From positions 1 through 64,000 of the forward strand of contig DATJZY010000126.1 in NCBI GenBank assembly GCA_035577985.1: 64,000 nt of DNA, in the 5' to 3' direction. Below are positions 1 through 64,000 of the stretch, piece after piece. Position numbers and translations under genes: made by a program. The notes under the pieces are model-generated. The model ran no database searches and was not told the DNA's origin. It was given only the letters and a program-made list of their open reading frames with translations. Numbering within the stretch: the stretch's first letter is position 1; each line of letters opens with the position of its first letter. This DNA is from Candidatus Eisenbacteria bacterium. Lineage in GTDB: Bacteria; Desulfobacterota; Binatia; DP-6.

Positions 1-838
1 TCGCGATCGGGTAGGCGTCGGGGGCATCCGGATCGGTGATCGAGACGCGGAAGTCGCTGGGCATCTTCGCCGCCGCTGCGGCGGCAGCGGCCGTGACGCT
101 CTCGAGGGTCGGCGAGGCGAACGTGCCGGCCCGATTCTTGATGTCGGCGTAGGAGAGCTTGTTCTGGACCGCGTAGACCAGCTCGACGTACCCGATGGCA
201 TTCGGCGTCTGCTTCACGAGCCCCGTCACGCCCTCGTTCCCCTTCCCGCCGAGACCAACCGGCCAGGCGACCGACGTGCTGCGCCCGACGTTCTTCGACC
301 ACTCCGGGCTCACCTTGGAGAGATAGTCGACGAAGACGTAGGTCGTGCCGCTACCGTCGGAACGGTGAACGGGTACGATCGGCTGGGCAGGGAGCGCCAC
401 GCCCGGGTTCTCCTTGACGAGCGCGGGGTCGTTCCACATGGTGATCTTCCCGAGGAAGATGCCCGCGAGCGCTTCCGGCGTGAGACGGAGCTTGTCGACG
501 CCGGCCACGTTGTAGGTGGCGACCACCGCGCCGAGGACCGTCGGAAAGTGCAGGATCGGGGTCTTCGCCTGCGCGAGCTGCTCGTCGGTCATGGGGCCGT
601 CGGACGCCCCGAAGTCGACCGTCCCCTCGAGCACCTGGCGGATCCCGCCGCCGCTGCCGATCGACTGGTAGTTGATCTGGACGTCGGAGTTCTTCTTCCG
701 ATACTCGTCGAACCACTTGGAGTAGATGGGGTAGGGAAAGGTCGCGCCGGCACCGTTGATGAGCTTCGCGGCGCCTCCCAGGGAGGCCGTTAGGATCAGA
801 ATGGCGGCCGCGAGCAACGCGAGACGTCGTGTCAGCAT
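1..838 (-). CDS. pstS: Phosphate ABC transporter substrate-binding protein PstS (3' end cut by window edge)
   Basis: Periplasmic phosphate-binding protein that delivers inorganic phosphate to the PstCAB importer. The translation starts with a signal peptide (MLTRRLALLAAAILILTASLG), then INGAGATFPYPIYSKW, YQSIGSGGGIRQ and DFGASDGPM, which are the conserved phosphate-loop segments of PstS. A later HRSDGSGTTYVFVDYLSK block is the second ligand-contact region. The ATG at 838 has a strong GGAGGA ribosome site just upstream (841-850). About 279 codons are visible; the C-terminus lies beyond position 1. It is divergent from a porin, and the shared 225-bp gap holds two Pho-box-like repeat pairs, so phosphate-starvation control is likely. 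Other pst genes are not in this window. Confidence 0.95.
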   Translation of the reverse strand, partial: MLTRRLALLAAAILILTASLGGAAKLINGAGATFPYPIYSKWFDEYRKKNSDVQINYQSIGSGGGIRQVLEGTVDFGASDGPMTDEQLAQAKTPILHFPTVLGAVVATYNVAGVDKLRLTPEALAGIFLGKITMWNDPALVKENPGVALPAQPIVPVHRSDGSGTTYVFVDYLSKVSPEWSKNVGRSTSVAWPVGLGGKGNEGVTGLVKQTPNAIGYVELVYAVQNKLSYADIKNRAGTFASPTLESVTAAAAAAAAKMPSDFRVSITDPDAPDAYPIA

Positions 839-874
839 ACGTCCTCCTTCATTGCGCGCAGGCTACCAGACGGA

Positions 875-892
875 TTGTTACGACATGGTTAC
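875..892. promoter_or_regulatory. Pho-box-like direct repeat, copy 1
   Basis: Two 7-mers, TTGTTAC (875-881) and TGGTTAC (886-892), are separated by 4 nt. That gives the 11-bp period typical of PhoB binding sites. It lies 37 bp upstream of the pstS start codon, in the pstS-porin divergent gap. The match to the enterobacterial CTGTCAT consensus is loose, so the assignment rests on the spacing, the repeat and the pstS context. Confidence 0.5.
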
Positions 893-936
893 CCGGCAGT
901 GAAGACCCTCCAGGCAAAGGGGGGAGTCTTGGGCCA

Positions 937-954
937 TTGTTACGAAAAGATAAC
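937..954. promoter_or_regulatory. Pho-box-like direct repeat, copy 2
   Basis: TTGTTAC (937-943) and AGATAAC (948-954) are separated by 4 nt, repeating the architecture of the copy 62 bp to the left. Read on the minus strand the pair begins CTGTTAT, one base from the classical CTGTCAT half-site and facing pstS. The two boxes could serve the two divergent promoters. Confidence 0.5.
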
Positions 955-1063
955 AGATGGCGGAAATCCCAGTGAACCCGCCGTTGTGGGGCCGTGATGG
1001 CACTCGACTTTCGTCTCCGCGTTCGACAAGAGGGCGCCTCCACCACCGAACAGGGGGGACCTG

Positions 1064-2419
1064 ATGCGACAACGTATAGCGCAAGGGTTGGCGGTGCTGG
1101 CGCTTCTGGGGATGTGTGTACCGGCGCGCGCGGCGATGACGACCGAGCAGCGCCTCGAGGCGCTTGAGCGCCTCATCCGCAGCCAGCAGGAGGAGATCCG
1201 CCAGCTGCGCAACGAGCTGAAGCAGCAGAAGGCGGTCGGCACGGCGACGCAGCAGCAGGCCGAGCGCGCCGAGGAGCAGGCGAAGACGGTCGAGAAGAAG
1301 CAGACCACGATGTCGAAGGTGCACGAACAGCTGAGCAAGTTCACGCCCTTCGGCGATTTCCGCCTGCGGTACGAGGGCTTCTTCGACCAGGCGACCAAAG
1401 AAGGCACGAAGACCACGGCGCGCAACCGCGTGCGTATCCGCTACCGGCTGGGCTTCACGTACAAGTACAGCGACGAGCTGTCGGCGACCATCCGCCTCGC
1501 CAGCGGCAACCCCGACGACCCGATCTCGACCAACGAGACCCTCACCGGCGACTTCACGCGCAAGCACGTGAATCTCGACTGGGCGTATATCACCGTGACG
1601 CCGGGCCAGACGTTCGGCTGGCGCCCCGGCATCTTCAGCATGACGGGCGGCAAGTTCCCGAACCCGATCTTCCGGGTGGGACAGATGGTGTTCGACGACG
1701 ACCTGTCGCCGGAAGGCTTCAGCGAGACCCTGACGCTCCTCGACCACCCGTATGGCGGGCTCGATCAGGTGAGGATCTACGGCGAGCAGTGGACGTTCAA
1801 CGAGGTCAGCAACGGGTCCGACGGTTGGATGTTCGGCGGACAGATCAATCCCGTGGGCCACGTGGGCGACGTCGTTCTGGAAGGCGGCATCGGCCAGTAC
1901 TGGTGGAACAACGCCAACCTCATCGCCCAGGCCCTCAACACGAACTCGTCGCTCGTCAACACCAACCTGGTCTACAAGATGGCGGACGGCGACGTGGTCG
2001 CGTACCAGAGCGGCTACTACGAGACGAACGTCACGGCGGCAGCGACGATCCCCGAGGTCGCCGGCAAGCCACTGAAGCTCTACGTCGACTACGTGCACAA
2101 CTGGCAGGCGGTCAACCACGACTCCAACGGCATCATGGGCGGCCTGCGCTTCGGTCAGACGAAGCAGGCCGGCGACTGGGATCTCTGGCTCTACTACGAG
2201 TACCTGCAGCAGGAAGCCGCGATCTCGGCCTTCACGTTCAGCGACTTCGGCAACGGCGGCACGAATGTCCAGGGCCCCGTCATCGCGCTCGACTACCAGC
2301 TCTTCGACCCCCTCACGCTGACGGCCACCAGCTACTTCACGTCGTTGATCGACCCGCCGCCGGATCTCGACAACCGCATGCAGGTGCGGGTGCAGCTGGA
2401 CGCACAGATCAAGTTCTAG
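1064..2419 (+). CDS. Outer-membrane porin with N-terminal coiled coil
   Basis: Outer-membrane beta-barrel channel of 451 aa. It has a signal peptide (about residues 1-24, ending ARAA) and then a Gln/Glu-rich coiled coil (about 27-85) of the kind that tethers porins to peptidoglycan. A long beta-rich barrel follows, with alternating aromatic strands, starting at FGDFRLRYEGFF and ending in a C-terminal Phe (QIKF), the classic assembly signal for the BAM machinery. The layout resembles the putative porin family and the phosphate-selective OprO/OprP group, though substrate cannot be read from sequence. Divergence from pstS with shared Pho-box-like repeats suggests phosphate uptake across the outer membrane. 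The ATG at 1064 follows a GGGGGGAC stretch acting as ribosome site. Confidence 0.88.
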   Translation: MRQRIAQGLAVLALLGMCVPARAAMTTEQRLEALERLIRSQQEEIRQLRNELKQQKAVGTATQQQAERAEEQAKTVEKKQTTMSKVHEQLSKFTPFGDFRLRYEGFFDQATKEGTKTTARNRVRIRYRLGFTYKYSDELSATIRLASGNPDDPISTNETLTGDFTRKHVNLDWAYITVTPGQTFGWRPGIFSMTGGKFPNPIFRVGQMVFDDDLSPEGFSETLTLLDHPYGGLDQVRIYGEQWTFNEVSNGSDGWMFGGQINPVGHVGDVVLEGGIGQYWWNNANLIAQALNTNSSLVNTNLVYKMADGDVVAYQSGYYETNVTAAATIPEVAGKPLKLYVDYVHNWQAVNHDSNGIMGGLRFGQTKQAGDWDLWLYYEYLQQEAAISAFTFSDFGNGGTNVQGPVIALDYQLFDPLTLTATSYFTSLIDPPPDLDNRMQVRVQLDAQIKF

Positions 2420-2433
2420 TACCCGACGACGCC

Positions 2434-3306
2434 ATGCGCGTCGGGCTCGTCGGTACGGGCATCATGGGTGCGCCCATGGCGCGGAACCTCCTCCGCGCCG
2501 GGCACACCGTCACGGTGCACAACCGGAGCCCCGCGCGCGTGGCGCCGCTCGTCGAAGCGGGCGCGACGGTGGCGGCCTCGCCGCGCGAGGTCGCGGCGCG
2601 CGCCGACGCCGTCGTCACCTGCGTGCCCGACACGCCGGACGTCGAGGCTGTCGTCGCGGGACCGAATGGCATCCTCGATGCGGCGCAGCCCGGGCTCCTC
2701 GTCGTCGACATGAGCACGATCGCACCAGGCGCAGCGCGTGCGCTCGCCGAGCGTACCGCCGCGCTGCAGGTCGATTTCCTCGACGCTCCCGTGTCCGGCG
2801 GAGAGCAGGGTGCGATCAACGGGACGCTCTCGATCATGGTCGGCGGGCGGCGCGACGCGTTCGATCGCGCTGCGCCGATCTTCGCCGCCATCGGCAAGAC
2901 GGCGACCTACATGGGCGCGTCCGGCCAGGGGCAGATGACGAAGCTCGTGAACCAGGTCGTCGGCGCGGCGACGCTCGCGGCCGTGGCCGAGGGCATCCAA
3001 CTCGGCGCCCGGGCCGGTCTCGATCCGGCGGCGCTTATCGACGCGATCGGCGGCGGCGCGGCGTCGTCGTGGATGTGGACGAACCTCGGCCCGCGCATGC
3101 AGCGACGCGACTTCACGCCGGGATTCATGGTGAAGCTCCAGCAAAAGGATCTCCGGCTCGCGATCGCCGCCGCCGCCGAAGTGGGCGCGCCGCTCCCGCT
3201 CACTGCCCTCGTGCAGCGGCTTCTCGCCGCCGTCGAGGCGCGCGGCGACGGGGCCCTCGGCACGCAGGCGATCGTGACCGCCATCGAGGCGCTCGCGCGC
3301 GGTTGA
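2434..3306 (+). CDS. NAD(P)-dependent 3-hydroxyisobutyrate dehydrogenase / beta-hydroxyacid dehydrogenase family
   Basis: Cytosolic oxidoreductase of 290 aa from the beta-hydroxyacid dehydrogenase family (3-hydroxyisobutyrate, tartronate semialdehyde or glyoxylate/succinic semialdehyde substrates). Visible are the N-terminal dinucleotide motif GLVGTGIMGAPMARNL, the substrate-loop DAPVSGGEQGA (about 117-127) and the catalytic lysine in GQGQMTKLVNQ (Lys170). The C-terminal helical domain is complete, including the LQQKDLRLA segment. Start ATG 2434 is chosen because the dinucleotide fold begins directly there, 14 nt after the porin stop; the frame stays open further upstream but the extra residues are not protein-like. 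The exact substrate cannot be assigned. Confidence 0.9.
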   Translation: MRVGLVGTGIMGAPMARNLLRAGHTVTVHNRSPARVAPLVEAGATVAASPREVAARADAVVTCVPDTPDVEAVVAGPNGILDAAQPGLLVVDMSTIAPGAARALAERTAALQVDFLDAPVSGGEQGAINGTLSIMVGGRRDAFDRAAPIFAAIGKTATYMGASGQGQMTKLVNQVVGAATLAAVAEGIQLGARAGLDPAALIDAIGGGAASSWMWTNLGPRMQRRDFTPGFMVKLQQKDLRLAIAAAAEVGAPLPLTALVQRLLAAVEARGDGALGTQAIVTAIEALARG

Positions 3307-3339
3307 CCGGCCGCGTCAGCGTCGAGTAGGGGTCCCGGA

Positions 3340-4356
3340 ATGCGCATCGACACGGGGCTCCTCTCCTCCGATCTCGCTGGCGTCGCCAAGGCCGCGCGCG
3401 ACGCCGAAGCGTCGGGCTACGACGGCCTGTGGACGGCCGAGGCGGGGCACGATCCGTATCTCGCCTGCGCGATCGCGGCGACCGCGACCGAGCGCGTCTC
3501 GATCGGCACCAACATCGCCGTCGCGTTCCCGCGCAGCCCCCTCGTCCACGCGCAGATCGCGTGGGATCTGCAGGCGGCGTCGCGCGGGCGTTTCGTCCTC
3601 GGGCTCGGCACGCAGGTGAAAGGTCACAACGAGCGGCGCTACTCGACGGCGTGGCTGCCGCCGGGACCGCGTCTGCGCGAGATGATCCAGCTCATCCACC
3701 ACATCTGGGACGTTTGGCAGAACGGCGTGAAGCCTGGATTCGCGGGCAAGTTCTACCAGTTCAGCCTGATGACACCGTTCTTCAGCCCGGGACCGATCGA
3801 GTGGCCGAAGGTGCCGATCTACATCGCTGGCGTGAATCCCTACATCTGCCGGCTCGCTGGCGAGCTGTGCGACGGCTTCCTCGTGCACCCGTTCCACTCG
3901 ATCAAGTACATGCACGACGTCGTCCTGCCCAACATCGAGCTGGGCCTCGCGAAGTCCGGCCGCACCCGCAAGGACGTCCACCTTTCGACGACCGCCTTCG
4001 TCGTGACCGGCAAGAGCCGCGACGAGATCGAGCGCAACAAGGCGCCCGTGCGGCAGCAGATAGCCTTCTACGCGTCCACGCGCACCTACATCGGCGTGCT
4101 CGAATCGCACGGGTGGGGCGAAACGTGCATCCGTTTGAACGAGAAGGCCGCCAAGGGCGACTGGACCGGCATGTCGTCGCTCATCACGGACGAGATGCTC
4201 GAGGTCTACGCCGTGCAGGGAACGGTCGACGAGCTGCCCGACCTCGTCAAGAAGAAGTACACGGGCGTGATGGACCGGCTCGGGTTCTACGTGCTCCCCG
4301 GCGTGCTCGGCGATCCCGCCGAGCGTCGCGCGCTCGTCAAGGCCTGCCAGAGCTGA
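3340..4356 (+). CDS. LLM-class F420-dependent oxidoreductase (TIGR03617-like)
   Basis: Luciferase-like TIM-barrel oxidoreductase, 338 aa, of the coenzyme F420 or flavin type. Typical features are the DAEASGYDGLWTAE segment early in the barrel, the RVSIGTNIAVAFPRSPLVHAQ strand-loop, the FVLGLGTQV turn, and PIYIAGVNPYICRLAGELCDGF, the conserved block in MSMEG_2256-type enzymes. Such proteins are abundant in actinobacteria and in uncultivated Binatota-like genomes, usually with unknown substrates. It follows the dehydrogenase gene by 33 nt and ends overlapping the convergent methyltransferase-like gene by 20 nt. Confidence 0.85.
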   Translation: MRIDTGLLSSDLAGVAKAARDAEASGYDGLWTAEAGHDPYLACAIAATATERVSIGTNIAVAFPRSPLVHAQIAWDLQAASRGRFVLGLGTQVKGHNERRYSTAWLPPGPRLREMIQLIHHIWDVWQNGVKPGFAGKFYQFSLMTPFFSPGPIEWPKVPIYIAGVNPYICRLAGELCDGFLVHPFHSIKYMHDVVLPNIELGLAKSGRTRKDVHLSTTAFVVTGKSRDEIERNKAPVRQQIAFYASTRTYIGVLESHGWGETCIRLNEKAAKGDWTGMSSLITDEMLEVYAVQGTVDELPDLVKKKYTGVMDRLGFYVLPGVLGDPAERRALVKACQS

Positions 4357-4897
4357 AGCGCGGGACGACGCACGGGACGCGCGCCCGATAGGCATCCCAC
4401 CGCGGCCCGAACGCCGCTGCGAGCGCGCGCTCCTCGCGCGGGATCTTCGCCGCGAGTCCGGCGCCGAGGCCGACCGCCACGCTCGCCGTCGCGATCGAGG
4501 GGTGCGCGAGGAGCGTCCCGACTGCGACGAGCCCGATGCCGAGGTAGAGCGGGTGCCGCACGACGCCGAACGGCCCGTCCTCGACGAGGACCGGGCCCGA
4601 CGGCGTGATGCGCGCCGACCACGCGGCGCCGAGCGTGCGGCGCGCGGCGACGTGCAGCGCGGCGCCCCCGACGGCGAGGGCCATGCCGAGCACCGCCAGG
4701 ACCGGCGACGTCAGCCGCCGCCCGCCGCCCATCCGCTCGAGCGCGGCGATCGTGACGACGAGCACGGCGAGCAGCACGGCGCCGGCCACGCGGCGCGCGG
4801 GCCCGTCACCGGTGTGACCGCGCGCCGCGCGTATCGCGTCGTGCGCGAGCACCACGGCCCACGCGGCCACGACGACGCCGTCGGCGAGACCCGTCAC
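4337..4897 (-). CDS. Isoprenylcysteine carboxyl methyltransferase / PEMT-like membrane methyltransferase
   Basis: Integral membrane SAM-dependent methyltransferase-like protein, 186 aa, with about four to five hydrophobic helices. The diagnostic C-terminal block is present: GPFGVVRHPLYLGIGL, then KIPREERALAAAFGPRWDAYRARVP, matching the HP-Y and EE-L--FG-Y-Y signature of the ICMT/PEMT family. Bacterial members methylate lipids or small molecules of unknown identity. The start is GTG (4897-4895) with only a weak ribosome site. The 3' end overlaps the convergent oxidoreductase by 20 nt. Confidence 0.78.
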   Translation of the reverse strand: MTGLADGVVVAAWAVVLAHDAIRAARGHTGDGPARRVAGAVLLAVLVVTIAALERMGGGRRLTSPVLAVLGMALAVGGAALHVAARRTLGAAWSARITPSGPVLVEDGPFGVVRHPLYLGIGLVAVGTLLAHPSIATASVAVGLGAGLAAKIPREERALAAAFGPRWDAYRARVPCVVPRFSSGRP

Positions 4898-4962
4898 CGT
4901 CGCCTGTAAATCATGTCGGCGGCCCCCCTTGCGACTCCAGGTCCGATCTGGGACACGAAGAT

Positions 4963-5511
4963 ATGGCCATCTTGAAGGTTGCGCGGCTCGGGCACCCCGT
5001 GCTGCGCAAGGTCGCCGAGCCCGTCTCGCCGGAGGCCATCGGCGCCCCGGAGATCCAGCGACTCATCGACGACATGCTCGAGACGATGCGCGAATACGAC
5101 GGCGCGGGTCTCGCGGCGCCGCAGGTGCACGTGTCGCGCCGCATCGTGATCTACGGCGTGCAGGGTAACCCGCGCTATCCGGACGCCGAAGAAGTTCCCC
5201 TGACCGTCCTCGTCAACCCGAAGATCACGCCCACGACCAAGGAGATGGAGGAGGACTGGGAGGGCTGTCTCAGCCTCCCCGATCTGCGCGGCCAGGTCCC
5301 GCGCTACACGCGCGTGCGCGTCGAAGCGTACGGACGCGACGGAAAGCCGCTACAGTTCGTCGCCGAGGGGTTCCACGCGCGGGTCGTCCAGCACGAGTGC
5401 GATCACCTGGACGCGACGGTCTACGTCGATCGTATGCGTTCGATGGCGACCCTCACGTTCCTCTCCGAGTTCCACAAGTACTGGCTGGGCCGCGAACCCG
5501 AGCTCGAGTGA
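4963..5511 (+). CDS. def: Peptide deformylase
   Basis: Metalloenzyme that removes the N-formyl group from nascent proteins, 182 aa. All three signature motifs are present: GAGLAAPQ (motif I, about 47-54), EGCLSLP (motif II, whose Cys binds the metal) and HECDH (motif III, two His ligands plus the catalytic Glu, near residue 145). Length fits a type 1 enzyme. No fmt gene follows; the next gene downstream is a histidine kinase 53 nt away. Confidence 0.96.
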   Translation: MAILKVARLGHPVLRKVAEPVSPEAIGAPEIQRLIDDMLETMREYDGAGLAAPQVHVSRRIVIYGVQGNPRYPDAEEVPLTVLVNPKITPTTKEMEEDWEGCLSLPDLRGQVPRYTRVRVEAYGRDGKPLQFVAEGFHARVVQHECDHLDATVYVDRMRSMATLTFLSEFHKYWLGREPELE

Positions 5512-5563
5512 GCACGGACGCAGCGGCGCACCTCGGTGCGCCAGGGGACGTCGCGACGAGAAA

Positions 5564-8155
5564 GTGACGCTGCGCCGGCGGCCTCGGCTGGCCCCGTTCC
5601 GCCCGACTAGTGGCATAGGCGTTGCTTTGACGCCCGTGCGCGTGCGCCTCGATCTTCGTGTGCCCTTCGCCTGCCGCGCTGCGCTCGCGACCAGCGCGGC
5701 CGGGTGGCCTGCGGCGGGCTATGGCGCCCTCGCCATCTTCGTCGCCGGCGATTTCGCGCGCACCGGCTCCGGTTGGATCTTCGGCACCCCGTTCTTCGTC
5801 CTGCTCCTCGGGGCGACCATCGCCCACCAGCTCTCCATGGGACTCGGCGGCGGCCTCGGCATCCCGGCGGTCTTCCCGGGCGTCCGCGCGGTGAATCGCG
5901 TGCTCGACGGGTCGGGCCACCCGAGGCCGTGCGCGCCGGCCGATCTCGCCGAGGCGGCCCGCGGCATCGCGCGCCTTCCCATGTACAACGTCCTGCACGC
6001 GGGCGTGCTCAGCCTCGCCGTCGTGCTCGGTACCGAGCTGCTCGAGTGGTGGGGCGCCGGTCCCTCGTCGCCGAACTTCGGCGTCATCGCTCGGAGCGGT
6101 CTCATCGCGACCGGCCTCTACATGAGCGTCAGCTTGACCCTGGGCGAGCTGCTCGTGCGCCCCGCCTGTCGCGCCGTGCGGCGCGCGACGTTGCAGCACG
6201 GCGTGGTCGTCGACGACACCTACGTTCTCGCACGGAGGTGGCGCGTGCTCGCGGCCGTGGTCCCGCCCGTGGCAGCGCTCGCGGTCGCGGTCGAGTTCGG
6301 ACGCTCCCAGCACGCGACGGCGGTGCCGTACGCGCTGCTGCTGGCACTGTCGGCGGTGGTCGCGGTCGCGATCGCGTGGCTCCAGTACGAGAGCCACGAG
6401 CGTGCCGCGCGCGAGCTGACGTTCGCCTGCCGCGCGCTCGCGGCCGGCGAGGACGGGCACCTGGTCACGGGCAGCATCGACCCGACGCTGCTCGGCATCG
6501 CGCAGGAGTTCAACGCCGCCGCGCACCAGGTGCGCGCCGATCGGCGCGCCTCCTCGGAGCGCTATCGCACGCTCTTCGACGGCGCCGGCGATGCCATCCT
6601 GCTGGTCGACGCGGACGACGGCCACATCGTCGAGGTGAGCGCCCGCGCCGAGCGGCTCTTCGCGAGCGCGCGCGGCGACCTCGTCGGCAGGGCTTTCACC
6701 GATTGCGTGGATGCCGGGACGAGGGAGCGGCTGCGCGAGTTCGCCCTCGACCGCCGGCCGAACGCCGAAGTGTCGCTCGTCAACGCGGGCATCGTCCGGA
6801 GCGACGGCGAGACCGTCCCCGTCGACGCGTCGCTCGCGATCGTGTCGGCCGGCGACGAACGCCTGCTCCAGGCGATCCTCCGCGACGTCCGCGACCGGCG
6901 GCGCATCGAGCACGAGCTGCGCAAGGTCGCGCGGCGGTTCGAGGAGCTCTACCGCCTCGCCGTGGCGCTCGGCGACGATCCGGGCGCACTGGCCGAGCAC
7001 ACGGTGCGCGCGCTGCGGGCGCTGCTCGAGTATCCGATCGCGTCGGTCGCACGGCTCGATGGGGACGAGACCGAGATCCTGGCCCTGGCCCGCGGGGACG
7101 AGGTGATCGGCCACGGCCGGCGGGTCCTGCCGGGCACGCCGTGCTCCGAGGTCCGGTCGCGGCGGAGCGCGTGCATCTTCACGGATGCCAACGACCGCTT
7201 CCCGAAGGATCGCGAGCTGGTCGCCGCCGGCATCCGCACCTATTGCGGCGTCCCCATCCTCGATGCCTCGGGCGACGTGGTCGGCATCGTGAGCGTCCTC
7301 GACACGCAGGCACGCACGGTGCGCGACGAGGACCTGCAGCTGCTCACGAGCTTCGCGCAGCGCATCGGGCAGGCCATCGATCGCGAGCGCTTCGCCCTCG
7401 CGCAGGAGGGTCTGACGCAACGCCTGATCGAGAGTGATCGCGTGAAGACCGAGTTCCTGGGCATGATGTCCCACGAGCTGCGCACGCCACTCAACATTCT
7501 GCTCGGGTACAACCGGATGTTGCTCGAGAGCCTCGAGGAGGGCGACGTCATGCCTCGCGCGGAGCGGGGCGAGATCCTCGAGCGGATGCTCTCGGGCGGC
7601 TTGCACTTGAGTGAGCTGGTCGAGGACACGCTCTCGGTCCTGCGGCTCGAGGCCGGCGTCGTGCAGATCGACGCGGCGCCCGTGGCGCTCCCCGCGTTCC
7701 TCGACGAGATCCAGGGCGTCGATCGCCTGCTGCGCCGTCCGAGCGACGTCGTCGAGCGATGGCACGCCGACGCAGAGGTGCCGACGCTCGTCACCGATCG
7801 CCGAAAGCTCCGGCAGGTGGTGACGAACCTGGTCGGCAACGCCCGCAAGTTCACCGATCGGGGCATCATCGAGGTGCACGTCGCCCGCGACCAGGGGACC
7901 GGGGGCGTGGTGCTCACGGTGCGCGACACCGGCTGCGGCATCGACGGGGCCCACCTGCCGCACATCTTCGATCTATACCGCCAGGCGCCCAGCCAGCGAC
8001 GGCAGGACGGCTGCGGGCTCGGGCTCTACATCGTGCGCCGGTACGTCGAGCTGCTGGGTGGACGGGTCTCGTGCACCAGCGCCGTCGGACAGGGGACGAC
8101 GTTCGTCGTGACGCTGCCCGCGAGCGCCGCGCCGGCCGCCGCTGCGGCCGCCTAG
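5564..8155 (+). CDS. Membrane sensor histidine kinase (multi-TM, PAS, GAF, HisKA, HATPase)
   Basis: Hybrid-free sensor kinase, up to 863 aa. The first about 280 residues hold around six hydrophobic segments. A PAS domain follows (about 330-440, starting SSERYRTLFDGAGDAILLVD), then a GAF domain (about 460-605), then HisKA with the phospho-acceptor His637 in MMSHELRTPLN. The HATPase domain has an N box (LVGNARKFT), G1 box (DTGCGID) and G2 box (GCGLGLYI). No receiver domain or cognate regulator is adjacent, so it is an orphan and its signal is unknown. The start is uncertain: GTG 5564 gives the longest frame, and GTG 5636 or 5642 would remove a poorly structured leader. Its TAG stop shares the tetramer CTAG with the stop of the convergent RNase gene. 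Confidence 0.9.
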   Translation: MTLRRRPRLAPFRPTSGIGVALTPVRVRLDLRVPFACRAALATSAAGWPAAGYGALAIFVAGDFARTGSGWIFGTPFFVLLLGATIAHQLSMGLGGGLGIPAVFPGVRAVNRVLDGSGHPRPCAPADLAEAARGIARLPMYNVLHAGVLSLAVVLGTELLEWWGAGPSSPNFGVIARSGLIATGLYMSVSLTLGELLVRPACRAVRRATLQHGVVVDDTYVLARRWRVLAAVVPPVAALAVAVEFGRSQHATAVPYALLLALSAVVAVAIAWLQYESHERAARELTFACRALAAGEDGHLVTGSIDPTLLGIAQEFNAAAHQVRADRRASSERYRTLFDGAGDAILLVDADDGHIVEVSARAERLFASARGDLVGRAFTDCVDAGTRERLREFALDRRPNAEVSLVNAGIVRSDGETVPVDASLAIVSAGDERLLQAILRDVRDRRRIEHELRKVARRFEELYRLAVALGDDPGALAEHTVRALRALLEYPIASVARLDGDETEILALARGDEVIGHGRRVLPGTPCSEVRSRRSACIFTDANDRFPKDRELVAAGIRTYCGVPILDASGDVVGIVSVLDTQARTVRDEDLQLLTSFAQRIGQAIDRERFALAQEGLTQRLIESDRVKTEFLGMMSHELRTPLNILLGYNRMLLESLEEGDVMPRAERGEILERMLSGGLHLSELVEDTLSVLRLEAGVVQIDAAPVALPAFLDEIQGVDRLLRRPSDVVERWHADAEVPTLVTDRRKLRQVVTNLVGNARKFTDRGIIEVHVARDQGTGGVVLTVRDTGCGIDGAHLPHIFDLYRQAPSQRRQDGCGLGLYIVRRYVELLGGRVSCTSAVGQGTTFVVTLPASAAPAAAAAA

Positions 8156-9666
8156 CCCACGGCGACGTCGATCGCGTCGCGCGCGAAGTCGCTGCTCGAA
8201 TCCACGTTGATCGGCCGACCGAGGCGCGCCCGGAGCTGCTCCACGTGGCCCGCGGCGTCGCTGCGCAGGAACTCGGCGACGGCCGAGTGCACCGTCAGGG
8301 TGAGCGGCCGTCCGCCCTCGTGCTCGGCGGCGGCGCGCTGCACCCGGCGAAGCGCCTCGTACGCGATCGTCTCGGTCGCGCGCAGCCGGCCGAGCCCATC
8401 GCAGTGCGGGCACGGCTCGAGGAGCTGCTGTCCCAGGCTCTCGCGCGTACGCTTGCGCGTCATCTGGACGAGGCCCATCTCGGAGATCTGCAGCACGTTC
8501 GAGCGGGCCTTGTCGGTGCTCGCGGCTTCCTGGAGCGCGTCGAACACCTTCTTGCGGTTGGCGGGCTTCTCCATGTCGATGAAGTCGATCACGATGATCC
8601 CGCCGATGTTCCGCAGGCGGAGCTGCTGGACGACCTGCTTGGCGGCCTCCAGGTTCGTGCGCAGCACCGTCTCCTCCTGATCCTTCTTGCCGACGTAGCG
8701 TCCGGTGTTCACGTCGACGGTCGTCAGCGACTCGGTCTGGTCGAAGACGAGGTAGCCGCCCGACTTGAGCCACACCCGCCGATCGAGCGCCCGCGCGATC
8801 TTCGTCTCGACGCCGTGCTGCTCGAAGAGCGGCGTCGTCCCCTGGTAGAGGTGCACGTGCGAGGCGAGGCGCGGCACCAGCGCCTCGACGAACTCGATCA
8901 CGCGCGCGTGCTCGGCCACGTCGTCGACGACCACGCGGTCGACCTCGGGCGTGAACAGGTCCCGCAAGACGCGCAGCACGAGGTCGAGATCGCGGTGCAC
9001 GAGGGCCGGCGCGGTCGCGCCCTCCGCCACGTGCTGGAGGTGGGACCACAGGCGCGTGAGGAAGCGCACGTCGTCGCGGATCTCGCGCTTGGTCGCGCCG
9101 GCACACGCCGTCCGCACGATGAAGCCGCCGGGTCCCGAGCGCTCGGACTCGACGGCGTCGCGCAGCCGCTCCCGCTCCTCGGGATCTTCGATGCGTCGCG
9201 AGATGCCGACGTGATCCGTCCCCGGCATGTGGACCAGGTGACGCCCGGGCAGCGAGATCTGCGCCGTCACGCGCGCGCCCTTCGTGCCCATCGGCTCCTT
9301 CGAGACCTGGACCAGGAGCTCCTGGTTCTTGGTCAGGCGCTCCTCGATGGGCGCATACTGGACGCGGCGGCGCGGCGCGCTCTCCACCTCGACGTCGTCG
9401 GTGTCGATGCTTTCCTCGACGACACCGCGCACGAGATCGGGCCCGACGAGATCGGAGACGTGGAGGAACGCCGCCTTCTCGAGGCCGATGTCGACGAACG
9501 CCGCCTGCATGCCCGGCAGTACGCGCACGACGCGCCCCTTGTAGACGTTGCCCGCGAGGCCCTTGTCGCGGCCGCGCTCGACGTGGAGCTCGACCAGCGT
9601 CGTGTCCTCGAGGACGGCGACGCGGGTCTCCCACGGTGCCGCGTTGATGAGGATCTGCTTCGTCAC
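8152..9666 (-). CDS. rng: Ribonuclease E/G family protein (RNase G)
   Basis: Endoribonuclease for rRNA and mRNA processing, 504 aa, the length of RNase G rather than RNase E. It has an S1 RNA-binding domain (about 25-110, GLAGNVYKGRVVRVLPGMQAAFVDIG) and the DNase I-like catalytic domain with the metal-binding aspartates in TVDVNTGR and VIDFIDM. The zinc-link CPHCDGLG near the C-terminus joins subunits. The start is GTG at 9666, whose last base pairs overlap the TGA of the upstream radical SAM gene (GTGA), so the two are translationally coupled. Pairing of these two genes is conserved in many bacteria, often followed by rplU, which is absent here. Confidence 0.94.
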   Translation of the reverse strand: MTKQILINAAPWETRVAVLEDTTLVELHVERGRDKGLAGNVYKGRVVRVLPGMQAAFVDIGLEKAAFLHVSDLVGPDLVRGVVEESIDTDDVEVESAPRRRVQYAPIEERLTKNQELLVQVSKEPMGTKGARVTAQISLPGRHLVHMPGTDHVGISRRIEDPEERERLRDAVESERSGPGGFIVRTACAGATKREIRDDVRFLTRLWSHLQHVAEGATAPALVHRDLDLVLRVLRDLFTPEVDRVVVDDVAEHARVIEFVEALVPRLASHVHLYQGTTPLFEQHGVETKIARALDRRVWLKSGGYLVFDQTESLTTVDVNTGRYVGKKDQEETVLRTNLEAAKQVVQQLRLRNIGGIIVIDFIDMEKPANRKKVFDALQEAASTDKARSNVLQISEMGLVQMTRKRTRESLGQQLLEPCPHCDGLGRLRATETIAYEALRRVQRAAAEHEGGRPLTLTVHSAVAEFLRSDAAGHVEQLRARLGRPINVDSSSDFARDAIDVAVG

Positions 9667-12503
9667 GCCAGAGGTGCGGCGGCGTCCGGCACGAGCGCGG
9701 GCGCCGGCTCGCGAAGTCGTGTCGCGCGCTTGTGGATGCGCACGAGCGGAACCATCTCGTCGGGCAGCCCGAGCAGCGCGGTGAGGAGAATGCCGGGCTT
9801 GAGCGTGCCCCCCGGCCCGACCACGAGCTGGAGGCGCAGCTCGAGCGGCCCCGTCTGCGCGAGCCCGAGCACGGCGCCGCGGGCGTCGACCAGCCGCTCG
9901 CCGCGCGGCGTGCGCTTGCGGACGAGAACCTCGTCGCTCGCGTGGAAGCGCGCGACGGCGGAGGCGATCGCCTCCGGCGTCGGCGGCACGTCGAGGGTCG
10001 AGAGGTCGACGTCGTAGTCGAGGGCGATGACGCTCTGGTCGATGCTCGGGGTGCCGCGCCCGACGTCGAGCGCCGAGAGGGGCTCGAGGCCCTCGGGCAG
10101 CTCGCGTGCGAGCAGCGCCAGCACGGCTGCGGGCTCGAGGCGCGTCGTCAGCTCCAGGTCGACGAGCTCGTCGTCGCTCGAGAAGCCCACCGGCAGGGCG
10201 GGTCCGAAGCCGATGCGGGGCAGCGGGTGATGGCCGTTCGAGAACGCGATCGGAAGCCCGGCGCGGCGCGTGGCGCGGAAGAAGATCGTTCCCAGCTCGC
10301 GCGTCGCGATGAAGCGGGCCGGTCCCACCTTGCGATAGCGGACGCGCACGCGCTGCACGGGCGGGAGGGCCGCGGCCGCCGGCGCGAGCGAGGACGGCAC
10401 GGCGCCGAGCCATTCCTCGGCGTTGCCCTCGCCGCCGGGCGCGGGGCTCGCTTGCGCCGTCGGTCCGAGCGCGGCGGGCGACAGGCCGTCGCCGGCGATC
10501 GCGGGCCGGGCCGGGACGGGCATCCTCGCGGCGCGTCGCTCGGCGACCCGCGTGCGGATGCCGCGCCACATGCGCGTCTCCCATGCCGGCAGCGGATCGT
10601 TCGCGTCGTCGGGTGGCACCAGGAGTTCCGCCCAGCGCGACACCATCTCGCCGCGATGGAGCGAGCCCTTGGCGCCCGCCGGATGGTAGTCGACGTTGCG
10701 CACGGCCTCGAAGTCGCAGGCGCCGCAGTAGGTGCAGCGCTCGACCGAGCAGTCCGGCGTGAGCTGTCCCGCGACCGCACGCGCGAGATCCTGCTGCAGG
10801 AACTTCTTCGAGGGCCCCGCGTCGAGATGATCCCACGGCAGCACCTCGCCGAGCGGCCGCCGGCGGAGGTGGAAGGCCGGGTCGACGCCATGCTCGGCGA
10901 GCGCCTGCTCCCAGACGCCGACGCGGCACTGGTCGGACCACCCGTCGAAGCGCGCGCCGCGGCGCTGCGCGGTCTCGATCACGTTCGCGAGGCGGCGATC
11001 GCCGCGCGAGAAGATTCCCTCCAGCCACGAGAGGCGCGCGTCGTGCCAGCGGAACTCGATGCCGCGGCGTCCGAGCTCCCGTCGCAGCAGGCTCTGTCGC
11101 GCCTCCGTTTCGGCGATCGACAGCTCGCCGGCCCACTGGAAGGGGGTGTGCGGCTTCGGCGAGAAGGTGGAGATGCTGGCCGTCACCTTGAGACGCCCGC
11201 CGGCTGCGCGCTTCACGCGCTCGGCGAGCAGCGCGATGCCGAGCACGTCCTCCTCGGTCTCGCTCGGGAGCCCGATCATGAAGTAGAGCTTCAGTGCGCG
11301 CCAGCCGAGATCGGCGAAGAGCTTCGCGGCGGCGAGCAACTCGTCCTCGCGGTACTCCTTCTGGATCACGTCGCGCAGGCGTTGCGTGCCCGCTTCCGGC
11401 GCGAGCGTGAAGCCGGTCTTCCGTACGCGACGGATCTGCTCGAGGATCTTGGGCGAGAGCGCGTCGACGCGCGTCGACGGCAGCGAGACGGCGACCCGCT
11501 CGGGCGCAAGGCGATCCATGAGCGCCTTCAAGACGGGATTGACGCCGCTGTAGTCGCCGGTCGAGAGTGAGAGAAGCGACACCTCCTCGTAGCCGGTGCG
11601 CTCCATGAGCGCCGTCGTGTGGGCGACGACCCGTTCGGGGTTGCGCTCGCGCAACGGGCGGTAGACGTAGCCGGCCTGGCAGAAGCGGCAGCCCTTCACA
11701 CACCCGCGCATGACCTCGACGCTCGCGCGGTCGTGCACGACGCCGATGTTGGGGACGATCGGATCGGAGGGCGGCGGGAACGCGTCGAGGTCGGGCAGGA
11801 TGCGCTTGCGGACGATCGGGCGCTCGGGATCGCGCGGGATCACCTCGGCGATCGTGCCGTCGTCCCGGTAGCGCGGCTCGAAGAGCGCGGGCACGTAGCA
11901 GCCGGGCACCTCGGCGAGGGCACCGAGCAGGGTCGCCCGCTCGCGACGATCCCAGCGCGCGACGACGTCGACCACGTCGCCGATCGCCTGCTCGCCGTCC
12001 CCCAGCACGACGGCGTCGAGGAACGGCGCCAGCGGCTCGGGATTGAAGGCGCAGGGGCCGCCGGCGATCACGACGGGATCGTCGGTCGTGCGATCGACGC
12101 TGCGGGGCGGAATGCCCCCGAGCTCGAGCATCGTGAGCAGGTTCGTGTACGTGAGCTCGTACTGGAGGCTGAACCCGACGACGTGGAAATCGCGCAGGGC
12201 GAGGTGGTTCTCGAGCGAAACGAGGGGCAGGCCGCGGGCGCGGAGAATCGCCTCGAGGTCCCGCCACGGCGCGTAGGCCCGCTCGGCGGCCACGTCGGGT
12301 CGCCGGTTCAAGATTTCGTAGAGGATCTGGAGCCCCAGATGGGACTGCGCGATCTCGTAGACTTCCGGAAACGCGAGCGCCACGCGGATCGCCACCCGAT
12401 CCAGGTCCTTGCGGATGGCCCCGCGCTCGTTTCCGAGATAGCGCCCCGGCTTCTCGACGAGCGGAAGCAGGCGCTCGTACTCCTCGCGATAGGTGCGCAG
12501 CAT
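9663..12503 (-). CDS. B12-binding-type radical SAM protein fused to DUF2344 (TIGR03960 + TIGR03936)
   Basis: A 946-aa protein joining two conserved families that are separate genes in many bacteria. The N-terminal about 620 residues match the TIGR03960 radical SAM family, with a B12-binding-like region, the cluster motif [14 protein letters not shown] (CxxxCxxC, about residues 265-275) and extra Cys in [14 protein letters not shown]. After an Ala/Pro-rich linker (about 660-710), the last about 230 residues match TIGR03936/DUF2344 ([32 protein letters not shown]). The reaction is unknown; constant association with rng suggests RNA or ribosome maturation. It overlaps rng by 4 nt. Confidence 0.9.
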
Positions 12504-12586
12504 GCGGAAGCGCGGAGTATAGGGAGGGGGTCCGGGCCCCGCAACGCGAGCTTGCCAGTCCGTACCACGTCCCCTATCATCGAACC

Positions 12587-12787
12587 ATGTTCGGCCTGGG
12601 CATCGGCGAGTTGCTCGTGGTGCTCGTCATCGTGCTCGTGGTCTTCGGCGCCGGACGGCTGCCGGAGGTCATGGGATCGCTCGGCAAGGGCGTGCAGCAG
12701 TTCAAGCGCGGCTTGAAGGAGCCCCCCGAGATCGACGTCACGCCGACCGACGAGGCCGCGCCGGCGAAGCCCAAGAGCGACAGTTGA
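12587..12787 (+). CDS. tatA: Sec-independent protein translocase subunit TatA
   Basis: Pore-forming subunit of the twin-arginine translocase, 66 aa. It has one N-terminal membrane helix ([23 protein letters not shown]), the FGxxRLPE hinge, an amphipathic helix ([17 protein letters not shown]) and a charged Pro/Lys/Asp tail. No tatB or tatC is adjacent, so this is an orphan tatA. It is divergent from the radical SAM gene (83-bp gap) and convergent with the zinc-ribbon gene (15-bp gap). Confidence 0.94.
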
Positions 12788-12802
12788 CCGACGGCTGACC
12801 GC

Positions 12803-13645
12803 CTACGGTCTGCTGGTCGCGAACGCGTCGGGACGCCGTGTCCCGCCGCGCACCGAGACGACCTCGACCGTGAACTCCGTCAGCGGCAGCGGCGGATCGA
12901 CGAACGCGACCAGGAAGCGGTCCTGCTCGCCGGGCGGCAGGTTCCAGTCCCCCGGCGGCTTCAGCGTCTGCAACAGCTCGATCTCGCGGATCCCGAGGTC
13001 GGCGACGTCCTGCGGAGCCGCGCCGCAGTAGACGACCTGGCGCCGCTCTTCGCTGCCGCTGATGCGGCCCTGGATCTGGACGCCTGCAACCGAGACCGGC
13101 GCGTTGTTGATCGCGGTGCCGGTGATGACGAACACCAGCCGATCGCCGTGCACGCGCTTGAATTCGCCGTGGACGTCCGCGAGCTGGATGTGGCCGGGGT
13201 GGAGCCGCGTCTCGCTCACCTCTCCACCCACGAGCGGAATCGACGCGAGCAGCGCGCGCGCCGTCGCCGCATGCGTGTAGACGTAGATCGACACGATGCC
13301 ATAGACGATGAGGACGGCGAGCGCCGCGCGCGCGGCGAAGCGCGCCGGGGATCCGGCGGTGGGCACGTCGCTCCGTGCGCGATGCGCGGCACGACGCGGC
13401 TCCTCCTCCTTCTCGAGCTCGGGATCGCGCGCCACCGATTCCACGGTGAATACGGGCGCGTCGTCCTCGTCGTCGGCGTCGACGATCGGGTCGTCGTCCG
13501 GCTCGTCGAGCGTCGGCGCTTCGGCTTCCTCGTCGGGCGCGAAGACGTGACGGCAGCGCGTGCAGCGATAGGTGGGGTTGCGGCCGAGCCGCGAGCGGGG
13601 CGGCAGCCGATAGCGCGTGCTGCACTGCGGGCAGCGCACCGTCAT
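12803..13645 (-). CDS. Zinc-ribbon membrane protein with DUF3426 domain
   Basis: 280-aa membrane protein. The N-terminus is an MJ0042-type zinc ribbon (MTVRCPQCSTRYRLPPRS...YRCTRCRHVF; four Cys). An acidic Asp/Glu-rich linker (about 40-90), a single transmembrane helix (about 105-125, FAARAALAVLIVYGIVSIYVY) and an extracytoplasmic DUF3426-like beta domain follow. The ATG at 13645 overlaps the TGA of mlaD (ATGA), placing it last in the lipid-transport operon. DUF3426 proteins are common in delta- and betaproteobacteria but uncharacterised; here the context suggests a role at the envelope. Confidence 0.82.
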   Translation of the reverse strand: MTVRCPQCSTRYRLPPRSRLGRNPTYRCTRCRHVFAPDEEAEAPTLDEPDDDPIVDADDEDDAPVFTVESVARDPELEKEEEPRRAAHRARSDVPTAGSPARFAARAALAVLIVYGIVSIYVYTHAATARALLASIPLVGGEVSETRLHPGHIQLADVHGEFKRVHGDRLVFVITGTAINNAPVSVAGVQIQGRISGSEERRQVVYCGAAPQDVADLGIREIELLQTLKPPGDWNLPPGEQDRFLVAFVDPPLPLTEFTVEVVSVRGGTRRPDAFATSRP

Positions 13646-14676
13646 GGCGTCTCCGCGGGCGCGGGAGGGCTCGGCGCCGGCGACGGCCACAGGCCGCGGA
13701 TCGCTTCGTACATGCGCACGAGCCACGAGCTGCGCACCTCGCGGACGAGCGATTGCGTGTCACGGTAGAGCGAGGGGTCGTTGATCAGCTTCCCCAGCGT
13801 CCCCTCCTGGCTGTTCAGCTTCGTGGTCACCTCGGCGAGGTTGTCGACCGTTCGATCGAGCTTGGCAAGCAGGCGATCGCCGTACTGCTGGTCCTCGACG
13901 AGGCGGATGGCCGCGCCCCGGCCCTTGTCGAGCCGGGTCGTGAGTCGCTCGAGCGACTGCACGGACTTGGTGAGGCCGGCCATGATGTCGCGGCTTTCCT
14001 TCGAGTCGCGCAGGAGCCGTCCGATGACGCCCTCGCCGCGGTCGACCCGTGCCAGCACCCGATCGAGGTTCTGCGTCGTGCTGCGCACGTTCACGAGCGT
14101 GCCCTGGAGGTCCTCGAGCGTCGCCTTGCCGAACTCGCGGTTCTGCACCATGGCGCCGAGCAGGCCCTCGCCGCGCTGGATCGTCTGGAGCACGTCCTTC
14201 AACGCGGCCGTCACCTCGACGATGTTGGTCACGATGTCGCCGCTCTGACCGAACACGGCCTCGTAGTCGGTCGGATCGACGGACGGAATGACTTCGCCGG
14301 GCGGGATCGGGACGGCGTCGGACTGCGTGCCGGGGACCAGCTCGATGTACTTGTCGCCCAGCAGCCCGAGCGTGCGCAGCGTCGCCCGCGTGTCGGTGCG
14401 AATGCGGGGCGCGGCGTCGGCGTCGACGCGGATGCCCACCTCGATCCGGTTGATCCCCGGCTCGGTCGCGAAATGGAGCCGATCGACCGATCCGATCGGC
14501 AGGCCGGAGAGACTGACGGGCGCGCCCTTCTGCAGCCCGTTCGTGCGCGTGAAGTAGAGGATGTAGTCGACCTTGCGCTCCCACAGGTGCTGTTGGCGGC
14601 CGAGCAGGAACGTCGTGACGCCGAAGATCAGAAGCGCCGCGGCGACGAGGATGCCGACTCGGGTCTGCTTCGCCAC
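13642..14676 (-). CDS. mlaD: MCE-domain lipid-binding protein MlaD
   Basis: Membrane-anchored substrate-binding component of a phospholipid ABC transporter, 344 aa. There is one N-terminal TM helix (VGILVAAALLIFGVTTFLLG), an MCE domain (about 35-120, containing GLQKGAPVSLSGLPIGSVDRL and TLRTLGLLGDKYIEL), then a long helical region with repeated RGEG(L/V)(L/I)G motifs and a Pro-rich tail. MCE proteins form hexameric rings that pass lipid between membranes. The start is GTG 14676, one nt after the mlaF stop. Compared with E. coli MlaD (183 aa) it has an extended C-terminal helix, as in many non-enteric MCE proteins. Confidence 0.93.
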   Translation of the reverse strand: MAKQTRVGILVAAALLIFGVTTFLLGRQQHLWERKVDYILYFTRTNGLQKGAPVSLSGLPIGSVDRLHFATEPGINRIEVGIRVDADAAPRIRTDTRATLRTLGLLGDKYIELVPGTQSDAVPIPPGEVIPSVDPTDYEAVFGQSGDIVTNIVEVTAALKDVLQTIQRGEGLLGAMVQNREFGKATLEDLQGTLVNVRSTTQNLDRVLARVDRGEGVIGRLLRDSKESRDIMAGLTKSVQSLERLTTRLDKGRGAAIRLVEDQQYGDRLLAKLDRTVDNLAEVTTKLNSQEGTLGKLINDPSLYRDTQSLVREVRSSWLVRMYEAIRGLWPSPAPSPPAPAETP

Positions 14677-14677
14677 G

Positions 14678-15412
14678 TTACTGCGCCGTCAGGAACTCGT
14701 GCAGCGCCGGGTCGGTCGCGGCGCGGGCCTCGGCGGGCGTTCCCGCGAAGCGGATGCGTCCCTCGGACAGGAAGGCGATGCGGTCGGCGACGTAGAAGGC
14801 GCTGGCGAGGTCGTGCGTCACGACGACCGACGTGAGCCCGAGGCGCCGTTGCAGGTCGCGGATCAGATGGTTGATCTTCGCGGCCACGACGGGGTCGAGC
14901 CCGGTCGTCGGCTCGTCGTAGAGGAGCACCTTCGGTTCGATCGCGAGCGCGCGCGCCAGCGCGGCGCGCTTGCGCATGCCGCCCGAGAGCTCGGAGGGCA
15001 TCAAGCGTTCGGTGCGTTCGAGGCCGACCATCGCGAGCGCCGCGGCGACGCGCGCCGCCACCTCCGGCTCCGGGACGATGTGGTGCTCGCGCAACGGGAA
15101 GGCGACGTTGTCGCCGACCGTCAGCGAATCGAAGAGGGCGCTCTGCTGGAACAGCATGCTCACGTGCCGCCGGACGGGGACGAGGGCGTCCTCGTCGAGG
15201 GCTTCCAGCTGCACGCCTTCGACCTCGACGCTGCCCGCGTCGGGGCGGAGGAGCCCGTTCAGGTGCTTCAAGAGCACGCTCTTGCCGCTGCCGCTCCCGC
15301 CCAGCAGCACGAGCGTCTCGCCGCCGCGCACCTCGAGCGTGACGCCGCGCAGGACGGCCTTGTTCCGGAAGCTCTTCTCCACCTCGTGACAGCGGATCAG
15401 GGCGTCGGTCAT
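14678..15412 (-). CDS. mlaF: Phospholipid ABC transporter ATP-binding protein MlaF
   Basis: ATPase of the MlaFE lipid transporter, 244 aa. It has Walker A (GGSGSGKS), Q-loop (LFQQSALFDSLTVGDNV, the MlaF-type sequence), signature LSGGMRKR, Walker B (VLLYDEPTTGLD) and H-loop (VVTHD). The ATG at 15412 overlaps the mlaE stop (ATGA). The frame extends far upstream through mlaE, but the internal ATG matches the family N-terminus (IRCHEVEKSF). Confidence 0.95.
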   Translation of the reverse strand: MTDALIRCHEVEKSFRNKAVLRGVTLEVRGGETLVLLGGSGSGKSVLLKHLNGLLRPDAGSVEVEGVQLEALDEDALVPVRRHVSMLFQQSALFDSLTVGDNVAFPLREHHIVPEPEVAARVAAALAMVGLERTERLMPSELSGGMRKRAALARALAIEPKVLLYDEPTTGLDPVVAAKINHLIRDLQRRLGLTSVVVTHDLASAFYVADRIAFLSEGRIRFAGTPAEARAATDPALHEFLTAQ

Positions 15413-16221
15413 GACACCTGAAGGAAGAGCTTGGTCAGGAAGAAGTCGGCGACCAGGATCGTGATCGAGGTGGCGACGACGGTGCCGGTCGTGGCTCGTC
15501 CCACTCCGTCCGCGCCGCCCGTCACGCGCAGCCCGTTGTGGCACGCGATGACGCCGATGAAGTACGCGAAGAAGAGGGACTTGCCGAGCCCCGAGAAGAC
15601 GTCGTTCAGGACCATCCCGTAGAGCAGCGAGTTCCAGTAGAACTCGCTCGAGACCCGGAGCTCGGTCGTGCTGATGAAGAGCCCGCCCAGCACGCCGATG
15701 AAGTCGGCGACGACGGTGAGGATCGGCAGCGCGATCATCACCGCGAGCATCCGGGGCACTACGAGCACGCGGATGGGGCTCGCGCCGAGCGCCCGGATGG
15801 CGTCGATCTGCTCGGTGACGGCCATGGTGCCGAGCTCGGCGGTGATGCCGGCACCGACGCGGCCGCCGAGCATGAGCGCGGTCAGGATCGGCGACATCTC
15901 GCGGACGAGCGAGACGCCGACGATGCGCGAGACGAACATCTTGGCGCCGAAACGCTCGAGGAAGTTGCCGAGCTGGAGCGCAAGCACCATGCCCATGGAG
16001 AGCGCCGTCAGGTTGACGATCGAGAGCGAGCGCCACCCGATGTTCTCGAGCTGGTCGATCATCACGGCGAAGCTCGGCGGCCGCCGCACGAGGCTGCGCA
16101 CCGTGTCGCGCGTGAGATACGCGATCTCGCCCAGCGCGTCGACGAACGCGACGACGCCGCTCGGCGTCCGCGAGGCGCGCGCACCGGCCTCGCCAGCGTG
16201 CACCACCCCAGCCCCCACCAT
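15409..16221 (-). CDS. mlaE: Phospholipid ABC transporter permease MlaE
   Basis: Integral membrane permease of the MCE transporter, 270 aa, with about five to six TM helices. The conserved MlaE block GGRVGAGITAELGTMAVTEQIDAIRALG (coupling region) is present, as is the C-terminal TGTVVATSITILVADFFLTKLFL. It is translationally coupled to mlaF. An mlaC or mlaB homologue is not found next to it, so the periplasmic shuttle is absent or encoded elsewhere. It lies 33 bp downstream of the YbhN-like gene, probably in the same transcript. Confidence 0.95.
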   Translation of the reverse strand: MVGAGVVHAGEAGARASRTPSGVVAFVDALGEIAYLTRDTVRSLVRRPPSFAVMIDQLENIGWRSLSIVNLTALSMGMVLALQLGNFLERFGAKMFVSRIVGVSLVREMSPILTALMLGGRVGAGITAELGTMAVTEQIDAIRALGASPIRVLVVPRMLAVMIALPILTVVADFIGVLGGLFISTTELRVSSEFYWNSLLYGMVLNDVFSGLGKSLFFAYFIGVIACHNGLRVTGGADGVGRATTGTVVATSITILVADFFLTKLFLQVS

Positions 16222-16254
16222 CCCGGCGACGAATATCGACGGGGTTTCGGGGTG

Positions 16255-17322
16255 TCAACCGCGGGACCCGGAGGCGACCTGTCGCAACGCCTGCCGCACG
16301 AGGCCGTGGAAGAGGAAGAGGCTCACGAAGAGCGGCACCACCTGGTAGGTCAGGCGGAAGATCAGGACGGCGAGCACGGACGATTCGAGCGGCACCTTCA
16401 GGAACTTCACGAACACGTACGTCATCGACCCTTCCATGATGCCGAGGCCTGCCGGCACGAACGAAACCAGCGAGAAGAACAGACCGACGCCGAAGCCCAT
16501 GATCACGATGCGCGGCGGGAGCGGGAAGTTGACGGCCTGGAACGCCGCCCACAGCACGCCCACCGTCAGCACCCAGTCGAAGAGGATCCACAGCGTCGGC
16601 GCGACCATCCGCGTCTTGCGCGTCAGCAGGAAGTCGAAGCCCTGGTCGAGGTTGCGCTGGAGTTGCACGAACCGCTCGCGCGGCGGCGTCCAGCGCCGCG
16701 CCACGCGGTGGAGCACGCGATGGAGGGTGACCGTGACCCACCGCAGGGTTCGTCGCCGGAGCGCCGGCCGGACGGCGAGGACGAACACGAACACGAGGAC
16801 CACCGCGAAGGCGACGACGGCGAACGTCGTGATCCACAGGAAGGCGCCGCCCAGGTGCTTGCGCACGACGAGGGAGACGAACCCGCCCAGGATGAAGAAG
16901 AGGAGGGTGAAGTTGGTGAGGAAGGTCTGGACGAGCGAGATCAGCACCGCCCGGCTCGACGTGACGCCCTGCTGCGCCAGGAGGAGCATGCGCACCGCGA
17001 AGCCCGAGAGGCCGGCGCTCGTCACGATGTAGTTGGCGGTGTTCGAGACGAACGTGATGCGGAGCCAGTCGCGAAAGGACAGGCGCGCGCCCGCCGCGTC
17101 GGCGATGCCCTGGTAGGAGCGCGCCATCGCCCCATACGAGAGCACCGACAGGAGCATCGGAAGCGCCAGCGCTGCGGGATGCACGCTCTGCGCCGTCCGC
17201 AGGAGCTCCTTCGCATCGGCGAGCAGGAAAAGGACCAGAAGCGCGGCGAACCCGATCGCCGCCGCGACGATGAACGCGACGCGCGACGACCGCCGCGGCG
17301 GGTCAACGCGTGGCGTGGACAA
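16255..17322 (-). CDS. YbhN / lysylphosphatidylglycerol synthase TM-domain family protein
   Basis: Polytopic inner-membrane protein, 355 aa, with about eight hydrophobic helices. The family pattern is visible: NTANYIVTSAGLSGFAVRMLLL (conserved SAG-G-R segment), then GFGVGLFFSLVSFVPAGLGIMEGS near the C-terminus (the P-G-G--E motif of PF03706). Members include the flippase domain of MprF and the YbhN/AglD proteins, thought to move lipids or lipid-linked sugars. Its place directly upstream of mlaEFD supports a role in envelope lipid traffic. It overlaps the preceding membrane-protein gene by 20 nt. Confidence 0.82.
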   Translation of the reverse strand: MSTPRVDPPRRSSRVAFIVAAAIGFAALLVLFLLADAKELLRTAQSVHPAALALPMLLSVLSYGAMARSYQGIADAAGARLSFRDWLRITFVSNTANYIVTSAGLSGFAVRMLLLAQQGVTSSRAVLISLVQTFLTNFTLLFFILGGFVSLVVRKHLGGAFLWITTFAVVAFAVVLVFVFVLAVRPALRRRTLRWVTVTLHRVLHRVARRWTPPRERFVQLQRNLDQGFDFLLTRKTRMVAPTLWILFDWVLTVGVLWAAFQAVNFPLPPRIVIMGFGVGLFFSLVSFVPAGLGIMEGSMTYVFVKFLKVPLESSVLAVLIFRLTYQVVPLFVSLFLFHGLVRQALRQVASGSRG

Positions 17323-18277
17323 GAGTCCGTCGCGCGATCGTCCAGACGAGCGCGCCGAGTACCGCGCCGAGCGGCCCGCCGAAGATCATCGACCCGATCA
17401 CGCTCGAGAGCGTCGGGTGCACCGTGTTGCTGGTCAGCAGCGCGACGGCCGAGCCGAGGGCGCCCGCGGTCGCGAGCGTGAAGGTGCCGTCGGAGTCCGG
17501 AACGATGCGCGTGTCGACGAAGACCGCGCCGGCGAGGAGCGCGACCCCGAGGGCGACGAGCACGGGCAGCGGCGGCAGGTGATGCGCGTAGGCCGTGATC
17601 GTGACGGTGGCGCCGGTGGCCGGCTCGAGCACGACGCTCGTCACCGTGAGGTCGCCGCGGGCCGGATTCGACACCAGCCTTCGCGCCGCGTGGTGGGGCT
17701 GGACGACGGTCGCCGTGCCACGCCGGCCGAGGCGGCTCGTCCGGAGCGTGTCCTCGAACAGGCCGGACAGGACCTGCGGCGTCTTGGCGGCGTCTTCGAC
17801 CGTGACCGTGAACTGGACCGGGATGCCCGTGCCGCCGCTCGGACCCGGCGGCAGCTCGCCCTCGAGGAGCAGGTCGACCGCGCCCCGTCCGGTGGTGGGG
17901 AGCACGACGGGGAGGGCGGCGTTCGCGCCACGCACGACGATGGGGTCGTGCAGCGCCGCGCCCGGGAAGAAGATCGTGTGGAACGGCAGGTAGCACGCGA
18001 GGATCCAGCCGATGCCGATCGCCGACACGAGGCCGACCGAAGCGCTCGCCTTGGTGAGCGCGCCGCGCAGGCCGCGGTCGGCGAGCAGCACGAGCAGGCC
18101 GAGCACGAGCGCTGCGAGCCCGAGCGAAGGGGCGACGAGCCCGGTCGCCGAGAGGACGGCGCCAATGATCGCCACCGCGAGGGCGCCGCCGGGAACACCC
18201 CAGGTGCCGAGCGTATCCGTCGCGAGGGCCGTCGCCACCCGCGGTGCTGGCTTCGACTTGGTGCGCGAGTCCGCCAT
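17303..18277 (-). CDS. Uncharacterised membrane protein, first gene of the lipid-transport cluster
   Basis: 324 aa, family not recognised. The N-terminal about 110 residues hold three hydrophobic segments (GGALAVAIIGAVLSATGL, LGLAALVLGLLVLLA, VGLVSAIGIGWILACYLPF). A roughly 110-residue extracytoplasmic beta-rich domain follows (about 115-230), then three more hydrophobic segments near the C-terminus. The middle region has no Cys or obvious catalytic motif. Good codon bias and a 20-nt overlap with the YbhN-like gene support a real gene co-transcribed with the mla cluster. The ATG is at 18277. Confidence 0.75.
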   Translation of the reverse strand: MADSRTKSKPAPRVATALATDTLGTWGVPGGALAVAIIGAVLSATGLVAPSLGLAALVLGLLVLLADRGLRGALTKASASVGLVSAIGIGWILACYLPFHTIFFPGAALHDPIVVRGANAALPVVLPTTGRGAVDLLLEGELPPGPSGGTGIPVQFTVTVEDAAKTPQVLSGLFEDTLRTSRLGRRGTATVVQPHHAARRLVSNPARGDLTVTSVVLEPATGATVTITAYAHHLPPLPVLVALGVALLAGAVFVDTRIVPDSDGTFTLATAGALGSAVALLTSNTVHPTLSSVIGSMIFGGPLGAVLGALVWTIARRTLVHATR

Positions 18278-18341
18278 GGCGAGCGCGGTACACTAACTCA
18301 CGCCGGGCGGGACGGGCAAACCAACCGCACCGCGCGCCGCA

Positions 18342-19007
18342 TCACAGCATGGCGACCGTCGCGGGGCGCCGCCGCCGGAAGCGATAGAGGGCGGCGGGGC
18401 GGTGCGCGCCGCGGCGCTCGCGGCCGAGCGCGGCCAGGAGCCCGGTCGAGAGCATCTTCTTGCGGAAGTTCCGGCGGTCGAGGCGCCGCCCCAGGATCGC
18501 CTGGTAGACGGCCTGCAGCTCCGAGAGGGTGAACGTCGGCGGGAGCAGGGTGTAGACCAGGTTCGTATACGCGAGCTTGGCGCGCACCCGCGCGACCGCG
18601 GTACGGACGACCTCGGCGTGGTCGTAGGCGAGCGGCGGCGAGCGGCGGACGGGACACCACACGACCTGCCGGTATTTCGGATGCTCGAGCGTGCCGGCGA
18701 AGCGCCCGCCGTGCGGGATCAGGCCGACGTAGGCGACCGAGACGACGCGTGCGTGGGGATCGCGGTCGGGGCTGCCGAAGGTATAGAGCTGCTCCAGGTA
18801 GGCGTCGCCGACGCCGGTGCGCGCGAAAAGCTCGCGCGCGGCCGCGTCGTCGAGCGGCTCGTTCTCGCGCACGAGCCCGCCGGGCAGGGCCCACGCGCCG
18901 GCGAACGGACCGCCGGCGGTCTGCACGACCAGCACGTGCAGGGCGTCGTCGCGCACGGTGAAGAGCGCGACGTCGACGGCGACGCGCGCGCCGGGCGCGG
19001 CGGTCAC
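18342..19007 (-). CDS. nrtR: NrtR-type NAD biosynthesis regulator (degenerate Nudix domain plus winged helix)
   Basis: 221 aa. The N-terminal Nudix-fold domain carries a broken Nudix box: GLVRENE-(7)-RELFARTGV keeps G, E and RE but has Ala-Arg where the metal-binding Glu-Glu pair belongs, so hydrolysis is unlikely. The C-terminal winged-helix part (about 145-215, YTNLVYTLLPPTFTLSELQAVYQAILGRRLDRRNFRKKM) is the NrtR/COG4111 DNA-binding domain. NrtR proteins sense ADP-ribose or NAD and repress NAD genes. The start is GTG 19007, overlapping the nadA TGA (GTGA). Co-transcription with nadA and a palindrome at the nadA promoter make autoregulated repression likely. Confidence 0.88.
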   Translation of the reverse strand: MTAAPGARVAVDVALFTVRDDALHVLVVQTAGGPFAGAWALPGGLVRENEPLDDAAARELFARTGVGDAYLEQLYTFGSPDRDPHARVVSVAYVGLIPHGGRFAGTLEHPKYRQVVWCPVRRSPPLAYDHAEVVRTAVARVRAKLAYTNLVYTLLPPTFTLSELQAVYQAILGRRLDRRNFRKKMLSTGLLAALGRERRGAHRPAALYRFRRRRPATVAML

Positions 19008-20014
19008 GCCGCCAGCTCGAGCATGCGGTCGAGGGCACGCTTGGCGCGCACCCGGACGTCCTCGTCGAGCGTGATCTCCGGCGCGAGGTCGCGGAGCGCG
19101 TCGCGCGTCCCCTCGAGCGTGATCATCTTCATGTACTGGCAGAGCTTGCAGCTCTTGTAGAACTTCTTCTCCGGCACCTCGAGGATCAGGCGGTCGGAGA
19201 GGCCGCATTCCGTCACGATGAGGAAGTCGTGCGCCGGGCTCTCCTTGGCGTACTTCACCATGCCGCTCGTCGACAGCACCGCGTCGGCGACCTGCAGCAC
19301 GTCCTGCCGGCACTCGGGGTGCGCCAGGACCTTCAGGTGGGGAAGCCCCTTCTTCACCGCCAGGATCTGCTCGGGCGTGATCTGATGGTGGACGTAGCAG
19401 TTCCCGTCCCACGCGATGACTTCCTTCGTGGTCTGCGACTGGACGTGGGCCGCGAGGTTCTTGTCCGGGACGAAGAGGACGTGCCGGCCGGGCATCGCCT
19501 CGACGACGCGCACCGCGTTCGAGCTGGTGCAGCACGCGTCGCACTCGGCCTTCACGTCGGCCGTCGTGTTGACGTAGCCGACCACTGTGAGGTCCGGGTA
19601 GACCTTCCGCAGCTCGGCCTTGCGCTCGGCGAGCGCCTCTGCGGTGACGGCGTCCGCGAGCGAGCAGCCGGCACGCAGGTCCGGGAGGATGACCTTCTTG
19701 GCGGGATTCAGGATCTTCGCCGTCTCGGCCATGAAGTGGACGCCGCAGAAGACGATGACGTCGGCGTCGACCTTCGTGGCCTGGCGCGCCAGCTCGAGCG
19801 AGTCGCCGACGAAGTCGGCCACCTGGAAGATCTCGGGCCGCTGGTAGTTGTGCGCGAGGACGACGGCGTTGCGGGCTCGCTTGAGCGCGTGGATCTCGGC
19901 GATCGTGCCCGCGAGCGCCGCGCAGCGCGCGGGCGTGTACGCGGCGTCGTGCAGCGGGGCGAGGAGCGCCTCGAGGGCGGTCGCGTCGGGCGTGGTGGGG
20001 AGTTCGGCGTGCAT
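19004..20014 (-). CDS. nadA: Quinolinate synthase A
   Basis: [4Fe-4S] enzyme condensing iminoaspartate with dihydroxyacetone phosphate to quinolinate, the second step of de novo NAD synthesis; 336 aa. Conserved blocks: VVLAHNYQRPEIFQVADFVGDSLEL, VIVFCGVHFMAETAKILNP, LPDLRAGCSLAD, YVNTTADVKAECDACCTSSNA, FVPDKNLA, AHPECR, STSGM, and TECGLSDRL. Cluster-ligand Cys candidates lie in the FCGVHF, CTSSN and ECGLSD blocks. ATG 20014 has a GGAG site 5-6 nt upstream. nadB and nadC are not in this window. It is divergent from bioB. Confidence 0.97.
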   Translation of the reverse strand: MHAELPTTPDATALEALLAPLHDAAYTPARCAALAGTIAEIHALKRARNAVVLAHNYQRPEIFQVADFVGDSLELARQATKVDADVIVFCGVHFMAETAKILNPAKKVILPDLRAGCSLADAVTAEALAERKAELRKVYPDLTVVGYVNTTADVKAECDACCTSSNAVRVVEAMPGRHVLFVPDKNLAAHVQSQTTKEVIAWDGNCYVHHQITPEQILAVKKGLPHLKVLAHPECRQDVLQVADAVLSTSGMVKYAKESPAHDFLIVTECGLSDRLILEVPEKKFYKSCKLCQYMKMITLEGTRDALRDLAPEITLDEDVRVRAKRALDRMLELAA

Positions 20015-20037
20015 GCGTGCTCCGGATCCTGGTTCGT

Positions 20038-20054
20038 GTATGGTGTACGCATAC
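20038..20054. promoter_or_regulatory. Candidate NrtR operator (17-bp palindrome)
   Basis: GTATG at 20038-20042 and CATAC at 20050-20054 form an inverted repeat with a 7-nt spacer. It overlaps the predicted -10 box and start point of nadA and sits 24 bp before the nadA ATG, a repression geometry. The link to NrtR is inferred from the regulator being in the same operon. Confidence 0.5.
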
Positions 20055-20079
20055 TCGGGCGGGTGCGCCCCTCTGTCAA
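20051..20079 (-). promoter_or_regulatory. Predicted sigma70 promoter of nadA-nrtR
   Basis: On the minus strand a perfect TTGACA (20079-20074) is followed by a 17-nt spacer and GAGTAT (20056-20051) as a moderate -10. The expected start point falls near 20044, inside the palindrome. Confidence 0.5.
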
Positions 20080-20124
20080 GGCGCGGTTGCCAAGGGGCAC
20101 CCGGCGGGCTAGGGAACGCCCCCG

Positions 20125-21171
20125 ATGCCGCTCTCCGACGACGTGACCGCGGCGCTCGCGCGGGCGGATCGTTTCCGTCCGCTCGCCGAACGCGCGCTGG
20201 CCGACCGGGCGCTCGCCCCCGACGACGGCCGGAGCGTGATGGCCGCCGCGGACGAGGAGCTGGCGGCTCTCTTGTGGGCGGCGTTCGCGGTTCGCGTGCG
20301 ACACTTCGATCGCCGCGTGAAGCTCTGCGTGCTGAACAACGCGCGCAGCGGGCTGTGCCCCGAGGACTGTGGCTACTGCTCGCAGTCGGCCGTGGCGACG
20401 TCCGACATCGCGCGCTACCGCCTGAAGGCGGTTCCCGAGCTGGTCGCCGCCGCGCGCCAGGCCGCCGCGAGCGGGGCGCGGCGCTACTGCATGGTGACCA
20501 GCGCGCGCGGTCCCTCGGACCGCGACATCGGCCACTTCGCCGGCGCCGCCCGCGCGATCCGCGCCGAGCTGCCGGAGCTCGAGCTGTGCGTGTCACTCGG
20601 CATCATGGACGACCGCGCGGCGACGCGCCTGCGCGCCGCGGGCGTCGACTTCGTGAACCACAACCTCAACACGAGCCGGCGCTTCTACCCGGAGATCTGC
20701 ACGACGCACACCTACGACGACCGCGTCGCGACGGTGGAGAGCGTGCAGCGCGCCGGCATGTCGACGTGCTCCGGCGTCATCGTGGGCATGGGCGAGACCG
20801 ACGACGATCTCGTCGACGTCGCCGGAGCGCTCGGCCGCATCGGCGTCACGTCGCTTCCGGTCAACTTCCTCCACCCCATCGACGGCACGCCGCTCGGCGA
20901 TCGCGAGCCCCCCGAAGTCGGACGGTGCCTGCGCGCCCTCGCTCTGTTCCGCCTGACGAATCCGCGCGCCGAGATCCGTGCCGCCGGCGGGCGCGAGCGC
21001 TGCCTGGGCGCGGCCCAGCCGCTGGCGCTCTACGCCGCGAACTCGGTGTTCGTGCAGGGGTATCTCACCACCTCGGGGCAGCGACCGGACGAGGCGCTCG
21101 CCATGATCGCCGCGCTCGGCTTCGAGGTCGAGGAGGCGGCCGAGCGGATGGACAGCGCGGAGCAAATGTGA
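20125..21171 (+). CDS. bioB: Biotin synthase
   Basis: Radical SAM enzyme inserting sulfur into dethiobiotin, 348 aa. The cluster motif CPEDCGYCSQS (CxxxCxxC, near residue 77) is present, as are the BioB blocks YCMVTSARGPSD, GVDFVNHNLNTS and MSTCSGVIVGMGETDDD, NFLHPIDGTPL, and the Arg of IRAAGGRE that binds the auxiliary [2Fe-2S] cluster. Length is normal. No other bio gene is adjacent; downstream is a poly-Asp mini-gene. Confidence 0.97.
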   Translation: MPLSDDVTAALARADRFRPLAERALADRALAPDDGRSVMAAADEELAALLWAAFAVRVRHFDRRVKLCVLNNARSGLCPEDCGYCSQSAVATSDIARYRLKAVPELVAAARQAAASGARRYCMVTSARGPSDRDIGHFAGAARAIRAELPELELCVSLGIMDDRAATRLRAAGVDFVNHNLNTSRRFYPEICTTHTYDDRVATVESVQRAGMSTCSGVIVGMGETDDDLVDVAGALGRIGVTSLPVNFLHPIDGTPLGDREPPEVGRCLRALALFRLTNPRAEIRAAGGRERCLGAAQPLALYAANSVFVQGYLTTSGQRPDEALAMIAALGFEVEEAAERMDSAEQM

Positions 21172-21197
21172 TTCCACCCCGACTCGGAGGAGTGTCC

Positions 21198-21386
21198 ATG
21201 CGCGACGACGAACTCGAGCTCGACCCGAGCCTCCTCGAGCTCCGCCTCGAAGACGACGATGACGACGACGATGACGACGACTTCGACGACGACGACGATG
21301 ACGACGACCTCGAGGACGACGACGACCTCGACCTCGAGGACGACGACGACGACGACCTCGACGAGGAGGAAGAGGAAGACGAGTAG
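21198..21386 (+). CDS. Poly-aspartate/glutamate mini-protein
   Basis: 62-aa ORF in which 46 residues are Asp or Glu (34 D, 12 E) with only two Arg, giving a predicted net charge near -44. After a short head (MRDDELELDPSLLELRLE) come runs of 10, 8, 4 and 6 Asp broken by Phe or Leu-Glu, then a Glu tail. A good GGAGGA ribosome site (21187-21192) precedes ATG 21198, 27 nt after bioB, which argues for translation. Asp codons are mixed GAC/GAT, so the run is not a pure trinucleotide repeat. No function is known to me; a metal or cation binder or DNA mimic is possible. It could also be a low-complexity artefact. Confidence 0.5.
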   Translation: MRDDELELDPSLLELRLEDDDDDDDDDDFDDDDDDDDLEDDDDLDLEDDDDDDLDEEEEEDE

Positions 21387-21401
21387 CCGTCCGGCGGCTA
21401 C
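21383..21401. terminator. Short bidirectional hairpin between convergent genes
   Basis: GTAGCCG (21383-21389) pairs with CGGCTAC (21395-21401) around a 5-nt loop. The stem contains the stop codons of both the poly-Asp ORF (TAG) and the convergent pmbA (CTA on this strand). There is no U-tract, so any termination role is weakly supported. Confidence 0.4.
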
Positions 21402-22741
21402 GTCCCCGCGACGGTCATCCGGTCGATCTTGAGCGTGGGCGACGCGGTCGACGTCCGGAAGCGCAGATCGTTCCCGACCATCGTGATGCCGCGGAACATG
21501 TCGAGCAGGTTCCCGGCGATGGTGATCTCCTCGACCGGGTAGGCGAGCTCGCCGTTCTCGATCCAGAGGCCGACCGCGCCGCGCGAGTAGTCGCCGGTGA
21601 CGGCGTTGACGCCGAAGCCGATGAGCTCCGTCACGTAGAGCCCCTGCGGGACAGAGGCGATGATGGCCTCGGGCGCGTGTGGGCCGGCTTCCAGATGGAA
21701 GTTCGTCGGCGCGACACCGGGCGCATCGCCGGCCGCGCGCGCGGCGTGGCCCGTCGTGCGGAGCCCGAGGCGGCGCGCCGAGTAGGTGTCGAGGAGGTAG
21801 CTCCGCAGCACGCCGCGCTCGACGATCGTCCGTCGCGACGACGCGACGCCCTCGCCGTCGAACGGTCGCGAGGCGAGGCCGCCCGGGCGGAGCGGGTCGT
21901 CGACGATCGTCACGGCCGGCGCCGCGACCTGCTCGCCGAGCTTGTCGACCAGGTACGACGCCCGGCGGTAGAGCGCGGAGCCCGAGATCGCGCCCGCCAG
22001 GTGGCGCAGTAGCGAGGCGGCCGTGTCCGGATCGAAGACGACCGGATACGTCCCGGTCGCGACGCGGCGCGCGCCGAGCCGCCGGAGCGCGCGGCGTGCC
22101 GCTTCGCGCCCGACCCCGGCGGCGTCCTCGAGCCCGTCCAGGCGCCGGCTCGTCGTGTACCAGTAGTCGCGCTGCATCTGGCCGTCGCGCGTCGCGACCG
22201 GCACCACCGAGAGGCTCGCCGACGACGAGCGGTAGCCGCCGACGAAGCCGGCGCTCGACGCGAGCGCGACCTCGCCGCCGCCGCAACCGAACTCGGCGCC
22301 CTCGGAGTTCGTGATCTCCGGCGACGCGGCGCGGGCGGCTTCCTCGCCGGCGCGGCAGCGCGCGAAGCCGAGGTCCGGCGCGACGTCTTCGAGCGCGGAA
22401 TCGTGGAGGGCGAGGTCGGGCGGGGCGGTCGCGAGGTCCGCGGCGTCGGGAAGACCGCCGTGCGGATCGGGCGCCGTGACGCGCGCGAGCGCGATGGCGT
22501 CGTCGACCAGCGACGCGAGTCCCCCGGCCGTGAGGTCGCCGCTCGACGCGATCGCGGTCGCACCGCCGACGAAGACGCGCAGCCCGGCACGCCGCTCGCG
22601 CGCACGCTTCAGCTTCTCGATCTCGCCGAGGCGGATCCCCACCTCGAGCCCGTCGCTCTCGCCGACGACCGCATCGGCCATGTCGGCGCCGGCCGATCGG
22701 GCGCGCTCGACGAGCGCCTCTGCCACGTCCCGGAGATCCAT
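21398..22741 (-). CDS. pmbA: TldE/PmbA family modulator protein
   Basis: Inactive-type partner of the TldD/TldE heterodimeric metalloprotease that cleaves unfolded peptides and some ribosomal peptides; 447 aa. The N-terminal domain has the family segment LEVGIRLGEIEKLKRARERRAGLRVFVGGATAIASSGD. The C-terminal half has SRPFDGEGVASSRRTIVERGVLRSYLLDTYSARRLG and ELIGFGVNAVTGDYSRGAVGLWIENGELAYPVEEITIAGNL, diagnostic for TldE. No HExxxH is present, as expected. It starts 6 nt after the tldD stop. Confidence 0.94.
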   Translation of the reverse strand: MDLRDVAEALVERARSAGADMADAVVGESDGLEVGIRLGEIEKLKRARERRAGLRVFVGGATAIASSGDLTAGGLASLVDDAIALARVTAPDPHGGLPDAADLATAPPDLALHDSALEDVAPDLGFARCRAGEEAARAASPEITNSEGAEFGCGGGEVALASSAGFVGGYRSSSASLSVVPVATRDGQMQRDYWYTTSRRLDGLEDAAGVGREAARRALRRLGARRVATGTYPVVFDPDTAASLLRHLAGAISGSALYRRASYLVDKLGEQVAAPAVTIVDDPLRPGGLASRPFDGEGVASSRRTIVERGVLRSYLLDTYSARRLGLRTTGHAARAAGDAPGVAPTNFHLEAGPHAPEAIIASVPQGLYVTELIGFGVNAVTGDYSRGAVGLWIENGELAYPVEEITIAGNLLDMFRGITMVGNDLRFRTSTASPTLKIDRMTVAGT

Positions 22742-22747
22742 CGTCCG

Positions 22748-24184
22748 CTAGGCCTGCGTGCCGCCGACGGTGATGCCGTCGATGCGGACGGTCGGAAGCC
22801 CGACGCCGACCGGCACGGACTGACCGTCCTTGCCGCAGGTGCCGACGCCGTCGTCGAGCGCGAGGTCGTGGCCGACGCGCGTGATGCGCGTGAGCACGTC
22901 GGGGCCGTTGCCGACGAGCGTCGCGCCCTTCACGGGCCGTCCGACCTTGCCGCCCTCGATCTCGTAGGCTTCGCTCGCCGAGAATACGAATTTGCCGCTC
23001 GTGATGTCGACGCTGCCGCCGCCGAACGAGACCGCGTAGAGCCCGCGGTCGACCGAGCGGATGATGTCCTCGGGCGCGTCCTCACCGGCCAGCATGAACG
23101 TGTTCGTCATGCGCGGCATGGGTAGGTGCGCGAAGCTCTCGCGCCGCCCGTTGCCGGTGAGCGGCATGCCCATCAAGGACGCGTTCTGCTTGTCCTGCAG
23201 GTAGCCGCGCAGGATGCCGTTCTCGATGAGGACCGTCCGCTGCGTCGGCGTGCCCTCGTCGTCGACGTTGAGCGAGCCACGCCGCCAGGGGATCGTGCCG
23301 TCGTCGACGACGGTGCACAGCTCGGAGGCCACGCGCGATCCGATGCGTCCCGAGAACGCCGACGTCCCCTTGCGGTTGAAGTCGCCCTCCAGGCCGTGCC
23401 CGATCGCCTCGTGCAGGAGGATGCCCGGCCATCCGGGGCCGAGCACGACGGTCATCGTGCCCGCGGGCGCCGGCACCGCGTCGAGGTTCAGGATCGCCTG
23501 GCGCGCGGCCTCCCGCGCGAACGCGTCGGCGCGGGCGCCGAGCTCGCTGAACGAAAAGCGCCCGCCGCCGCCGTGCGAGCCCTGCTGGCGTACGCCGCCG
23601 CGCTCGGCGATGCACGACACCGAGAGGTGCACGAGCGGGCGCACGTCGCCGACGAGCCGCCCGTCGGGCGTCGCGACCAGGACGATGCGGTGCTCGACGG
23701 CCGCCGACGCGAGCACGTTCGTGATGTGCGGATCGACGCCGCGGGCGACGCCATCCAGCCGCGAGAGCAGGGCGGCGAGGTCGGCGACCGGCGTCTCGAC
23801 CGGCGCCGGCGTCACGGCGTAGAGATCGTGCGGGCCTCCGTCGGACGCGCGCACCGGCACCGCGCCGTCCCCGCGCTGCTCGGCGATGTAGCGCGCCGTC
23901 CGCGCCGCGAGCTCCAGGCGCTCGAGGGACACGTCGTCCGTGTAGGCATAGCCCTGGCGCGCGCCGGCGAGCACGCGGACGCCGACGCCGTGCCGCAGGC
24001 TCCGCGTCGCCTTCTTCACGACGCCGTCTTCGAGCGACGCCGTCTGGACGACGCGATGCTCGAAGAAGAGGTCGGCATGGTCGGCACGCGTCGCGACGGC
24101 GGTTCCGAGGACGCGCCCGAGCGCGCTGCCCGTCAAGTCGAAGCGATCGAGGAAGAATCGTTCCGGCTGCGTCATCTCCGCCAT
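22748..24184 (-). CDS. tldD: Metalloprotease TldD
   Basis: Catalytic subunit of the TldD/TldE protease, 478 aa. The zinc motif HEAIGHGLEGD (HExxxH) follows VVLGPGWPGILL, and the C-terminal half has TVVDDGTIPWRRGSLNVDDEGTPTQRTVLIENGILRGYLQDKQNASLMG and the third-ligand region KDGQSVPVGVGLPTVRIDGITVGG. It is the first gene of a two-gene operon with pmbA. ATG 24184 is used; an internal Met4 is an alternative start. Confidence 0.95.
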   Translation of the reverse strand: MAEMTQPERFFLDRFDLTGSALGRVLGTAVATRADHADLFFEHRVVQTASLEDGVVKKATRSLRHGVGVRVLAGARQGYAYTDDVSLERLELAARTARYIAEQRGDGAVPVRASDGGPHDLYAVTPAPVETPVADLAALLSRLDGVARGVDPHITNVLASAAVEHRIVLVATPDGRLVGDVRPLVHLSVSCIAERGGVRQQGSHGGGGRFSFSELGARADAFAREAARQAILNLDAVPAPAGTMTVVLGPGWPGILLHEAIGHGLEGDFNRKGTSAFSGRIGSRVASELCTVVDDGTIPWRRGSLNVDDEGTPTQRTVLIENGILRGYLQDKQNASLMGMPLTGNGRRESFAHLPMPRMTNTFMLAGEDAPEDIIRSVDRGLYAVSFGGGSVDITSGKFVFSASEAYEIEGGKVGRPVKGATLVGNGPDVLTRITRVGHDLALDDGVGTCGKDGQSVPVGVGLPTVRIDGITVGGTQA

Positions 24185-24323
24185 CGGGCGGACGCTATCA
24201 GACGTGCCAGGACGTAGCGAGGTCGTGAGCGGGCCATTGCCGGCGCGCCCCGACCCGGTCTACAACCATCGCGGATGGCTGGTGACGCGCGGGTGGCCGG
24301 GGGTGGCCGCATCGCCGAGCGCC

Positions 24324-24343
24324 GTGCGCAATGGGTTGCGCAC
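24324..24343. promoter_or_regulatory. Perfect 8-bp inverted repeat in the tldD-DHH gap
   Basis: GTGCGCAA and TTGCGCAC flank a 4-nt TGGG centre. It lies 65 bp upstream of the DHH gene start, in a 224-bp divergent gap (24185-24408) that holds no gene. It could be an operator or a leader hairpin; the rest of the gap shows nothing I can name. Confidence 0.35.
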
Positions 24344-24408
24344 CCACGTCGGGGTCGCGATGATGGACACCGGCGGGCGGCCCGGGCAATAATCCCGCCC
24401 CGACCCCG

Positions 24409-25431
24409 ATGAGCAGCGCTCCGACGCGCGGGATGCTCGCGGACCTTCTCCGTGTGCTGGACCGTCCCGGTCCCCTGGTGATCGTCCCGCACGACAATCC
24501 CGACCCCGACGCCATGGCGAGCGCCGTGGCGCTCAAGTACATCGTCGGTCACCAGCTCCGTAAGGACGCCTACATCGCCCTGGGCGGCATCGTGGGACGG
24601 GCCGAGAACCGCGCCATGCGGACGTACCTCAACATCAAGCTCGCCCCGGTGAGCGAGGTGCGCTTCGACGCCGACGTCCAGGTGGCCCTGGTCGACACCC
24701 AGCCGGGGCGGCCGAACAACTCCCTGCCCGAAGGCGTCGTCCCCACCGCCGTGATCGACCATCATCCGGCCTATGCCGAGTATCCCGGGGTCTCGTTCCT
24801 GGATCTGCGCGACGAGTACGGTGCCACCTCGACCATCCTCACCGAGTACCTGCGCGAGTCGCGGCTCGAGATCGAGCCGAAGATCGCGACCGCGCTCTTC
24901 TACGGCATCAACTCCGAGACGCAGGATCTCGGCCGCGAGGCGACGGCGGCCGACATCGAGGCCAGCCACTTCCTGTACCCCTACACGAACAAACGGCGGC
25001 TCGCGAAGATCGAGAACGCGCGCGTCCCGCGCGAGTATTTCCGCGTCTTCCGCGAAGCGATCGATCGCGCCGCGCTCTACGACCACAAGGTCGTGGTCTC
25101 GCTCCTGGGCGACGTGCAGTACCCGGACATGGTCGCCGAGGTCGCCGACTTTCTCCTCCGCCTCGACGAAGCGGAGTGGTCGGCCGCCATCGGCGCCTAC
25201 AACGGGTGCCTCTACTGCTCCGTGCGCACGACCGACCGCGACACCAACGCCGGCGATCTTCTGCAGCGCGTCCTCGGCAGCAAGTCCGCCGGCGGCCACG
25301 ACATGATCGCTGGCGGCCGCATCCCCCTCGGCGCCGACCCCGCCGACCGCCTGAAGGCCGCGTGCGAAGTCCGCACCCGCCTTCTCGAGGCCCTAGGCGT
25401 CGACCCCGAAAGCGGCAAGCCCCTAACATAG
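24409..25431 (+). CDS. DHH-family phosphoesterase (nanoRNase/NrnA-like)
   Basis: 340-aa cytosolic phosphodiesterase of the DHH/DHHA1 superfamily. Metal-binding motifs are visible: HDNPDPDAMASA (motif I), DTQPGRPNN (motif II), DHHP (motif III, about residues 122-125) and a later Asp-rich strand. The C-terminal DHHA1 domain ends in SAGGHDMIAGGRIPLG, the substrate-binding GGH motif. Relatives degrade short oligoribonucleotides, pAp or cyclic dinucleotides; the exact substrate cannot be decided. The gene ends one base before a strong hairpin. Confidence 0.87.
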   Translation: MSSAPTRGMLADLLRVLDRPGPLVIVPHDNPDPDAMASAVALKYIVGHQLRKDAYIALGGIVGRAENRAMRTYLNIKLAPVSEVRFDADVQVALVDTQPGRPNNSLPEGVVPTAVIDHHPAYAEYPGVSFLDLRDEYGATSTILTEYLRESRLEIEPKIATALFYGINSETQDLGREATAADIEASHFLYPYTNKRRLAKIENARVPREYFRVFREAIDRAALYDHKVVVSLLGDVQYPDMVAEVADFLLRLDEAEWSAAIGAYNGCLYCSVRTTDRDTNAGDLLQRVLGSKSAGGHDMIAGGRIPLGADPADRLKAACEVRTRLLEALGVDPESGKPLT

Positions 25432-25706
25432 CCGACCCAAGACTCCGTCTTGGGTCGGAGCCGAGAGTGGCGCGTGGGTGATACGCGCGAGCAGCATGCC
25501 GCGGCCAGCGAAGCTGGCGCGGCACGCGAGGTACGCGCGACATCGTCGTAGGGTTGGGCATCCCCTGGAGTCGCCGCGTGGCCAGTCGACCCGAGGTGCG
25601 TTCCTCGTATGCGGCGCCGGCTTTGCCGGCCGCCGCACGCCGGTCGCGCGTACCACCCACGCCCCAACCTACGCGCTTCGCCCCGAGACGAAGTCTCGGG
25701 GCGAAA
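25432..25706. repeat. Composite inverted element A-B-B'-A' filling a convergent intergenic gap
   Basis: The whole gap between the DHH gene and the Cys-rich gene is made of four hairpins in mirror order. A: 25432-25458, 12-bp stem with TCC loop, core CCAAGAC/GTCTTGG. B: 25497-25524, TGCCGCGGCCAGC...GCTGGCGCGGCA with one bulge. B': 25610-25637, same 28-nt length. A': 25677-25705, 13-bp perfect stem with GAA loop, core CCGAGAC/GTCTCGG. The flanks of B and B' also match when one is reverse-complemented (for example GCGCGTA-CACCCACGC). A starts right after one stop codon and A' ends right before the other. A related half copy lies at 47691-47787. No coding sense is evident. Confidence 0.8.
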
Positions 25707-27467
25707 CTAATACCCTCGACAGACGTCCGTCGGCAGCGTGCACGTGCTCGGCGCCTGCAGCGGCTCGCACGCCGTGATCGTACCGGGCAGCGTCATGCGG
25801 AAGAGCACGTCGTTGTACGGCGGCCCGCCCGAGAAGACCGCGCCCGCGCTGACGAGGATCATCTTCCGGCCGACTTCGCAGCACGCGCCCGACGCGGGCC
25901 GCCCCGCGATCGACGCGTTGTTCGGCTGCGACCCGGCGATGCTGCACCCGTCGGCGTTCGCATCCGTGAATCTCGCGCGTCCCGTGCCGGTCGTGAGGCT
26001 GAAGGCCGAATGGATCTCGGCGAGGACCGTGTCCGCGCCGGGATTGAGCGTGCCGTCGTGATCGGGGCAGGTGGCGTCTGCCGCCTGCCAGATCTGCAGG
26101 ACGCCCGGCATCTCGAACTGGAAGTGCAGGCCCTGCGGCACGTTGGTGCCGCCGCCGAAGGTCGTCGTGATGGCGCCGAGCGTATCTGCCCCGGCGCCGC
26201 CGGCGGCAGTGCTGCACACGAGGCCCGTCGGCGCGCACACGCCGTCGCTCGTGTCGGCCGCCTTCGTGATGTTGGGATCGGCGGTCGTGCCCTTGCCGTC
26301 CCAGAACGTGCCGACGCCGAGGCCGTCGCCCGTGGCGCATCCGGTCGCCGTGAGCTGCGCCGTCGCGGTGAGCGATCCCACGCAGAACGGATTGGCCGAG
26401 AAGCCATCGGCCGGAACGGTCAGGGTGTGACGGCAGTCGGCATCGGGCGGGCCGGTGTCGAGCACGATCGCGATGCCGCCGGCCAGGCGCGGGATCGTGG
26501 GCGGCTGTCCGAGGTCGATCGTGCCGCCCTGGTCGGTCGTGAACACGATGCGCCGTGGCCCACAGCATGCCTGGCAGGCGTCGGGATAGGTCCCGGCCGC
26601 GGGCGCGGCGACCGCGTCGGCACAATCCGACGACGTCGTCGTCGAGCAGTCGAGACACTCGACGAGCTTGCGCATGGAATCGACGTGCGGCGGGCAGCCG
26701 ACGCTCGTCCCGGGACAGGTGTCGGCGAACCCCAGGTCCGGCGGCGCGACGTCGTCGGCGCCGTCGCACTGGTGGTCGCGTCCCCCGCACGCCTTGCAGA
26801 TGGCGGCGACCCGCCGCGCGGCCGCCTGCTGCAGCAGCTTCGTCGAGCCCTCGTTGGGACAGTCGTCGTGGTGGTGGCCGAGCAGGCGATCGCCGAGGCA
26901 GTTGGCGATGATGTTTGCGCGCGTGAAGAGGAGCTTCCCGGTCTCCTTGCCGATCGTGCGCGAGCAGCGCGCGACCTTCTTGGCCGGCGTCGACGCCGGG
27001 TAGACGGGAGCCAGCGATCGCTCGGCCGAGCCGAACGCCACGCACTCGATGCACGTCCCGATGTCGCTGCAGCTCGTGATCGGCGTCGTGCAGGCGGGAT
27101 CGCTGCTCCCGATCAGACCCGGACAGCTACCGATCCCCCACCCGATCGAGGCCAGCGACTCGTCGTCGTCGTCGCCGCAGGTGTGATTTGGACCGCCGCA
27201 GGCCTTGCCGATCGTGCGGCCGAGGCGCTCGGCGGCGCGCCCGAGCACCGCCGCGACCTTCGGCTCCGTGCGACAGACCGTGTCCGGGGGCAGGGCGCCC
27301 TTGCGCTTCTTGGCTTCGCATTGCCCGAGCACCGTCAATACGACTTGCTGTAGGGCCGCCGTGCCGCGCAGGATGCGCAGCTGGCAGGTCATCGGCGACG
27401 CGAGCGCAATGCGCGGAATTCCCGCCGCGAGGACGAGCAGGAGCAGCAGGGATCGCCGCCTCGGCAT
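25707..27467 (-). CDS. Secreted cysteine-rich protein with duplicated Cys module
   Basis: 586 aa, family not identified. A signal peptide (residues 1 to about 24, LLLLLVLAAGIPRIALA) precedes two related Cys-rich modules. One (about 50-142) contains KACGGPNHTCGDDDD and the second (about 168-274) contains KACGGRDHQCDGADD followed by CPGTSVGC and CLDC. The C-terminal about 300 residues are beta-rich with scattered Cys pairs and no repeats. Many disulfides are likely, so it is probably periplasmic, surface-bound or secreted. Similar Cys-rich exported proteins occur in Binatota- and Myxococcota-like genomes. It lies 33 bp downstream of queG on the same strand. Confidence 0.8.
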   Translation of the reverse strand: MPRRRSLLLLLVLAAGIPRIALASPMTCQLRILRGTAALQQVVLTVLGQCEAKKRKGALPPDTVCRTEPKVAAVLGRAAERLGRTIGKACGGPNHTCGDDDDESLASIGWGIGSCPGLIGSSDPACTTPITSCSDIGTCIECVAFGSAERSLAPVYPASTPAKKVARCSRTIGKETGKLLFTRANIIANCLGDRLLGHHHDDCPNEGSTKLLQQAAARRVAAICKACGGRDHQCDGADDVAPPDLGFADTCPGTSVGCPPHVDSMRKLVECLDCSTTTSSDCADAVAAPAAGTYPDACQACCGPRRIVFTTDQGGTIDLGQPPTIPRLAGGIAIVLDTGPPDADCRHTLTVPADGFSANPFCVGSLTATAQLTATGCATGDGLGVGTFWDGKGTTADPNITKAADTSDGVCAPTGLVCSTAAGGAGADTLGAITTTFGGGTNVPQGLHFQFEMPGVLQIWQAADATCPDHDGTLNPGADTVLAEIHSAFSLTTGTGRARFTDANADGCSIAGSQPNNASIAGRPASGACCEVGRKMILVSAGAVFSGGPPYNDVLFRMTLPGTITACEPLQAPSTCTLPTDVCRGY

Positions 27468-27500
27468 GAACGAATTGGCTACGCGCTCCGTGCAAAGCGG

Positions 27501-28622
27501 TCAAGCCGGTTGGCGCGACGATTCGCCCAACGCCGCCTCGATCTCTGCCCGCGCTTCCGCCGACGGCTCGCCGCGCCGGACACCGTCGAGAACGCGGCGC
27601 GCCGCCGCGTCGCCGATGCGCCCGAGCGCCCATGCGACGTGTCCGCGCACGAGCGGATCCGCGTCGCGAATCGCCCCGGCGAGCGCCGGCACCGCGGCCG
27701 GATTGCCGCTGTTGCCGAGCGCCACGGCGGCGTTGCGCACCAGGCCGCGCCGGCCCGTGCGAGTGATCGCCGTGCCGCCGAAGCGGGCGGCGAAGCCGTC
27801 GGCGTCGAGCGCGATCAGCTCGGTGAGCGCCGGGGCGAGCCACGCGGCGGCTGCGACGTCGCGCGCGTCGCCGTTCCAGGGGCACACCTCCTGGCAGACG
27901 TCGCACCCGAACACCCAGTTCTCGAGCAGCGGCCGCAGCTCGTGCGGGATCGCCGAGCGGTGCTCGATCGTCAGGTACGAGATGCAGCGCCGCGGCTCCA
28001 TCGTGTAGCCGTTTTCGAGGGCGCCGGTCGGACACGCGGCGACACAGCGGGTGCAGGTGCCGCAGTGGTCGCGCGGCAGCGGCATGGCGTCGACCTCGAG
28101 GTCCGACACCAGCTCGCCCAGGAAGAAGTACGAGCCGGCGTGGCGGTGCAGCACGAGCGTGTTCTTCCCGATCCATCCGATGCCGGCGCGGCGTGCCCAC
28201 TCGCGCTCGAGGATCGCGCCGGTGTCGACGTACGAGAGGTAGCGCGTGCCGGGAAACAGGCGCGCCAGCGCCTCGGCGAAACGATCGAGACGCCGCCGGA
28301 CGTCGCGGTGGTAGTCGGGCCCGACCGTGTAGGCCGCAATGCGGCCGCGCAGGTGGGTGCGCCAGTCGTCCCGCGGCGGGGCGGGGGGCCGGTAGGGGAC
28401 ACCGACGCACACGAAGCTGCGCGCCCACGGAAACTGCACGCGCGGATCCAGGCGGACGTCGGTGCGCGCCGTGAGGTAGCGCATCTCACCCGCCCGCCCG
28501 TCTGCGAGCCACTGCTCGAGCAGGTCGCCGAGCGGCAGCGGGGTGATCGGGACGCACCCGACGAGCGGAAAGCCGAGCGCTCGCGCCGCCGCCGCGACGA
28601 CGTCTTCCCGACCGCGTGCCAT
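27501..28622 (-). CDS. queG: Epoxyqueuosine reductase QueG
   Basis: Cobalamin and [4Fe-4S] dependent enzyme for the last step of queuosine tRNA modification, about 373 aa. Conserved are the YLTARTDVRLDP and IAAYTVGPDYH blocks, DTGAILEREWARRAGIGWIGKNTLVLHRHAGSYFFLGEL, the ferredoxin-like clusters CGTCTRCVAACPTGA and CDVCQEVCPWN, and CISYLTIEHR. Four to five HEAT-like helices finish the protein. ATG 28622 is chosen; an in-frame ATG at 28634 adds four residues. Neither has a clear ribosome site. It is divergent from the flagellar cluster. Confidence 0.95.
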   Translation of the reverse strand: MARGREDVVAAAARALGFPLVGCVPITPLPLGDLLEQWLADGRAGEMRYLTARTDVRLDPRVQFPWARSFVCVGVPYRPPAPPRDDWRTHLRGRIAAYTVGPDYHRDVRRRLDRFAEALARLFPGTRYLSYVDTGAILEREWARRAGIGWIGKNTLVLHRHAGSYFFLGELVSDLEVDAMPLPRDHCGTCTRCVAACPTGALENGYTMEPRRCISYLTIEHRSAIPHELRPLLENWVFGCDVCQEVCPWNGDARDVAAAAWLAPALTELIALDADGFAARFGGTAITRTGRRGLVRNAAVALGNSGNPAAVPALAGAIRDADPLVRGHVAWALGRIGDAAARRVLDGVRRGEPSAEARAEIEAALGESSRQPA

Positions 28623-28634
28623 CGCGCATGGCAT

Positions 28635-28662
28635 TCAAGCCGAATCACGATCGTGCCGATAG
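28635..28662 (+). promoter_or_regulatory. Sigma28 (FliA)-type promoter of flagellin 1
   Basis: TCAAGCCG (28635-28642), a 12-nt spacer, then GCCGATAG (28655-28662), close to the FliA consensus TAAAGTTT-N11-GCCGATAA. The same layout with the same 12-nt spacer precedes the second flagellin, which strengthens both. It implies that flagellin 1 translation starts at the GTG at 28676 and not upstream. Confidence 0.65.
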
Positions 28663-28675
28663 GGCCTTCGGACCC

Positions 28676-29497
28676 GTGGGATTCGGAATCAACACCAACC
28701 TCCTGTCGCTGAACGCCCAGCGCCACCTCGCCGAGACGGACGAAGCGCTGCGCACGGCGTTCGAGCGGCTCTCGTCGGGACTGCGCATCAACCATGCCTC
28801 CGACGATCCGGCCGGCCTCGCCATCGCCGACCGGCTGAAGCGCGACCAGCGCGTCGCGGCGCAGGGTATCCGCAACGCCAACGACGGCATCTCGCTGCTG
28901 TCCCTGGGTGACCAGGCCCTCGGGCAGATCACGGACATCGTGGCACGCCTCTCCGAGCTGGCCTCCGAGTCGGCGTCGGGCACGCTCACGAACACCGAGC
29001 GTGCCGATCTCCAGGTCGAGTTCGCGCAGCTCGTGGCCGAGGTCGGGCGCATCGCGACCACGACCACGTTCAACGGCGTGGCGCTCCTCGCGGGCGCGAC
29101 CACCATCTCGATCCAGGTCGGCCTCGACGGCACGGCGGCGTCGCGCGTCGACGTCGGCACGGTGGATGCCACCCCCGCCGCGCTCTTCGGCGGGACGCTC
29201 TCGGTCGCGACCGCGGCCGGCGCGCAGAGCGCCCTCGGCGTGCTCACGACCGCCGTCCAGACGGTGGCGAGCGCGCGGGCCGGCTTCGGCGCGGGCGAGA
29301 GTCGCCTCCTCACGGCGATCTCGACCCTGCGTGTCGCCGCGGAGAGCTACGCCCAGGCCGAGAGCCGGATCCGCGACGCCGACATCGCCGCCGAGACCGC
29401 GGCCTTGACGCGCGCACAGATCCTCCAGTCCGCCGGCACGGCCGTCCTCGCCCAGGCGAACCAGCAGCCCGCATTCGCGCTGCAGCTCCTGCGATAG
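28676..29497 (+). CDS. fliC: Flagellin 1
   Basis: Flagellar filament subunit, 273 aa from GTG 28676. It has only the D0/D1 core: N-terminal INTNLLSLNAQRHLAETDEALRTAFERLSSGLRINHASDDPAGLAIADRLKRD, a short central part, and the C-terminal ESYAQAESRIRDADIAAETAALTRAQILQSAGTAVLAQANQQ helix that recruits FliS. D2/D3 surface domains are absent, as in other short flagellins. The frame is open from GTG 28616 and includes an ATG at 28628, but those would add up to 20 residues (MAFKPNHDRADRAFGP) not seen in the paralogue and would place the promoter inside the gene. GTG aligns exactly with the paralogue's ATG. Confidence 0.92.
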   Translation: MGFGINTNLLSLNAQRHLAETDEALRTAFERLSSGLRINHASDDPAGLAIADRLKRDQRVAAQGIRNANDGISLLSLGDQALGQITDIVARLSELASESASGTLTNTERADLQVEFAQLVAEVGRIATTTTFNGVALLAGATTISIQVGLDGTAASRVDVGTVDATPAALFGGTLSVATAAGAQSALGVLTTAVQTVASARAGFGAGESRLLTAISTLRVAAESYAQAESRIRDADIAAETAALTRAQILQSAGTAVLAQANQQPAFALQLLR

Positions 29498-29509
29498 CGC
29501 GGCCGGCGC

Positions 29510-29537
29510 TCAAGTTTTTCACGGGCTCGTCCGATAA
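29510..29537 (+). promoter_or_regulatory. Sigma28 (FliA)-type promoter of flagellin 2
   Basis: TCAAGTTT (29510-29517), 12-nt spacer, TCCGATAA (29530-29537). The -35 box keeps AAGTTT of the consensus and the -10 keeps CCGATAA. The distance from -10 to ATG is 17 nt, so the leader would be very short. It sits 12 nt after the flagellin 1 stop codon. Confidence 0.7.
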
Positions 29538-29554
29538 CACAGGAGGGCTCTCCC

Positions 29555-30379
29555 ATGGCGTTCACGATCAACACGAACCTCCTCGCGCTCAACGCCCAGC
29601 GCCACCTCGCCGAGACGGACGAGGCGCTGCGCACGGCGTTCGAGCGACTGTCGTCGGGCCTGCGGATCAACCACGCCTCCGACGACCCGGCCGGGCTCGC
29701 CATCGCGGATCGCTTGAAGCGCGACCAGCGCGTCGCCGCCCAGGCGATCCGCAACGCCAACGACGGCATCTCGCTGCTCTCGCTGGGCGACCAGGCGCTC
29801 GGACAAGTCTCCGACATCCTCACGCGGCTCTCCGAGCTGGCTTCGCAGTCCGCGTCGGGCACGCTCACCGATCCCGAGCGCGCCTCGCTGCAGCTCGAGT
29901 TCGGCCAGCTCGTGCAGGAGATCGACCGCATCGCGACCACGACCACGTTCAACGGCGTCGTCGTGGCCGGCGGCGTCGGCACCGTCTCGATCCAGGTCGG
30001 GCTCGACGGCACCGCCAGCTCGCGCATCGACGTCTCGACCGTGAACGCGACCACCGCCACACTGTTCGGCGGCGCGACGCTCTCGGTCGACACGGCGGCC
30101 AACGCGCAGACCGCCCTGGGCGCGCTCACGACCGCGATCCAGAGCGTGGCGAGCGGCCGCGCGACGCTGGGCGCGGGCGAGAGCCGGCTCCTCTCCGCCG
30201 TCTCGACCCTGCGCGTGGCGCAGGAGAGCTATGCCCAGGCGGAAAGCCGCATCCGCGACGCCGACGTCGCCGCCGAGACGGCGGCCCTGACGCGCGCCCA
30301 GATCCTGCAGTCGGCAGGAGTTGCCGTCCTGGCACAAGCGAACCAGCAGGCGAAGCTGGTGCTCGAGCTGCTGAAGTAG
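29555..30379 (+). CDS. fliC: Flagellin 2
   Basis: 274-aa flagellin, a tandem paralogue of flagellin 1. The N-terminal 90 residues are nearly identical (NAQRHLAETDEALRTAFERLSSGLRINHASDDPAGLAIADRLKRDQRVAAQ) and the C-terminal SRIRDADVAAETAALTRAQILQSAGVAVLAQANQQ is shared. The middle differs more (VVVAGGVGTVSIQVGLDGTASSRIDVSTVNATTATLF). Again only the D0/D1 domains are present. ATG 29555 has an AGGAGGG ribosome site. The central region is rich in Ser/Thr, which are possible glycosylation sites. Confidence 0.97.
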   Translation: MAFTINTNLLALNAQRHLAETDEALRTAFERLSSGLRINHASDDPAGLAIADRLKRDQRVAAQAIRNANDGISLLSLGDQALGQVSDILTRLSELASQSASGTLTDPERASLQLEFGQLVQEIDRIATTTTFNGVVVAGGVGTVSIQVGLDGTASSRIDVSTVNATTATLFGGATLSVDTAANAQTALGALTTAIQSVASGRATLGAGESRLLSAVSTLRVAQESYAQAESRIRDADVAAETAALTRAQILQSAGVAVLAQANQQAKLVLELLK

Positions 30380-30399
30380 CCCTCCCGGGCCTCGTGCCG

Positions 30400-30415
30400 G
30401 GGCCTGGAACTTGCA
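30400..30415 (+). promoter_or_regulatory. Sigma54 promoter of fliD-fliS
   Basis: GG at 30401-30402 and GC at 30413-30414 are separated by 10 nt, with TTGCA intact at -12. The region reads GGGCCTGGAACTTGCA; compare TGGCACG-N4-TTGCA. The same TGGAACTTGC core occurs before flgB. FlrC in this cluster is a suitable activator. Confidence 0.6.
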
Positions 30416-30440
30416 CGATCCGGCGCGAAGGCGGACCAGC

Positions 30441-31790
30441 ATGGCGGGAATCTCGTTCGGCGGCCTGGCGTCGGGACTCGACAGCGAGGCGATCATCGAG
30501 CAGCTGATGGGGCTCGAGCGCCGTCCGGTCGCGCTCCTGGAGCAGCGGCTCGCCGACCTCACCAAGACCCGCGACGCCGTCGGGACGATCGGGACGAAGC
30601 TCGCGAGCCTGCGCGCCGCCGTGGCGCCGCTCGGCTCGCCGGGCGGAGTCCTCGTCCGTCAGGCGACGTCCACCGACGCCGCCGTGCTCGGCGTCTCGGC
30701 CGGCACCGGTGCCACGCCGGGAACGTATACGATCTCGGTCTTGCATCCGGCCCGGCCGTCGGTTGCGACCTCCTCGGTGCTGCTCGCCGGCACGACCGGA
30801 CCCATCTCCACCGTCGACGGCGTCCTGCGCTTCCAGGTGGGCACCGGACCCGTGCAGTCGGTGGCGGTGTCGCCGACCACGACGCTCGACGACCTCGTGG
30901 CGGCGATTGGTGGCCTCGCGGCCGGCGTCACCGCGTCCGCCGTGAACCTCGGAACCGCGAGCTCGCCGTCCTACACGCTGCGCATCGCGACCACCGCGAC
31001 GGGATCGGATCAGACGATCACGATCCTGCAGGACGACACCGCCATCGGGATCACGACCGCGCAGGCGGGCGACGACGCGGTCTTCACGGTCGACGAGCTC
31101 GGCACGACGTACCAGCGTTCCACCAACACCGTCGACGACGTCCTTCCAGGCGTGACCCTGGTCGTGCGGGGTCCGGGGACGGCCGTCGTCACGGTCGCGG
31201 ACGACGCGGATGCCGTCGTCGCGCGCGTGCAGACGCTCGTCTCGACGTACAACGACCTCCGCACGTTCATCGCCGGCGAGTCCGCCGTCTCGACCGACGC
31301 CGACGCCGGTCTCACGATCGGAAGCCTCGCCGCCGATGCGACCGCGGACCGCGTCGTGCGCGGGCTGCAGCAGGCGATCACGAGCGCCGTCTCGGGGACG
31401 ACCGGAGCGTTCGTCAACCTCTCGGGCCTCGGCGTCACGACCGCACGCGACGGCACGCTGACGCTCGACGAGACGCGTCTGCGAGCGGCGCTCACCGCCG
31501 ATCCCGACGGCGTGGCCGAGGTGGTCTCGGGTGCGTCCGCCTGCACGACGACGCTCATCGACGGACTCACGCAGACGGGCGGGGTGCTGCCGCTCCACGC
31601 CGACGCGCTCGCGCGCCAGTCGCAGGCCCTCGAAGCGTCGATCGCCGCCGGCGAGCGCCAGCTCCAGGGCGTCGAGGCGTCGCTGCGCCGGCAGTTCGAC
31701 GCTCTGGAGACGCTGCTCGCGGATCTGGCGCGGCAGTCGAGCGCGCTCGACGCGCTCACCGGGGCCACCCAGGCCGGCTCGGCGTCGTGA
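30441..31790 (+). CDS. fliD: Flagellar filament capping protein FliD
   Basis: Cap protein that folds flagellin at the filament tip, 449 aa. The N-terminus has the FliD signature ISFGGLASGLDSEAIIEQLMGLERRPVALLEQRLADL, the middle is beta-rich, and the C-terminus has FVNLSGLGVTTARDGTLTLDETRLRAALTADPDGVAEV followed by a coiled coil. ATG 30441 fits the family N-terminus; a longer frame from TTG 30411 would start inside the promoter. It overlaps fliS by GTGA. Confidence 0.95.
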   Translation: MAGISFGGLASGLDSEAIIEQLMGLERRPVALLEQRLADLTKTRDAVGTIGTKLASLRAAVAPLGSPGGVLVRQATSTDAAVLGVSAGTGATPGTYTISVLHPARPSVATSSVLLAGTTGPISTVDGVLRFQVGTGPVQSVAVSPTTTLDDLVAAIGGLAAGVTASAVNLGTASSPSYTLRIATTATGSDQTITILQDDTAIGITTAQAGDDAVFTVDELGTTYQRSTNTVDDVLPGVTLVVRGPGTAVVTVADDADAVVARVQTLVSTYNDLRTFIAGESAVSTDADAGLTIGSLAADATADRVVRGLQQAITSAVSGTTGAFVNLSGLGVTTARDGTLTLDETRLRAALTADPDGVAEVVSGASACTTTLIDGLTQTGGVLPLHADALARQSQALEASIAAGERQLQGVEASLRRQFDALETLLADLARQSSALDALTGATQAGSAS

Positions 31791-32188
31791 CCGCCATGTT
31801 CCCCGCCGAGTACGCGCGACGCTACGCCCACGCACAGATCACGTCGGTCGATCGCGGCCGACTGCTGCTGCTGGTGCTCGAAGGCGGGCAGACGTCCCTC
31901 GGCCGCGCCCGTGCCGCGCTCGACGCCGGCGATCTCGCGCGCTTCGCGCACGAGCGGCGCCGCGCCCAGGACGTCATTGCCGAGCTCCTGCAGACGCTCG
32001 ACCATGCCGCCGGAGGCGAGATCGCCACCAACCTGGCGCGCCTGTACGCGTTCATGCTGGAGCACCTGACGGCCGCCAACGTCGAGCAGAGCGCGCGCCA
32101 CGTCGACGAGGTGCTGCGCGCCTATGCGCCGATCGTCGACGCGTATCGCGCCGTCCTCGCGCGCCCGTTCGCGGGAGGAAAGACGTGA
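31787..32188 (+). CDS. fliS: Flagellin export chaperone FliS
   Basis: 133-aa four-helix chaperone that holds flagellin monomers before export. The pattern YARRYAHAQITSVDRGRLLLLVLEGGQTSLGRARAALDAGDLARFAHERRRAQDVIAELLQTLDHAAGGEIATNLARLYAFMLEHL matches FliS, although its lipid-like first motif reads SVDRGRLLLLVLEG where the family has P-LI-MLYDG. The start is GTG 31787, coupled to fliD. Downstream it overlaps the next gene by GTGA. Confidence 0.92.
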   Translation: MTAMFPAEYARRYAHAQITSVDRGRLLLLVLEGGQTSLGRARAALDAGDLARFAHERRRAQDVIAELLQTLDHAAGGEIATNLARLYAFMLEHLTAANVEQSARHVDEVLRAYAPIVDAYRAVLARPFAGGKT

Positions 32189-32604
32189 CGACGGTGGAGC
32201 TGCAGGCGGCGAGCGAAGAGGAAGCGCGTCGCTATCGCGCGCTCGTCGCCGCCTACGAGGCGATGCTCGCCCTGGTGTCGGACGAGGGTCCGCTCGCGGT
32301 CGCCGGCCTCACCGCCGCTGGTGTGGCGGCCGATGCGGCGCTCGCGACGCTGCGTGAGGTGACGGCGAAGCTCGGGCCCGAGCGCCTGGCCGCACGCGTG
32401 GCGCCGCCGCCGGTCACCGCGCTGTGGCGCGAATCGGCCGCGATCGCCGCGCGCGCCGCCGAGCTCAACGCCGCGCTCGCCGCCGCGACCGCGGCGCGCC
32501 GCGACGCCGTCGCGGGGCGCCTCGCGACGCTGGCCGCGGGCCGCCGCGCGCTCGCGGCCTATCGACCGGCGAGCGTTCCCCGCACGGCCGATCAGCGCGC
32601 CTGA
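32185..32604 (+). CDS. FlgN/FliT-like flagellar chaperone (putative)
   Basis: 139 aa, all-helical, Ala-rich. A GTG start at 32185 overlaps the fliS stop (GTGA), which strongly suggests co-translation. Position after fliS and the C-terminal segment RLATLAAGRRALAAYRP resemble FlgN (chaperone for hook-filament junction proteins) or FliT (chaperone for FliD). Sequence alone does not separate these. No flgK or flgL is in the window. Confidence 0.6.
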   Translation: MTTVELQAASEEEARRYRALVAAYEAMLALVSDEGPLAVAGLTAAGVAADAALATLREVTAKLGPERLAARVAPPPVTALWRESAAIAARAAELNAALAAATAARRDAVAGRLATLAAGRRALAAYRPASVPRTADQRA

Positions 32605-32708
32605 TCGCCGCCGCGGGTCAAGCGCTTGGCGCCGGGGCCAAATCTCCGCGCCGGCGTACCCGCGTGGGCCGTACGCGCCGTCCGGCGCCGGGGCGACGGC
32701 GCCCTGGC

Positions 32709-33800
32709 ATGACTTGCAACGGTCGCCCCGCGATGAAGCACGCGGGCCTCGGGCACGAGCTGCAGCTCGACCTCGACCGCTGGCGCGACGCCACGTCGAC
32801 CCGCGCGGCGGCGTTCGAGGCGGCGATTGCCGAGCGGACCAGCGCTCGCCACGTGATCGCGGTCGCGAGCCCGGCCATGGGTTTTCAGATCGCCTTTCGG
32901 GCCGCCGGCGTGCCGATCGGTGCGACCGTCCTCACGACGTCGCTCGCCGACCCGTCGGTGGCGCGCGCGACCGTCGGCAGCGGGCTCCAGCCGCGCTTCG
33001 TCGACATCGACCTGCACGGGCACCTCGGCGCCGCCGCGGTGCGCGCGCACGTCGCGCTCCACGGCGAGCCCGCGGTGCTCGTGCCGTCGTGCTTCGCCGG
33101 TCATCCCTGCGACGTCGACGCGGTCGCCGCGGAGGCGCCGCACGCACTTCTCGTGGAGGATGCGACCGACGCGCTCGGCGGCGTGCGGCCGGACGGCCGT
33201 GCCGTCGGATCGCCCAACCCCGCGACCATCGCCGTGCTCGGCATTCCCGCCGTGCGCGCCGCGCCGGCGCAGGGCGCCGTGCTCGTGACCGACGACGACC
33301 TGCTGGCGGACCGCGTGCGCCGCCTGCGCGACGAGCGTGGCGAGCACCAGCTCTCGGAGCTCCACGCCGCGCTCGGGCTCGTCCAGATCGGGCGGCTCGC
33401 CGAGGTCGTGGCGCTGCGCGAGTCGGTCGCCGCGCGCTATGACGCCGTCGTCGCCGGCCTGGCGCTGGCGGAGCCCGTGCTGCCGCCGGCGCACGCGCGC
33501 TCGGCGTGGGCGGCGTATCCGCTCCGGGTTCCGGCGTGGCTGCGTCCGGCCGTCCTCGAGCCGCTGCGGGCCTGGGGCGTCGGCGGACATCGGCTGGTGA
33601 TGCTGCTCCACCGCCATCCGTATCTCGGCCGCTACGCAGACGTGCTGCCTGCGGCGCTGCCCGCGACCGAGCGCTTCGCGAGCGAAGTCGTCCTCCTGCC
33701 GACCGGCTCGGTGTCCGGCGACGCGGAGGTGACGCGGGTCGCGGGACTCCTCGCGGCGACGGTGGGAGGCGGGGCGGAACGTGCGCATCGCGCTGGGTGA
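32709..33800 (+). CDS. DegT/DnrJ/EryC1-family aminotransferase homologue lacking the PLP lysine
   Basis: 363 aa from ATG 32709 (ATG 32733 is an alternative; neither has a good ribosome site). The fold of sugar aminotransferases is clear: HVIAVASPAMGFQIAFRAAG (usually avSSGTaAL), RFVDIDLHG, LLVEDATDALGG (Asp contacting the PLP ring kept), GAVLVTDDDLLADRVRRLRDERG and SELHAALGLVQIGRL. At the Schiff-base position the family has F-(h)-x-x-K-N; here it is IPAVRAA, with Arg183 in place of Lys. The Ser-Gly-Thr phosphate loop is also changed to Ser-Pro-Ala. Transamination is therefore unlikely. Its stop overlaps the NeuB-like gene by 20 nt. Family relatives such as PseC act in flagellin sugar synthesis. 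Confidence 0.82.
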   Translation: MTCNGRPAMKHAGLGHELQLDLDRWRDATSTRAAAFEAAIAERTSARHVIAVASPAMGFQIAFRAAGVPIGATVLTTSLADPSVARATVGSGLQPRFVDIDLHGHLGAAAVRAHVALHGEPAVLVPSCFAGHPCDVDAVAAEAPHALLVEDATDALGGVRPDGRAVGSPNPATIAVLGIPAVRAAPAQGAVLVTDDDLLADRVRRLRDERGEHQLSELHAALGLVQIGRLAEVVALRESVAARYDAVVAGLALAEPVLPPAHARSAWAAYPLRVPAWLRPAVLEPLRAWGVGGHRLVMLLHRHPYLGRYADVLPAALPATERFASEVVLLPTGSVSGDAEVTRVAGLLAATVGGGAERAHRAG

Positions 33801-34674
33801 GCGCGCGCTCGGCGCCGACGCGCCGGCCCTCGTCGTTGCCGAGATCGGCTCCAACCACGACGGCAGCCTCGAGCGGGCGCTCGCGCTCGTCGACCTGGCC
33901 GCACGCGCCGGCGCCGACGGGGTGCAGTTCCACTCGTTCCATGCGGCCGCGCTGCCGCTGGAGCCCGGGCCCGATGGTGGCTCGGTGGCCGCGGAGGTGC
34001 ACCGGCAGCTCGAGCGCGCGGAGCTGCGCACCGAATGGCATGCGCCCCTGCGCGAGCGCGCGCTGGCTCGCGGGCTCGTGTTCCTCTCGATCGCCTTCGA
34101 CGCACAGCGCGCCGAGCTGCTGGCGGCGCTCGGCGTGCCGGCCATCGCCGTGGCGTCCCGCGATCTCGGGCGCGCGCCGTTGCTCCGGACGCTCGGCGGC
34201 TTCGGTCGTCCACTGCTGCTCGCCACCGGCGGCGCAGCCGAGAGCGAGATCGCGGCGGCGCTGGCTGCCATCGGCGAGGGCGCCGGCGCTCCGTCGAGGC
34301 GCCCGCCGGTCGTGCTCGTCGCCGGCCCGGACGGTGCGCGCAGCGAAGACGCCGATCTCCGTACCCTCGGCACGCTACGGACGCGGTTTGGCTGTCCCGT
34401 CGGCTGGACCGATCGCTCGCCGGGCAGCGCCCTCGCATTGGGAGCGGTCACGCTCGGGGCGTGCTTCGTCGTGAAAGGGCTCACCGACGACCGCGGCCGG
34501 CGCGGACCGGACCACGCCACGGCGCTCGAGCCGGGCGATCTCGCCGCCGTGGTGCGGGCCGTGCGCGAGCTCGGGTACGCGCTGCGACCCGCGCCGCGGA
34601 ACGCGTCGGGCGTCGGACGCGAGGGTGACGTCCCGGCCGCTGCGAAGCGTGGCTTCGGGAGCCGGGCGGGGTAG
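33781..34674 (+). CDS. NeuB/PseI-family nonulosonate synthase homologue, catalytically degenerate
   Basis: 297 aa from GTG 33781. The TIM-barrel fold of sialic/pseudaminic acid synthases is plain: VVAEIGSNHDGSLERAL, LLLATGGAAESEI, and GPDHATALEPGDL. Yet the active site is altered: VKFQ reads VQFH (49-51), FLSTPFD reads FLSIAFD, YKIaS reads IAVAS (Lys lost at 123), SDH reads TDR (Arg212) and EKH reads VKG (Gly233). Positions 212 and 233 correspond to the two Mn-binding His of meningococcal NeuB, which have the same 21-residue spacing. The C-terminal SAF/antifreeze-like domain is missing. The frame is intact with strong codon bias, so it looks like a maintained pseudoenzyme. Confidence 0.82.
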   Translation: MRIALGERALGADAPALVVAEIGSNHDGSLERALALVDLAARAGADGVQFHSFHAAALPLEPGPDGGSVAAEVHRQLERAELRTEWHAPLRERALARGLVFLSIAFDAQRAELLAALGVPAIAVASRDLGRAPLLRTLGGFGRPLLLATGGAAESEIAAALAAIGEGAGAPSRRPPVVLVAGPDGARSEDADLRTLGTLRTRFGCPVGWTDRSPGSALALGAVTLGACFVVKGLTDDRGRRGPDHATALEPGDLAAVVRAVRELGYALRPAPRNASGVGREGDVPAAAKRGFGSRAG

Positions 34675-34684
34675 AACTCGCCGC

Positions 34685-35593
34685 GTGTCCGCGCCGCCTC
34701 GTCTGGTCGCGATCGCGATCGTGGCGAATCTCATCGGGGGCACGTCGTACGTCCTCACCAAGATCGCGCTCGAGGGCCTGACCGAGACGACGCTCATCGT
34801 CGTGCGGACGGTCGTGGCACTGGCGGTGCTCGTGCCGATCGCGGGCCGGCGTCTGTGGCCGCTCCTGCGTGCCGCCGGCGGCGATCGGCGGCGCCTCCTC
34901 GCGATGGGCGCGCTCGGCTACGCGCTGCCGCTCGTGCTCGGGAGCTACGGCGTGCGGCGCTCGACCGCGACCAACGCGGCACTCCTCATCGGTACCGAGC
35001 CGCTGGCCGTGGTCGTGCTGGGCGCCCTTCTTCTGGGGGAACCTCTCACGAGAGCGCGCATCGTGGCGCTCGCTCTCGGCGTCTCGGGGGCGACGATCCT
35101 GGTCACGAACGGGATCCCGCTCCTCACCGTCGCCTACGCGCCGCACCTGACCGGCGATCTCCTGCTCGTGATCCACGGCGCGGCGTGGGCGATCTACACG
35201 ATCGCGGGCAAGAGCCTGCTCGAGCGCTACGACCCGATCGCGGTCGCGACGGCGTCGCTCGCCGTCGCGCTGCCGCTGCTCGCCCCGCTGGCGGCGTTCG
35301 AGCTGCCGGGGATCGTATGGGAGTGGCCGCGCCTCGCTCCGGCCCTCGCGGCGGCCGTGACGCTCGGCCTCGTCGTGTCGGCGCTCATGACCGTGCTGTG
35401 GACGACGGCGCTCCGGGGCATGGACGCGTCGTACCTCGCCGGCTTCATCTTCCTGCAGCCGCTGGCCGGCGTCGCGCTCGGCGCACTCATCCTCGGGGAG
35501 CGCGTGACGCCCTTCGTGCTCGCGGGCGGCGGGCTCGTCCTTGCTGCCGTCTACGTCCTGATCCTCGAGTCGCGGGCTCGGGGGGCTTCGTAG
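34685..35593 (+). CDS. EamA-family (DMT superfamily) transporter
   Basis: 302-aa inner-membrane protein with ten hydrophobic helices arranged as two EamA repeats (about 10-135 and 150-295). The second repeat ends YLAGFIFLQPLAGVALGALILGERVTPFVLAGGGLVLAAVYVLI, the usual E-R turn of the family. Members export metabolites, amino acids or sugar precursors. The start is GTG 34685, 10 nt after the NeuB-like stop, so it probably belongs to the same three-gene unit. Substrate unknown. Confidence 0.88.
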   Translation: MSAPPRLVAIAIVANLIGGTSYVLTKIALEGLTETTLIVVRTVVALAVLVPIAGRRLWPLLRAAGGDRRRLLAMGALGYALPLVLGSYGVRRSTATNAALLIGTEPLAVVVLGALLLGEPLTRARIVALALGVSGATILVTNGIPLLTVAYAPHLTGDLLLVIHGAAWAIYTIAGKSLLERYDPIAVATASLAVALPLLAPLAAFELPGIVWEWPRLAPALAAAVTLGLVVSALMTVLWTTALRGMDASYLAGFIFLQPLAGVALGALILGERVTPFVLAGGGLVLAAVYVLILESRARGAS

Positions 35594-35610
35594 GGCTGCG
35601 GCGTCGGTGC

Positions 35611-35732
35611 CGCGAGGTTGGGGGCAAGGCTTCGGCTTCGGCTTCGCCGCGCGACGACACACTCGCCTCGTCACGGCCGGGCGTTTCGTCGCGCCGCTAC
35701 GCAGGCGCCTCCGCCTTGCCCCCAACCTCGCG
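35611..35732. repeat. 20-bp perfect inverted repeat with 82-nt spacer
   Basis: Left arm CGCGAGGTTGGGGGCAAGGC (35611-35630), right arm its exact reverse complement (35713-35732). The spacer has a tandem TTCGGC triplet (TTCGGCTTCGGCTTCG). It begins 17 nt after the EamA stop, where it could fold into a long hairpin in the transcript. Confidence 0.85.
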
Positions 35733-35881
35733 ACGCAACGCCTTGGCCTTCGGCCTCGCGCGCTCGAACTCGCTACCCGACACGACGCGGCCGCAGGCGT
35801 GCCGCCGGGAGTCGAGACGCGGGCGCCAGCGCTCTTTGTCCGGTGGGAGGAGCGCAGGATCGCTGCGTCGGTGGCGAAGGT

Positions 35882-36005
35882 GCGCGGGGCGGGTGGCGAG
35901 GGCGGAGCGCCCTTGAGCCGCGCCGGCGTTCCGCCCTTGCGGTGATTGTTCCGTCGGCCGTGCCGCGCGGCGAACTAAGCGGAGCCCTCGCCACCCGCCC
36001 CGCGC
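35882..36005. repeat. 22-bp perfect inverted repeat with 80-nt spacer
   Basis: Left arm 35882-35903 (starts GCGCGGGGCGGG, ends GCGAGGGC) and right arm 35984-36005 are exact reverse complements. Spacer length (80 nt) is almost the same as in the neighbouring 20-bp repeat (82 nt), although the arm sequences are unrelated. An inner imperfect hairpin lies within the spacer. Confidence 0.85.
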
Positions 36006-36124
36006 TCCGACGCCACGGGCACGCGAAGTCATTCCCTTGTCCCGCCCGGTCAGGACGCTGGCCGCCCTCGGCAAAAGAGACCACGTAGGCACGGGCTGCC
36101 GGCCTGGCACCCACCTTGCTCCCC

Positions 36125-38608
36125 ATGCGTGTCGTGCGACGGACGCGGGTGTGGTGGTGGTGGAGCTGGCTCACGGTGGTTGTTGTGGCTGTGGGGTTGG
36201 CTGGAGCCGCAGATGAGGTTGATGGTCCGTCGCCGAACGGTGGTGTGACGGGGCGGGGCCGTGAGGCCCCGTCCCTCCCCATCGAAGTCCAGGACGTCCA
36301 GCTCTGGCGCGAGCCGCCCGCGCTGCGGGTGGAGACGTCGGGACCCGTGAAGCCGACTGTGACGGTGGTGCCGCCGACGCGTGAGACGCCGCCTCGCATC
36401 GAGGTCGAGGTGCCGGCGTGGGTGCCGGGGCGGACGACGCCGCTCGTGGGGCAGGGTCTCGTTCGCCGCGTGCGACTCGTGAAGACGCCGTCCCATGGGA
36501 CGCGCTTCGTGATCGAGCTCACCGCGCCGGCCGGACACCGGCTGCGCGTGAACGACCGGACGATCACCGTTCAGCTCCGACCGGGTGAGGCGATGCCGGT
36601 CGTCGCCAAGGCCGCGCCGGAGGCCGCCGAGCCACGGCTCGCCAACATGACGCTCGTCGAGGATCCGGCCGCATCCGAAGCGTCGCCGGCGCCGCCCGCG
36701 CCGCCCGCGCAGGTCGAGCACCCGGGACCCGACGACGCCGAGCCGGTCGATCCGGCGCCCGCGCCGGAGCTCCGGACGCAGGAGGTGGCGGCGCCGCCGC
36801 AGGACGACGCGCCCGCGACGGCGGACCTCGGCCTCACGATCGAGCGTGGCGCGCGCTTCGCGTGGCCGAACCTCGACGCACCGTACTACGCCGACCAGAG
36901 CGCGGCGCCCGAACGTCTGGCGCTGAAGGCCTGGCGGCAGGGAACGCCGGCGCTCCCGGCCCCCGCCGCGTACGGGACGCCGGCGACACTCTATCTCGCC
37001 GCCGACGTGACGTATCTGCGCACCCTGCTGGGGCAGGACGAGCCGCTCGCCGGGCCGCAGGCATACGAGCGCGCCCTGCGCGTCGCGCCCGCCTTTCCGG
37101 ACGCGCCGCGTGCGCTCGTGATGCTTGGCTTCGCGAACCTCGGCATCGGCCTCGCGCCCGAGGCGGAGCTCGCGTTCACGCGCGTCGTGCGCGAGCATCG
37201 GGACAGTCCCTACGCCGCGGTGGCGGCGGTGGGGCGCGCCTCGGCGCTGCGCGCCCGACGTCGCTTCGACGAGGCGCGCGCCGCGCTGGCGCCGCTCGGC
37301 GATCATCCGCCGGTCGAGATCGCGTGCGACGCGCTCGCCGAGCGTGCGGCGCTCGCCCGCGCCAGCGGCGCGCACGACGAGGCGGCGCCGCTCGACGAGC
37401 AGGTGGCGCGCGACTGCCCGCGCCTGGGCGCGCTCGCCTCGGTGATCGAGGGACGGGCGGACTCGCTGCTCGCCCTGGGCCGGCGCGCCGACGCGCGCGC
37501 GCTGCTCGCGCAGGAGAGTCAGGCGCTCACCGCCGACGAGCAGGCGCGCCTCCTCGTCCGGGCGGCCGAGCTGGCGCACGACGACGGCGACACCGAGGGC
37601 GCGCGCCGCGCGCTCGATCGCGTGCTCGGCCTGCGGGTCTCGACGGCGCTGCGGTCGATTGCCCAGGCGCACCTGGCGCGGCTCGACGGCCTGGTCGCGC
37701 CCGATCGCGCCGTCGAGTCGCTCGAGCACCTCGCGGCGACGGCGCAGACGCCCGCGAGCCGCGCCGGGATCGTGGAGCAGATCGCGGAGACGCTCGCCGA
37801 CGCGGGTCGCTTCGAGGCGGCGCTCGCCCGGCTCGGGCGCACCGCCGATGCCGACGGCGGCTCGATGCGGTTCGACGCGCGCGCCGACGCGATCCTCGCG
37901 CGCTGGCTCGCCCGGCTCGCCGAAGCCGGCGACGTGGTCGGGATCGCGACCGTCTATGCGGCCCATCGCACGGCGATCGACACACGGGCACAGGTCGGCA
38001 CGACGCTCATCGTCGCCGACGCGCTCGGACGGGTGGGGCTGCCGGTGGCGGCGCTGCGCCTCCTGCGCCTGCGAGAGAGCGACGACGATCCGCTGCTGGC
38101 GCTCACGATCGCCGAGGCGGCCGTCGCGGCGAATGAGCCGGTGGTCGCACACGAGGCGCTCGCGCGCGTGGCCGATCGGGACCTCGCGACCGAGCTGGCG
38201 ACGCGCCGGGCGAGCGTCGGCGTGCGCGTGGCGATCCTCGACGGCGATCTCGAGCGGGCGACCGGCGAGGTCGACGACACCGGCGATCCGCTCGTCGCGC
38301 AGGCGCTCGCGGCGGCCTGGATCACGCGCGGCGACGCCGCCGCGGCACACGAGAGCTGGGAGACGGCGCGCGCGGCTTACGAGCGCGCGCGCTCGATCGC
38401 GACCGATCGGGTGCAGCGCACGACCGCGACGGCGGGGCTGGTGTCGGCGTCGGCGGCCAGCGAGCATGCCGTTCCCGAAGCCGTCGACGCGCTCGGGCTG
38501 CTCGACGATCCGGTCGTGAAGCAAGGGGTGGCGCTGCTCGCGACGACGCGGCCGTTCGGCGGGACGCTCGCGAGCGCCCCGGTCACCGAGGAAGCGAATG
38601 CTCGCTGA
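36125..38608 (+). CDS. Exported AMIN-like plus TPR-repeat protein
   Basis: 827 aa. An unusual Trp-rich signal segment (MRVVRRTRVWWWWSWLTVVVVAVGLAGA) leads to an AMIN-like beta domain (about 55-155: VQDVQLWREPPALRVETSGPV through RLRVNDRTITVQLRPGEAMPV), the type that localises proteins to peptidoglycan. A Pro/Ala linker follows, then about 550 residues of degenerate tetratricopeptide-like helical hairpins (for example YERALRVAPAFPDAPRALVMLGFANLGIGLAPEAELAFTRVV). It overlaps the kinase gene by 11 nt. Placement at the head of the flrBC pair suggests a role in flagellar assembly or its sensing, as an inference. Confidence 0.82.
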   Translation: MRVVRRTRVWWWWSWLTVVVVAVGLAGAADEVDGPSPNGGVTGRGREAPSLPIEVQDVQLWREPPALRVETSGPVKPTVTVVPPTRETPPRIEVEVPAWVPGRTTPLVGQGLVRRVRLVKTPSHGTRFVIELTAPAGHRLRVNDRTITVQLRPGEAMPVVAKAAPEAAEPRLANMTLVEDPAASEASPAPPAPPAQVEHPGPDDAEPVDPAPAPELRTQEVAAPPQDDAPATADLGLTIERGARFAWPNLDAPYYADQSAAPERLALKAWRQGTPALPAPAAYGTPATLYLAADVTYLRTLLGQDEPLAGPQAYERALRVAPAFPDAPRALVMLGFANLGIGLAPEAELAFTRVVREHRDSPYAAVAAVGRASALRARRRFDEARAALAPLGDHPPVEIACDALAERAALARASGAHDEAAPLDEQVARDCPRLGALASVIEGRADSLLALGRRADARALLAQESQALTADEQARLLVRAAELAHDDGDTEGARRALDRVLGLRVSTALRSIAQAHLARLDGLVAPDRAVESLEHLAATAQTPASRAGIVEQIAETLADAGRFEAALARLGRTADADGGSMRFDARADAILARWLARLAEAGDVVGIATVYAAHRTAIDTRAQVGTTLIVADALGRVGLPVAALRLLRLRESDDDPLLALTIAEAAVAANEPVVAHEALARVADRDLATELATRRASVGVRVAILDGDLERATGEVDDTGDPLVAQALAAAWITRGDAAAAHESWETARAAYERARSIATDRVQRTTATAGLVSASAASEHAVPEAVDALGLLDDPVVKQGVALLATTRPFGGTLASAPVTEEANAR

Positions 38609-39497
38609 GCCCGCCACCCTGGGCGTCGAGCCCGCGACGCAGGTCCTCGACGTCGGTACGCTCACGCAGGCGTTCGAGACCTTCACTGCGGCCACGCGCC
38701 GGCTCGAGCGCGAGTACGCGGCCCTGCGACGCCGCGTGACCCTGCTCACGGCCGAGCTCGAGGAGAAGAATCGGCGCCTCGCCGCCAGCCTCGAGCGCGA
38801 GCGGGCGCTCGAGGCGACGGCGCTGCGCCAGAGCCGCCTCGCCGCGATGGGCGAGATGGCGGCCATGCTGGCGCACGAGGTGCGCAATCCGCTCGGCGCG
38901 ATGGAGCTCTTCACGGGGCTGCTCCTGCAGGATCTGCAGGAACAGCCCGAGCCACAACGCCTCGCCCGGCAGGTGGCGGCCGGTATCGCCGACCTGAACC
39001 ACCTGGTGACGAACCTGCTCGAGTTCACGCGCACGCGGCGCACGGTGGAACGCGGCGACGCGCGCGTCGAGTGTCGTGCGGCGGTCGAGGACGCGCTGCG
39101 CTACGCGAGCGATCTGATCGAGGCGGGCGGCATCACGGTCGTGCGCGATCTGCCCGCGGCGGAGGTGACGGCACGGGGCGACGCGGCGCTCCTGCGGCCG
39201 GCGCTCCTGAACCTCGTCCGTAACGCCGTCCAGGCGATGCCGGCGGGCGGCACGCTCACCGCGACGGTCGCGCGCGACGGCGGCGGCGTTGCCGTGACGA
39301 TCGCGGACAGCGGGCCGGGGATCCCCGCCGAGGTGCGTGCGAGCATCTTCACGCCGTTCTTCACGACGCGCGCGAAGGGCACGGGACTCGGGCTGACGGT
39401 CGTGCGCGAGCTGGTGACCGCGCTCGGCGGCGAGGTGACGCTGGCGGACGGGGCCGGTGGGGGCGCCGCATTCACGATCGTCCTGCAGGCGGCGTGA
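38598..39497 (+). CDS. flrB: Soluble sensor histidine kinase, FlrB-like
   Basis: 299-aa cytosolic kinase with no membrane helix. An N-terminal coiled coil (about 25-80) precedes HisKA with His93 in MLAHEVRNPLGAMELF. The HATPase domain shows the N box LNLVRNAVQAMPAGG, G1 DSGPGIP, F box FTPFFTTRAKGTGLGL and a short tail. This architecture and the partner gene match FlrB/FleS, which sense flagellar export status and phosphorylate the sigma54 activator. ATG 38598 overlaps the TPR gene end. Confidence 0.87.
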   Translation: MLAEPATLGVEPATQVLDVGTLTQAFETFTAATRRLEREYAALRRRVTLLTAELEEKNRRLAASLERERALEATALRQSRLAAMGEMAAMLAHEVRNPLGAMELFTGLLLQDLQEQPEPQRLARQVAAGIADLNHLVTNLLEFTRTRRTVERGDARVECRAAVEDALRYASDLIEAGGITVVRDLPAAEVTARGDAALLRPALLNLVRNAVQAMPAGGTLTATVARDGGGVAVTIADSGPGIPAEVRASIFTPFFTTRAKGTGLGLTVVRELVTALGGEVTLADGAGGGAAFTIVLQAA

Positions 39498-39525
39498 GCG
39501 GGAACGACACGAGGGAGAGGCGACG

Positions 39526-40890
39526 ATGGAGGGACGGAGGATCGTGGTCGTGGACGACGAGCCGGGCATGCGTGCCGGGCTCGCCGAGGTGCTGCGACGA
39601 GGCGGGTTCCAGGTGGACCTGGCCGCGACGGCGGAGGACGCGCTCGCGCACCTGCAGGCCGAGGGCGCCGATCTCGTGGTGACCGATCTCCGCCTGCCAG
39701 GGCTATCGGGTACGGAGCTCCTGCGCGAGCTGCGCACGACCGGCCTCGACGTACCCGCCATCGTCATCACGGCCCACGGCACGATCGAGGACGCGGTGGC
39801 GGCCATGAAGCTGGGCGCGCTCGACTTCCTCCCGAAGCCGTTCTCGCCGGGCGACCTGCTGCACCTGGCGACGCGCGCCCTCGAGCGCGCGGCGGCGGGG
39901 CCGGTACGCCGCGGGCGCACGGACACGCTCGCGGCCGCGCGCCGTCCGATCGTGACGCGCGATCCCGGGATGCTCCGCCTGCTCGAGATCGCCGACACGG
40001 TGGCGTCGAGCCGGGCGCCCGCGCTGATCCAGGGCGAGAGCGGCACCGGCAAGGAGCTCCTCGCGCGCCATCTGCACGAGCGCGGCGTGCGGCGGGGCAA
40101 GCCCTTCGTCGCCGTCAACTGCGCGGCGCTGCCGCGCGACCTCCTCGAGAGCGAGCTGTTCGGCCACGAGCGCGGCGCCTTCACCGGCGCGCTCATGCGC
40201 AAGATCGGCAAGTTCGAGCTCGCGAGCGGCGGCACCATCCTGCTCGACGAGGTGAGCGAGATGGAGCTCGGGCTGCAGGCGAAGCTCCTCCGCGTCCTGC
40301 AGGAGTACGAGGTGGACCGCGTGGGCGGCTCGAGCCCGGTCCCCGTCGACGTGCGCGTGGTGGCGACCACCAACCGCCGGCTGCGCGACCTGGTCGACGC
40401 CGGACGCTTCCGCGAGGACCTCTTCTACCGGCTGAACGTGCTGCCCTTCGTCGTGCCGCCGCTGCGCGAGCGGACCGGCGACGTGGAGCTCCTCGCCGAA
40501 CACTTCCTGCAGCGCTACGCGAACGGCACCGTCCGGGCGCTCGACGCGAGCGCGCGCGAGGCGCTGCGGAGCCGCCGCTGGCCCGGAAACGTCCGCGAGC
40601 TCGAGCATGCGCTCGAACGGGCAAGCCTCCTCGCGCAAAGCGGCGTCATCACGGCCGCCGACCTGGAGGACCGCGACGGCGGCACGCCCCGCCTCGCGCT
40701 CGGGACGCTGGCCGGCCTCACCGTCCGCGAGATGGAGCGGCGTCTCATCGTCGAGACCCTGAAGCGCACCAAGAACAACCGCACGCAGGCGGCGCGCATG
40801 CTGGGCATCAGCATCCGCACGCTGCGCAACAAGCTCGCCGAGTACCGCAGCCGCGGCGAGCTCGAGCTGGCACTGGCGTCAGAGAGTTGA
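39526..40890 (+). CDS. flrC: Sigma54-dependent response regulator, FlrC-like
   Basis: 454 aa: receiver domain (about 1-120, phospho-acceptor Asp54 in VVTDLRLPG), AAA+ domain with Walker A GESGTGKE, the sigma54-contact loop GAFTGA (217-222) and Walker B GGTILLDEVSE, then a Fis-type helix-turn-helix (KNNRTQAARMLGISIRTLRNKLAEY). It is the activator for sigma54 promoters, here most plausibly those before fliD, flgB, fliL and flgF. ATG 39526 has a GGGAGAGG ribosome site and gives the family N-terminus; a longer frame from GTG/ATG 39457 would overlap the kinase. Confidence 0.93.
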   Translation: MEGRRIVVVDDEPGMRAGLAEVLRRGGFQVDLAATAEDALAHLQAEGADLVVTDLRLPGLSGTELLRELRTTGLDVPAIVITAHGTIEDAVAAMKLGALDFLPKPFSPGDLLHLATRALERAAAGPVRRGRTDTLAAARRPIVTRDPGMLRLLEIADTVASSRAPALIQGESGTGKELLARHLHERGVRRGKPFVAVNCAALPRDLLESELFGHERGAFTGALMRKIGKFELASGGTILLDEVSEMELGLQAKLLRVLQEYEVDRVGGSSPVPVDVRVVATTNRRLRDLVDAGRFREDLFYRLNVLPFVVPPLRERTGDVELLAEHFLQRYANGTVRALDASAREALRSRRWPGNVRELEHALERASLLAQSGVITAADLEDRDGGTPRLALGTLAGLTVREMERRLIVETLKRTKNNRTQAARMLGISIRTLRNKLAEYRSRGELELALASES

Positions 40891-40929
40891 CCCGTCGTCC
40901 GCCCCGCGGCCGCGACTCGGCCGTACGGC

Positions 40930-40945
40930 GGGAATGGAACTTGCG
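40930..40945 (+). promoter_or_regulatory. Sigma54 promoter of the flgB operon
   Basis: GG (40931-40932), 10 nt, GC (40943-40944), reading GGGAATGGAACTTGCG. It shares GGG--TGGAACTTGC with the fliD promoter. The flgB ATG is 17 nt downstream with a GAGGGA ribosome site in between. Confidence 0.6.
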
Positions 40946-40961
40946 ACACCGAGGGAAACAT

Positions 40962-41327
40962 ATGCCGTCTCCAATCAGCGATCCGGTCCTCGAAGGCCTC
41001 GCCCGCGCGCTCGACGTCCACCAGCGACGCCACGAGGTGCTGGCGACGAACCTGGCCAACGTCGAGACGCCGCGCTTCCGCGCCCAGGAGGTCGACTTCC
41101 GCTCCGCGCTGACGCGCGCGTTCGAGCAGTCGGCGCAGGCGGAGCCCGCGACGCCCGCGACCGTCGTCGAGGACGCGACCGCGCCGGCACGGGCCGACGG
41201 CAACACGGTCGACCTGGATCTGCAGATGGCGAAGCTCTCCGACAACGCGGGACGCTTCCTCGCGCTCGCACGGATCGCCGGCAAGAAGATCGCGCTCATG
41301 CGGCTCGCGATCGACGGAGGCCGTTGA
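40962..41327 (+). CDS. flgB: Flagellar basal-body proximal rod protein FlgB
   Basis: 121-aa proximal rod subunit exported by the flagellar type III system. The rod-family N-terminal motif NLANVETPRFRAQEVDF is present (about 30-46), and a helical C-terminus ends RFLALARIAGKKIALMRLAIDGGR. ATG 40962 follows GAGGGA at good spacing. The longer frame from TTG/ATG 40887 would start before the promoter. Its stop shares one base with the flgC start. Confidence 0.95.
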   Translation: MPSPISDPVLEGLARALDVHQRRHEVLATNLANVETPRFRAQEVDFRSALTRAFEQSAQAEPATPATVVEDATAPARADGNTVDLDLQMAKLSDNAGRFLALARIAGKKIALMRLAIDGGR

Positions 41328-41776
41328 TGGACATCCTCTCTCCCACCTTCGCCATCGCGGCGAGCGCGCTGCGCGCCGAGCGCATGCGGCTCGACGTGGT
41401 CGCCTCGAACCTCGCCAACGCGAACACCACGCGCACGCCCGAGGGCGGCCCCTACCGGCGCCGGCACGTCGTGTTCACGACCGAGCCGATCGGGACCGGC
41501 AGCGACTTCGGCGACACGATCGCCGCGCTCGGCGCCGATCCCACGCGCCAGGGCGTCGAGGTGACGAACGTCGTGGACGACCCGACGCCGCCGCGCCTCG
41601 TCTTCGATCCCGGGCATCCCGATGCGAACCCCGAGGGCTACGTCGCCTATCCGAACGTGAACCCGGTGCTCGAGATGGTGGACCTGATGGCCGCGACGCG
41701 GGCCTACGAAGCCAACGTGCAGGTCGTGAACGCGACCAAGCGGATGGCCGAGTCGGCGCTCTCGATCTCGGGCTAG
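41327..41776 (+). CDS. flgC: Flagellar basal-body rod protein FlgC
   Basis: 149-aa proximal rod subunit. The conserved ends are VVASNLANANTTRTPEGGPYRRR and NVNPVLEMVDLMAATRAYEANVQVVNATKRMAESALSI. The start overlaps the flgB TGA by one base, implying coupled translation. Confidence 0.97.
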   Translation: MDILSPTFAIAASALRAERMRLDVVASNLANANTTRTPEGGPYRRRHVVFTTEPIGTGSDFGDTIAALGADPTRQGVEVTNVVDDPTPPRLVFDPGHPDANPEGYVAYPNVNPVLEMVDLMAATRAYEANVQVVNATKRMAESALSISG

Positions 41777-41783
41777 GTGGCCG

Positions 41784-42098
41784 ATGGCGATCACCACCGA
41801 CATCACACGCGTCGTTCCGGGGATCATCACGGGCCCCGGGGCCCCGGGCGCCGCATCGCAGCCCGCGAGCACCGAGGGTCCGTCGTTCGGCGGCGTCCTC
41901 AAGGACTCGCTCGCGCAGGTGAATCACCTCCAGCGCAGCGCCGACCAGGCGATCACCGACCTCGCCACGGGCGGGCCGACGTCGCTGCACGACACGATGA
42001 TCGCGCTCGAGAAGGCCGACCTGTCTTTCCGCCTGATGATGCAGGTCCGCAACAAGATCGTGGAGGCCTACCAGGAAGTCCTCCGCATGCAGGTGTGA
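41784..42098 (+). CDS. fliE: Flagellar hook-basal body complex protein FliE
   Basis: 104 aa; joins the MS ring to the rod. The family C-terminus is clear: FGGVLKDSLAQVNHLQRSADQAITDLATGG, then LHDTMIALEKADLSFRLMMQVRNKIVEAYQEVLRMQV. It starts 7 nt after flgC. Confidence 0.96.
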   Translation: MAITTDITRVVPGIITGPGAPGAASQPASTEGPSFGGVLKDSLAQVNHLQRSADQAITDLATGGPTSLHDTMIALEKADLSFRLMMQVRNKIVEAYQEVLRMQV

Positions 42099-42114
42099 GG
42101 GCTGAGGCGCCATC

Positions 42115-43665
42115 ATGAACGCACGACTCCAGCAGCTGTGGGCGAACCTCCAGGCGTTCTTCTCGAGCCAGCCGCCGGCGCGGCGCATCGCGATCGTCGC
42201 GGTCGGCGTCGGCTCCATGGCGCTCGTGCTGGGCGTCGCGTGGTGGGTGCAGCGGCCGCTCTACCGGCCGCTCTTCACGAACCTCTCGCCCGAGGACGCG
42301 TCGGCGATCGTCGAGACGCTGCGCGCCGAGAAGGTCGCCTACGAGCTCGACGACGGAGGCCACGCCATCCTCGTGCCCGCCGACCGTCTCTACGAGCTCC
42401 GGCTCTCGCTCGCGAGCCGCGGTCTGCCGGAGGGCGGCGGCGTCGGCTTCGAGATCTTCGACAAGCAGTCGCTCGGCCAGACCGACTTCCTGCAGCACCT
42501 GAACTACCAGCGCGCGCTCCAGGGCGAGCTCGGCCGGACGATCGCGCAGCTGGGGGGCGTCGAGGCGGCGCGCGTCCACCTGGCCATCCCGGAGCGCTCG
42601 CTCTTCGTGTCGCAGGACCGCCGGCCGTCGGCGTCGGTGGTGGTGAAGCTCCTGCCGGGCCGGGCCCTGTCGCGGGCGCAGATCGACGGCATCGTGCACC
42701 TGATCGCGTCGAGCGTGCAGGGGATGGCGCCCGACGCCGTGACCGTGGTCGACGAGGCGGGCCGGATGCTCACGCCCGAGCACCGCGGCGACGACGCGAC
42801 GACCGCGTCGGGGACCGCGATCGAATATCAGCGGGGCATCGAGCGCGCGACAGAGGAGCGCATCGAGAGCATGCTCGGCACCGTCGTGGGATCGGGCAAG
42901 GTGATCGCCCGGGTCGCGGCGACCGTCGACTTCTCGCGCACCGAGCGCACCGAGGAGAGCTACGACCCCGACAAGACGGCCGTGCGCCAGCAGCACCTGA
43001 CGCGCGAGGAGACGACCGGCGGCAAGCTCGCGCAGGGTGCCCCCGGCACGGCCTCGAACCTGACCAACGATCCGTACGCCGCGTCCGCGGAGGACACGGG
43101 CCCGCGCACCGAGCGTCGCGACGAGACGCAGAGCTACGAGGTCTCGAAGACGGTCTCGCGCACGGTCGGTCCCATCGGAACGGTGAAGCAGCTCTCGGTC
43201 GCCGTGCTGGTCGACGGCACCTACAAGGAGGAGAACGGCCAGCGGGTGTTCGTGCCCCGCTCGGACGAGGAGCTCGACAAGCTGAAGACGCTCGTCGCCA
43301 GTGCGGTCGGGCTCTCCGACGCGCGCGGCGATCGCATCGAGGTCACGAGCGCGGCCTTCCAGGCGCCGGACCTCACGGCAGGCGAGGGCATCCTCTCCAC
43401 CGCCGCCGAGTGGGCGCCGTCGCTCATCGCGCGCGGCCTCGGCATCGCGCTCGTGCTGGGTGTGCTCATCTTCGGTGTGCGTCCGCTGGTGCAGAACCTC
43501 GGGACGTCGCGGGCGCTGCCGCGCCTGGGCGGCCTCTTCCTCGATCGCGAGGCGGCGGTCTCCGAGATCGCCCGCGAGAACGTCGCGTTGAGTCAGCAGA
43601 ATCCGGAACGCGCCGCGCAGCTCGTGCGCCAGTGGCTGGTCGAGCACGGCCAGCGGACGGCGTGA
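42115..43665 (+). CDS. fliF: Flagellar MS-ring protein FliF
   Basis: 516-aa inner-membrane ring scaffold. TM1 is near residues 20-42 (RIAIVAVGVGSMALVLGVAWWV) and TM2 near 440-460 (LGIALVLGVLIFGVRPLV). Between are the ring-building motifs YELDDGGHAILVPADRLYELRLSLASRGLPEGGGVGFEIFD, LGQTDFLQHLNYQRALQGELGRTI and RVHLAIPERSLFV. The cytoplasmic tail ending QNPERAAQLVRQWL is the FliG-binding segment. Confidence 0.97.
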   Translation: MNARLQQLWANLQAFFSSQPPARRIAIVAVGVGSMALVLGVAWWVQRPLYRPLFTNLSPEDASAIVETLRAEKVAYELDDGGHAILVPADRLYELRLSLASRGLPEGGGVGFEIFDKQSLGQTDFLQHLNYQRALQGELGRTIAQLGGVEAARVHLAIPERSLFVSQDRRPSASVVVKLLPGRALSRAQIDGIVHLIASSVQGMAPDAVTVVDEAGRMLTPEHRGDDATTASGTAIEYQRGIERATEERIESMLGTVVGSGKVIARVAATVDFSRTERTEESYDPDKTAVRQQHLTREETTGGKLAQGAPGTASNLTNDPYAASAEDTGPRTERRDETQSYEVSKTVSRTVGPIGTVKQLSVAVLVDGTYKEENGQRVFVPRSDEELDKLKTLVASAVGLSDARGDRIEVTSAAFQAPDLTAGEGILSTAAEWAPSLIARGLGIALVLGVLIFGVRPLVQNLGTSRALPRLGGLFLDREAAVSEIARENVALSQQNPERAAQLVRQWLVEHGQRTA

Positions 43666-43681
43666 GGGGGAGCGTTCGTCC

Positions 43682-44734
43682 ATGGCCGAGCCCGTGACAC
43701 CGCGCCCGCTGCCGCCGCCGTCGCACAGCGGCCTCGAGAAGGCGGCGATCCTCCTGCTGACGCTCGGCTCGGACGCCGCGACGGGCATCTTCAAGCACCT
43801 CTCCGAAAGCGAAGTGCGGCAGCTCTCGCAGGCGATGGCGCGCGTGCGGACGATCCCGCGCCTGCACGCCGCGCAGGTGCACGAGGAAGCGTGGCGCTGG
43901 CTCTCGTCGCGCGAAGGCTATCTCGTCGACGGCGAGGACTTCGTGCGGCGCCTGATCGCGACCGTCGCCGCCTCGCGCGTCGGACACGAGCAGCAGGCGA
44001 TGCGCCAGCTCGCGCGCAGCGCCGAGCCGTCGGCGCCCTCGATCGCGTCGCGCCTCGAGGGCGTTCCCGCCGAGGTGATCGCCAAGGTGCTGCTCGAGGA
44101 GCATCCGCAGGTGATGGCGCTCGTGGTGGCGAACCTGGGAGCGCCGCAGGCGGCCGAGGTGGTCACGCGCCTGCCCGACGCGATCCAGGCCGACGTGCTC
44201 TACCGCATCGCCGAGCTGAAGGCCGTGCCCGAAGAGGTGCTGACCGACGTCGGCACGGCGATCGCCGGGCAGGTCGAGCGCCTCGGGGCCGCGGCCCAGC
44301 CGGGCGTGTCGACCGGCGGCGCGAAGCTCGCGGCCGACATCATGAACCTGGTCGGGCGGCCGGTCGAGGAACGCATCCTCGGCAGCCTCGACGAGCAGGC
44401 GCCCGACGTGGCCGAGACGATCCGCAGCCTGATGCTCACGTTCGAGGATCTGCACCGCCTGGACAACCGCGGCATGCAGACGCTCCTGAAGGAGATCGGT
44501 CGCGACGACCTGCTGCTGGCGATGAAGACCGCGAGCCCGGCGATGCAGGAGAGGATCCTCTCCAACATGTCGGCGCGAGCGCGCGAGATCATGCTCGAGG
44601 ACCACGCGACCATGGGCCCCGTGCGCTTGAAGGACGTGGAGCGGGCGCAGGCGAGCATCGTGCTCGCCGCGCGGCGGCTCGCCGAGGAGCAGAAGCTCCG
44701 ACTCGGCGTTTCCGGGGACGATGCCCTCGTGTGA
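43682..44734 (+). CDS. fliG: Flagellar motor switch protein FliG
   Basis: 350-aa rotor protein generating torque. The N-terminal FliF-binding domain starts GLEKAAILLLTLGSDAATGIFKHLSESEVRQLSQAM; the middle has the EHPQ motif (Glu140-Gln143), which binds FliM. The C-terminal torque helix carries the charged series ENLMLTFEDL-like segment (SLMLTFEDLHRLDNRGMQTLLKEI). It overlaps fliH by 14 nt. No stator genes are in the window. Confidence 0.97.
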   Translation: MAEPVTPRPLPPPSHSGLEKAAILLLTLGSDAATGIFKHLSESEVRQLSQAMARVRTIPRLHAAQVHEEAWRWLSSREGYLVDGEDFVRRLIATVAASRVGHEQQAMRQLARSAEPSAPSIASRLEGVPAEVIAKVLLEEHPQVMALVVANLGAPQAAEVVTRLPDAIQADVLYRIAELKAVPEEVLTDVGTAIAGQVERLGAAAQPGVSTGGAKLAADIMNLVGRPVEERILGSLDEQAPDVAETIRSLMLTFEDLHRLDNRGMQTLLKEIGRDDLLLAMKTASPAMQERILSNMSARAREIMLEDHATMGPVRLKDVERAQASIVLAARRLAEEQKLRLGVSGDDALV

Positions 44735-45335
44735 CGACGGCGCCGCGGGCTTCGTTCCGCTCGGCGGTACGCACGCGGCGGAGCCGTTCCGCCCGCTCGG
44801 CACGCCCGGCGATCCGCAGGCCGGCGCCGAGGCGGAGGTCGCCGCGCCCGCGCCCGATCCGGTCGCCGACGCGTTCGAGGCGGGACGCGCGCAGGGACGC
44901 GCCGAGGCGGAGGCGGAGCGGGTGACGCTCGCGCGCGACGTCGAGGCCGCCGTCGGCGCGATTCGGGCGTGGCGCGACGAGCTGCGCACGCGCTACACGC
45001 AGACGCTGGTCGAGCTCGCGATGGCCGCGGCGCGCAAGGTCGTGGGCGACGAGATCGAGGCGCGCCCGGAGCGCTGGAGCGCGATCGTCGCCGCGGGCGT
45101 TCGCGACTTGGTCGATCGCGAGCAGGTGACCGTGCGCGTGGCGCCGCGTCTGGCGGCGCTGCTGCGCGCGCAGGCGCCCGCGCTCCTCGCGGGCGACGGC
45201 GCCGGTGAGGTCGTGATCGTGGAGGACGCGACGCTCGCCGACGGCGCGTGCCGCGTCGAGGGCCGCACCGGCGACGTCGAGTGCGGCATCGACGTGCAGC
45301 TCGCGACCATTGCCGACGCGCTCGGTACGCGCTGA
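44721..45335 (+). CDS. fliH: Flagellar assembly protein FliH
   Basis: 204 aa; regulates the FliI ATPase and escorts it to the export gate. It has a Pro/Gly/Ala-rich N-terminus, then a GxxxG-containing helix (AFEAGRAQGRAEAEAE, about 52-67), long helix, and the C-terminal domain ELAMAAARKVVGDEIEARPERWSAIVAAGV with VRVAPRLAALL. Composition is Ala-rich compared with other FliH proteins, so identification rests on position plus these motifs. Confidence 0.9.
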   Translation: MPSCDDGAAGFVPLGGTHAAEPFRPLGTPGDPQAGAEAEVAAPAPDPVADAFEAGRAQGRAEAEAERVTLARDVEAAVGAIRAWRDELRTRYTQTLVELAMAAARKVVGDEIEARPERWSAIVAAGVRDLVDREQVTVRVAPRLAALLRAQAPALLAGDGAGEVVIVEDATLADGACRVEGRTGDVECGIDVQLATIADALGTR

Positions 45336-45342
45336 GGATCGC

Positions 45343-46659
45343 ATGGCGAGCACGCTCGATCTCGATTTCGCCCCCGCCTTCGATGCCCTCGCGGACACCG
45401 AGCCGCGGCGTCCGGGCGGGCGCGTGACCGACGTCGTCGGCCTCGTCGTCGAGGCGACCGGACCGGCGGCGCCCGTGGGCGCCCTGTGCGAGATCACGAC
45501 CGCGGGCGCATCGATTGCGGCCGAGGTGGTCGGCTTCCGCGATCGCCGCGCGCTCTTGATGCCGCTCGGACCGCTCGCCGGCGTGGGACCGGGGAACCGC
45601 GTGCGCCTGGCGCGCACCCAGCCGACGGTGGCGGTGGGGGAGGGGCTCCTCGGGCGCGTCCTCGACGGGCTCGGCGCGCCGCTCGACGGTCGTGGCCCGG
45701 TCGCGCCGGCGGTGCGCTACCCACTCTACGGCGTGCCCATGAATCCGCTCGAGCGCGAGCCCATCACGGAGCCGCTCGACCTCGGCGTGCGCGCGGTGAA
45801 CGCGCTCCTCACCTGCGGGCGTGGCCAGCGGCTCGGGATCTTCGCCGGCTCGGGGGTCGGCAAGAGCGCGCTGCTCGGCATGATGGCGCGCTACACGCGC
45901 GCCCAGGTGAACGTGATCGCGATGGTCGGCGAGCGCGGGCGCGAGGTGCGCCACTTCCTCGAGCGCGACCTCGGGCCCGACGGGCTCGCGCGCTCGGTCG
46001 TGGTCGCCGCGACGTCCGACCAGCCGGCGCTCGTCCGCATGCGCGGCGCGTTTCTCGCGACCACCATCGCGGAGTACTTCCGCGACCAGGGCCTCGACGT
46101 GCTCCTGCTCATGGATTCGCTCACGCGCGTCGCGATGGCGCAGCGCGAGATCGGCCTCTCGATCGGCGAGCCGCCCTCGGCGCGCGGCTACACGCCGTCG
46201 GTGTTCACGGTCATGCCGCGGCTGCTCGAGCGGGCCGGGCGGAGCCGGAAGGGCAGCATCACGGGGCTCTACACCGTGCTCGTCGAGGGCGACGACATGA
46301 ACGAGCCCGTCGCCGACACCGCGCGCGCGATCCTGGACGGCCACGTCGTCCTCTCGCGACGACTCGCGGCCGACGGCCTGTTTCCGGCGATCGACGTGCT
46401 GGCCAGCATCTCGCGCGTCATGTTGGACGTGACCGACACCCTCCAGCAGACGGCGGCGCAGCGCGTGCGGAGCTGGCTGGCGACCTACCGCGACGCGGAG
46501 GACCTGATCCAGATCGGCGCCTACACCCGCGGCGCGAGCCCCGTGATCGACGACGCCGTGGCGCGCATCCCGGCCGTGACCCAGTTCATGCGCCAGCCGC
46601 TCGACGAGCCCGCGTCGCTGAGCGACTCGGCGGCTGCCCTGGCGGCGCTGGCGAGGTAG
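45343..46659 (+). CDS. fliI: Flagellum-specific ATPase FliI
   Basis: 438-aa export ATPase related to F1-beta. Walker A is GSGVGKSALLGMMAR, the following block IAMVGERGREVRHFLERDLG, Walker B LLLMDSLTRVAMAQREIGLSIGEPP, and the family stretch GYTPSVFTVMPRLLERAGR. ATG 45343 fits the spacing after fliH (7 nt); a longer frame from GTG 45310 would overlap fliH. Confidence 0.97.
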   Translation: MASTLDLDFAPAFDALADTEPRRPGGRVTDVVGLVVEATGPAAPVGALCEITTAGASIAAEVVGFRDRRALLMPLGPLAGVGPGNRVRLARTQPTVAVGEGLLGRVLDGLGAPLDGRGPVAPAVRYPLYGVPMNPLEREPITEPLDLGVRAVNALLTCGRGQRLGIFAGSGVGKSALLGMMARYTRAQVNVIAMVGERGREVRHFLERDLGPDGLARSVVVAATSDQPALVRMRGAFLATTIAEYFRDQGLDVLLLMDSLTRVAMAQREIGLSIGEPPSARGYTPSVFTVMPRLLERAGRSRKGSITGLYTVLVEGDDMNEPVADTARAILDGHVVLSRRLAADGLFPAIDVLASISRVMLDVTDTLQQTAAQRVRSWLATYRDAEDLIQIGAYTRGASPVIDDAVARIPAVTQFMRQPLDEPASLSDSAAALAALAR

Positions 46660-46662
46660 ACG

Positions 46663-47091
46663 ATGATCGCACACCGGCGTCTCGAGCGGTTGCATCGACT
46701 GCGTACCCGTCTGCGCGAGCAGGCGAGCCAGGAGCTCGCGCAGCGCGCCGCGACGGTGGTGCGGATCGAGACGGAGATCGACTCCGCGCGCGAGGCCGAG
46801 GACGCGGCCCGCGCCGATGCCGGCGGCGTCGGGACCGGCGCCGCCGTCGCGCTCGGCTGGGCCTACGCCGACGCGCTGGCGCGGCGCGCCGAGCGGCTCG
46901 CGACCGAGCGCGCCCAGGCCGTGATCGCCGCCGACGCGGCGCGCGACGTCGTCCTGCGCCGTCGTCGCGACGAGGAGCAGCTCGCGCGGCTCGGCCGGCG
47001 GGTCGCTGCGCGGATCGACGAGGCGGCCCGGCGGGCGGATGCCGTGCACCTGGACGAGCTCGCGGTGCGGCAGCACGGGAGGGAGTCATGA
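46663..47091 (+). CDS. fliJ: Flagellar export protein FliJ
   Basis: 142-aa long coiled-coil protein, Arg/Ala/Glu-rich, with no globular domain (RLERLHRLRTRLREQASQELAQRAATVVRIETEID at the start). FliJ is the gamma-like stalk that activates FliI and FlhA. Identification is from position between fliI and the MotE-like gene and from the helical length. It overlaps the next gene by ATGA. Confidence 0.88.
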   Translation: MIAHRRLERLHRLRTRLREQASQELAQRAATVVRIETEIDSAREAEDAARADAGGVGTGAAVALGWAYADALARRAERLATERAQAVIAADAARDVVLRRRRDEEQLARLGRRVAARIDEAARRADAVHLDELAVRQHGRES

Positions 47092-47684
47092 GGACGATGC
47101 GGATCCTGGCGGTGGTCGTGGCGATGAGCGTTGCGGCCAAGCTCGTGGGCCTGGGCACGCTCCTGCAGCGCAGCGCCGTCGCCGCGGCGGAGGCGCCGCG
47201 TCCGCCTGCGACCGCCGAGCCGGAGGGCGGCCCGTGCGAGGAGGCCGCACGCGGGTTCCGCGATCTCCTCACGACCGTGCACGCGCAGGCCGACGACCTC
47301 GCCCGCCGCGAGGCGGACTTGAAGGCGCGCGAGGCGAGCCTCGGTGCGCTCAAGCGCGCCGCCGCCGCCGAGGTCGCGCGTCTCGAAGGCGTCGCGAAGA
47401 CGCTCGGCATCACGGGCGGCCCAGGCACCGGCCTCGCCATCGCCAAGGTCTACGAGAGCATGCGCGCCGAGGACGCGGCGCCGATCCTGGATCGTCTCGA
47501 CGACGCGACGCTACGGATGCTGCTCGGCCGCATTCGCGAGCGGCAGGTGGGTGCGCTGCTCGCCGCCATGAACCGCGATCGCGCCGTGGCGGTGACGAAG
47601 GCGCTCGCCGGCCCGACGCTCGCCGCGGTGCCGCCGTCGCCGCCGCCGGCGGACAAGCCGGCCGCGGAGTCCACGAGCCACTAG
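47088..47684 (+). CDS. MotE-like / MgtE-N-domain flagellar protein
   Basis: 198 aa. One N-terminal membrane helix or signal anchor (MRILAVVVAMSVAAKLVGLGTLL), a coiled coil (about 60-105), then the MgtE_N-like module (about 115-175) IAKVYESMRAEDAAPILDRLDDATLRMLLGRIRERQVGALLAAMNRDRAVAVTKALAG. Proteins of this shape (FliK-adjacent, MotE of Sinorhizobium) help motor assembly or hook control. ATG 47088 overlaps the fliJ stop (ATGA). Confidence 0.88.
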   Translation: MRTMRILAVVVAMSVAAKLVGLGTLLQRSAVAAAEAPRPPATAEPEGGPCEEAARGFRDLLTTVHAQADDLARREADLKAREASLGALKRAAAAEVARLEGVAKTLGITGGPGTGLAIAKVYESMRAEDAAPILDRLDDATLRMLLGRIRERQVGALLAAMNRDRAVAVTKALAGPTLAAVPPSPPPADKPAAESTSH

Positions 47685-47690
47685 GAGGCC

Positions 47691-47787
47691 GAGCCAAGAC
47701 TCCGTCTTGGCTCGGGGTAGGACGCGAGTGTGTCGCGTTCGTGGCACGCGCGACCGGCATGCCGCGGCCAGCCAAGCTGGCGCGGCA
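47691..47787. repeat. Half copy of the A-B hairpin element
   Basis: A: GAGCCAAGAC (47691-47700), TCC loop, GTCTTGGCTC (47704-47713). B: 47760-47787, TGCCGCGGCCAGC...GCTGGCGCGGCA, identical to the B hairpin at 25497-25524 except for one loop base. The A core CCAAGACTCCGTCTTGG is identical to the one at 25432-25458. It starts 7 nt after the MotE-like stop. No mirrored B'-A' half is seen here. Confidence 0.8.
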
Positions 47788-47857
47788 GACGAAATACGCG
47801 CGTTGCAGCGCGACGACGGCATACGGTCGATGGGAACGATGTCCTCGCGCGCAGCTG

Positions 47858-48085
47858 GTGGCGTGGGCGGGCTACCTCTACACGACCTACCAGCGCGATC
47901 TCGTCCGCGATCGCCCCACGGGCGTGCCGCGTCGCCCACGCGAGCAGATCATCGGCGAGGTCGAGCGCTCGATCGAGTTCTACCACCTGCAGGTGCGCGC
48001 CGGCGCCGCGCCCGCCGCCTCGCCGGCCGAGGACGACTTCAACGCCGTGCAGGAGTGGCGGAACAAGAACCGGCTCGGACGCTAG
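47858..48085 (+). CDS. Small hypothetical protein between motE-like gene and fliK
   Basis: About 75 aa from GTG 47858: VAWAGYLYTTYQRDLVRD, then RPREQIIGEVERSIEFYHLQ and EDDFNAVQEWRNKNRLGR at the end. Nearly every third codon base is G or C and the composition is balanced, so it looks coding, but no family is recognised. The same frame is open from an ATG at 47759 that lies inside the B hairpin of the repeat; that longer form would add 33 residues of repeat-encoded sequence (MPRPAKLARQTKYAR). No clear ribosome site for either. Possibly a flagellar accessory gene by position. Confidence 0.45.
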   Translation: MAWAGYLYTTYQRDLVRDRPTGVPRRPREQIIGEVERSIEFYHLQVRAGAAPAASPAEDDFNAVQEWRNKNRLGR

Positions 48086-48159
48086 GCAGATTCTGACTAC
48101 ACCTGGGACGATCGTGCCTGGCCGCACACGCCGCGCTCGCGGCCTGCGTCACCGAATCG

Positions 48160-49788
48160 GTGGCACCCCGCTTGCTGCCCGACGTCGCACGGATGAACGT
48201 CGTCCCGGCATCGCTCGGCGCGATCGGCGCGATCGGCGTGGACGCCGCCGCGCCCCCCGGCGTGGCCGGACCCGGCTTCGACTTCACGAGCCTGCTGGTC
48301 GCGCTGCTCGGCCGGCCGGCCGAGGTCGTGGCGCCGCCCGTCGCGGCGGACGGCGACGTCGCGGCTCCCGAGGAGATGACGAGCGGGGAGGGCGAAGCGC
48401 CGGAGGTCGCGCGCCCGGCCGAGGAAGACGGCCAGCCGATCGCTGCGACGATGCTCGCGGCCGCGGCCGCGGCCGCCACGCCGGTCGTCGCCGTTCCGAT
48501 CGCGACGGCTCCCGCCGTCGAATCGGCCGATCTGCCTCGACCGCAGTCGCCCTCGCTCCTTCCGGCGGCCGTTCCCGGCGAGGACGCGAAGCGTCCGGCC
48601 GCCCCCGTGCGATCGACGGACGAGGTGCCGCCGGCGCCGGCGAACGTCGCGACGCTCGCGCCTCGGCCGCCGGACGTCGACGCGATTCTCGGTGCGACCG
48701 CGACGCCGACCGCCACGCCGCCGGCGAAGCCCGTCGTCGATGCAGTCCCCGCACCGGTCGACGATGCTCCGGTCGTCGTGCCGAGCGGATCCGCTCCCGA
48801 TGCGCCCGAGCCGGCCGTCGTTCCGTCGAGCCCGGTCCTCGCGCAGGCGATACCCGCTGCCGCCGCTACGCCGGGCACGGTCGTCGGCACGGCGCCCGTG
48901 AGCGCGCCTGCGACGGAAGCGGCGCCGATCGCGGCAAAAGCGCCGATCGCGATCGCATCCGCGACGCGCATCCCGTCGTCGGACTCCGAAGAGAAGCCCG
49001 CCTCTGGCCCGGCGGCGGCGAGGGCGCCGGCGAAGCCGTTGGCGCACGAGAGCACAGCGGCTGCGTCTGCGGTCGTGGAGACGCCGGCGGCGCAGGGCGC
49101 CGTCGATCGCGGCCGCCGCGAGCCGCAGGAGCAGGTCGCTCGCGAGGCCAAGGCGCCCGCGGCGAGCCCGGCGAACCCTTCGAGCCCGGCATCCGGGCAC
49201 GAGATGGCGCCGCGGCGTGTGGAGCGCGCCGAGGCGAGGGCGGACGTCGACGCCCCGGCCCTGGAGCGTCCAACGCCTCAGCACACCGAGCCGGCCGTGA
49301 CGGCGGCGCCCGCGGCGCCTCGCCCCGAGCACGCTCCGGCGCCACCCGCTCGGGATGCCGCGCCCGCTCCGTCGGTCGACGTCGATCGCCTGCTCGCCGC
49401 GCACGAGGCCCGGCCGGCACGCATGCACGACGACGGCGCGATGCGCCTGCAGGTCGAGCACGAGAAGCTCGGGCCGATCGACGTGCGGGTCGCGGTGCGC
49501 GACCACGGCGTCCACGCGGACCTGCTCGCCAGCCACGGCGACGCGCGCGAGGCGCTGGTCACGAATCGGCCCTCGCTCGAAGCGGCGCTCGGCCGCGCGA
49601 ACCTCCGCCTCGAAGGCTTCACCGTCGGCCTCGGACAGCATCACGACCCGCAGCACGCGCCCGGACGCGAGCCGCAGCCGGCGCTGCCGGCCGCTCCCGC
49701 CTCCGAGCGCCTTTCACCGCCGTCGATCGCGACGGCCGAACCCGCCCCGGTGGTGACCACCGCCGGGCGCCTGAGCCTACGCGCATGA
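48160..49788 (+). CDS. fliK: Flagellar hook-length control protein FliK
   Basis: 542 aa from GTG 48160, or 531 aa from ATG 48193; the choice is open. The first about 400 residues are Ala/Pro-rich and low-complexity (the molecular ruler region). The C-terminal Flg_hook domain is recognisable: MRLQVEHEKLGPIDVRVAVRDHGVHADLLASHGDAREALVTNRPSLEAALGRANLRLEGFTVGL (about 425-490). Secreted by the export apparatus, it stops hook growth. It overlaps flgD by ATGA. Confidence 0.9.
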   Translation: MAPRLLPDVARMNVVPASLGAIGAIGVDAAAPPGVAGPGFDFTSLLVALLGRPAEVVAPPVAADGDVAAPEEMTSGEGEAPEVARPAEEDGQPIAATMLAAAAAAATPVVAVPIATAPAVESADLPRPQSPSLLPAAVPGEDAKRPAAPVRSTDEVPPAPANVATLAPRPPDVDAILGATATPTATPPAKPVVDAVPAPVDDAPVVVPSGSAPDAPEPAVVPSSPVLAQAIPAAAATPGTVVGTAPVSAPATEAAPIAAKAPIAIASATRIPSSDSEEKPASGPAAARAPAKPLAHESTAAASAVVETPAAQGAVDRGRREPQEQVAREAKAPAASPANPSSPASGHEMAPRRVERAEARADVDAPALERPTPQHTEPAVTAAPAAPRPEHAPAPPARDAAPAPSVDVDRLLAAHEARPARMHDDGAMRLQVEHEKLGPIDVRVAVRDHGVHADLLASHGDAREALVTNRPSLEAALGRANLRLEGFTVGLGQHHDPQHAPGREPQPALPAAPASERLSPPSIATAEPAPVVTTAGRLSLRA

Positions 49789-50480
49789 TCGACCCGGTGA
49801 CCTTGAACGCCCTGAACGGGACCTCTGGCACGTCGTCGCCCACGTCGCCGATGTCGGCGGCGAACGACCAGATCAGCCAGCAGCAGTTCCTGACGCTGTT
49901 CATCGCACAGCTCCAGCATCAGGATCCGCTCTCGCCGATGGAGCCCGAGCAGCTGACGGCGCAGCTGGCGCAGCTCTCGAGCCTGGAGCAGCTCCACGGC
50001 ATCAACGACCGCCTCGACACGCTGGCGGCGACGAGCAAGCAGACGACGGCGACGACCGCGCTCGGCCTGCTCGGCCGCACGGTCGACGTCGATGCCTCGA
50101 CGCTCGCCGTGAAGAGCGGCGCGGCCTCACCGATCGCGTTCACGCTCGGACAGGGCGTGGCGGACGTCACGGTGAAGATCACGAACGGGTCGGGCCAGAC
50201 GCTGCGCACGGTGAGCCTCGGCCCGACCAGCGCCGGCGAGCACGAGTTCACGTTCGACGGCAAGACGGACGCCGGCGCGGGCGTGGCCGACGGAACGTAC
50301 ACGGTGAGCGTCAGCTCGCAGGCGACGGCCGGCGCGACGCCGGTCGCGGTGCCCGCCCTCATGCGGGGCCGGGTCGAGGGCGTGGACCTCTCGAGCGACC
50401 CGCCCACGCTCACGGTGAATGGACAGACGGTGACGTTCGACCGGGTGCGCTCGGTGCGCGACTCCGGCGACGACGCCTAG
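49785..50480 (+). CDS. flgD: Flagellar hook assembly (capping) protein FlgD
   Basis: 231-aa hook scaffold. N-terminal motif ISQQQFLTLFIAQLQHQDPLSPMEPEQLTAQLAQLSSLEQL is diagnostic, followed by GLLGRTVDVDASTLAVKSG, an FLG_D-type beta-sandwich (GEHEFTFDGKTDAGAGVADGTYTVSV) and VDLSSDPPTLTVNGQTVTFDRVRSV. ATG 49785 overlaps the fliK TGA. Confidence 0.96.
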   Translation: MIDPVTLNALNGTSGTSSPTSPMSAANDQISQQQFLTLFIAQLQHQDPLSPMEPEQLTAQLAQLSSLEQLHGINDRLDTLAATSKQTTATTALGLLGRTVDVDASTLAVKSGAASPIAFTLGQGVADVTVKITNGSGQTLRTVSLGPTSAGEHEFTFDGKTDAGAGVADGTYTVSVSSQATAGATPVAVPALMRGRVEGVDLSSDPPTLTVNGQTVTFDRVRSVRDSGDDA

Positions 50481-50508
50481 CACGAACAAACGGAACGAGG
50501 GAGGAAGC

Positions 50509-51765
50509 ATGAGCATCTTCGGATCATTCTCGACCGCCCGCAGCGGGCTCACGGCCCAGTCGGCCGCGCTCTCGGTGATCGGCAACAACATCGCCAACGT
50601 GAGCACGGTCGGCTTCAAGGGGAGCCGCACCGAGTTCGCGGATCTGCTGTCGGCGGAGCAGGGCGGCCAGGTTGGCAAGATCGGCCTCGGCACGCGCGTC
50701 GGCGCCATCCGCACGCTCTTCGGCCAGGGCTCGATCGAGGCGACCGGCCGCGGGCTCGACATCGCCATCGAGGGCGAGGGCTTCTTCGTGCTGCGGCAGG
50801 ATCAGGGCCTCGCCTACACGCGCGCGGGCAACTTCCAGCTCCAGGCCGACGGCACGGTGACGAACCTGATCGGCGACGCGCTCCAGGGAACGCCCGTCGA
50901 CGCCACCGGCAATCCGGTCGGCCAGCGCGGCGACATCATCCTCAGCGGCGCCCTCACGTCGAATCCGAATCCGACCACGACGCTCAGCCTCGGCGGCAAC
51001 CTCGACGCCAACGCAGCGACCGGGACGTTCGACGGCACGTCGTTCACGACCGCGTACGCGACGAGCACCTTCCAGGCCTCGGTGCAGGTGTTCGACGCGC
51101 TCGGCGCCTCGCACAACGTGACGGGCTTCTTCACCAAGACCGGACCGACGACCTGGAGCGTCAACCTCGCGGTCGACGGCGCCGACGTGCAGGGCGGCAC
51201 GGCCGGCCAGATCACGAGCGTCGGCAGCGGCACGATCACCTTCGACCCGACCAACGGCACCGTCTCCGGCGGCGCGACCCAGACCGCGACCTTCGCGGCG
51301 TGGACGTCGGGCGCGGCCGGCTCGTCCGTCACCGTCGACCTCTCGCAGTTCACGCAGCACGCGGCGCCGTCGGCGCTCGCGACCATCACGCAGGACGGCT
51401 ACGGCAAGGGCGGCCTTCTCGGCCTCACCGTCGACGGCAAGGGCATCCTCACCGGCACCTTCGACAACGGGCAGACGCGTGCGCTCTACCAGCTCGCGAT
51501 CGGCTCCTTCGAGAACCCCGAGGGTCTCACGCCGACCGGCAACCAGATCTATCGCGAGTCGATCAGCTCGGGACCGGTCGTGCTCGGCGTCGCCGAGGCG
51601 GCGGGCAACGGCTCCATCGTCGGCGGCGCGCTCGAGAACTCGAACGTCGACCTGGCGCAGCAGTTCATCGACCTCATCAGCACGCAGCGCGCCTTCCAGG
51701 CGAACGCCAAGGTCATCACCACCAGCGACCAAGCGCTCACCGATCTGCTCAACGTCGTACGGTAA
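50509..51765 (+). CDS. flgE: Flagellar hook protein FlgE
   Basis: 418-aa hook subunit. The rod/hook N-terminus SVIGNNIANVSTVGFKGSRTEFADLL and the C-terminus NSNVDLAQQFIDLISTQRAFQANAKVITTSDQALTDLLNVVR are intact; the middle is a Gly/Thr-rich beta domain including YATSTFQASVQVFDALGASHNVTGFFTK. ATG 50509 has a GAGGGAGG ribosome site. It is the last gene of its operon and is followed by a strong hairpin. Confidence 0.97.
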   Translation: MSIFGSFSTARSGLTAQSAALSVIGNNIANVSTVGFKGSRTEFADLLSAEQGGQVGKIGLGTRVGAIRTLFGQGSIEATGRGLDIAIEGEGFFVLRQDQGLAYTRAGNFQLQADGTVTNLIGDALQGTPVDATGNPVGQRGDIILSGALTSNPNPTTTLSLGGNLDANAATGTFDGTSFTTAYATSTFQASVQVFDALGASHNVTGFFTKTGPTTWSVNLAVDGADVQGGTAGQITSVGSGTITFDPTNGTVSGGATQTATFAAWTSGAAGSSVTVDLSQFTQHAAPSALATITQDGYGKGGLLGLTVDGKGILTGTFDNGQTRALYQLAIGSFENPEGLTPTGNQIYRESISSGPVVLGVAEAAGNGSIVGGALENSNVDLAQQFIDLISTQRAFQANAKVITTSDQALTDLLNVVR

Positions 51766-51815
51766 AGTCACGAATCCCCTCCGCCCGGCGGGGCGGATGA
51801 CAGAACCTTGACCCG

Positions 51816-51840
51816 GGGCCCGGCGATTTTCGCCGGGCCC
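51816..51840 (+). terminator. Strong hairpin after flgE
   Basis: Stem GGGCCCGGCG (51816-51825) with CGCCGGGCCC (51831-51840), loop ATTTT. Perfect 10-bp GC-rich stem between the flgE stop and the fliL sigma54 promoter. No U-tract follows, but the location between two operons supports transcription termination. Confidence 0.65.
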
Positions 51841-51856
51841 TGCAGGATCTTCCTGC

Positions 51857-51872
51857 TGGCACTCCCGTTGCT
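51857..51872 (+). promoter_or_regulatory. Sigma54 promoter of the fliL operon
   Basis: TGGCAC-N5-TTGCT (51857-51872), an exact match to the -24/-12 consensus. It is 51 nt before the fliL ATG and just after the hairpin terminator. Confidence 0.85.
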
Positions 51873-51922
51873 CCAGCGTCAGGCCCGACGTGTCGGGCGT
51901 CGCAGGGGGTTGGGGAGGAGCC

Positions 51923-52429
51923 ATGGCGGACGAGGACAAGGCGCAGGACACGGCGCCGGCGAAGCAGCGGGGCGGCATCATGCACGCCATCGCGCTCGGC
52001 TGCGCGCTCGCGCTCGCCCTGGGCGGGATCGGCGCCGCCGCCTGGCGGCTCGGCCTCGCCAACGTCGGGCAGCGCGCCGACGCGGCGATCGACCCGGCAC
52101 GCGGCGGAGCCCGCCGGATGGCCGGTGACGGCGCGCTCGAGCCGATGGACCCGTTCATCGCGAACCTCTCCGACGACGACGGGCACCGCTACCTGAAGGC
52201 CACGATCCAGGTCGAGTTCTACGACAGCATCGTGCCGCCCGAGTTCCACGGCCGGCTGCCGCAGGCGCGCGACATGCTGCTGACGCTCTTCTCGAGCAAG
52301 AACTTCGCGGAGGTGCGCACGCCGCAGGGCAAGGCGGTCCTGCGCGAGGAGATCGTGAACCGTCTCAACACCGTCCTCAACCAGGACGCCGTGAAGGCCG
52401 TCTACTTCACCGAATTCATCGTCCAGTAG
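51923..52429 (+). CDS. fliL: Flagellar basal body-associated protein FliL
   Basis: 168-aa single-pass membrane protein that supports stator function. A TM helix (about 18-38, MHAIALGCALALALGGIGAAAW) is followed by the periplasmic domain MDPFIANLSDDDGHRYLKATIQVEFYD and REEIVNRLNTVLNQDAVKAVYFTEFIVQ, the conserved end. ATG 51923 has GGGGAGGAG upstream; the longer frame from GTG 51890 is not needed. Confidence 0.95.
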   Translation: MADEDKAQDTAPAKQRGGIMHAIALGCALALALGGIGAAAWRLGLANVGQRADAAIDPARGGARRMAGDGALEPMDPFIANLSDDDGHRYLKATIQVEFYDSIVPPEFHGRLPQARDMLLTLFSSKNFAEVRTPQGKAVLREEIVNRLNTVLNQDAVKAVYFTEFIVQ

Positions 52430-52439
52430 GCCGCTGCGC

Positions 52440-53411
52440 ATGAGCGACATCCTGACGCCGGCCGAGGTCGAAGCGCTGCTCGCCGCGTTCTCGAGCGAGG
52501 GTCCGGGCGAGCGCCACGAGCCGATCGGCAGCGTGCGCACGATCGACCTCATGAGCTCGGAGCGCCCCCTCGCGGGACGCCTGCCGGGACTCGAGCTCGT
52601 GCTCGGCCGGTTCGCGCGCGGCGTGCGCGGCGCGCTCGCCACCTTCTTCGGCGACGTCCCCGGCGTGACCGTGACGGCGACCGATCTCGTGCGCTTCGAG
52701 CGCGTCCTCGGGAAGCTCGAGCAGCCGGTCGGGCTCGTCCGCTTTCGCCTGACGCCGCTGCGCGGGCACGGCCTGCTCGCGGTGCCGGCGTCGCTCGTGG
52801 GCGCGCTCCTGCAGGTGGCGTGCGGCGGGACCGCGGGCCGGGCGGTCGCCATGCCGGTGCGCGAGTTCTCGGCGATCGAGCAGCGCCTGATCGAGCGGCT
52901 CGCGCAGCGCGTGCTGGCCGAGCTGCACGCGGCGTTCGAGCCGGTCGCGTCGGTCGAGTGCGGCTACGTGCGGATCGAATCGAGCCCCCTCTTCGCGACC
53001 ATCGCCGCGCCCGACGAGCTCGTGGTGCAGGTCGAGCTGGCGGTCGCGGTCGACGGCCTCGCGCCGGCGACGCTCGTCGTGGCGCTCCCGAATGCGTCGC
53101 TCGACGCCATCCGCGCGAGCCTCCAGACGGTGCGCGCGGTCGACGACGGCGCGAGCCCGGCGCCGGACGCGTCCTGGGCGGCGCGGCTGCGCGACCGGCT
53201 CGCGGACGTGCCGGTCGACGTCACGGTCGACCTCGGCACGCAGCGCATGGCCCTCTCACGGCTCGTCTCGCTCGCCGTCGGCGACGTGTTGTCGCTCACG
53301 ACGGGGCGCGACGGACCGGTCGTGATGCGGGTCGCGGGCGCGCCGCACTTCGTGGGCGCGCCGGGGGTCGTGAACGGGAACAACGCCGTGCGCGTGACGG
53401 CGCGGATCTAG
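52440..53411 (+). CDS. fliM: Flagellar motor switch protein FliM
   Basis: 323-aa C-ring subunit. The N-terminal CheY-binding peptide ILTPAEVEALLAAF resembles LSQAEIDALL. The middle CheC-like domain starts LPGLELVLGRFARGVRGALATFF; the C-terminal SpoA domain includes VDVTVDLGTQRMALSRLVSLAVGDVLSL. The GGxG-type FliG contact of the middle domain is not obvious by eye. Start 10 nt after fliL. Confidence 0.95.
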   Translation: MSDILTPAEVEALLAAFSSEGPGERHEPIGSVRTIDLMSSERPLAGRLPGLELVLGRFARGVRGALATFFGDVPGVTVTATDLVRFERVLGKLEQPVGLVRFRLTPLRGHGLLAVPASLVGALLQVACGGTAGRAVAMPVREFSAIEQRLIERLAQRVLAELHAAFEPVASVECGYVRIESSPLFATIAAPDELVVQVELAVAVDGLAPATLVVALPNASLDAIRASLQTVRAVDDGASPAPDASWAARLRDRLADVPVDVTVDLGTQRMALSRLVSLAVGDVLSLTTGRDGPVVMRVAGAPHFVGAPGVVNGNNAVRVTARI

Positions 53412-53430
53412 CGAAGGCGAGGAGACGACG

Positions 53431-53733
53431 ATGACCGAAGAGACGGCGACGGTGAGCGCGAGCGAGCAGACGACGCGCAACTTCGACCTCCTGCTCGACA
53501 TCCCGCTCGAGGTGACGGTCGAGCTGGGCCGCACGCGGCTGCCGCTGCGCGAGCTGCTGGCGCTGACGGCGGGATCGGTGGTCGAGCTCGCGAAGCTCGC
53601 GGGCGAGCCGCTCGACGTGCTCGTCAACGGCAAGCTCGTGGCGCGCGGCGAGGCCGTCATGGTGAACGACAAGTTCGGTCTCCGCCTGACGGACATCGTG
53701 TCGCGGACCGAGCGGATCGCGGGGCTCGGATGA
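53431..53733 (+). CDS. fliN: Flagellar motor switch protein FliN
   Basis: 100-aa SpoA-domain protein: LLLDIPLEVTVELGRTRLPLRELLALTAGSVVELAKLAGEPLDVLVNGKLVARGEAVMVNDKFGLRLTDIV. Very close to typical FliN in length and sequence. Its stop overlaps the fliO ATG (ATGA). Confidence 0.97.
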   Translation: MTEETATVSASEQTTRNFDLLLDIPLEVTVELGRTRLPLRELLALTAGSVVELAKLAGEPLDVLVNGKLVARGEAVMVNDKFGLRLTDIVSRTERIAGLG

Positions 53734-53987
53734 CGAGCGCTCTCGTCACGGTCTTCGGGACCGTGTGCGCGCTCGTCGGGGTGTGGGGGCTGTGGATGCG
53801 GCGCGCGGGCGCGCCCGGCGCCGACGCCATCCGCGTCGTCACGAACCGCTACCTCGGCGGCAAGCGATTCCTCACGCTGGTCGAGGTCGACGGCGAGCGG
53901 CTCCTGCTCGGAGTCGCGGGCGAGCAGGTCTCGCTGGTCGCGCGCCTCGGGCACGCCGAGCCCGCACCGGAGCAACCGGGGGCCTGA
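53730..53987 (+). CDS. fliO: Flagellar export protein FliO
   Basis: 85 aa with one N-terminal membrane helix (VTVFGTVCALVGVWGLWM) and the family segment IRVVTNRYLGGKRFLTLVEVDGERLLLGVAGEQVSLVARL. FliO guides assembly of the FliP ring. Overlaps fliN (ATGA) and fliP (TGATG). Confidence 0.9.
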   Translation: MTSALVTVFGTVCALVGVWGLWMRRAGAPGADAIRVVTNRYLGGKRFLTLVEVDGERLLLGVAGEQVSLVARLGHAEPAPEQPGA

Positions 53988-54646
53988 TGCCCGCCGTGTC
54001 CCTCCAGATCGGGGGCGAACAGGTCGCGGGGCCGCTGCAGGTCGTCGCGCTGCTGACGCTGCTCTCGCTCGCGCCGGCGATCCTGGTGACGGTCACCGGC
54101 TTCGTGCGGATCGTGATCGTGCTCTCGTTCCTGCGCCAGGCGGTGGGGACGCAGGGCATGCCGCCGAACCAGGTGATCGTGTCGCTGGCCCTGTTCGTCA
54201 CGGGCTTCGTCATGATGCCCGTCTTCGAGACGATCCACACCGACGCCTACGTGCCGTACCAGCGCGAGGAGATCGACGCGGCCGAGGCCGCGCGGCGCGC
54301 GTACGAGCCGCTGCGGCAGTTCATGCTGCGGCAGACCCGCGAGAAGGACCTCGCGCTGTTCGTCGAGGCGACGGGCGCCGCGCGTCCGGCTGCGCCCGAG
54401 GACGTGGCGCCGCAGGCGCTCGTGCCGGCGTTCCTCATCTCGGAGCTGAAGACCGCCTTCGAGATGGGCTTCCTCGTCTACGTGCCGTTCCTCGTGCTCG
54501 ACATGGTGGTGGCGTCGGTCCTGACCTCGATGGGCATGATGATGCTGCCGCCCGTCCTGATCTCGCTGCCCTTCAAGCTGATGCTCTTCGTGCTCGTGGA
54601 CGGCTGGAACGTGCTCGTGGGCTCGCTCGTGCAGAGCTTCCACTGA
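53987..54646 (+). CDS. fliP: Flagellar export gate protein FliP
   Basis: 219-aa core of the export gate. Signature blocks: ILVTVTGFVRIVIVLSFLRQAVGTQGMPPNQVIVSLALFVTGFVMMPVFETIH, LRQFMLRQTREKDLALFVEATG, VPAFLISELKTAFEMGFLVYVPFLVLDMVVASVLTSMGMMMLPPVLISLPFKLMLFVLVDGWNVLVGSLVQSF. ATG 53987 overlaps fliO by one base. No long cleaved signal peptide is present, as in several non-enteric FliP. Confidence 0.98.
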   Translation: MPAVSLQIGGEQVAGPLQVVALLTLLSLAPAILVTVTGFVRIVIVLSFLRQAVGTQGMPPNQVIVSLALFVTGFVMMPVFETIHTDAYVPYQREEIDAAEAARRAYEPLRQFMLRQTREKDLALFVEATGAARPAAPEDVAPQALVPAFLISELKTAFEMGFLVYVPFLVLDMVVASVLTSMGMMMLPPVLISLPFKLMLFVLVDGWNVLVGSLVQSFH

Positions 54647-54658
54647 GGCGGAGGACCG

Positions 54659-54928
54659 ATGGGGATCGAGACGGTGATGGGAGTCGGCCGCGGCGCGCTC
54701 GAGCTGACGCTCGTGCTGGCGGGCCCCGTGCTGCTGTTCGGTCTCCTGGCCGGGCTCGCGGTCAGCATCTTCCAGGCGATGACGCAGATCAACGAGATCA
54801 CGCTCACGTTCATTCCGAAGATCGCCGCGAGCGTGCTGGCCCTGCTCATCTTCGGGCCGTGGATGCTCACGCGGCTCGTCAACTACACGACCGTCCTCTT
54901 CCAGAGCCTTCCCAACTACGTGCGCTGA
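54659..54928 (+). CDS. fliQ: Flagellar export gate protein FliQ
   Basis: 89 aa, two TM helices; pattern LLAGPVLLFGLLAGLAVSIFQAMTQINEITLTFIPKIAASVLALLIFGPWMLTRLVNYT is diagnostic. Start ATG with a GGCGGAGGA ribosome site. Confidence 0.97.
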   Translation: MGIETVMGVGRGALELTLVLAGPVLLFGLLAGLAVSIFQAMTQINEITLTFIPKIAASVLALLIFGPWMLTRLVNYTTVLFQSLPNYVR

Positions 54929-54937
54929 CGTCCCCGT

Positions 54938-55714
54938 ATGGCCATTCCGGATCCCGTCCCGTTCCTGCTGGTCGTGGCGCGCCTATCGGGGCTCGTCCTG
55001 GCGGCACCGATCTTCGGGCACCTGCTCGTGCCGATGCGGGTGCGAGCGGGATTCGTCGGCGTCCTCGCGCTGGCGCTGGCACCGGCCGTCGGCGGACCGG
55101 GCGTCGAGGCGTCCGTGCCGTGGGGGCTCGCCGGGCTCGTCGCCATGGAGGCAGCGATCGGCGTGCTGATCGGCTTCGTGGCCCAGCTCGTGTTCGCCGG
55201 CGTCCAGCTCGGCGGGCAGGTGGCGGGCCTGCAGGTCGGGTTCGGCATCGCGAGCCTCATCGATCCGGGCTCCCAGGCGTCGACCACGGTCGTCGCGCAG
55301 TGGCAGCAGCTCGCGGCGCTGCTCGTGTTCCTCGTGCTCGACGTGCACCACGTCGTGTTGCGTGCGCTGATCGAGAGCTTCCGGGTGGCTCCGGTTGGAC
55401 ACGTCGTCGTCTCGGGCGCCCTTCTCGAAGGCATGATCGCGCAGGCGGCGAGCCTCTTCGCCGTCGGCGTGCGGATCGCGGCCCCGGTGCTGGTGACGCT
55501 GCTGCTCGTGAACGGCACGCTCGGCGTCCTCGCACGCACCATCCCGCAGCTGAACGTCTTCGCGGTCGGCTTTCCCGTGAACGTCGGCGTCGGGCTCCTC
55601 GTGCTCGGCGCGTCGCTGCCGCTCACGGTGCGGTTCCTCGCCGGTCGCTTCGACGATCTGGCCGGCGTCCTCGCGACGCTCGTCCAGGGACTGGGGGCGC
55701 TGGCCCATGGCTGA
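54938..55714 (+). CDS. fliR: Flagellar export gate protein FliR
   Basis: 258 aa, about six TM helices. Family motifs: RLSGLVLAAPIFG, MRVRAGFVGVLALALAP, MEAAIGVLIGFVAQLVFAGVQLGGQVAGLQVGFGIASLIDP, and LINGTLGVLAR-like (LVNGTLGVLARTIPQLNVFAVGFPVNVGVGLLVL). It overlaps flhB by 8 nt. Confidence 0.97.
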   Translation: MAIPDPVPFLLVVARLSGLVLAAPIFGHLLVPMRVRAGFVGVLALALAPAVGGPGVEASVPWGLAGLVAMEAAIGVLIGFVAQLVFAGVQLGGQVAGLQVGFGIASLIDPGSQASTTVVAQWQQLAALLVFLVLDVHHVVLRALIESFRVAPVGHVVVSGALLEGMIAQAASLFAVGVRIAAPVLVTLLLVNGTLGVLARTIPQLNVFAVGFPVNVGVGLLVLGASLPLTVRFLAGRFDDLAGVLATLVQGLGALAHG

Positions 55715-56780
55715 AGGCGCCGATCGCACGGAGAAAGCGACACCGAAACGACGCGAGGAGGCGCGCAAGCACGGGCAGGTCGTCGTCTCCTCCGAGATCG
55801 CGCCCGTGGCGGCGCTCTTCGCCGCGCTGGGTGTCGCGACCTGGGGCGCCCCGGTCCTGCTCCGCCACGCGCGCACGATGCTGGCGAACTGGCTCGCGGC
55901 CGTGGGACCGGCCGCCGCGCACGACGATCCGGTCGGACCGCTCCTGTGGCGCGCGACCGGCGAGCTCGCCGGCGTTCTGGGTCCGTTCTTCCTCGCCGTC
56001 TCGGTGGTCGGCATCGGCGCCGTCATCGCGCAGGTGGGATGGCACGTGAATCCCGAGCTGGTCGCGCCCGATCCCAAGCGGATCGGATTCGAGAGCGGGC
56101 GCAAGCGCATCTTCTCCCTGCAGGGCGTGGCGAGCCTCGTGAAGGCGATCGTGAAGATCGTCCTCGTGCTCGCGATCGCGCACCGCGTGGTCGTGACCTT
56201 CAGCGACGGCGCGCTCAGCGCGGCGCTCATGCCCGTCGAAGCGATCATGGGGCTTGCCGGGACCGGCCTCCAGCGCCTGGGCCTCGTCATGGCCGCCGTG
56301 CTGGCGGTCGTCGGCGCCGCCGACTACGCCTGGGCGCGCTGGCGGCACGAGCAGACGCTCAAGATGAGCCGCTACGAGCTCCGCGAGGAGCTGAAGCAGA
56401 GCGAGGGCGATCCGCAGGTGCGGCTGCGTTTCCGCCGGGCACATCGAGAGATCGCCAAGCGCCGCATGCTGGCCGAGGTGGCGCGCGCCGACGTCGTGTT
56501 GGTGAACCCGGTCCACGTGGCGGTGGCGGTGCGCTACCGGCCGGACGAGATGCGGGCGCCGCGAGTGGTCGCCAAGGGCGCCGACGAGCTGTGCGAGAAG
56601 ATCAAGGCGGCCGCGCGGGCGGCGGGCGTGCCGATCGTCGAGCGCCGCGCGCTCGCGCGCGCGCTCTTCCGCACGGTCCAGATCGGCGCCGAGATCCCGC
56701 CGACGCTCTACCGCGCCGTGGCCGAGATCCTCGCCTACATCTACTCGCTGCGCGGCGGGGTTCCCGGGGAGGTCCGGTAG
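55707..56780 (+). CDS. flhB: Flagellar export switch protein FlhB
   Basis: 357 aa. Starts with the conserved DRTEKATPKRREEARKHGQVVVSSEI, has four TM helices, and a cytoplasmic domain with LKQSEGDPQVRLRFRRAHREIAKRRMLAEV. The autocleavage site that switches export from rod/hook to filament substrates is NPVH (267-270) in place of NPTH. The rest of the cleavage region (VAVRYRPDEMRAPRVVAKGAD) is normal. Confidence 0.97.
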   Translation: MAEGADRTEKATPKRREEARKHGQVVVSSEIAPVAALFAALGVATWGAPVLLRHARTMLANWLAAVGPAAAHDDPVGPLLWRATGELAGVLGPFFLAVSVVGIGAVIAQVGWHVNPELVAPDPKRIGFESGRKRIFSLQGVASLVKAIVKIVLVLAIAHRVVVTFSDGALSAALMPVEAIMGLAGTGLQRLGLVMAAVLAVVGAADYAWARWRHEQTLKMSRYELREELKQSEGDPQVRLRFRRAHREIAKRRMLAEVARADVVLVNPVHVAVAVRYRPDEMRAPRVVAKGADELCEKIKAAARAAGVPIVERRALARALFRTVQIGAEIPPTLYRAVAEILAYIYSLRGGVPGEVR

Positions 56781-56783
56781 GCC

Positions 56784-58892
56784 ATGGCCACGACCGCCGC
56801 CACGTTGCCGGCCCCGAAGGGACGGAGCGTCGCCTTGGGCGAGCTCGTGGTCCCGCTCGCGCTCGTCTCCGTCGTCCTCATCATGGTCATCCCGCTACCG
56901 GCGGTGCTGCTGGACCTCCTGCTCGCCGTCTCGATCTCGATCGCGCTCATCATCCTCATGGTCGGGATGTACACGCAGCAGCCGCTCGAGTTCTCGACCT
57001 TCCCGTCGGTGCTGCTGGTCGTGACGCTCTTCCGGCTCGCGCTCAACGTCGCCTCGACCCGCATGATCCTGCTCTACGGTCACGAGGGACCCGCCGCGGC
57101 CGGGCACGTGATCCAGGCCTTCGGGAACTTCGTCGTCGGCGGCTCCTACGCGGTCGGGATCGTCGTCTTCCTGATCCTCGTCATCATCAACTTCGCCGTC
57201 ATCACCAAGGGCGCGGGACGCATCGCCGAGGTGGCGGCGCGCTTCACGTTGGACGCGATGCCCGGCAAGCAGCTCGCGATCGACGCCGACCTCAACAGCG
57301 GCCTCATCACCGAGAAGGACGCCCGCGCGCGGCGCCGGACGATCGAGGCCGAGGCCGACTTCTACGGCGCGATGGACGGCGCCTCGAAGTTCGTCCGCGG
57401 CGACGCGATCGCGGGGCTCGTCATCACCGCGATCAACATCGTGGGCGGCTTCGTGATCGGCGTCGGCCAGCACGGCGTCGACTGGCAGACGGCGGCGCAG
57501 AGCTACACGGTGCTGACGATCGGCGACGGGCTCGTCTCGCAGCTCCCGGCGCTCCTCATCTCGACGGCGGCCGGCATCATCGTGACCCGTGCTGCCTCGG
57601 GGTCGGACCTCGGGACCGAGGTCGCCGGGCAGCTCCTGACGAGCCCGCGCGTCCTGTGGCTCGTGACCGGCATTCTCGGCTTCCTGTCGCTCGTCCCGGG
57701 CCTGCCGTTCCTGCCGTTCGTCGCGCTCGCCGGCACCACCGGCGCGCTCGCGGCGGCGGGCGGGGTCGCGCCGTCCGCGCCGGCCGAGCCCGAGGGCGCG
57801 CGCGGCGGCGCCGCCACGTCGGCCGAGGATCGCCCGGAGGCGCTCCTCGCGCTCGACCTCATGGAGCTCGAGGTCGGCTTCGAGCTCGTGCCGCTCGTCG
57901 ACGCCGTCACCGGGCACGTGCCGGACGGCGGCGGCGATCTCATCGAGCGCATCCGCACGACGCGCCGTCAGCTCGCGCTCGAGATGGGGTTCATCGTTCC
58001 GCCCATCCACATCCGCGACAACCTGCAGCTGAAGCCGTCGGCGTACAGCATCCTGGTGAAGGGGATCGAGGTCGCGCGCGGCGAGCTCCGCATGGGGAGC
58101 CTGCTCGCGATCAACCCGGGCACGGTCGAGACGCCGGTCACGGGCGTCGCGACGCGCGAGCCCGCCTTCGGGCTCGACGCGCTCTGGGTGGCATCGCAGG
58201 ACCGCGAGCGGGCGCAGCTCGCCGGCTACACGGTCGTCGATCCCGGCACGGTCGTCATCACGCATCTGACGGAAGTGATCCGGCGCCACGCCTGGGAGCT
58301 GCTCGGACGGCAGGAGGTGCAGGGGCTCCTCGACCAGGTCGCGAAGACGCGCCCGAAGGTGGTCGAGGAGCTGGTCCCGCAGCTCCTCCCGGTCGGCGGC
58401 GTCCAGAAGGTGCTGCAGAACCTCCTGCGCGAGGGCGTGTCGATCCGGGACCTCGCGACGATCCTCGAAGCGGTCGCCGATCACGCGGGGCGCACGAAGG
58501 ATCCGGACGCGCTCACGGAGTACGCGCGGCAGGCGCTGGGGCGCTCGATCACGCAGAAGCTGGTCGGCCCCGATGGCACGCTGGCCCTCGTCACGCTGGC
58601 GGCGCCGCTCGAGCGCGGGCTCGTCGACTCCATCCAGCGCACCGAGGACGGGGCTTCGCTGGTCGTCGACCCGTCGACCGCGCAGCGCCTGGTCGGACGC
58701 CTCGGCGCGTGGATGGAGCGCTTCGCGACCGACGGTCTGACGCCGATCCTGCTGTGCGGCGCGACGCTGCGGCCGTCGGTGCGCCGCTTCCTCGAGCGCT
58801 ACCTGCCGACGCTCGTCGTGATGGCGCCGGCGGAGATCGCGCACACCGTGCGGGTGCGCTCGCTCGGCGTGGTGGCGCTCGATGACGCCTGA
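56784..58892 (+). CDS. flhA: Flagellar export gate protein FlhA
   Basis: 702-aa gate protein; about eight TM helices in the first 320 residues, the FHIPEP block GRIAEVAARFTLDAMPGKQLAIDADLNSGLITEKDARARR, and the cytoplasmic nonameric ring domain (about 350-702) that binds chaperone-substrate complexes. A Pro/Ala/Glu linker around 325-345 joins the two. The stop overlaps flhF by 11 nt. Confidence 0.98.
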   Translation: MATTAATLPAPKGRSVALGELVVPLALVSVVLIMVIPLPAVLLDLLLAVSISIALIILMVGMYTQQPLEFSTFPSVLLVVTLFRLALNVASTRMILLYGHEGPAAAGHVIQAFGNFVVGGSYAVGIVVFLILVIINFAVITKGAGRIAEVAARFTLDAMPGKQLAIDADLNSGLITEKDARARRRTIEAEADFYGAMDGASKFVRGDAIAGLVITAINIVGGFVIGVGQHGVDWQTAAQSYTVLTIGDGLVSQLPALLISTAAGIIVTRAASGSDLGTEVAGQLLTSPRVLWLVTGILGFLSLVPGLPFLPFVALAGTTGALAAAGGVAPSAPAEPEGARGGAATSAEDRPEALLALDLMELEVGFELVPLVDAVTGHVPDGGGDLIERIRTTRRQLALEMGFIVPPIHIRDNLQLKPSAYSILVKGIEVARGELRMGSLLAINPGTVETPVTGVATREPAFGLDALWVASQDRERAQLAGYTVVDPGTVVITHLTEVIRRHAWELLGRQEVQGLLDQVAKTRPKVVEELVPQLLPVGGVQKVLQNLLREGVSIRDLATILEAVADHAGRTKDPDALTEYARQALGRSITQKLVGPDGTLALVTLAAPLERGLVDSIQRTEDGASLVVDPSTAQRLVGRLGAWMERFATDGLTPILLCGATLRPSVRRFLERYLPTLVVMAPAEIAHTVRVRSLGVVALDDA

Positions 58893-59625
58893 GCGCTTCC
58901 GCGCGGCGTCGACCGCCGCGGCACTGGCCCTCGTGAAGGCCGCCTGCGGTCCCGACGCGGTGCTCGTGGCGACGCGGACCCATGCCGACGGCACGGTCGA
59001 GATCGAGGCGGCGGCGCCGCCCGAGCCGCGGCGCGCGCTCGACGATCCGCGCGTCGAGCTGCTCGTCGGCCTTCCCGGCGACGGCAAGACGACCGTGCTC
59101 GGCAAGCTCGCGCTCGCGGCGCGGCGTGGGGGTGCGCGCATCGGCGTCGTCTCCACCGACACGCACCGGCTCGGCGCCGCGGCGGAGATCGACGCCATCG
59201 GCCGCGCGCTCGACGTGCCGGTCGCGCGCGTCGTGGACACGCGCGGGCTCGCCGCCGCGCTCGCGACCTTCGCGGACCTGGATCGCGTGGTGGTCGACAC
59301 GACCGGGGCAGGACTCGCCCACGCGGCAACCCTTGCCGAGCTCGCGGCGTTGGCCGAGGTCGTGGGCGCGCAGAGCCGCCGCACCCTCGTCGTCGCGGCG
59401 ACGACGGCGCCGGCGGTGGTCGCGGCCACGCTCGATGCGTTCGCCGTGCTCGCGCCGACGGCGAGCATCGTCACGAAGGCGGACCTCGCGCCGGCGGACG
59501 CGGTCGCGAGTCAGATCTCGGGACACGGAGTCGTCGTTACCGCCGTCTCGAGTGGCCGTCGGCTGACCGACTCGCTCGTGCCCACGGGGCGCGGTGGGCT
59601 GGCACGCCGCCTGCTCGCTGCGTGA
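58882..59625 (+). CDS. flhF: Compact flagellar SRP-type GTPase FlhF
   Basis: 247 aa, well under the usual 350-450. The start of the B domain is kept (RFRAASTAAALALVKAACGPDAVLVATRTHADGTVEIEAA), then the GTPase core begins by residue 59: G1 GLPGDGKTT, G2-like STDTHRLGAAAEI, G3 VVVDTTGAG, G4 TKAD. The N-domain helical bundle that normally lies between is essentially missing. FlhF places the flagellum at the pole with FlhG. It overlaps flhA by 11 nt and ends against flhG. Confidence 0.85.
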   Translation: MTPERFRAASTAAALALVKAACGPDAVLVATRTHADGTVEIEAAAPPEPRRALDDPRVELLVGLPGDGKTTVLGKLALAARRGGARIGVVSTDTHRLGAAAEIDAIGRALDVPVARVVDTRGLAAALATFADLDRVVVDTTGAGLAHAATLAELAALAEVVGAQSRRTLVVAATTAPAVVAATLDAFAVLAPTASIVTKADLAPADAVASQISGHGVVVTAVSSGRRLTDSLVPTGRGGLARRLLAA

Positions 59626-59633
59626 GACGCACC

Positions 59634-60497
59634 ATGAGTAGCCCGATCCCCGACACCGCGCCCCCGATCGGGGCCGCGCCGAGCAGTGCCCCCGTGCGCG
59701 TCATCGCCGTGGCGAGCGGCAAGGGGGGTGTCGGAAAAACCAACATCACCGCCAACCTCGCCGTCACGTACGCGCAGCGCGGCGATCGCGTGCTGGTGCT
59801 CGACGCGGACCTCGGGCTCGCCAACATCGACGTGGTCTACGGCGTCACGCCCGAGCACACGCTCCTGCACGTCCTGCGCGGCGAGCACCGTCTCGCCGAC
59901 GTCATCGCGCTCGGCCCCGCCGGCGTGCGGCTCGTGCCGGCGGCGAGCGGCGTCGCCGAGCTCACCGCGTTGACGCCGGCCCAGCGGCTCGCCGTGCTCG
60001 ACGAGGTCGACGCGCTCGAGGACACGCTCGACGTGCTGCTGATCGACGTCGCCGCGGGCATCTCGTCGAACGTCCTCTACTTCGCGGCGACCGCGAGCGA
60101 GACGCTGGTGGTCGTCACGCCCGAGCCGACGGCCATGACGGACGCGTACGCGCTCGTGAAGGTGCTGGCGACGCGCTGGGGACGCACCGAGTTCCCGGTG
60201 GTCGTCAACATGGCGGCGAGCGCGCGCGACGCCGACGAGGCCTTCGCGCGCCTGGCGCGCGTCGCGGCGCAGTTCCTGCCGGTCCGCCTCGACTACGTGG
60301 GCTGGGTGCCGCTCGACGACGCCGTGCCGCGCGCCGTGCGCACGCAGGCGCCGATCGCGATCTCCGCGCCGGGAACGCCGGCCGCGCGCGCGATCGCCGC
60401 GCTCGCCGATCGGCTGCGCAATCGCGATCCGCGCGGCGCGGCGACCGGCGGACTGCAGTTCTTCTTCCGCAAGCTGCTCGCGGAGGGGAGGGCGTAG
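59634..60497 (+). CDS. flhG: Flagellar number regulator FlhG (MinD-like ATPase)
   Basis: 287 aa from ATG 59634; a GTG at 59622 overlapping the flhF stop (GTGA) would add four residues. Deviant Walker A SGKGGVGKTNITANLAV, DADLGLANIDVVYGV, LIDVAAGISSNVL and TPEPTAMTDAYALVKVL are the MinD/FleN markers. The N-terminal DQAxxLR peptide by which FlhG stimulates FlhF is not visible. FlhG controls flagellar number and, in vibrios and pseudomonads, restrains FlrA/FleQ. Confidence 0.94.
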   Translation: MSSPIPDTAPPIGAAPSSAPVRVIAVASGKGGVGKTNITANLAVTYAQRGDRVLVLDADLGLANIDVVYGVTPEHTLLHVLRGEHRLADVIALGPAGVRLVPAASGVAELTALTPAQRLAVLDEVDALEDTLDVLLIDVAAGISSNVLYFAATASETLVVVTPEPTAMTDAYALVKVLATRWGRTEFPVVVNMAASARDADEAFARLARVAAQFLPVRLDYVGWVPLDDAVPRAVRTQAPIAISAPGTPAARAIAALADRLRNRDPRGAATGGLQFFFRKLLAEGRA

Positions 60498-60500
60498 CGC

Positions 60501-61292
60501 GTGGCGGGAACGGGCTACGCCGATCTCGGCCGGGGGCGTGGCCGCCGCCGCACGACGTACGCGCCGCTCGAGGGCGAGCGCGACGAGATCATGCGGCGGT
60601 ACCTGCCGCTGGTCCGCCGCGTCGTGCAGCGCCTCGCGATCCGCAAGCCGCCCCACATCGAGATCGACGATCTCGTGTCGTGGGGCATCGTCGGCCTCCT
60701 CGACGCGATCGAGAAGTACGATCCGAAGAAGGAGGCGCTCTTCTCCACGTACGCGCAGTTCCGCATCCGCGGCGCCATCCTGGACCACCTCCGCTCGCTC
60801 GACTGGGTGCCGCGCAGCGTGCGCCAGAAGGCCGCGCTCATCGAGAAGGTGTCGCACGAGCTCGAGGGCCGGCTCGGACGGCCGCCGAGCGAAGAAGAGA
60901 TCGCGCGCGAGCTCGAGATGTCGCTCACGGACTACCAGGATCTGCTCGCCAAGGTCGGCGAGATGACGCTCTTCTCGCTCGAGGATCTGGGGTTCGGCAG
61001 CGGGGAGGAGCGGCTCTCGCAGGATCAGGAGGACGAGGAGGCCGACGCCGACCCGCTGCGCGCGTTGCTCTCGCAGGAGCGCGTGCACCTGGTCGCCGAC
61101 GCGATCGGCAAGCTCCCGGAGCGCGAGAAGCTCGTCGTGTCGCTCTACTACAACGAGGACCTCACCATGAAGGAAGTGGGCGGCGTGCTCGGGCTCACCG
61201 AGTCGCGCGTCTCCCAGCTCCACTCGCAGGCGATGCTGCGCCTGAAGCGCTTCCTGCTCGCGAAGCTCGCGGGCGAGGAGCCGGGCGAGTGA
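60501..61292 (+). CDS. fliA: Flagellar sigma factor FliA (sigma28)
   Basis: 263 aa, GTG start at 60501, three nt after flhG. Region 2: YLPLVRRVVQRLAIRKPPHIEIDDLVSWGIVGLLDAIEKYDPKKEALFSTYAQFRIRGAILDHLRSLDWVPRSVR. Region 3: LEGRLGRPPSEEEIARELEMSLTDYQDLL. Region 4: LPEREKLVVSLYYNEDLTMKEVGGVLGLTESRVSQLHSQAMLRLKRFL. It should recognise the two flagellin promoters reported here. No flgM is in the window. Confidence 0.97.
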   Translation: MAGTGYADLGRGRGRRRTTYAPLEGERDEIMRRYLPLVRRVVQRLAIRKPPHIEIDDLVSWGIVGLLDAIEKYDPKKEALFSTYAQFRIRGAILDHLRSLDWVPRSVRQKAALIEKVSHELEGRLGRPPSEEEIARELEMSLTDYQDLLAKVGEMTLFSLEDLGFGSGEERLSQDQEDEEADADPLRALLSQERVHLVADAIGKLPEREKLVVSLYYNEDLTMKEVGGVLGLTESRVSQLHSQAMLRLKRFLLAKLAGEEPGE

Positions 61293-61300
61293 GGGAGACG

Positions 61301-61477
61301 ATGGACGGGACCGTGGTCGACAGGACGGTGGCGCGGGGCGCGGACCCGCACCCCGAACGCCGGCGCAGCGAGCCCAAGCGGCAGCGCCGTCCGGCACGCC
61401 CGTCGGCCCCCGAGCGGCCGGCCGACGATGCCCTGCCGCCGCCGCGACATCCGGGCCGCCTCGACGTGATTGCCTGA
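61301..61477 (+). CDS. Small basic protein downstream of fliA
   Basis: 58 aa, Arg/Pro-rich, predicted disordered (RRRSEPKRQRRPARPSAPERPADD), ending HPGRLDVIA. ATG 61301 has a strong GAGGGAG site. It is not homologous to FlgM by eye. Short ORFs in this position are common in deltaproteobacterial flagellar operons, so it is probably real, but the function is unknown. Confidence 0.6.
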   Translation: MDGTVVDRTVARGADPHPERRRSEPKRQRRPARPSAPERPADDALPPPRHPGRLDVIA

Positions 61478-61478
61478 C

Positions 61479-61808
61479 ATGACCCGGGTCCTCGCCGTCA
61501 CCACCATCGTCGACTGTCTCGCCGTGCTGGCGCTCGCCTGGCTCGTCCGGCGCGGCCGCCGCGCGCACGAGCTGGTCGCCGCCGAGCAGCAGGCGACGCT
61601 CGAGCGGTTGCGCGCCCAGCTGGCCGATCTCGTGGCCGACGCCGAGCGGCGCGCGACGGCGCTCGACGAGACGCTCGCGCGGCGCGAGGCGGCGCTGCGG
61701 GAGCTCGTCCGGGCCGCCGAGCCGCTGCGGCCCACGATCGATCCGGCCGAGGTACGCCTGCGGCGCGATCTCGAGCTCCAGATCGGCGCGAGCCCCGCGA
61801 GCAGATGA
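61479..61808 (+). CDS. Membrane-anchored coiled-coil protein (DUF2802-like position)
   Basis: 109 aa. One N-terminal TM helix (VLAVTTIVDCLAVLALAWLVRRG), then a continuous coiled coil (about 30-90) and the segment PTIDPAEVRLRRDLELQIG. ATG 61479 follows the previous stop by one base; a TTG at 61470 is possible. Membrane-tethered coiled coils of this type (DUF2802/DUF6115) are often found after fliA. Identification is by shape and context only. Confidence 0.65.
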   Translation: MTRVLAVTTIVDCLAVLALAWLVRRGRRAHELVAAEQQATLERLRAQLADLVADAERRATALDETLARREAALRELVRAAEPLRPTIDPAEVRLRRDLELQIGASPASR

Positions 61809-61874
61809 CGCCCTACCGGCAACTTCTGCCGCCCGCGCCCGGCCCGTCCGGCCGGTGCACGAGGCGGGGCGCCG

Positions 61875-61890
61875 TGGCACCGGCGTTGCT
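61875..61890 (+). promoter_or_regulatory. Sigma54 promoter of flgF-flgG-flgA
   Basis: TGGCAC-N5-TTGCT (61875-61890), exact -24/-12 consensus, 18 nt before the flgF ATG. Confidence 0.85.
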
Positions 61891-61908
61891 CGAACGGGTC
61901 GAGCTCCC

Positions 61909-62655
61909 ATGACCCGCGGGATCTACACGATCGCCTCCGGAGGCGTGGCGGCGCTGGCACGCCTCGATGCCGCGTCGCAGAACCTCGCCAACGCGGGGAC
62001 GGCCGGCTACAAGGCCGAGCGCGCCGCGTTCGTGCTGGAGCCGCTCTCGGGCGGCCCGCGCGCCGGCGTCGATCCGATCCTCGGACGGACCGGCGCACAG
62101 GTGCAGCAGATCGCCACGATGCGCGACTTCTCGCAGGGGCCGATCCGGATGACCGGCAACCCCCTCGACGTCGCCGTGTCGGGGAGCGGCTTCTTCGCCG
62201 TGCAGACCGCGCACGGCGAGCGCTACACGCGCCAGGGCAGCTTCCAGCGCGACCCCGAGGGCTTTCTCGTGACGCCCGTCGGTGACCGCGTGCAGGGGGA
62301 GAACGGCGACATTCGCCTGGGTGACGGCGACGTCGTCATCGCCGAGGACGGCACGATCACCGTCGACGACCAGGCGGCAGGGCGCCTGCGCCTCGTCGAC
62401 TTCGGCGACAAGCCGCGGCTCGTGCCGGAAGGCGGGACGCTCTTCGCAGCGGTGCCGGGCGCGACCGGTCGCCCGGTTCCGGCCGTCGACACCCACGTGG
62501 TGCCGAGCGCGATCGAGGGCGCGAACGTCGACGCGGTACACGGGCTCGTCGAGCTCGTGGATCTCGCGCGCGGCTTCGAGTCGTACATGCGCGCGCTACA
62601 GCGGCTCGACGAGGTCACGCAGCACAGCATCAACGACGTAGGGAGGGTTGGATGA
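61909..62655 (+). CDS. flgF: Flagellar basal-body rod protein FlgF
   Basis: 248 aa. N-terminal [24 protein letters not shown] and C-terminal [49 protein letters not shown] are the proximal/distal rod pattern. ATG 61909 is chosen because a longer frame from GTG 61855 would begin before the promoter. It overlaps flgG by ATGA. Confidence 0.95.
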
Positions 62656-63440
62656 TCCGCGCACTCTACACGGCGGCGACGGGCATGCAGGCGCAGGAGC
62701 TCGCCATCGACGTCATCGCGCACAACCTCGCGAACGTGAACACGACCGGCTTCAAGAAGAGCCGAGCCGACTTCCAAGACCTGCTCTACCAGACCCTGCG
62801 CGCACCGGGCGTCGCGACGACCGCGACCACGAATTCGCCGACCGGCATCCAGGTGGGCCTGGGCGTGAAGCCAGCGGCCGTGCAGCGCATGAACATGCAG
62901 GGCGACTACACGCAGACCGCGAACACGTACGACGTCGCGATCGAGGGCAACGGCTTCTTCCAGATCGACATGCCCGACGGCACGACGTCGTTCACGCGCG
63001 CGGGCGCCTTCAAGATCGATTCGCAGCAGCGCATCGTCACCTCGGACGGGTTGCCGATCGACCCGGCGATCACCATCCCCGACGGCGCGCTCGACGTGAC
63101 GATCGGCCAGGACGGCACCGTCTCGGCGATCCTGCCGGGGCAGAATCTCGCCACCCAGCTCGGACAGATGCAGACGGCGCGCTTCACGAACCCGGCGGGC
63201 CTGCGGGCGCTCGGGAAGAACCTCCTGCAGGAGACCGAGACGTCCGGTCCCCCACAGCTCGGCAACCCCGGCGAGGACAACCGCGGGACGCTGCTCCAGG
63301 GCTTCCTCGAGAACTCGAACGTCAGCGTGGTCGAGGAGCTGATCGGCCTCATCACGGGCCAGCGCGCCTACGAGGTGACCTCGAAGGCCATCCAGACCGC
63401 CGACGAGATGCTGAAGGTGACGAATGCGATGGTCCAGTAG
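62652..63440 (+). CDS. flgG: Flagellar distal rod protein FlgG
   Basis: 262 aa, the standard length. N-terminus [50 protein letters not shown] and C-terminus [45 protein letters not shown] are almost textbook. The start overlaps flgF; the stop overlaps flgA by 17 nt. Confidence 0.98.
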
Positions 63441-64000
63441 ACGGGTCGTCGTCCGTCTCGCGTGCGGCCTCGTCCTCGCGACGTGCGTCGTCCGCGTGGT
63501 GACGGCCGACGGCGGGCGCATCACGGTCGCGGCCGACCCCATCGTCACGGGCGGAACGGTGCGCCTGCGCGACGTGGCGACGCTCGACGGCCCCGCGGCG
63601 CTCGCCGTCGCGGACGTGGAACTCGCCGCGGCGCCGAGCGCGGGCGAGAGCCGTCTCCTCGACGGCAGGCGGCTCCTCGACACCCTCGTCGTGGCCGGCC
63701 TCGATCTCTCGACGGTGACCTACAACGTGCCGCCGACGGTGCGCGTGCGGCGCGCGACGCAGGAGATTCCGCCGTCGACGGTCCGGCAGCTCGTCGAGGA
63801 CGACCTGCGGCGCCGGTTCGGCGACGACGGCGGCACGCTCGCGCTGCGAACGGTGGAGCTGACCGCGCCGATCCGCATCCCGACCGGAACCTGGACGGCG
63901 CAGGTCGTCGTGCCGACCGGGACGGCGCTCCTCGGGCGCGTGCGCCTCCAGCTCGACGTCACGGTCGACGGCCGTCCGGCACGGACGGCGTGGATCACCG
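63424..64000 (+). CDS. flgA: Flagella basal body P-ring formation protein FlgA (3' end cut by window edge)
   Basis: Periplasmic chaperone for the P-ring protein FlgI. ATG 63424 lies in the flgG tail and gives a signal-like N-terminus ([23 protein letters not shown]), then [56 protein letters not shown], which is the FlgA N-terminal domain. The SAF-type domain that follows runs past the window end at 64000. flgH and flgI would be expected next. Confidence 0.9.

Follow-up and report, generated by a model that had tools for sequence, protein, structure and literature searches.

Do two adjacent, overlapping genes of enzyme ancestry, both without the residues needed for catalysis and both placed directly after flagellar genes, represent a new joint function or the leftovers of an old one? 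The question is raised by a locus in a 64,000 nt stretch of contig DATJZY010000126.1 (the window), which belongs to a genome of Candidatus Eisenbacteria bacterium (G000; 99.5% complete, 191 contigs). The initial annotation described a DegT-like gene, a NeuB-like gene and an EamA transporter gene as a conserved-looking cassette, and read the coupling of the first two as joint neofunctionalisation.

Gene layout and flagellar setting

All three ORFs lie on the + strand and are arranged as first described. The DegT-type gene (32709..33800; ATG start, 363 aa; Pfam DegT_DnrJ_EryC1, E=2e-37) overlaps the NeuB/PseI-type gene (33781..34674; GTG start, 297 aa; Pfam NeuB, PF03102, E=1.5e-40) by 20 nt (33781..33800), and a gap of 10 nt (34675-34684) separates the latter from the gene for EamA, a drug/metabolite transporter (34685..35593; GTG start; Pfam EamA, E=1e-36). 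The flagellar setting was also as annotated, with family scans detecting two flagellins, FliD, FliS and a FlgN-like protein encoded immediately 5' of the pair on the same strand (28616..32604). Between the flgN-like and DegT-type genes is an interval (32605..32708, + strand) whose equivalent place in a relative, G001, is occupied by the PseB gene.

A sigma-28-like site, TCAAG-N15-GCCGATAG, is found at 28635-28661, upstream of the first flagellin, and sites of this type also lie ahead of the flagellins in G001 and in another genome, G005. Since the mechanical ORF start of the first flagellin (28616) is upstream of this site, the true start is probably further downstream. A sequence 5' of the DegT-type gene (TCAAG-N14-GCCAAAT, 32618-32643) resembles the flagellin promoter, and in the window such a pattern occurs no more often than expected by chance. 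Beyond the EamA gene, at 36116-38608, there is a CDS for an 830-aa secreted-looking protein with weak TPR matches and an AMIN-like N-terminal domain suspected by eye, and 3' of it are genes for a histidine kinase and then an NtrC-type regulator.

An intact operon at the equivalent site of a related genome

G001, a member of the same family but of another genus, shows synteny with the window across a DHH-type gene, QueG, flagellin, fliD, fliS and flgN. Directly 3' of flgN it carries genes for PseB, PseC, a full NeuB with its SAF domain, a KdsB/NeuA-like cytidylyltransferase and two further proteins. Its PseB (500 bits) and PseC (449 bits, with the lysine present) are both above the NCBIfam cut-offs. 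The tail of this operon (L010:12754-19214) is unusual, consisting of a glutamate-1-semialdehyde aminomutase-like (PRK06209-type) gene followed by one for a Gfo/Idh oxidoreductase. Protein trees place the window genes as sister to the G001 genes (support 0.998/0.999), and among the members of the family that were examined, only G001 has a close NeuB (57–64% identical).

The common ancestor of G000 and G001 had this operon, and the window lineage has since lost the pathway. What survives as the pair is the central portion of an operon for a flagellar nonulosonate (pseudaminic/neuraminic acid-type), and its flagellar position is inherited from the intact version. The proposal that the parent enzymes were of the PseC and NeuB/PseI types and belonged to one such pathway is borne out by the intact operon at the same site. 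The reading of gene coupling as a sign of joint neofunctionalisation is not, because in G001, where pseC and neuB are intact, the two also overlap by 20 nt with an identical arrangement of start and stop codons, and the coupling is inherited. This serves as a warning that inherited operon structure should not be taken as evidence for a new joint function. The two loci also offer a clean view of flagellar nonulosonate synthesis before and after its loss: at one and the same position, one genus of the family has an intact operon and another a catalytically dead remnant.

Loss of catalytic features

The initial annotation held that both proteins had lost catalysis, and this was upheld for each. 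In the NeuB-type protein, with catalytic positions given in Neisseria numbering, K53, Q55 and K129 correspond to Q49, H51 and A123 of the window protein, and Y186, H215, E234 and H236 to D184, R212, V231 and G233. Both Mn ligands (H215/H236, now R212/G233) and both PEP lysines (K53/K129, now Q49/A123) are therefore replaced; these four residues are conserved across about 50 further NeuB sequences in every case where the region concerned is covered. The C-terminal SAF (antifreeze-like) domain, which bears an active-site arginine, is absent, the window protein stopping at residue 297, and the score against the NCBIfam synthase profiles (TIGR03569, TIGR03586) is 172 bits, with a cut-off of 399.65. 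The sequence shows that the protein, without the metal ligands, PEP-binding residues and capping domain, is incapable of the parent reaction as understood. In the +1 frame of window positions 34625-34665, the sequence RPLRSVAS (near 34631) is found at the distance at which intact NeuB has ARRSxYA. The RPLRSV stretch could possibly be the frameshifted start of the SAF domain, and is too short to be claimed as such.

The DegT-type protein scores 79–123 bits against the PseC profile (TIGR03588), under the NCBIfam cut-off of 423.5. The catalytic PLP lysine of the SFHPxK motif is absent, its position being taken by R183 in a pairwise alignment or V182 in a multiple alignment, and the only lysine in the entire protein is K10. 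Most of the PLP and substrate loops have been lost, and there is a 23-aa in-frame deletion before and at the FNYR loop. By its sequence the protein has no capacity to form a Schiff base and so is unable to carry out the parent reaction as understood.

That the two proteins might be enzymes with relocated or different chemistry is highly improbable. A few ligand-type residues are left (E21, S126 and D244 in NeuB; D151 in DegT), but the sole lysine of DegT lies in the low-confidence tail of its structure model, and NeuB has neither its metal histidines, nor its PEP lysines, nor the SAF domain needed for a complete active site.

The losses extend beyond the pair. The window lineage lacks PseB, the C-terminal domain of NeuB and every operon gene further downstream, and replacements were not found in G000. 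A second NeuB was not detected anywhere in the genome, no PseB scored above cut-off in G000 (best, 48 bits), and the single cytidylyltransferase-family match scores like the KdsB-like chromosomal copies of relatives. Other PseC-like aminotransferases occur elsewhere in G000, as they do in all relatives. Whole-genome searches of G000 and G001 for a motility-accessory glycosyltransferase (PF01973) found none, and no acceptor enzyme was found. At the window site there is no convincing match to remnants of PseB, the SAF domain, the cytidylyltransferase or the later genes, and no PseB remnant is detectable within 32605..32708. With PseB, the NeuB C-terminal domain and the downstream genes lost, the nonulosonate pathway is dead in the window lineage.

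The EamA gene and searches for further examples

The EamA gene had been included in the cassette as an exporter, but it is an unrelated neighbour, outside the ancestral operon and any conserved cassette. No EamA match at E<1e-5 was found beside other NeuB genes (about 50 loci, with flanks of up to 10 kb). The best match in G001 is 34% identical and located elsewhere, while a relative with 63% identity, in G037 (a genome of the same class but another family), is flanked by unrelated genes which, as read from the sequence, code for a carboxylase and an Fe-S protein. We infer that the rearrangement which deleted the 3' portion of the operon may also have introduced the EamA gene.

Apart from that of G001, no NeuB more than 41% identical was found in 148 genomes of the class and a 395-genome sample of the phylum, and no second DegT of the window kind in 145 class genomes. 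A scan of GTDB contigs gave NeuBs of up to 46% identity among the matches listed, all with catalytic residues. The dead DegT-NeuB pair was found in G000 and in no other genome searched, and neither a dead NeuB nor a dead PseC-NeuB pair is described in the literature searched. The gene-neighbourhood check suggested in the initial annotation thus gave no second example of the pair in the class and phylum samples, and the DegT-NeuB-EamA arrangement did not recur in the other genomes searched. This largely agrees with one of the outcomes that the initial annotation had listed as speaking against it.

For these reasons a jointly neofunctionalised DegT-NeuB-EamA cassette that acts on flagellin or its sugar is very unlikely: the flagellin genes are adjacent and the genes are coupled, but both the position and the overlap go back to the intact operon, EamA is unrelated, and the genomes searched hold no second example. 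Nor does anything point to the lectin-like or flagellin-acting complex that had been envisaged.

Decay or retention

A more serious alternative is decay in progress, in which constraint was strongly relaxed after pathway loss and the genes, with no present function, are on their way out. PseB, the SAF domain, the cytidylyltransferase and the downstream genes have already disappeared, and the dead pair is a singleton among the genomes searched. The DegT-type protein has lost 59% of its conserved columns, many of them outside the active site, and the window branches are 4–6 times longer than those of G001 (0.77 vs 0.18 for NeuB, 1.63 vs 0.27 for DegT). The initial annotation had itself named recent decay beside intact relatives as one case against its proposal; intact pse homologues do exist at the same site in G001, but that the decay is recent is doubtful.

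Neutral drift was simulated with the G001 genes as the starting point and stopped once conserved columns had been lost in the proportion observed, under an assumed mutation spectrum, an assumed indel rate (5% of substitutions) and with the G001 gene assumed as ancestor. For the first tests, 13 columns in NeuB and 17 in DegT were taken as active-site columns. In NeuB, 9/13 of these were lost, compared with 5/28 other conserved columns (Fisher 0.003, neutral P 0.007-0.02), and in DegT 14/17 compared with 45/83 (Fisher 0.03, neutral P 0.013-0.06). The NeuB test was repeated with a published list (PMC6795526), which gave 7/9 lost vs 8/33 (Fisher 0.005, neutral P 0.02-0.03); restriction to strictly conserved columns gave a neutral P of 0.02-0.08. 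Hydrophobic columns have largely stayed so, the retained proportion being 0.93 in NeuB (neutral, 0.79-0.81; P 0.003-0.023) and 0.82 in DegT (neutral, 0.60-0.65; P<0.004). The GC content at second codon positions of DegT has not drifted either (0.549 vs neutral 0.63-0.76).

The absence of stop codons is by itself uninformative at the GC content of the window. Neither gene has a frame-breaking indel, the visible indels are multiples of three, and all clearly homologous segments of the pair stay in one frame, whereas about 7 (NeuB) and 24 (DegT) indels would be expected over the neutral time needed at the 5% ratio. Fourfold-site divergence of the pair from G001 is in line with that of the flanking genes, and GC3 is native. 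In codon maximum likelihood (branch omega), synonymous divergence was at the upper bound, i.e. saturated, and no omega was derived.

Pure neutral drift appears to fit these data poorly, since frame-breaking indels are absent, hydrophobic positions are spared and losses are concentrated in the active sites, in what is a single genome with a heavily eroded DegT. The earlier suggestion that the proteins stayed folded while catalysis was lost gains some statistical support from the same observations in this one genome. Decay in progress falls a little short of an even chance.

The best explanation, to which we give an even chance, is an operon remnant whose two proteins are still kept, or were until recently, in a folded but non-catalytic state. 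The ancestor of G000 and G001 carried the nonulosonate operon after flgN, and the pathway ended in the window lineage when PseB, the C-terminal domain of NeuB and everything further downstream were lost. The remaining two genes kept their reading frame, overlap and, judging by the statistics of this one genome, fold while their active sites eroded. DegT would now be a dimer-type aminotransferase fold unable to form a PLP Schiff base, and NeuB a TIM barrel unable to bind Mn2+ or PEP. Retention as folded non-catalytic proteins is plausible, the pair may still serve a non-enzymatic purpose, and a binding or scaffold role is inferred. That two consecutive enzymes of one sugar pathway jointly became a kept, folded, non-catalytic pair after the pathway was lost is a tentative and rather doubtful proposition. 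If selection does keep the dead proteins, this would be a rare bacterial case of coupled pathway enzymes turned pseudoenzymes; loss of active sites with folds and reading frames spared is unusual.

Structure models and comparison with known systems

AlphaFold models, which were built on alignments of intact relatives and test foldability weakly, reached a pLDDT of 89.2 for NeuB and 85.1 for DegT. The top matches of the NeuB model are Neisseria NeuB and Campylobacter PseI (PDB 1xuu, 8h2c; TM 0.81 to 1xuu). The barrel domain is shared with the NeuB/PseI synthases, and the window protein differs from them in having neither the catalytic residues nor the SAF domain. The DegT model has the fold type I aminotransferase architecture and matches ArnB/PseC (TM ~0.8), and the former PLP-lysine loop (181-187) is its sole internal stretch with pLDDT <50. 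The window DegT, although under the cut-off for PseC (UDP-4-amino-4,6-dideoxy-N-acetyl-beta-L-altrosamine transaminase), shares with the PseC/ArnB group its fold, gene position and overlap with NeuB, and is sister to the intact G001 PseC; it differs in the loss of the PLP lysine and most of the PLP and substrate loops.

The roles known for pseudoenzymes are those of an allosteric partner, a scaffold or a competitor (PMC10211241). In trypanosomatid deoxyhypusine synthase, a retained dead paralogue activates a live partner (PMC3663545). Unlike that system, G000 has no live NeuB for the window protein to partner, but the two are alike in that a dead enzyme has been kept with its frame and, as far as the statistics indicate, its fold intact.
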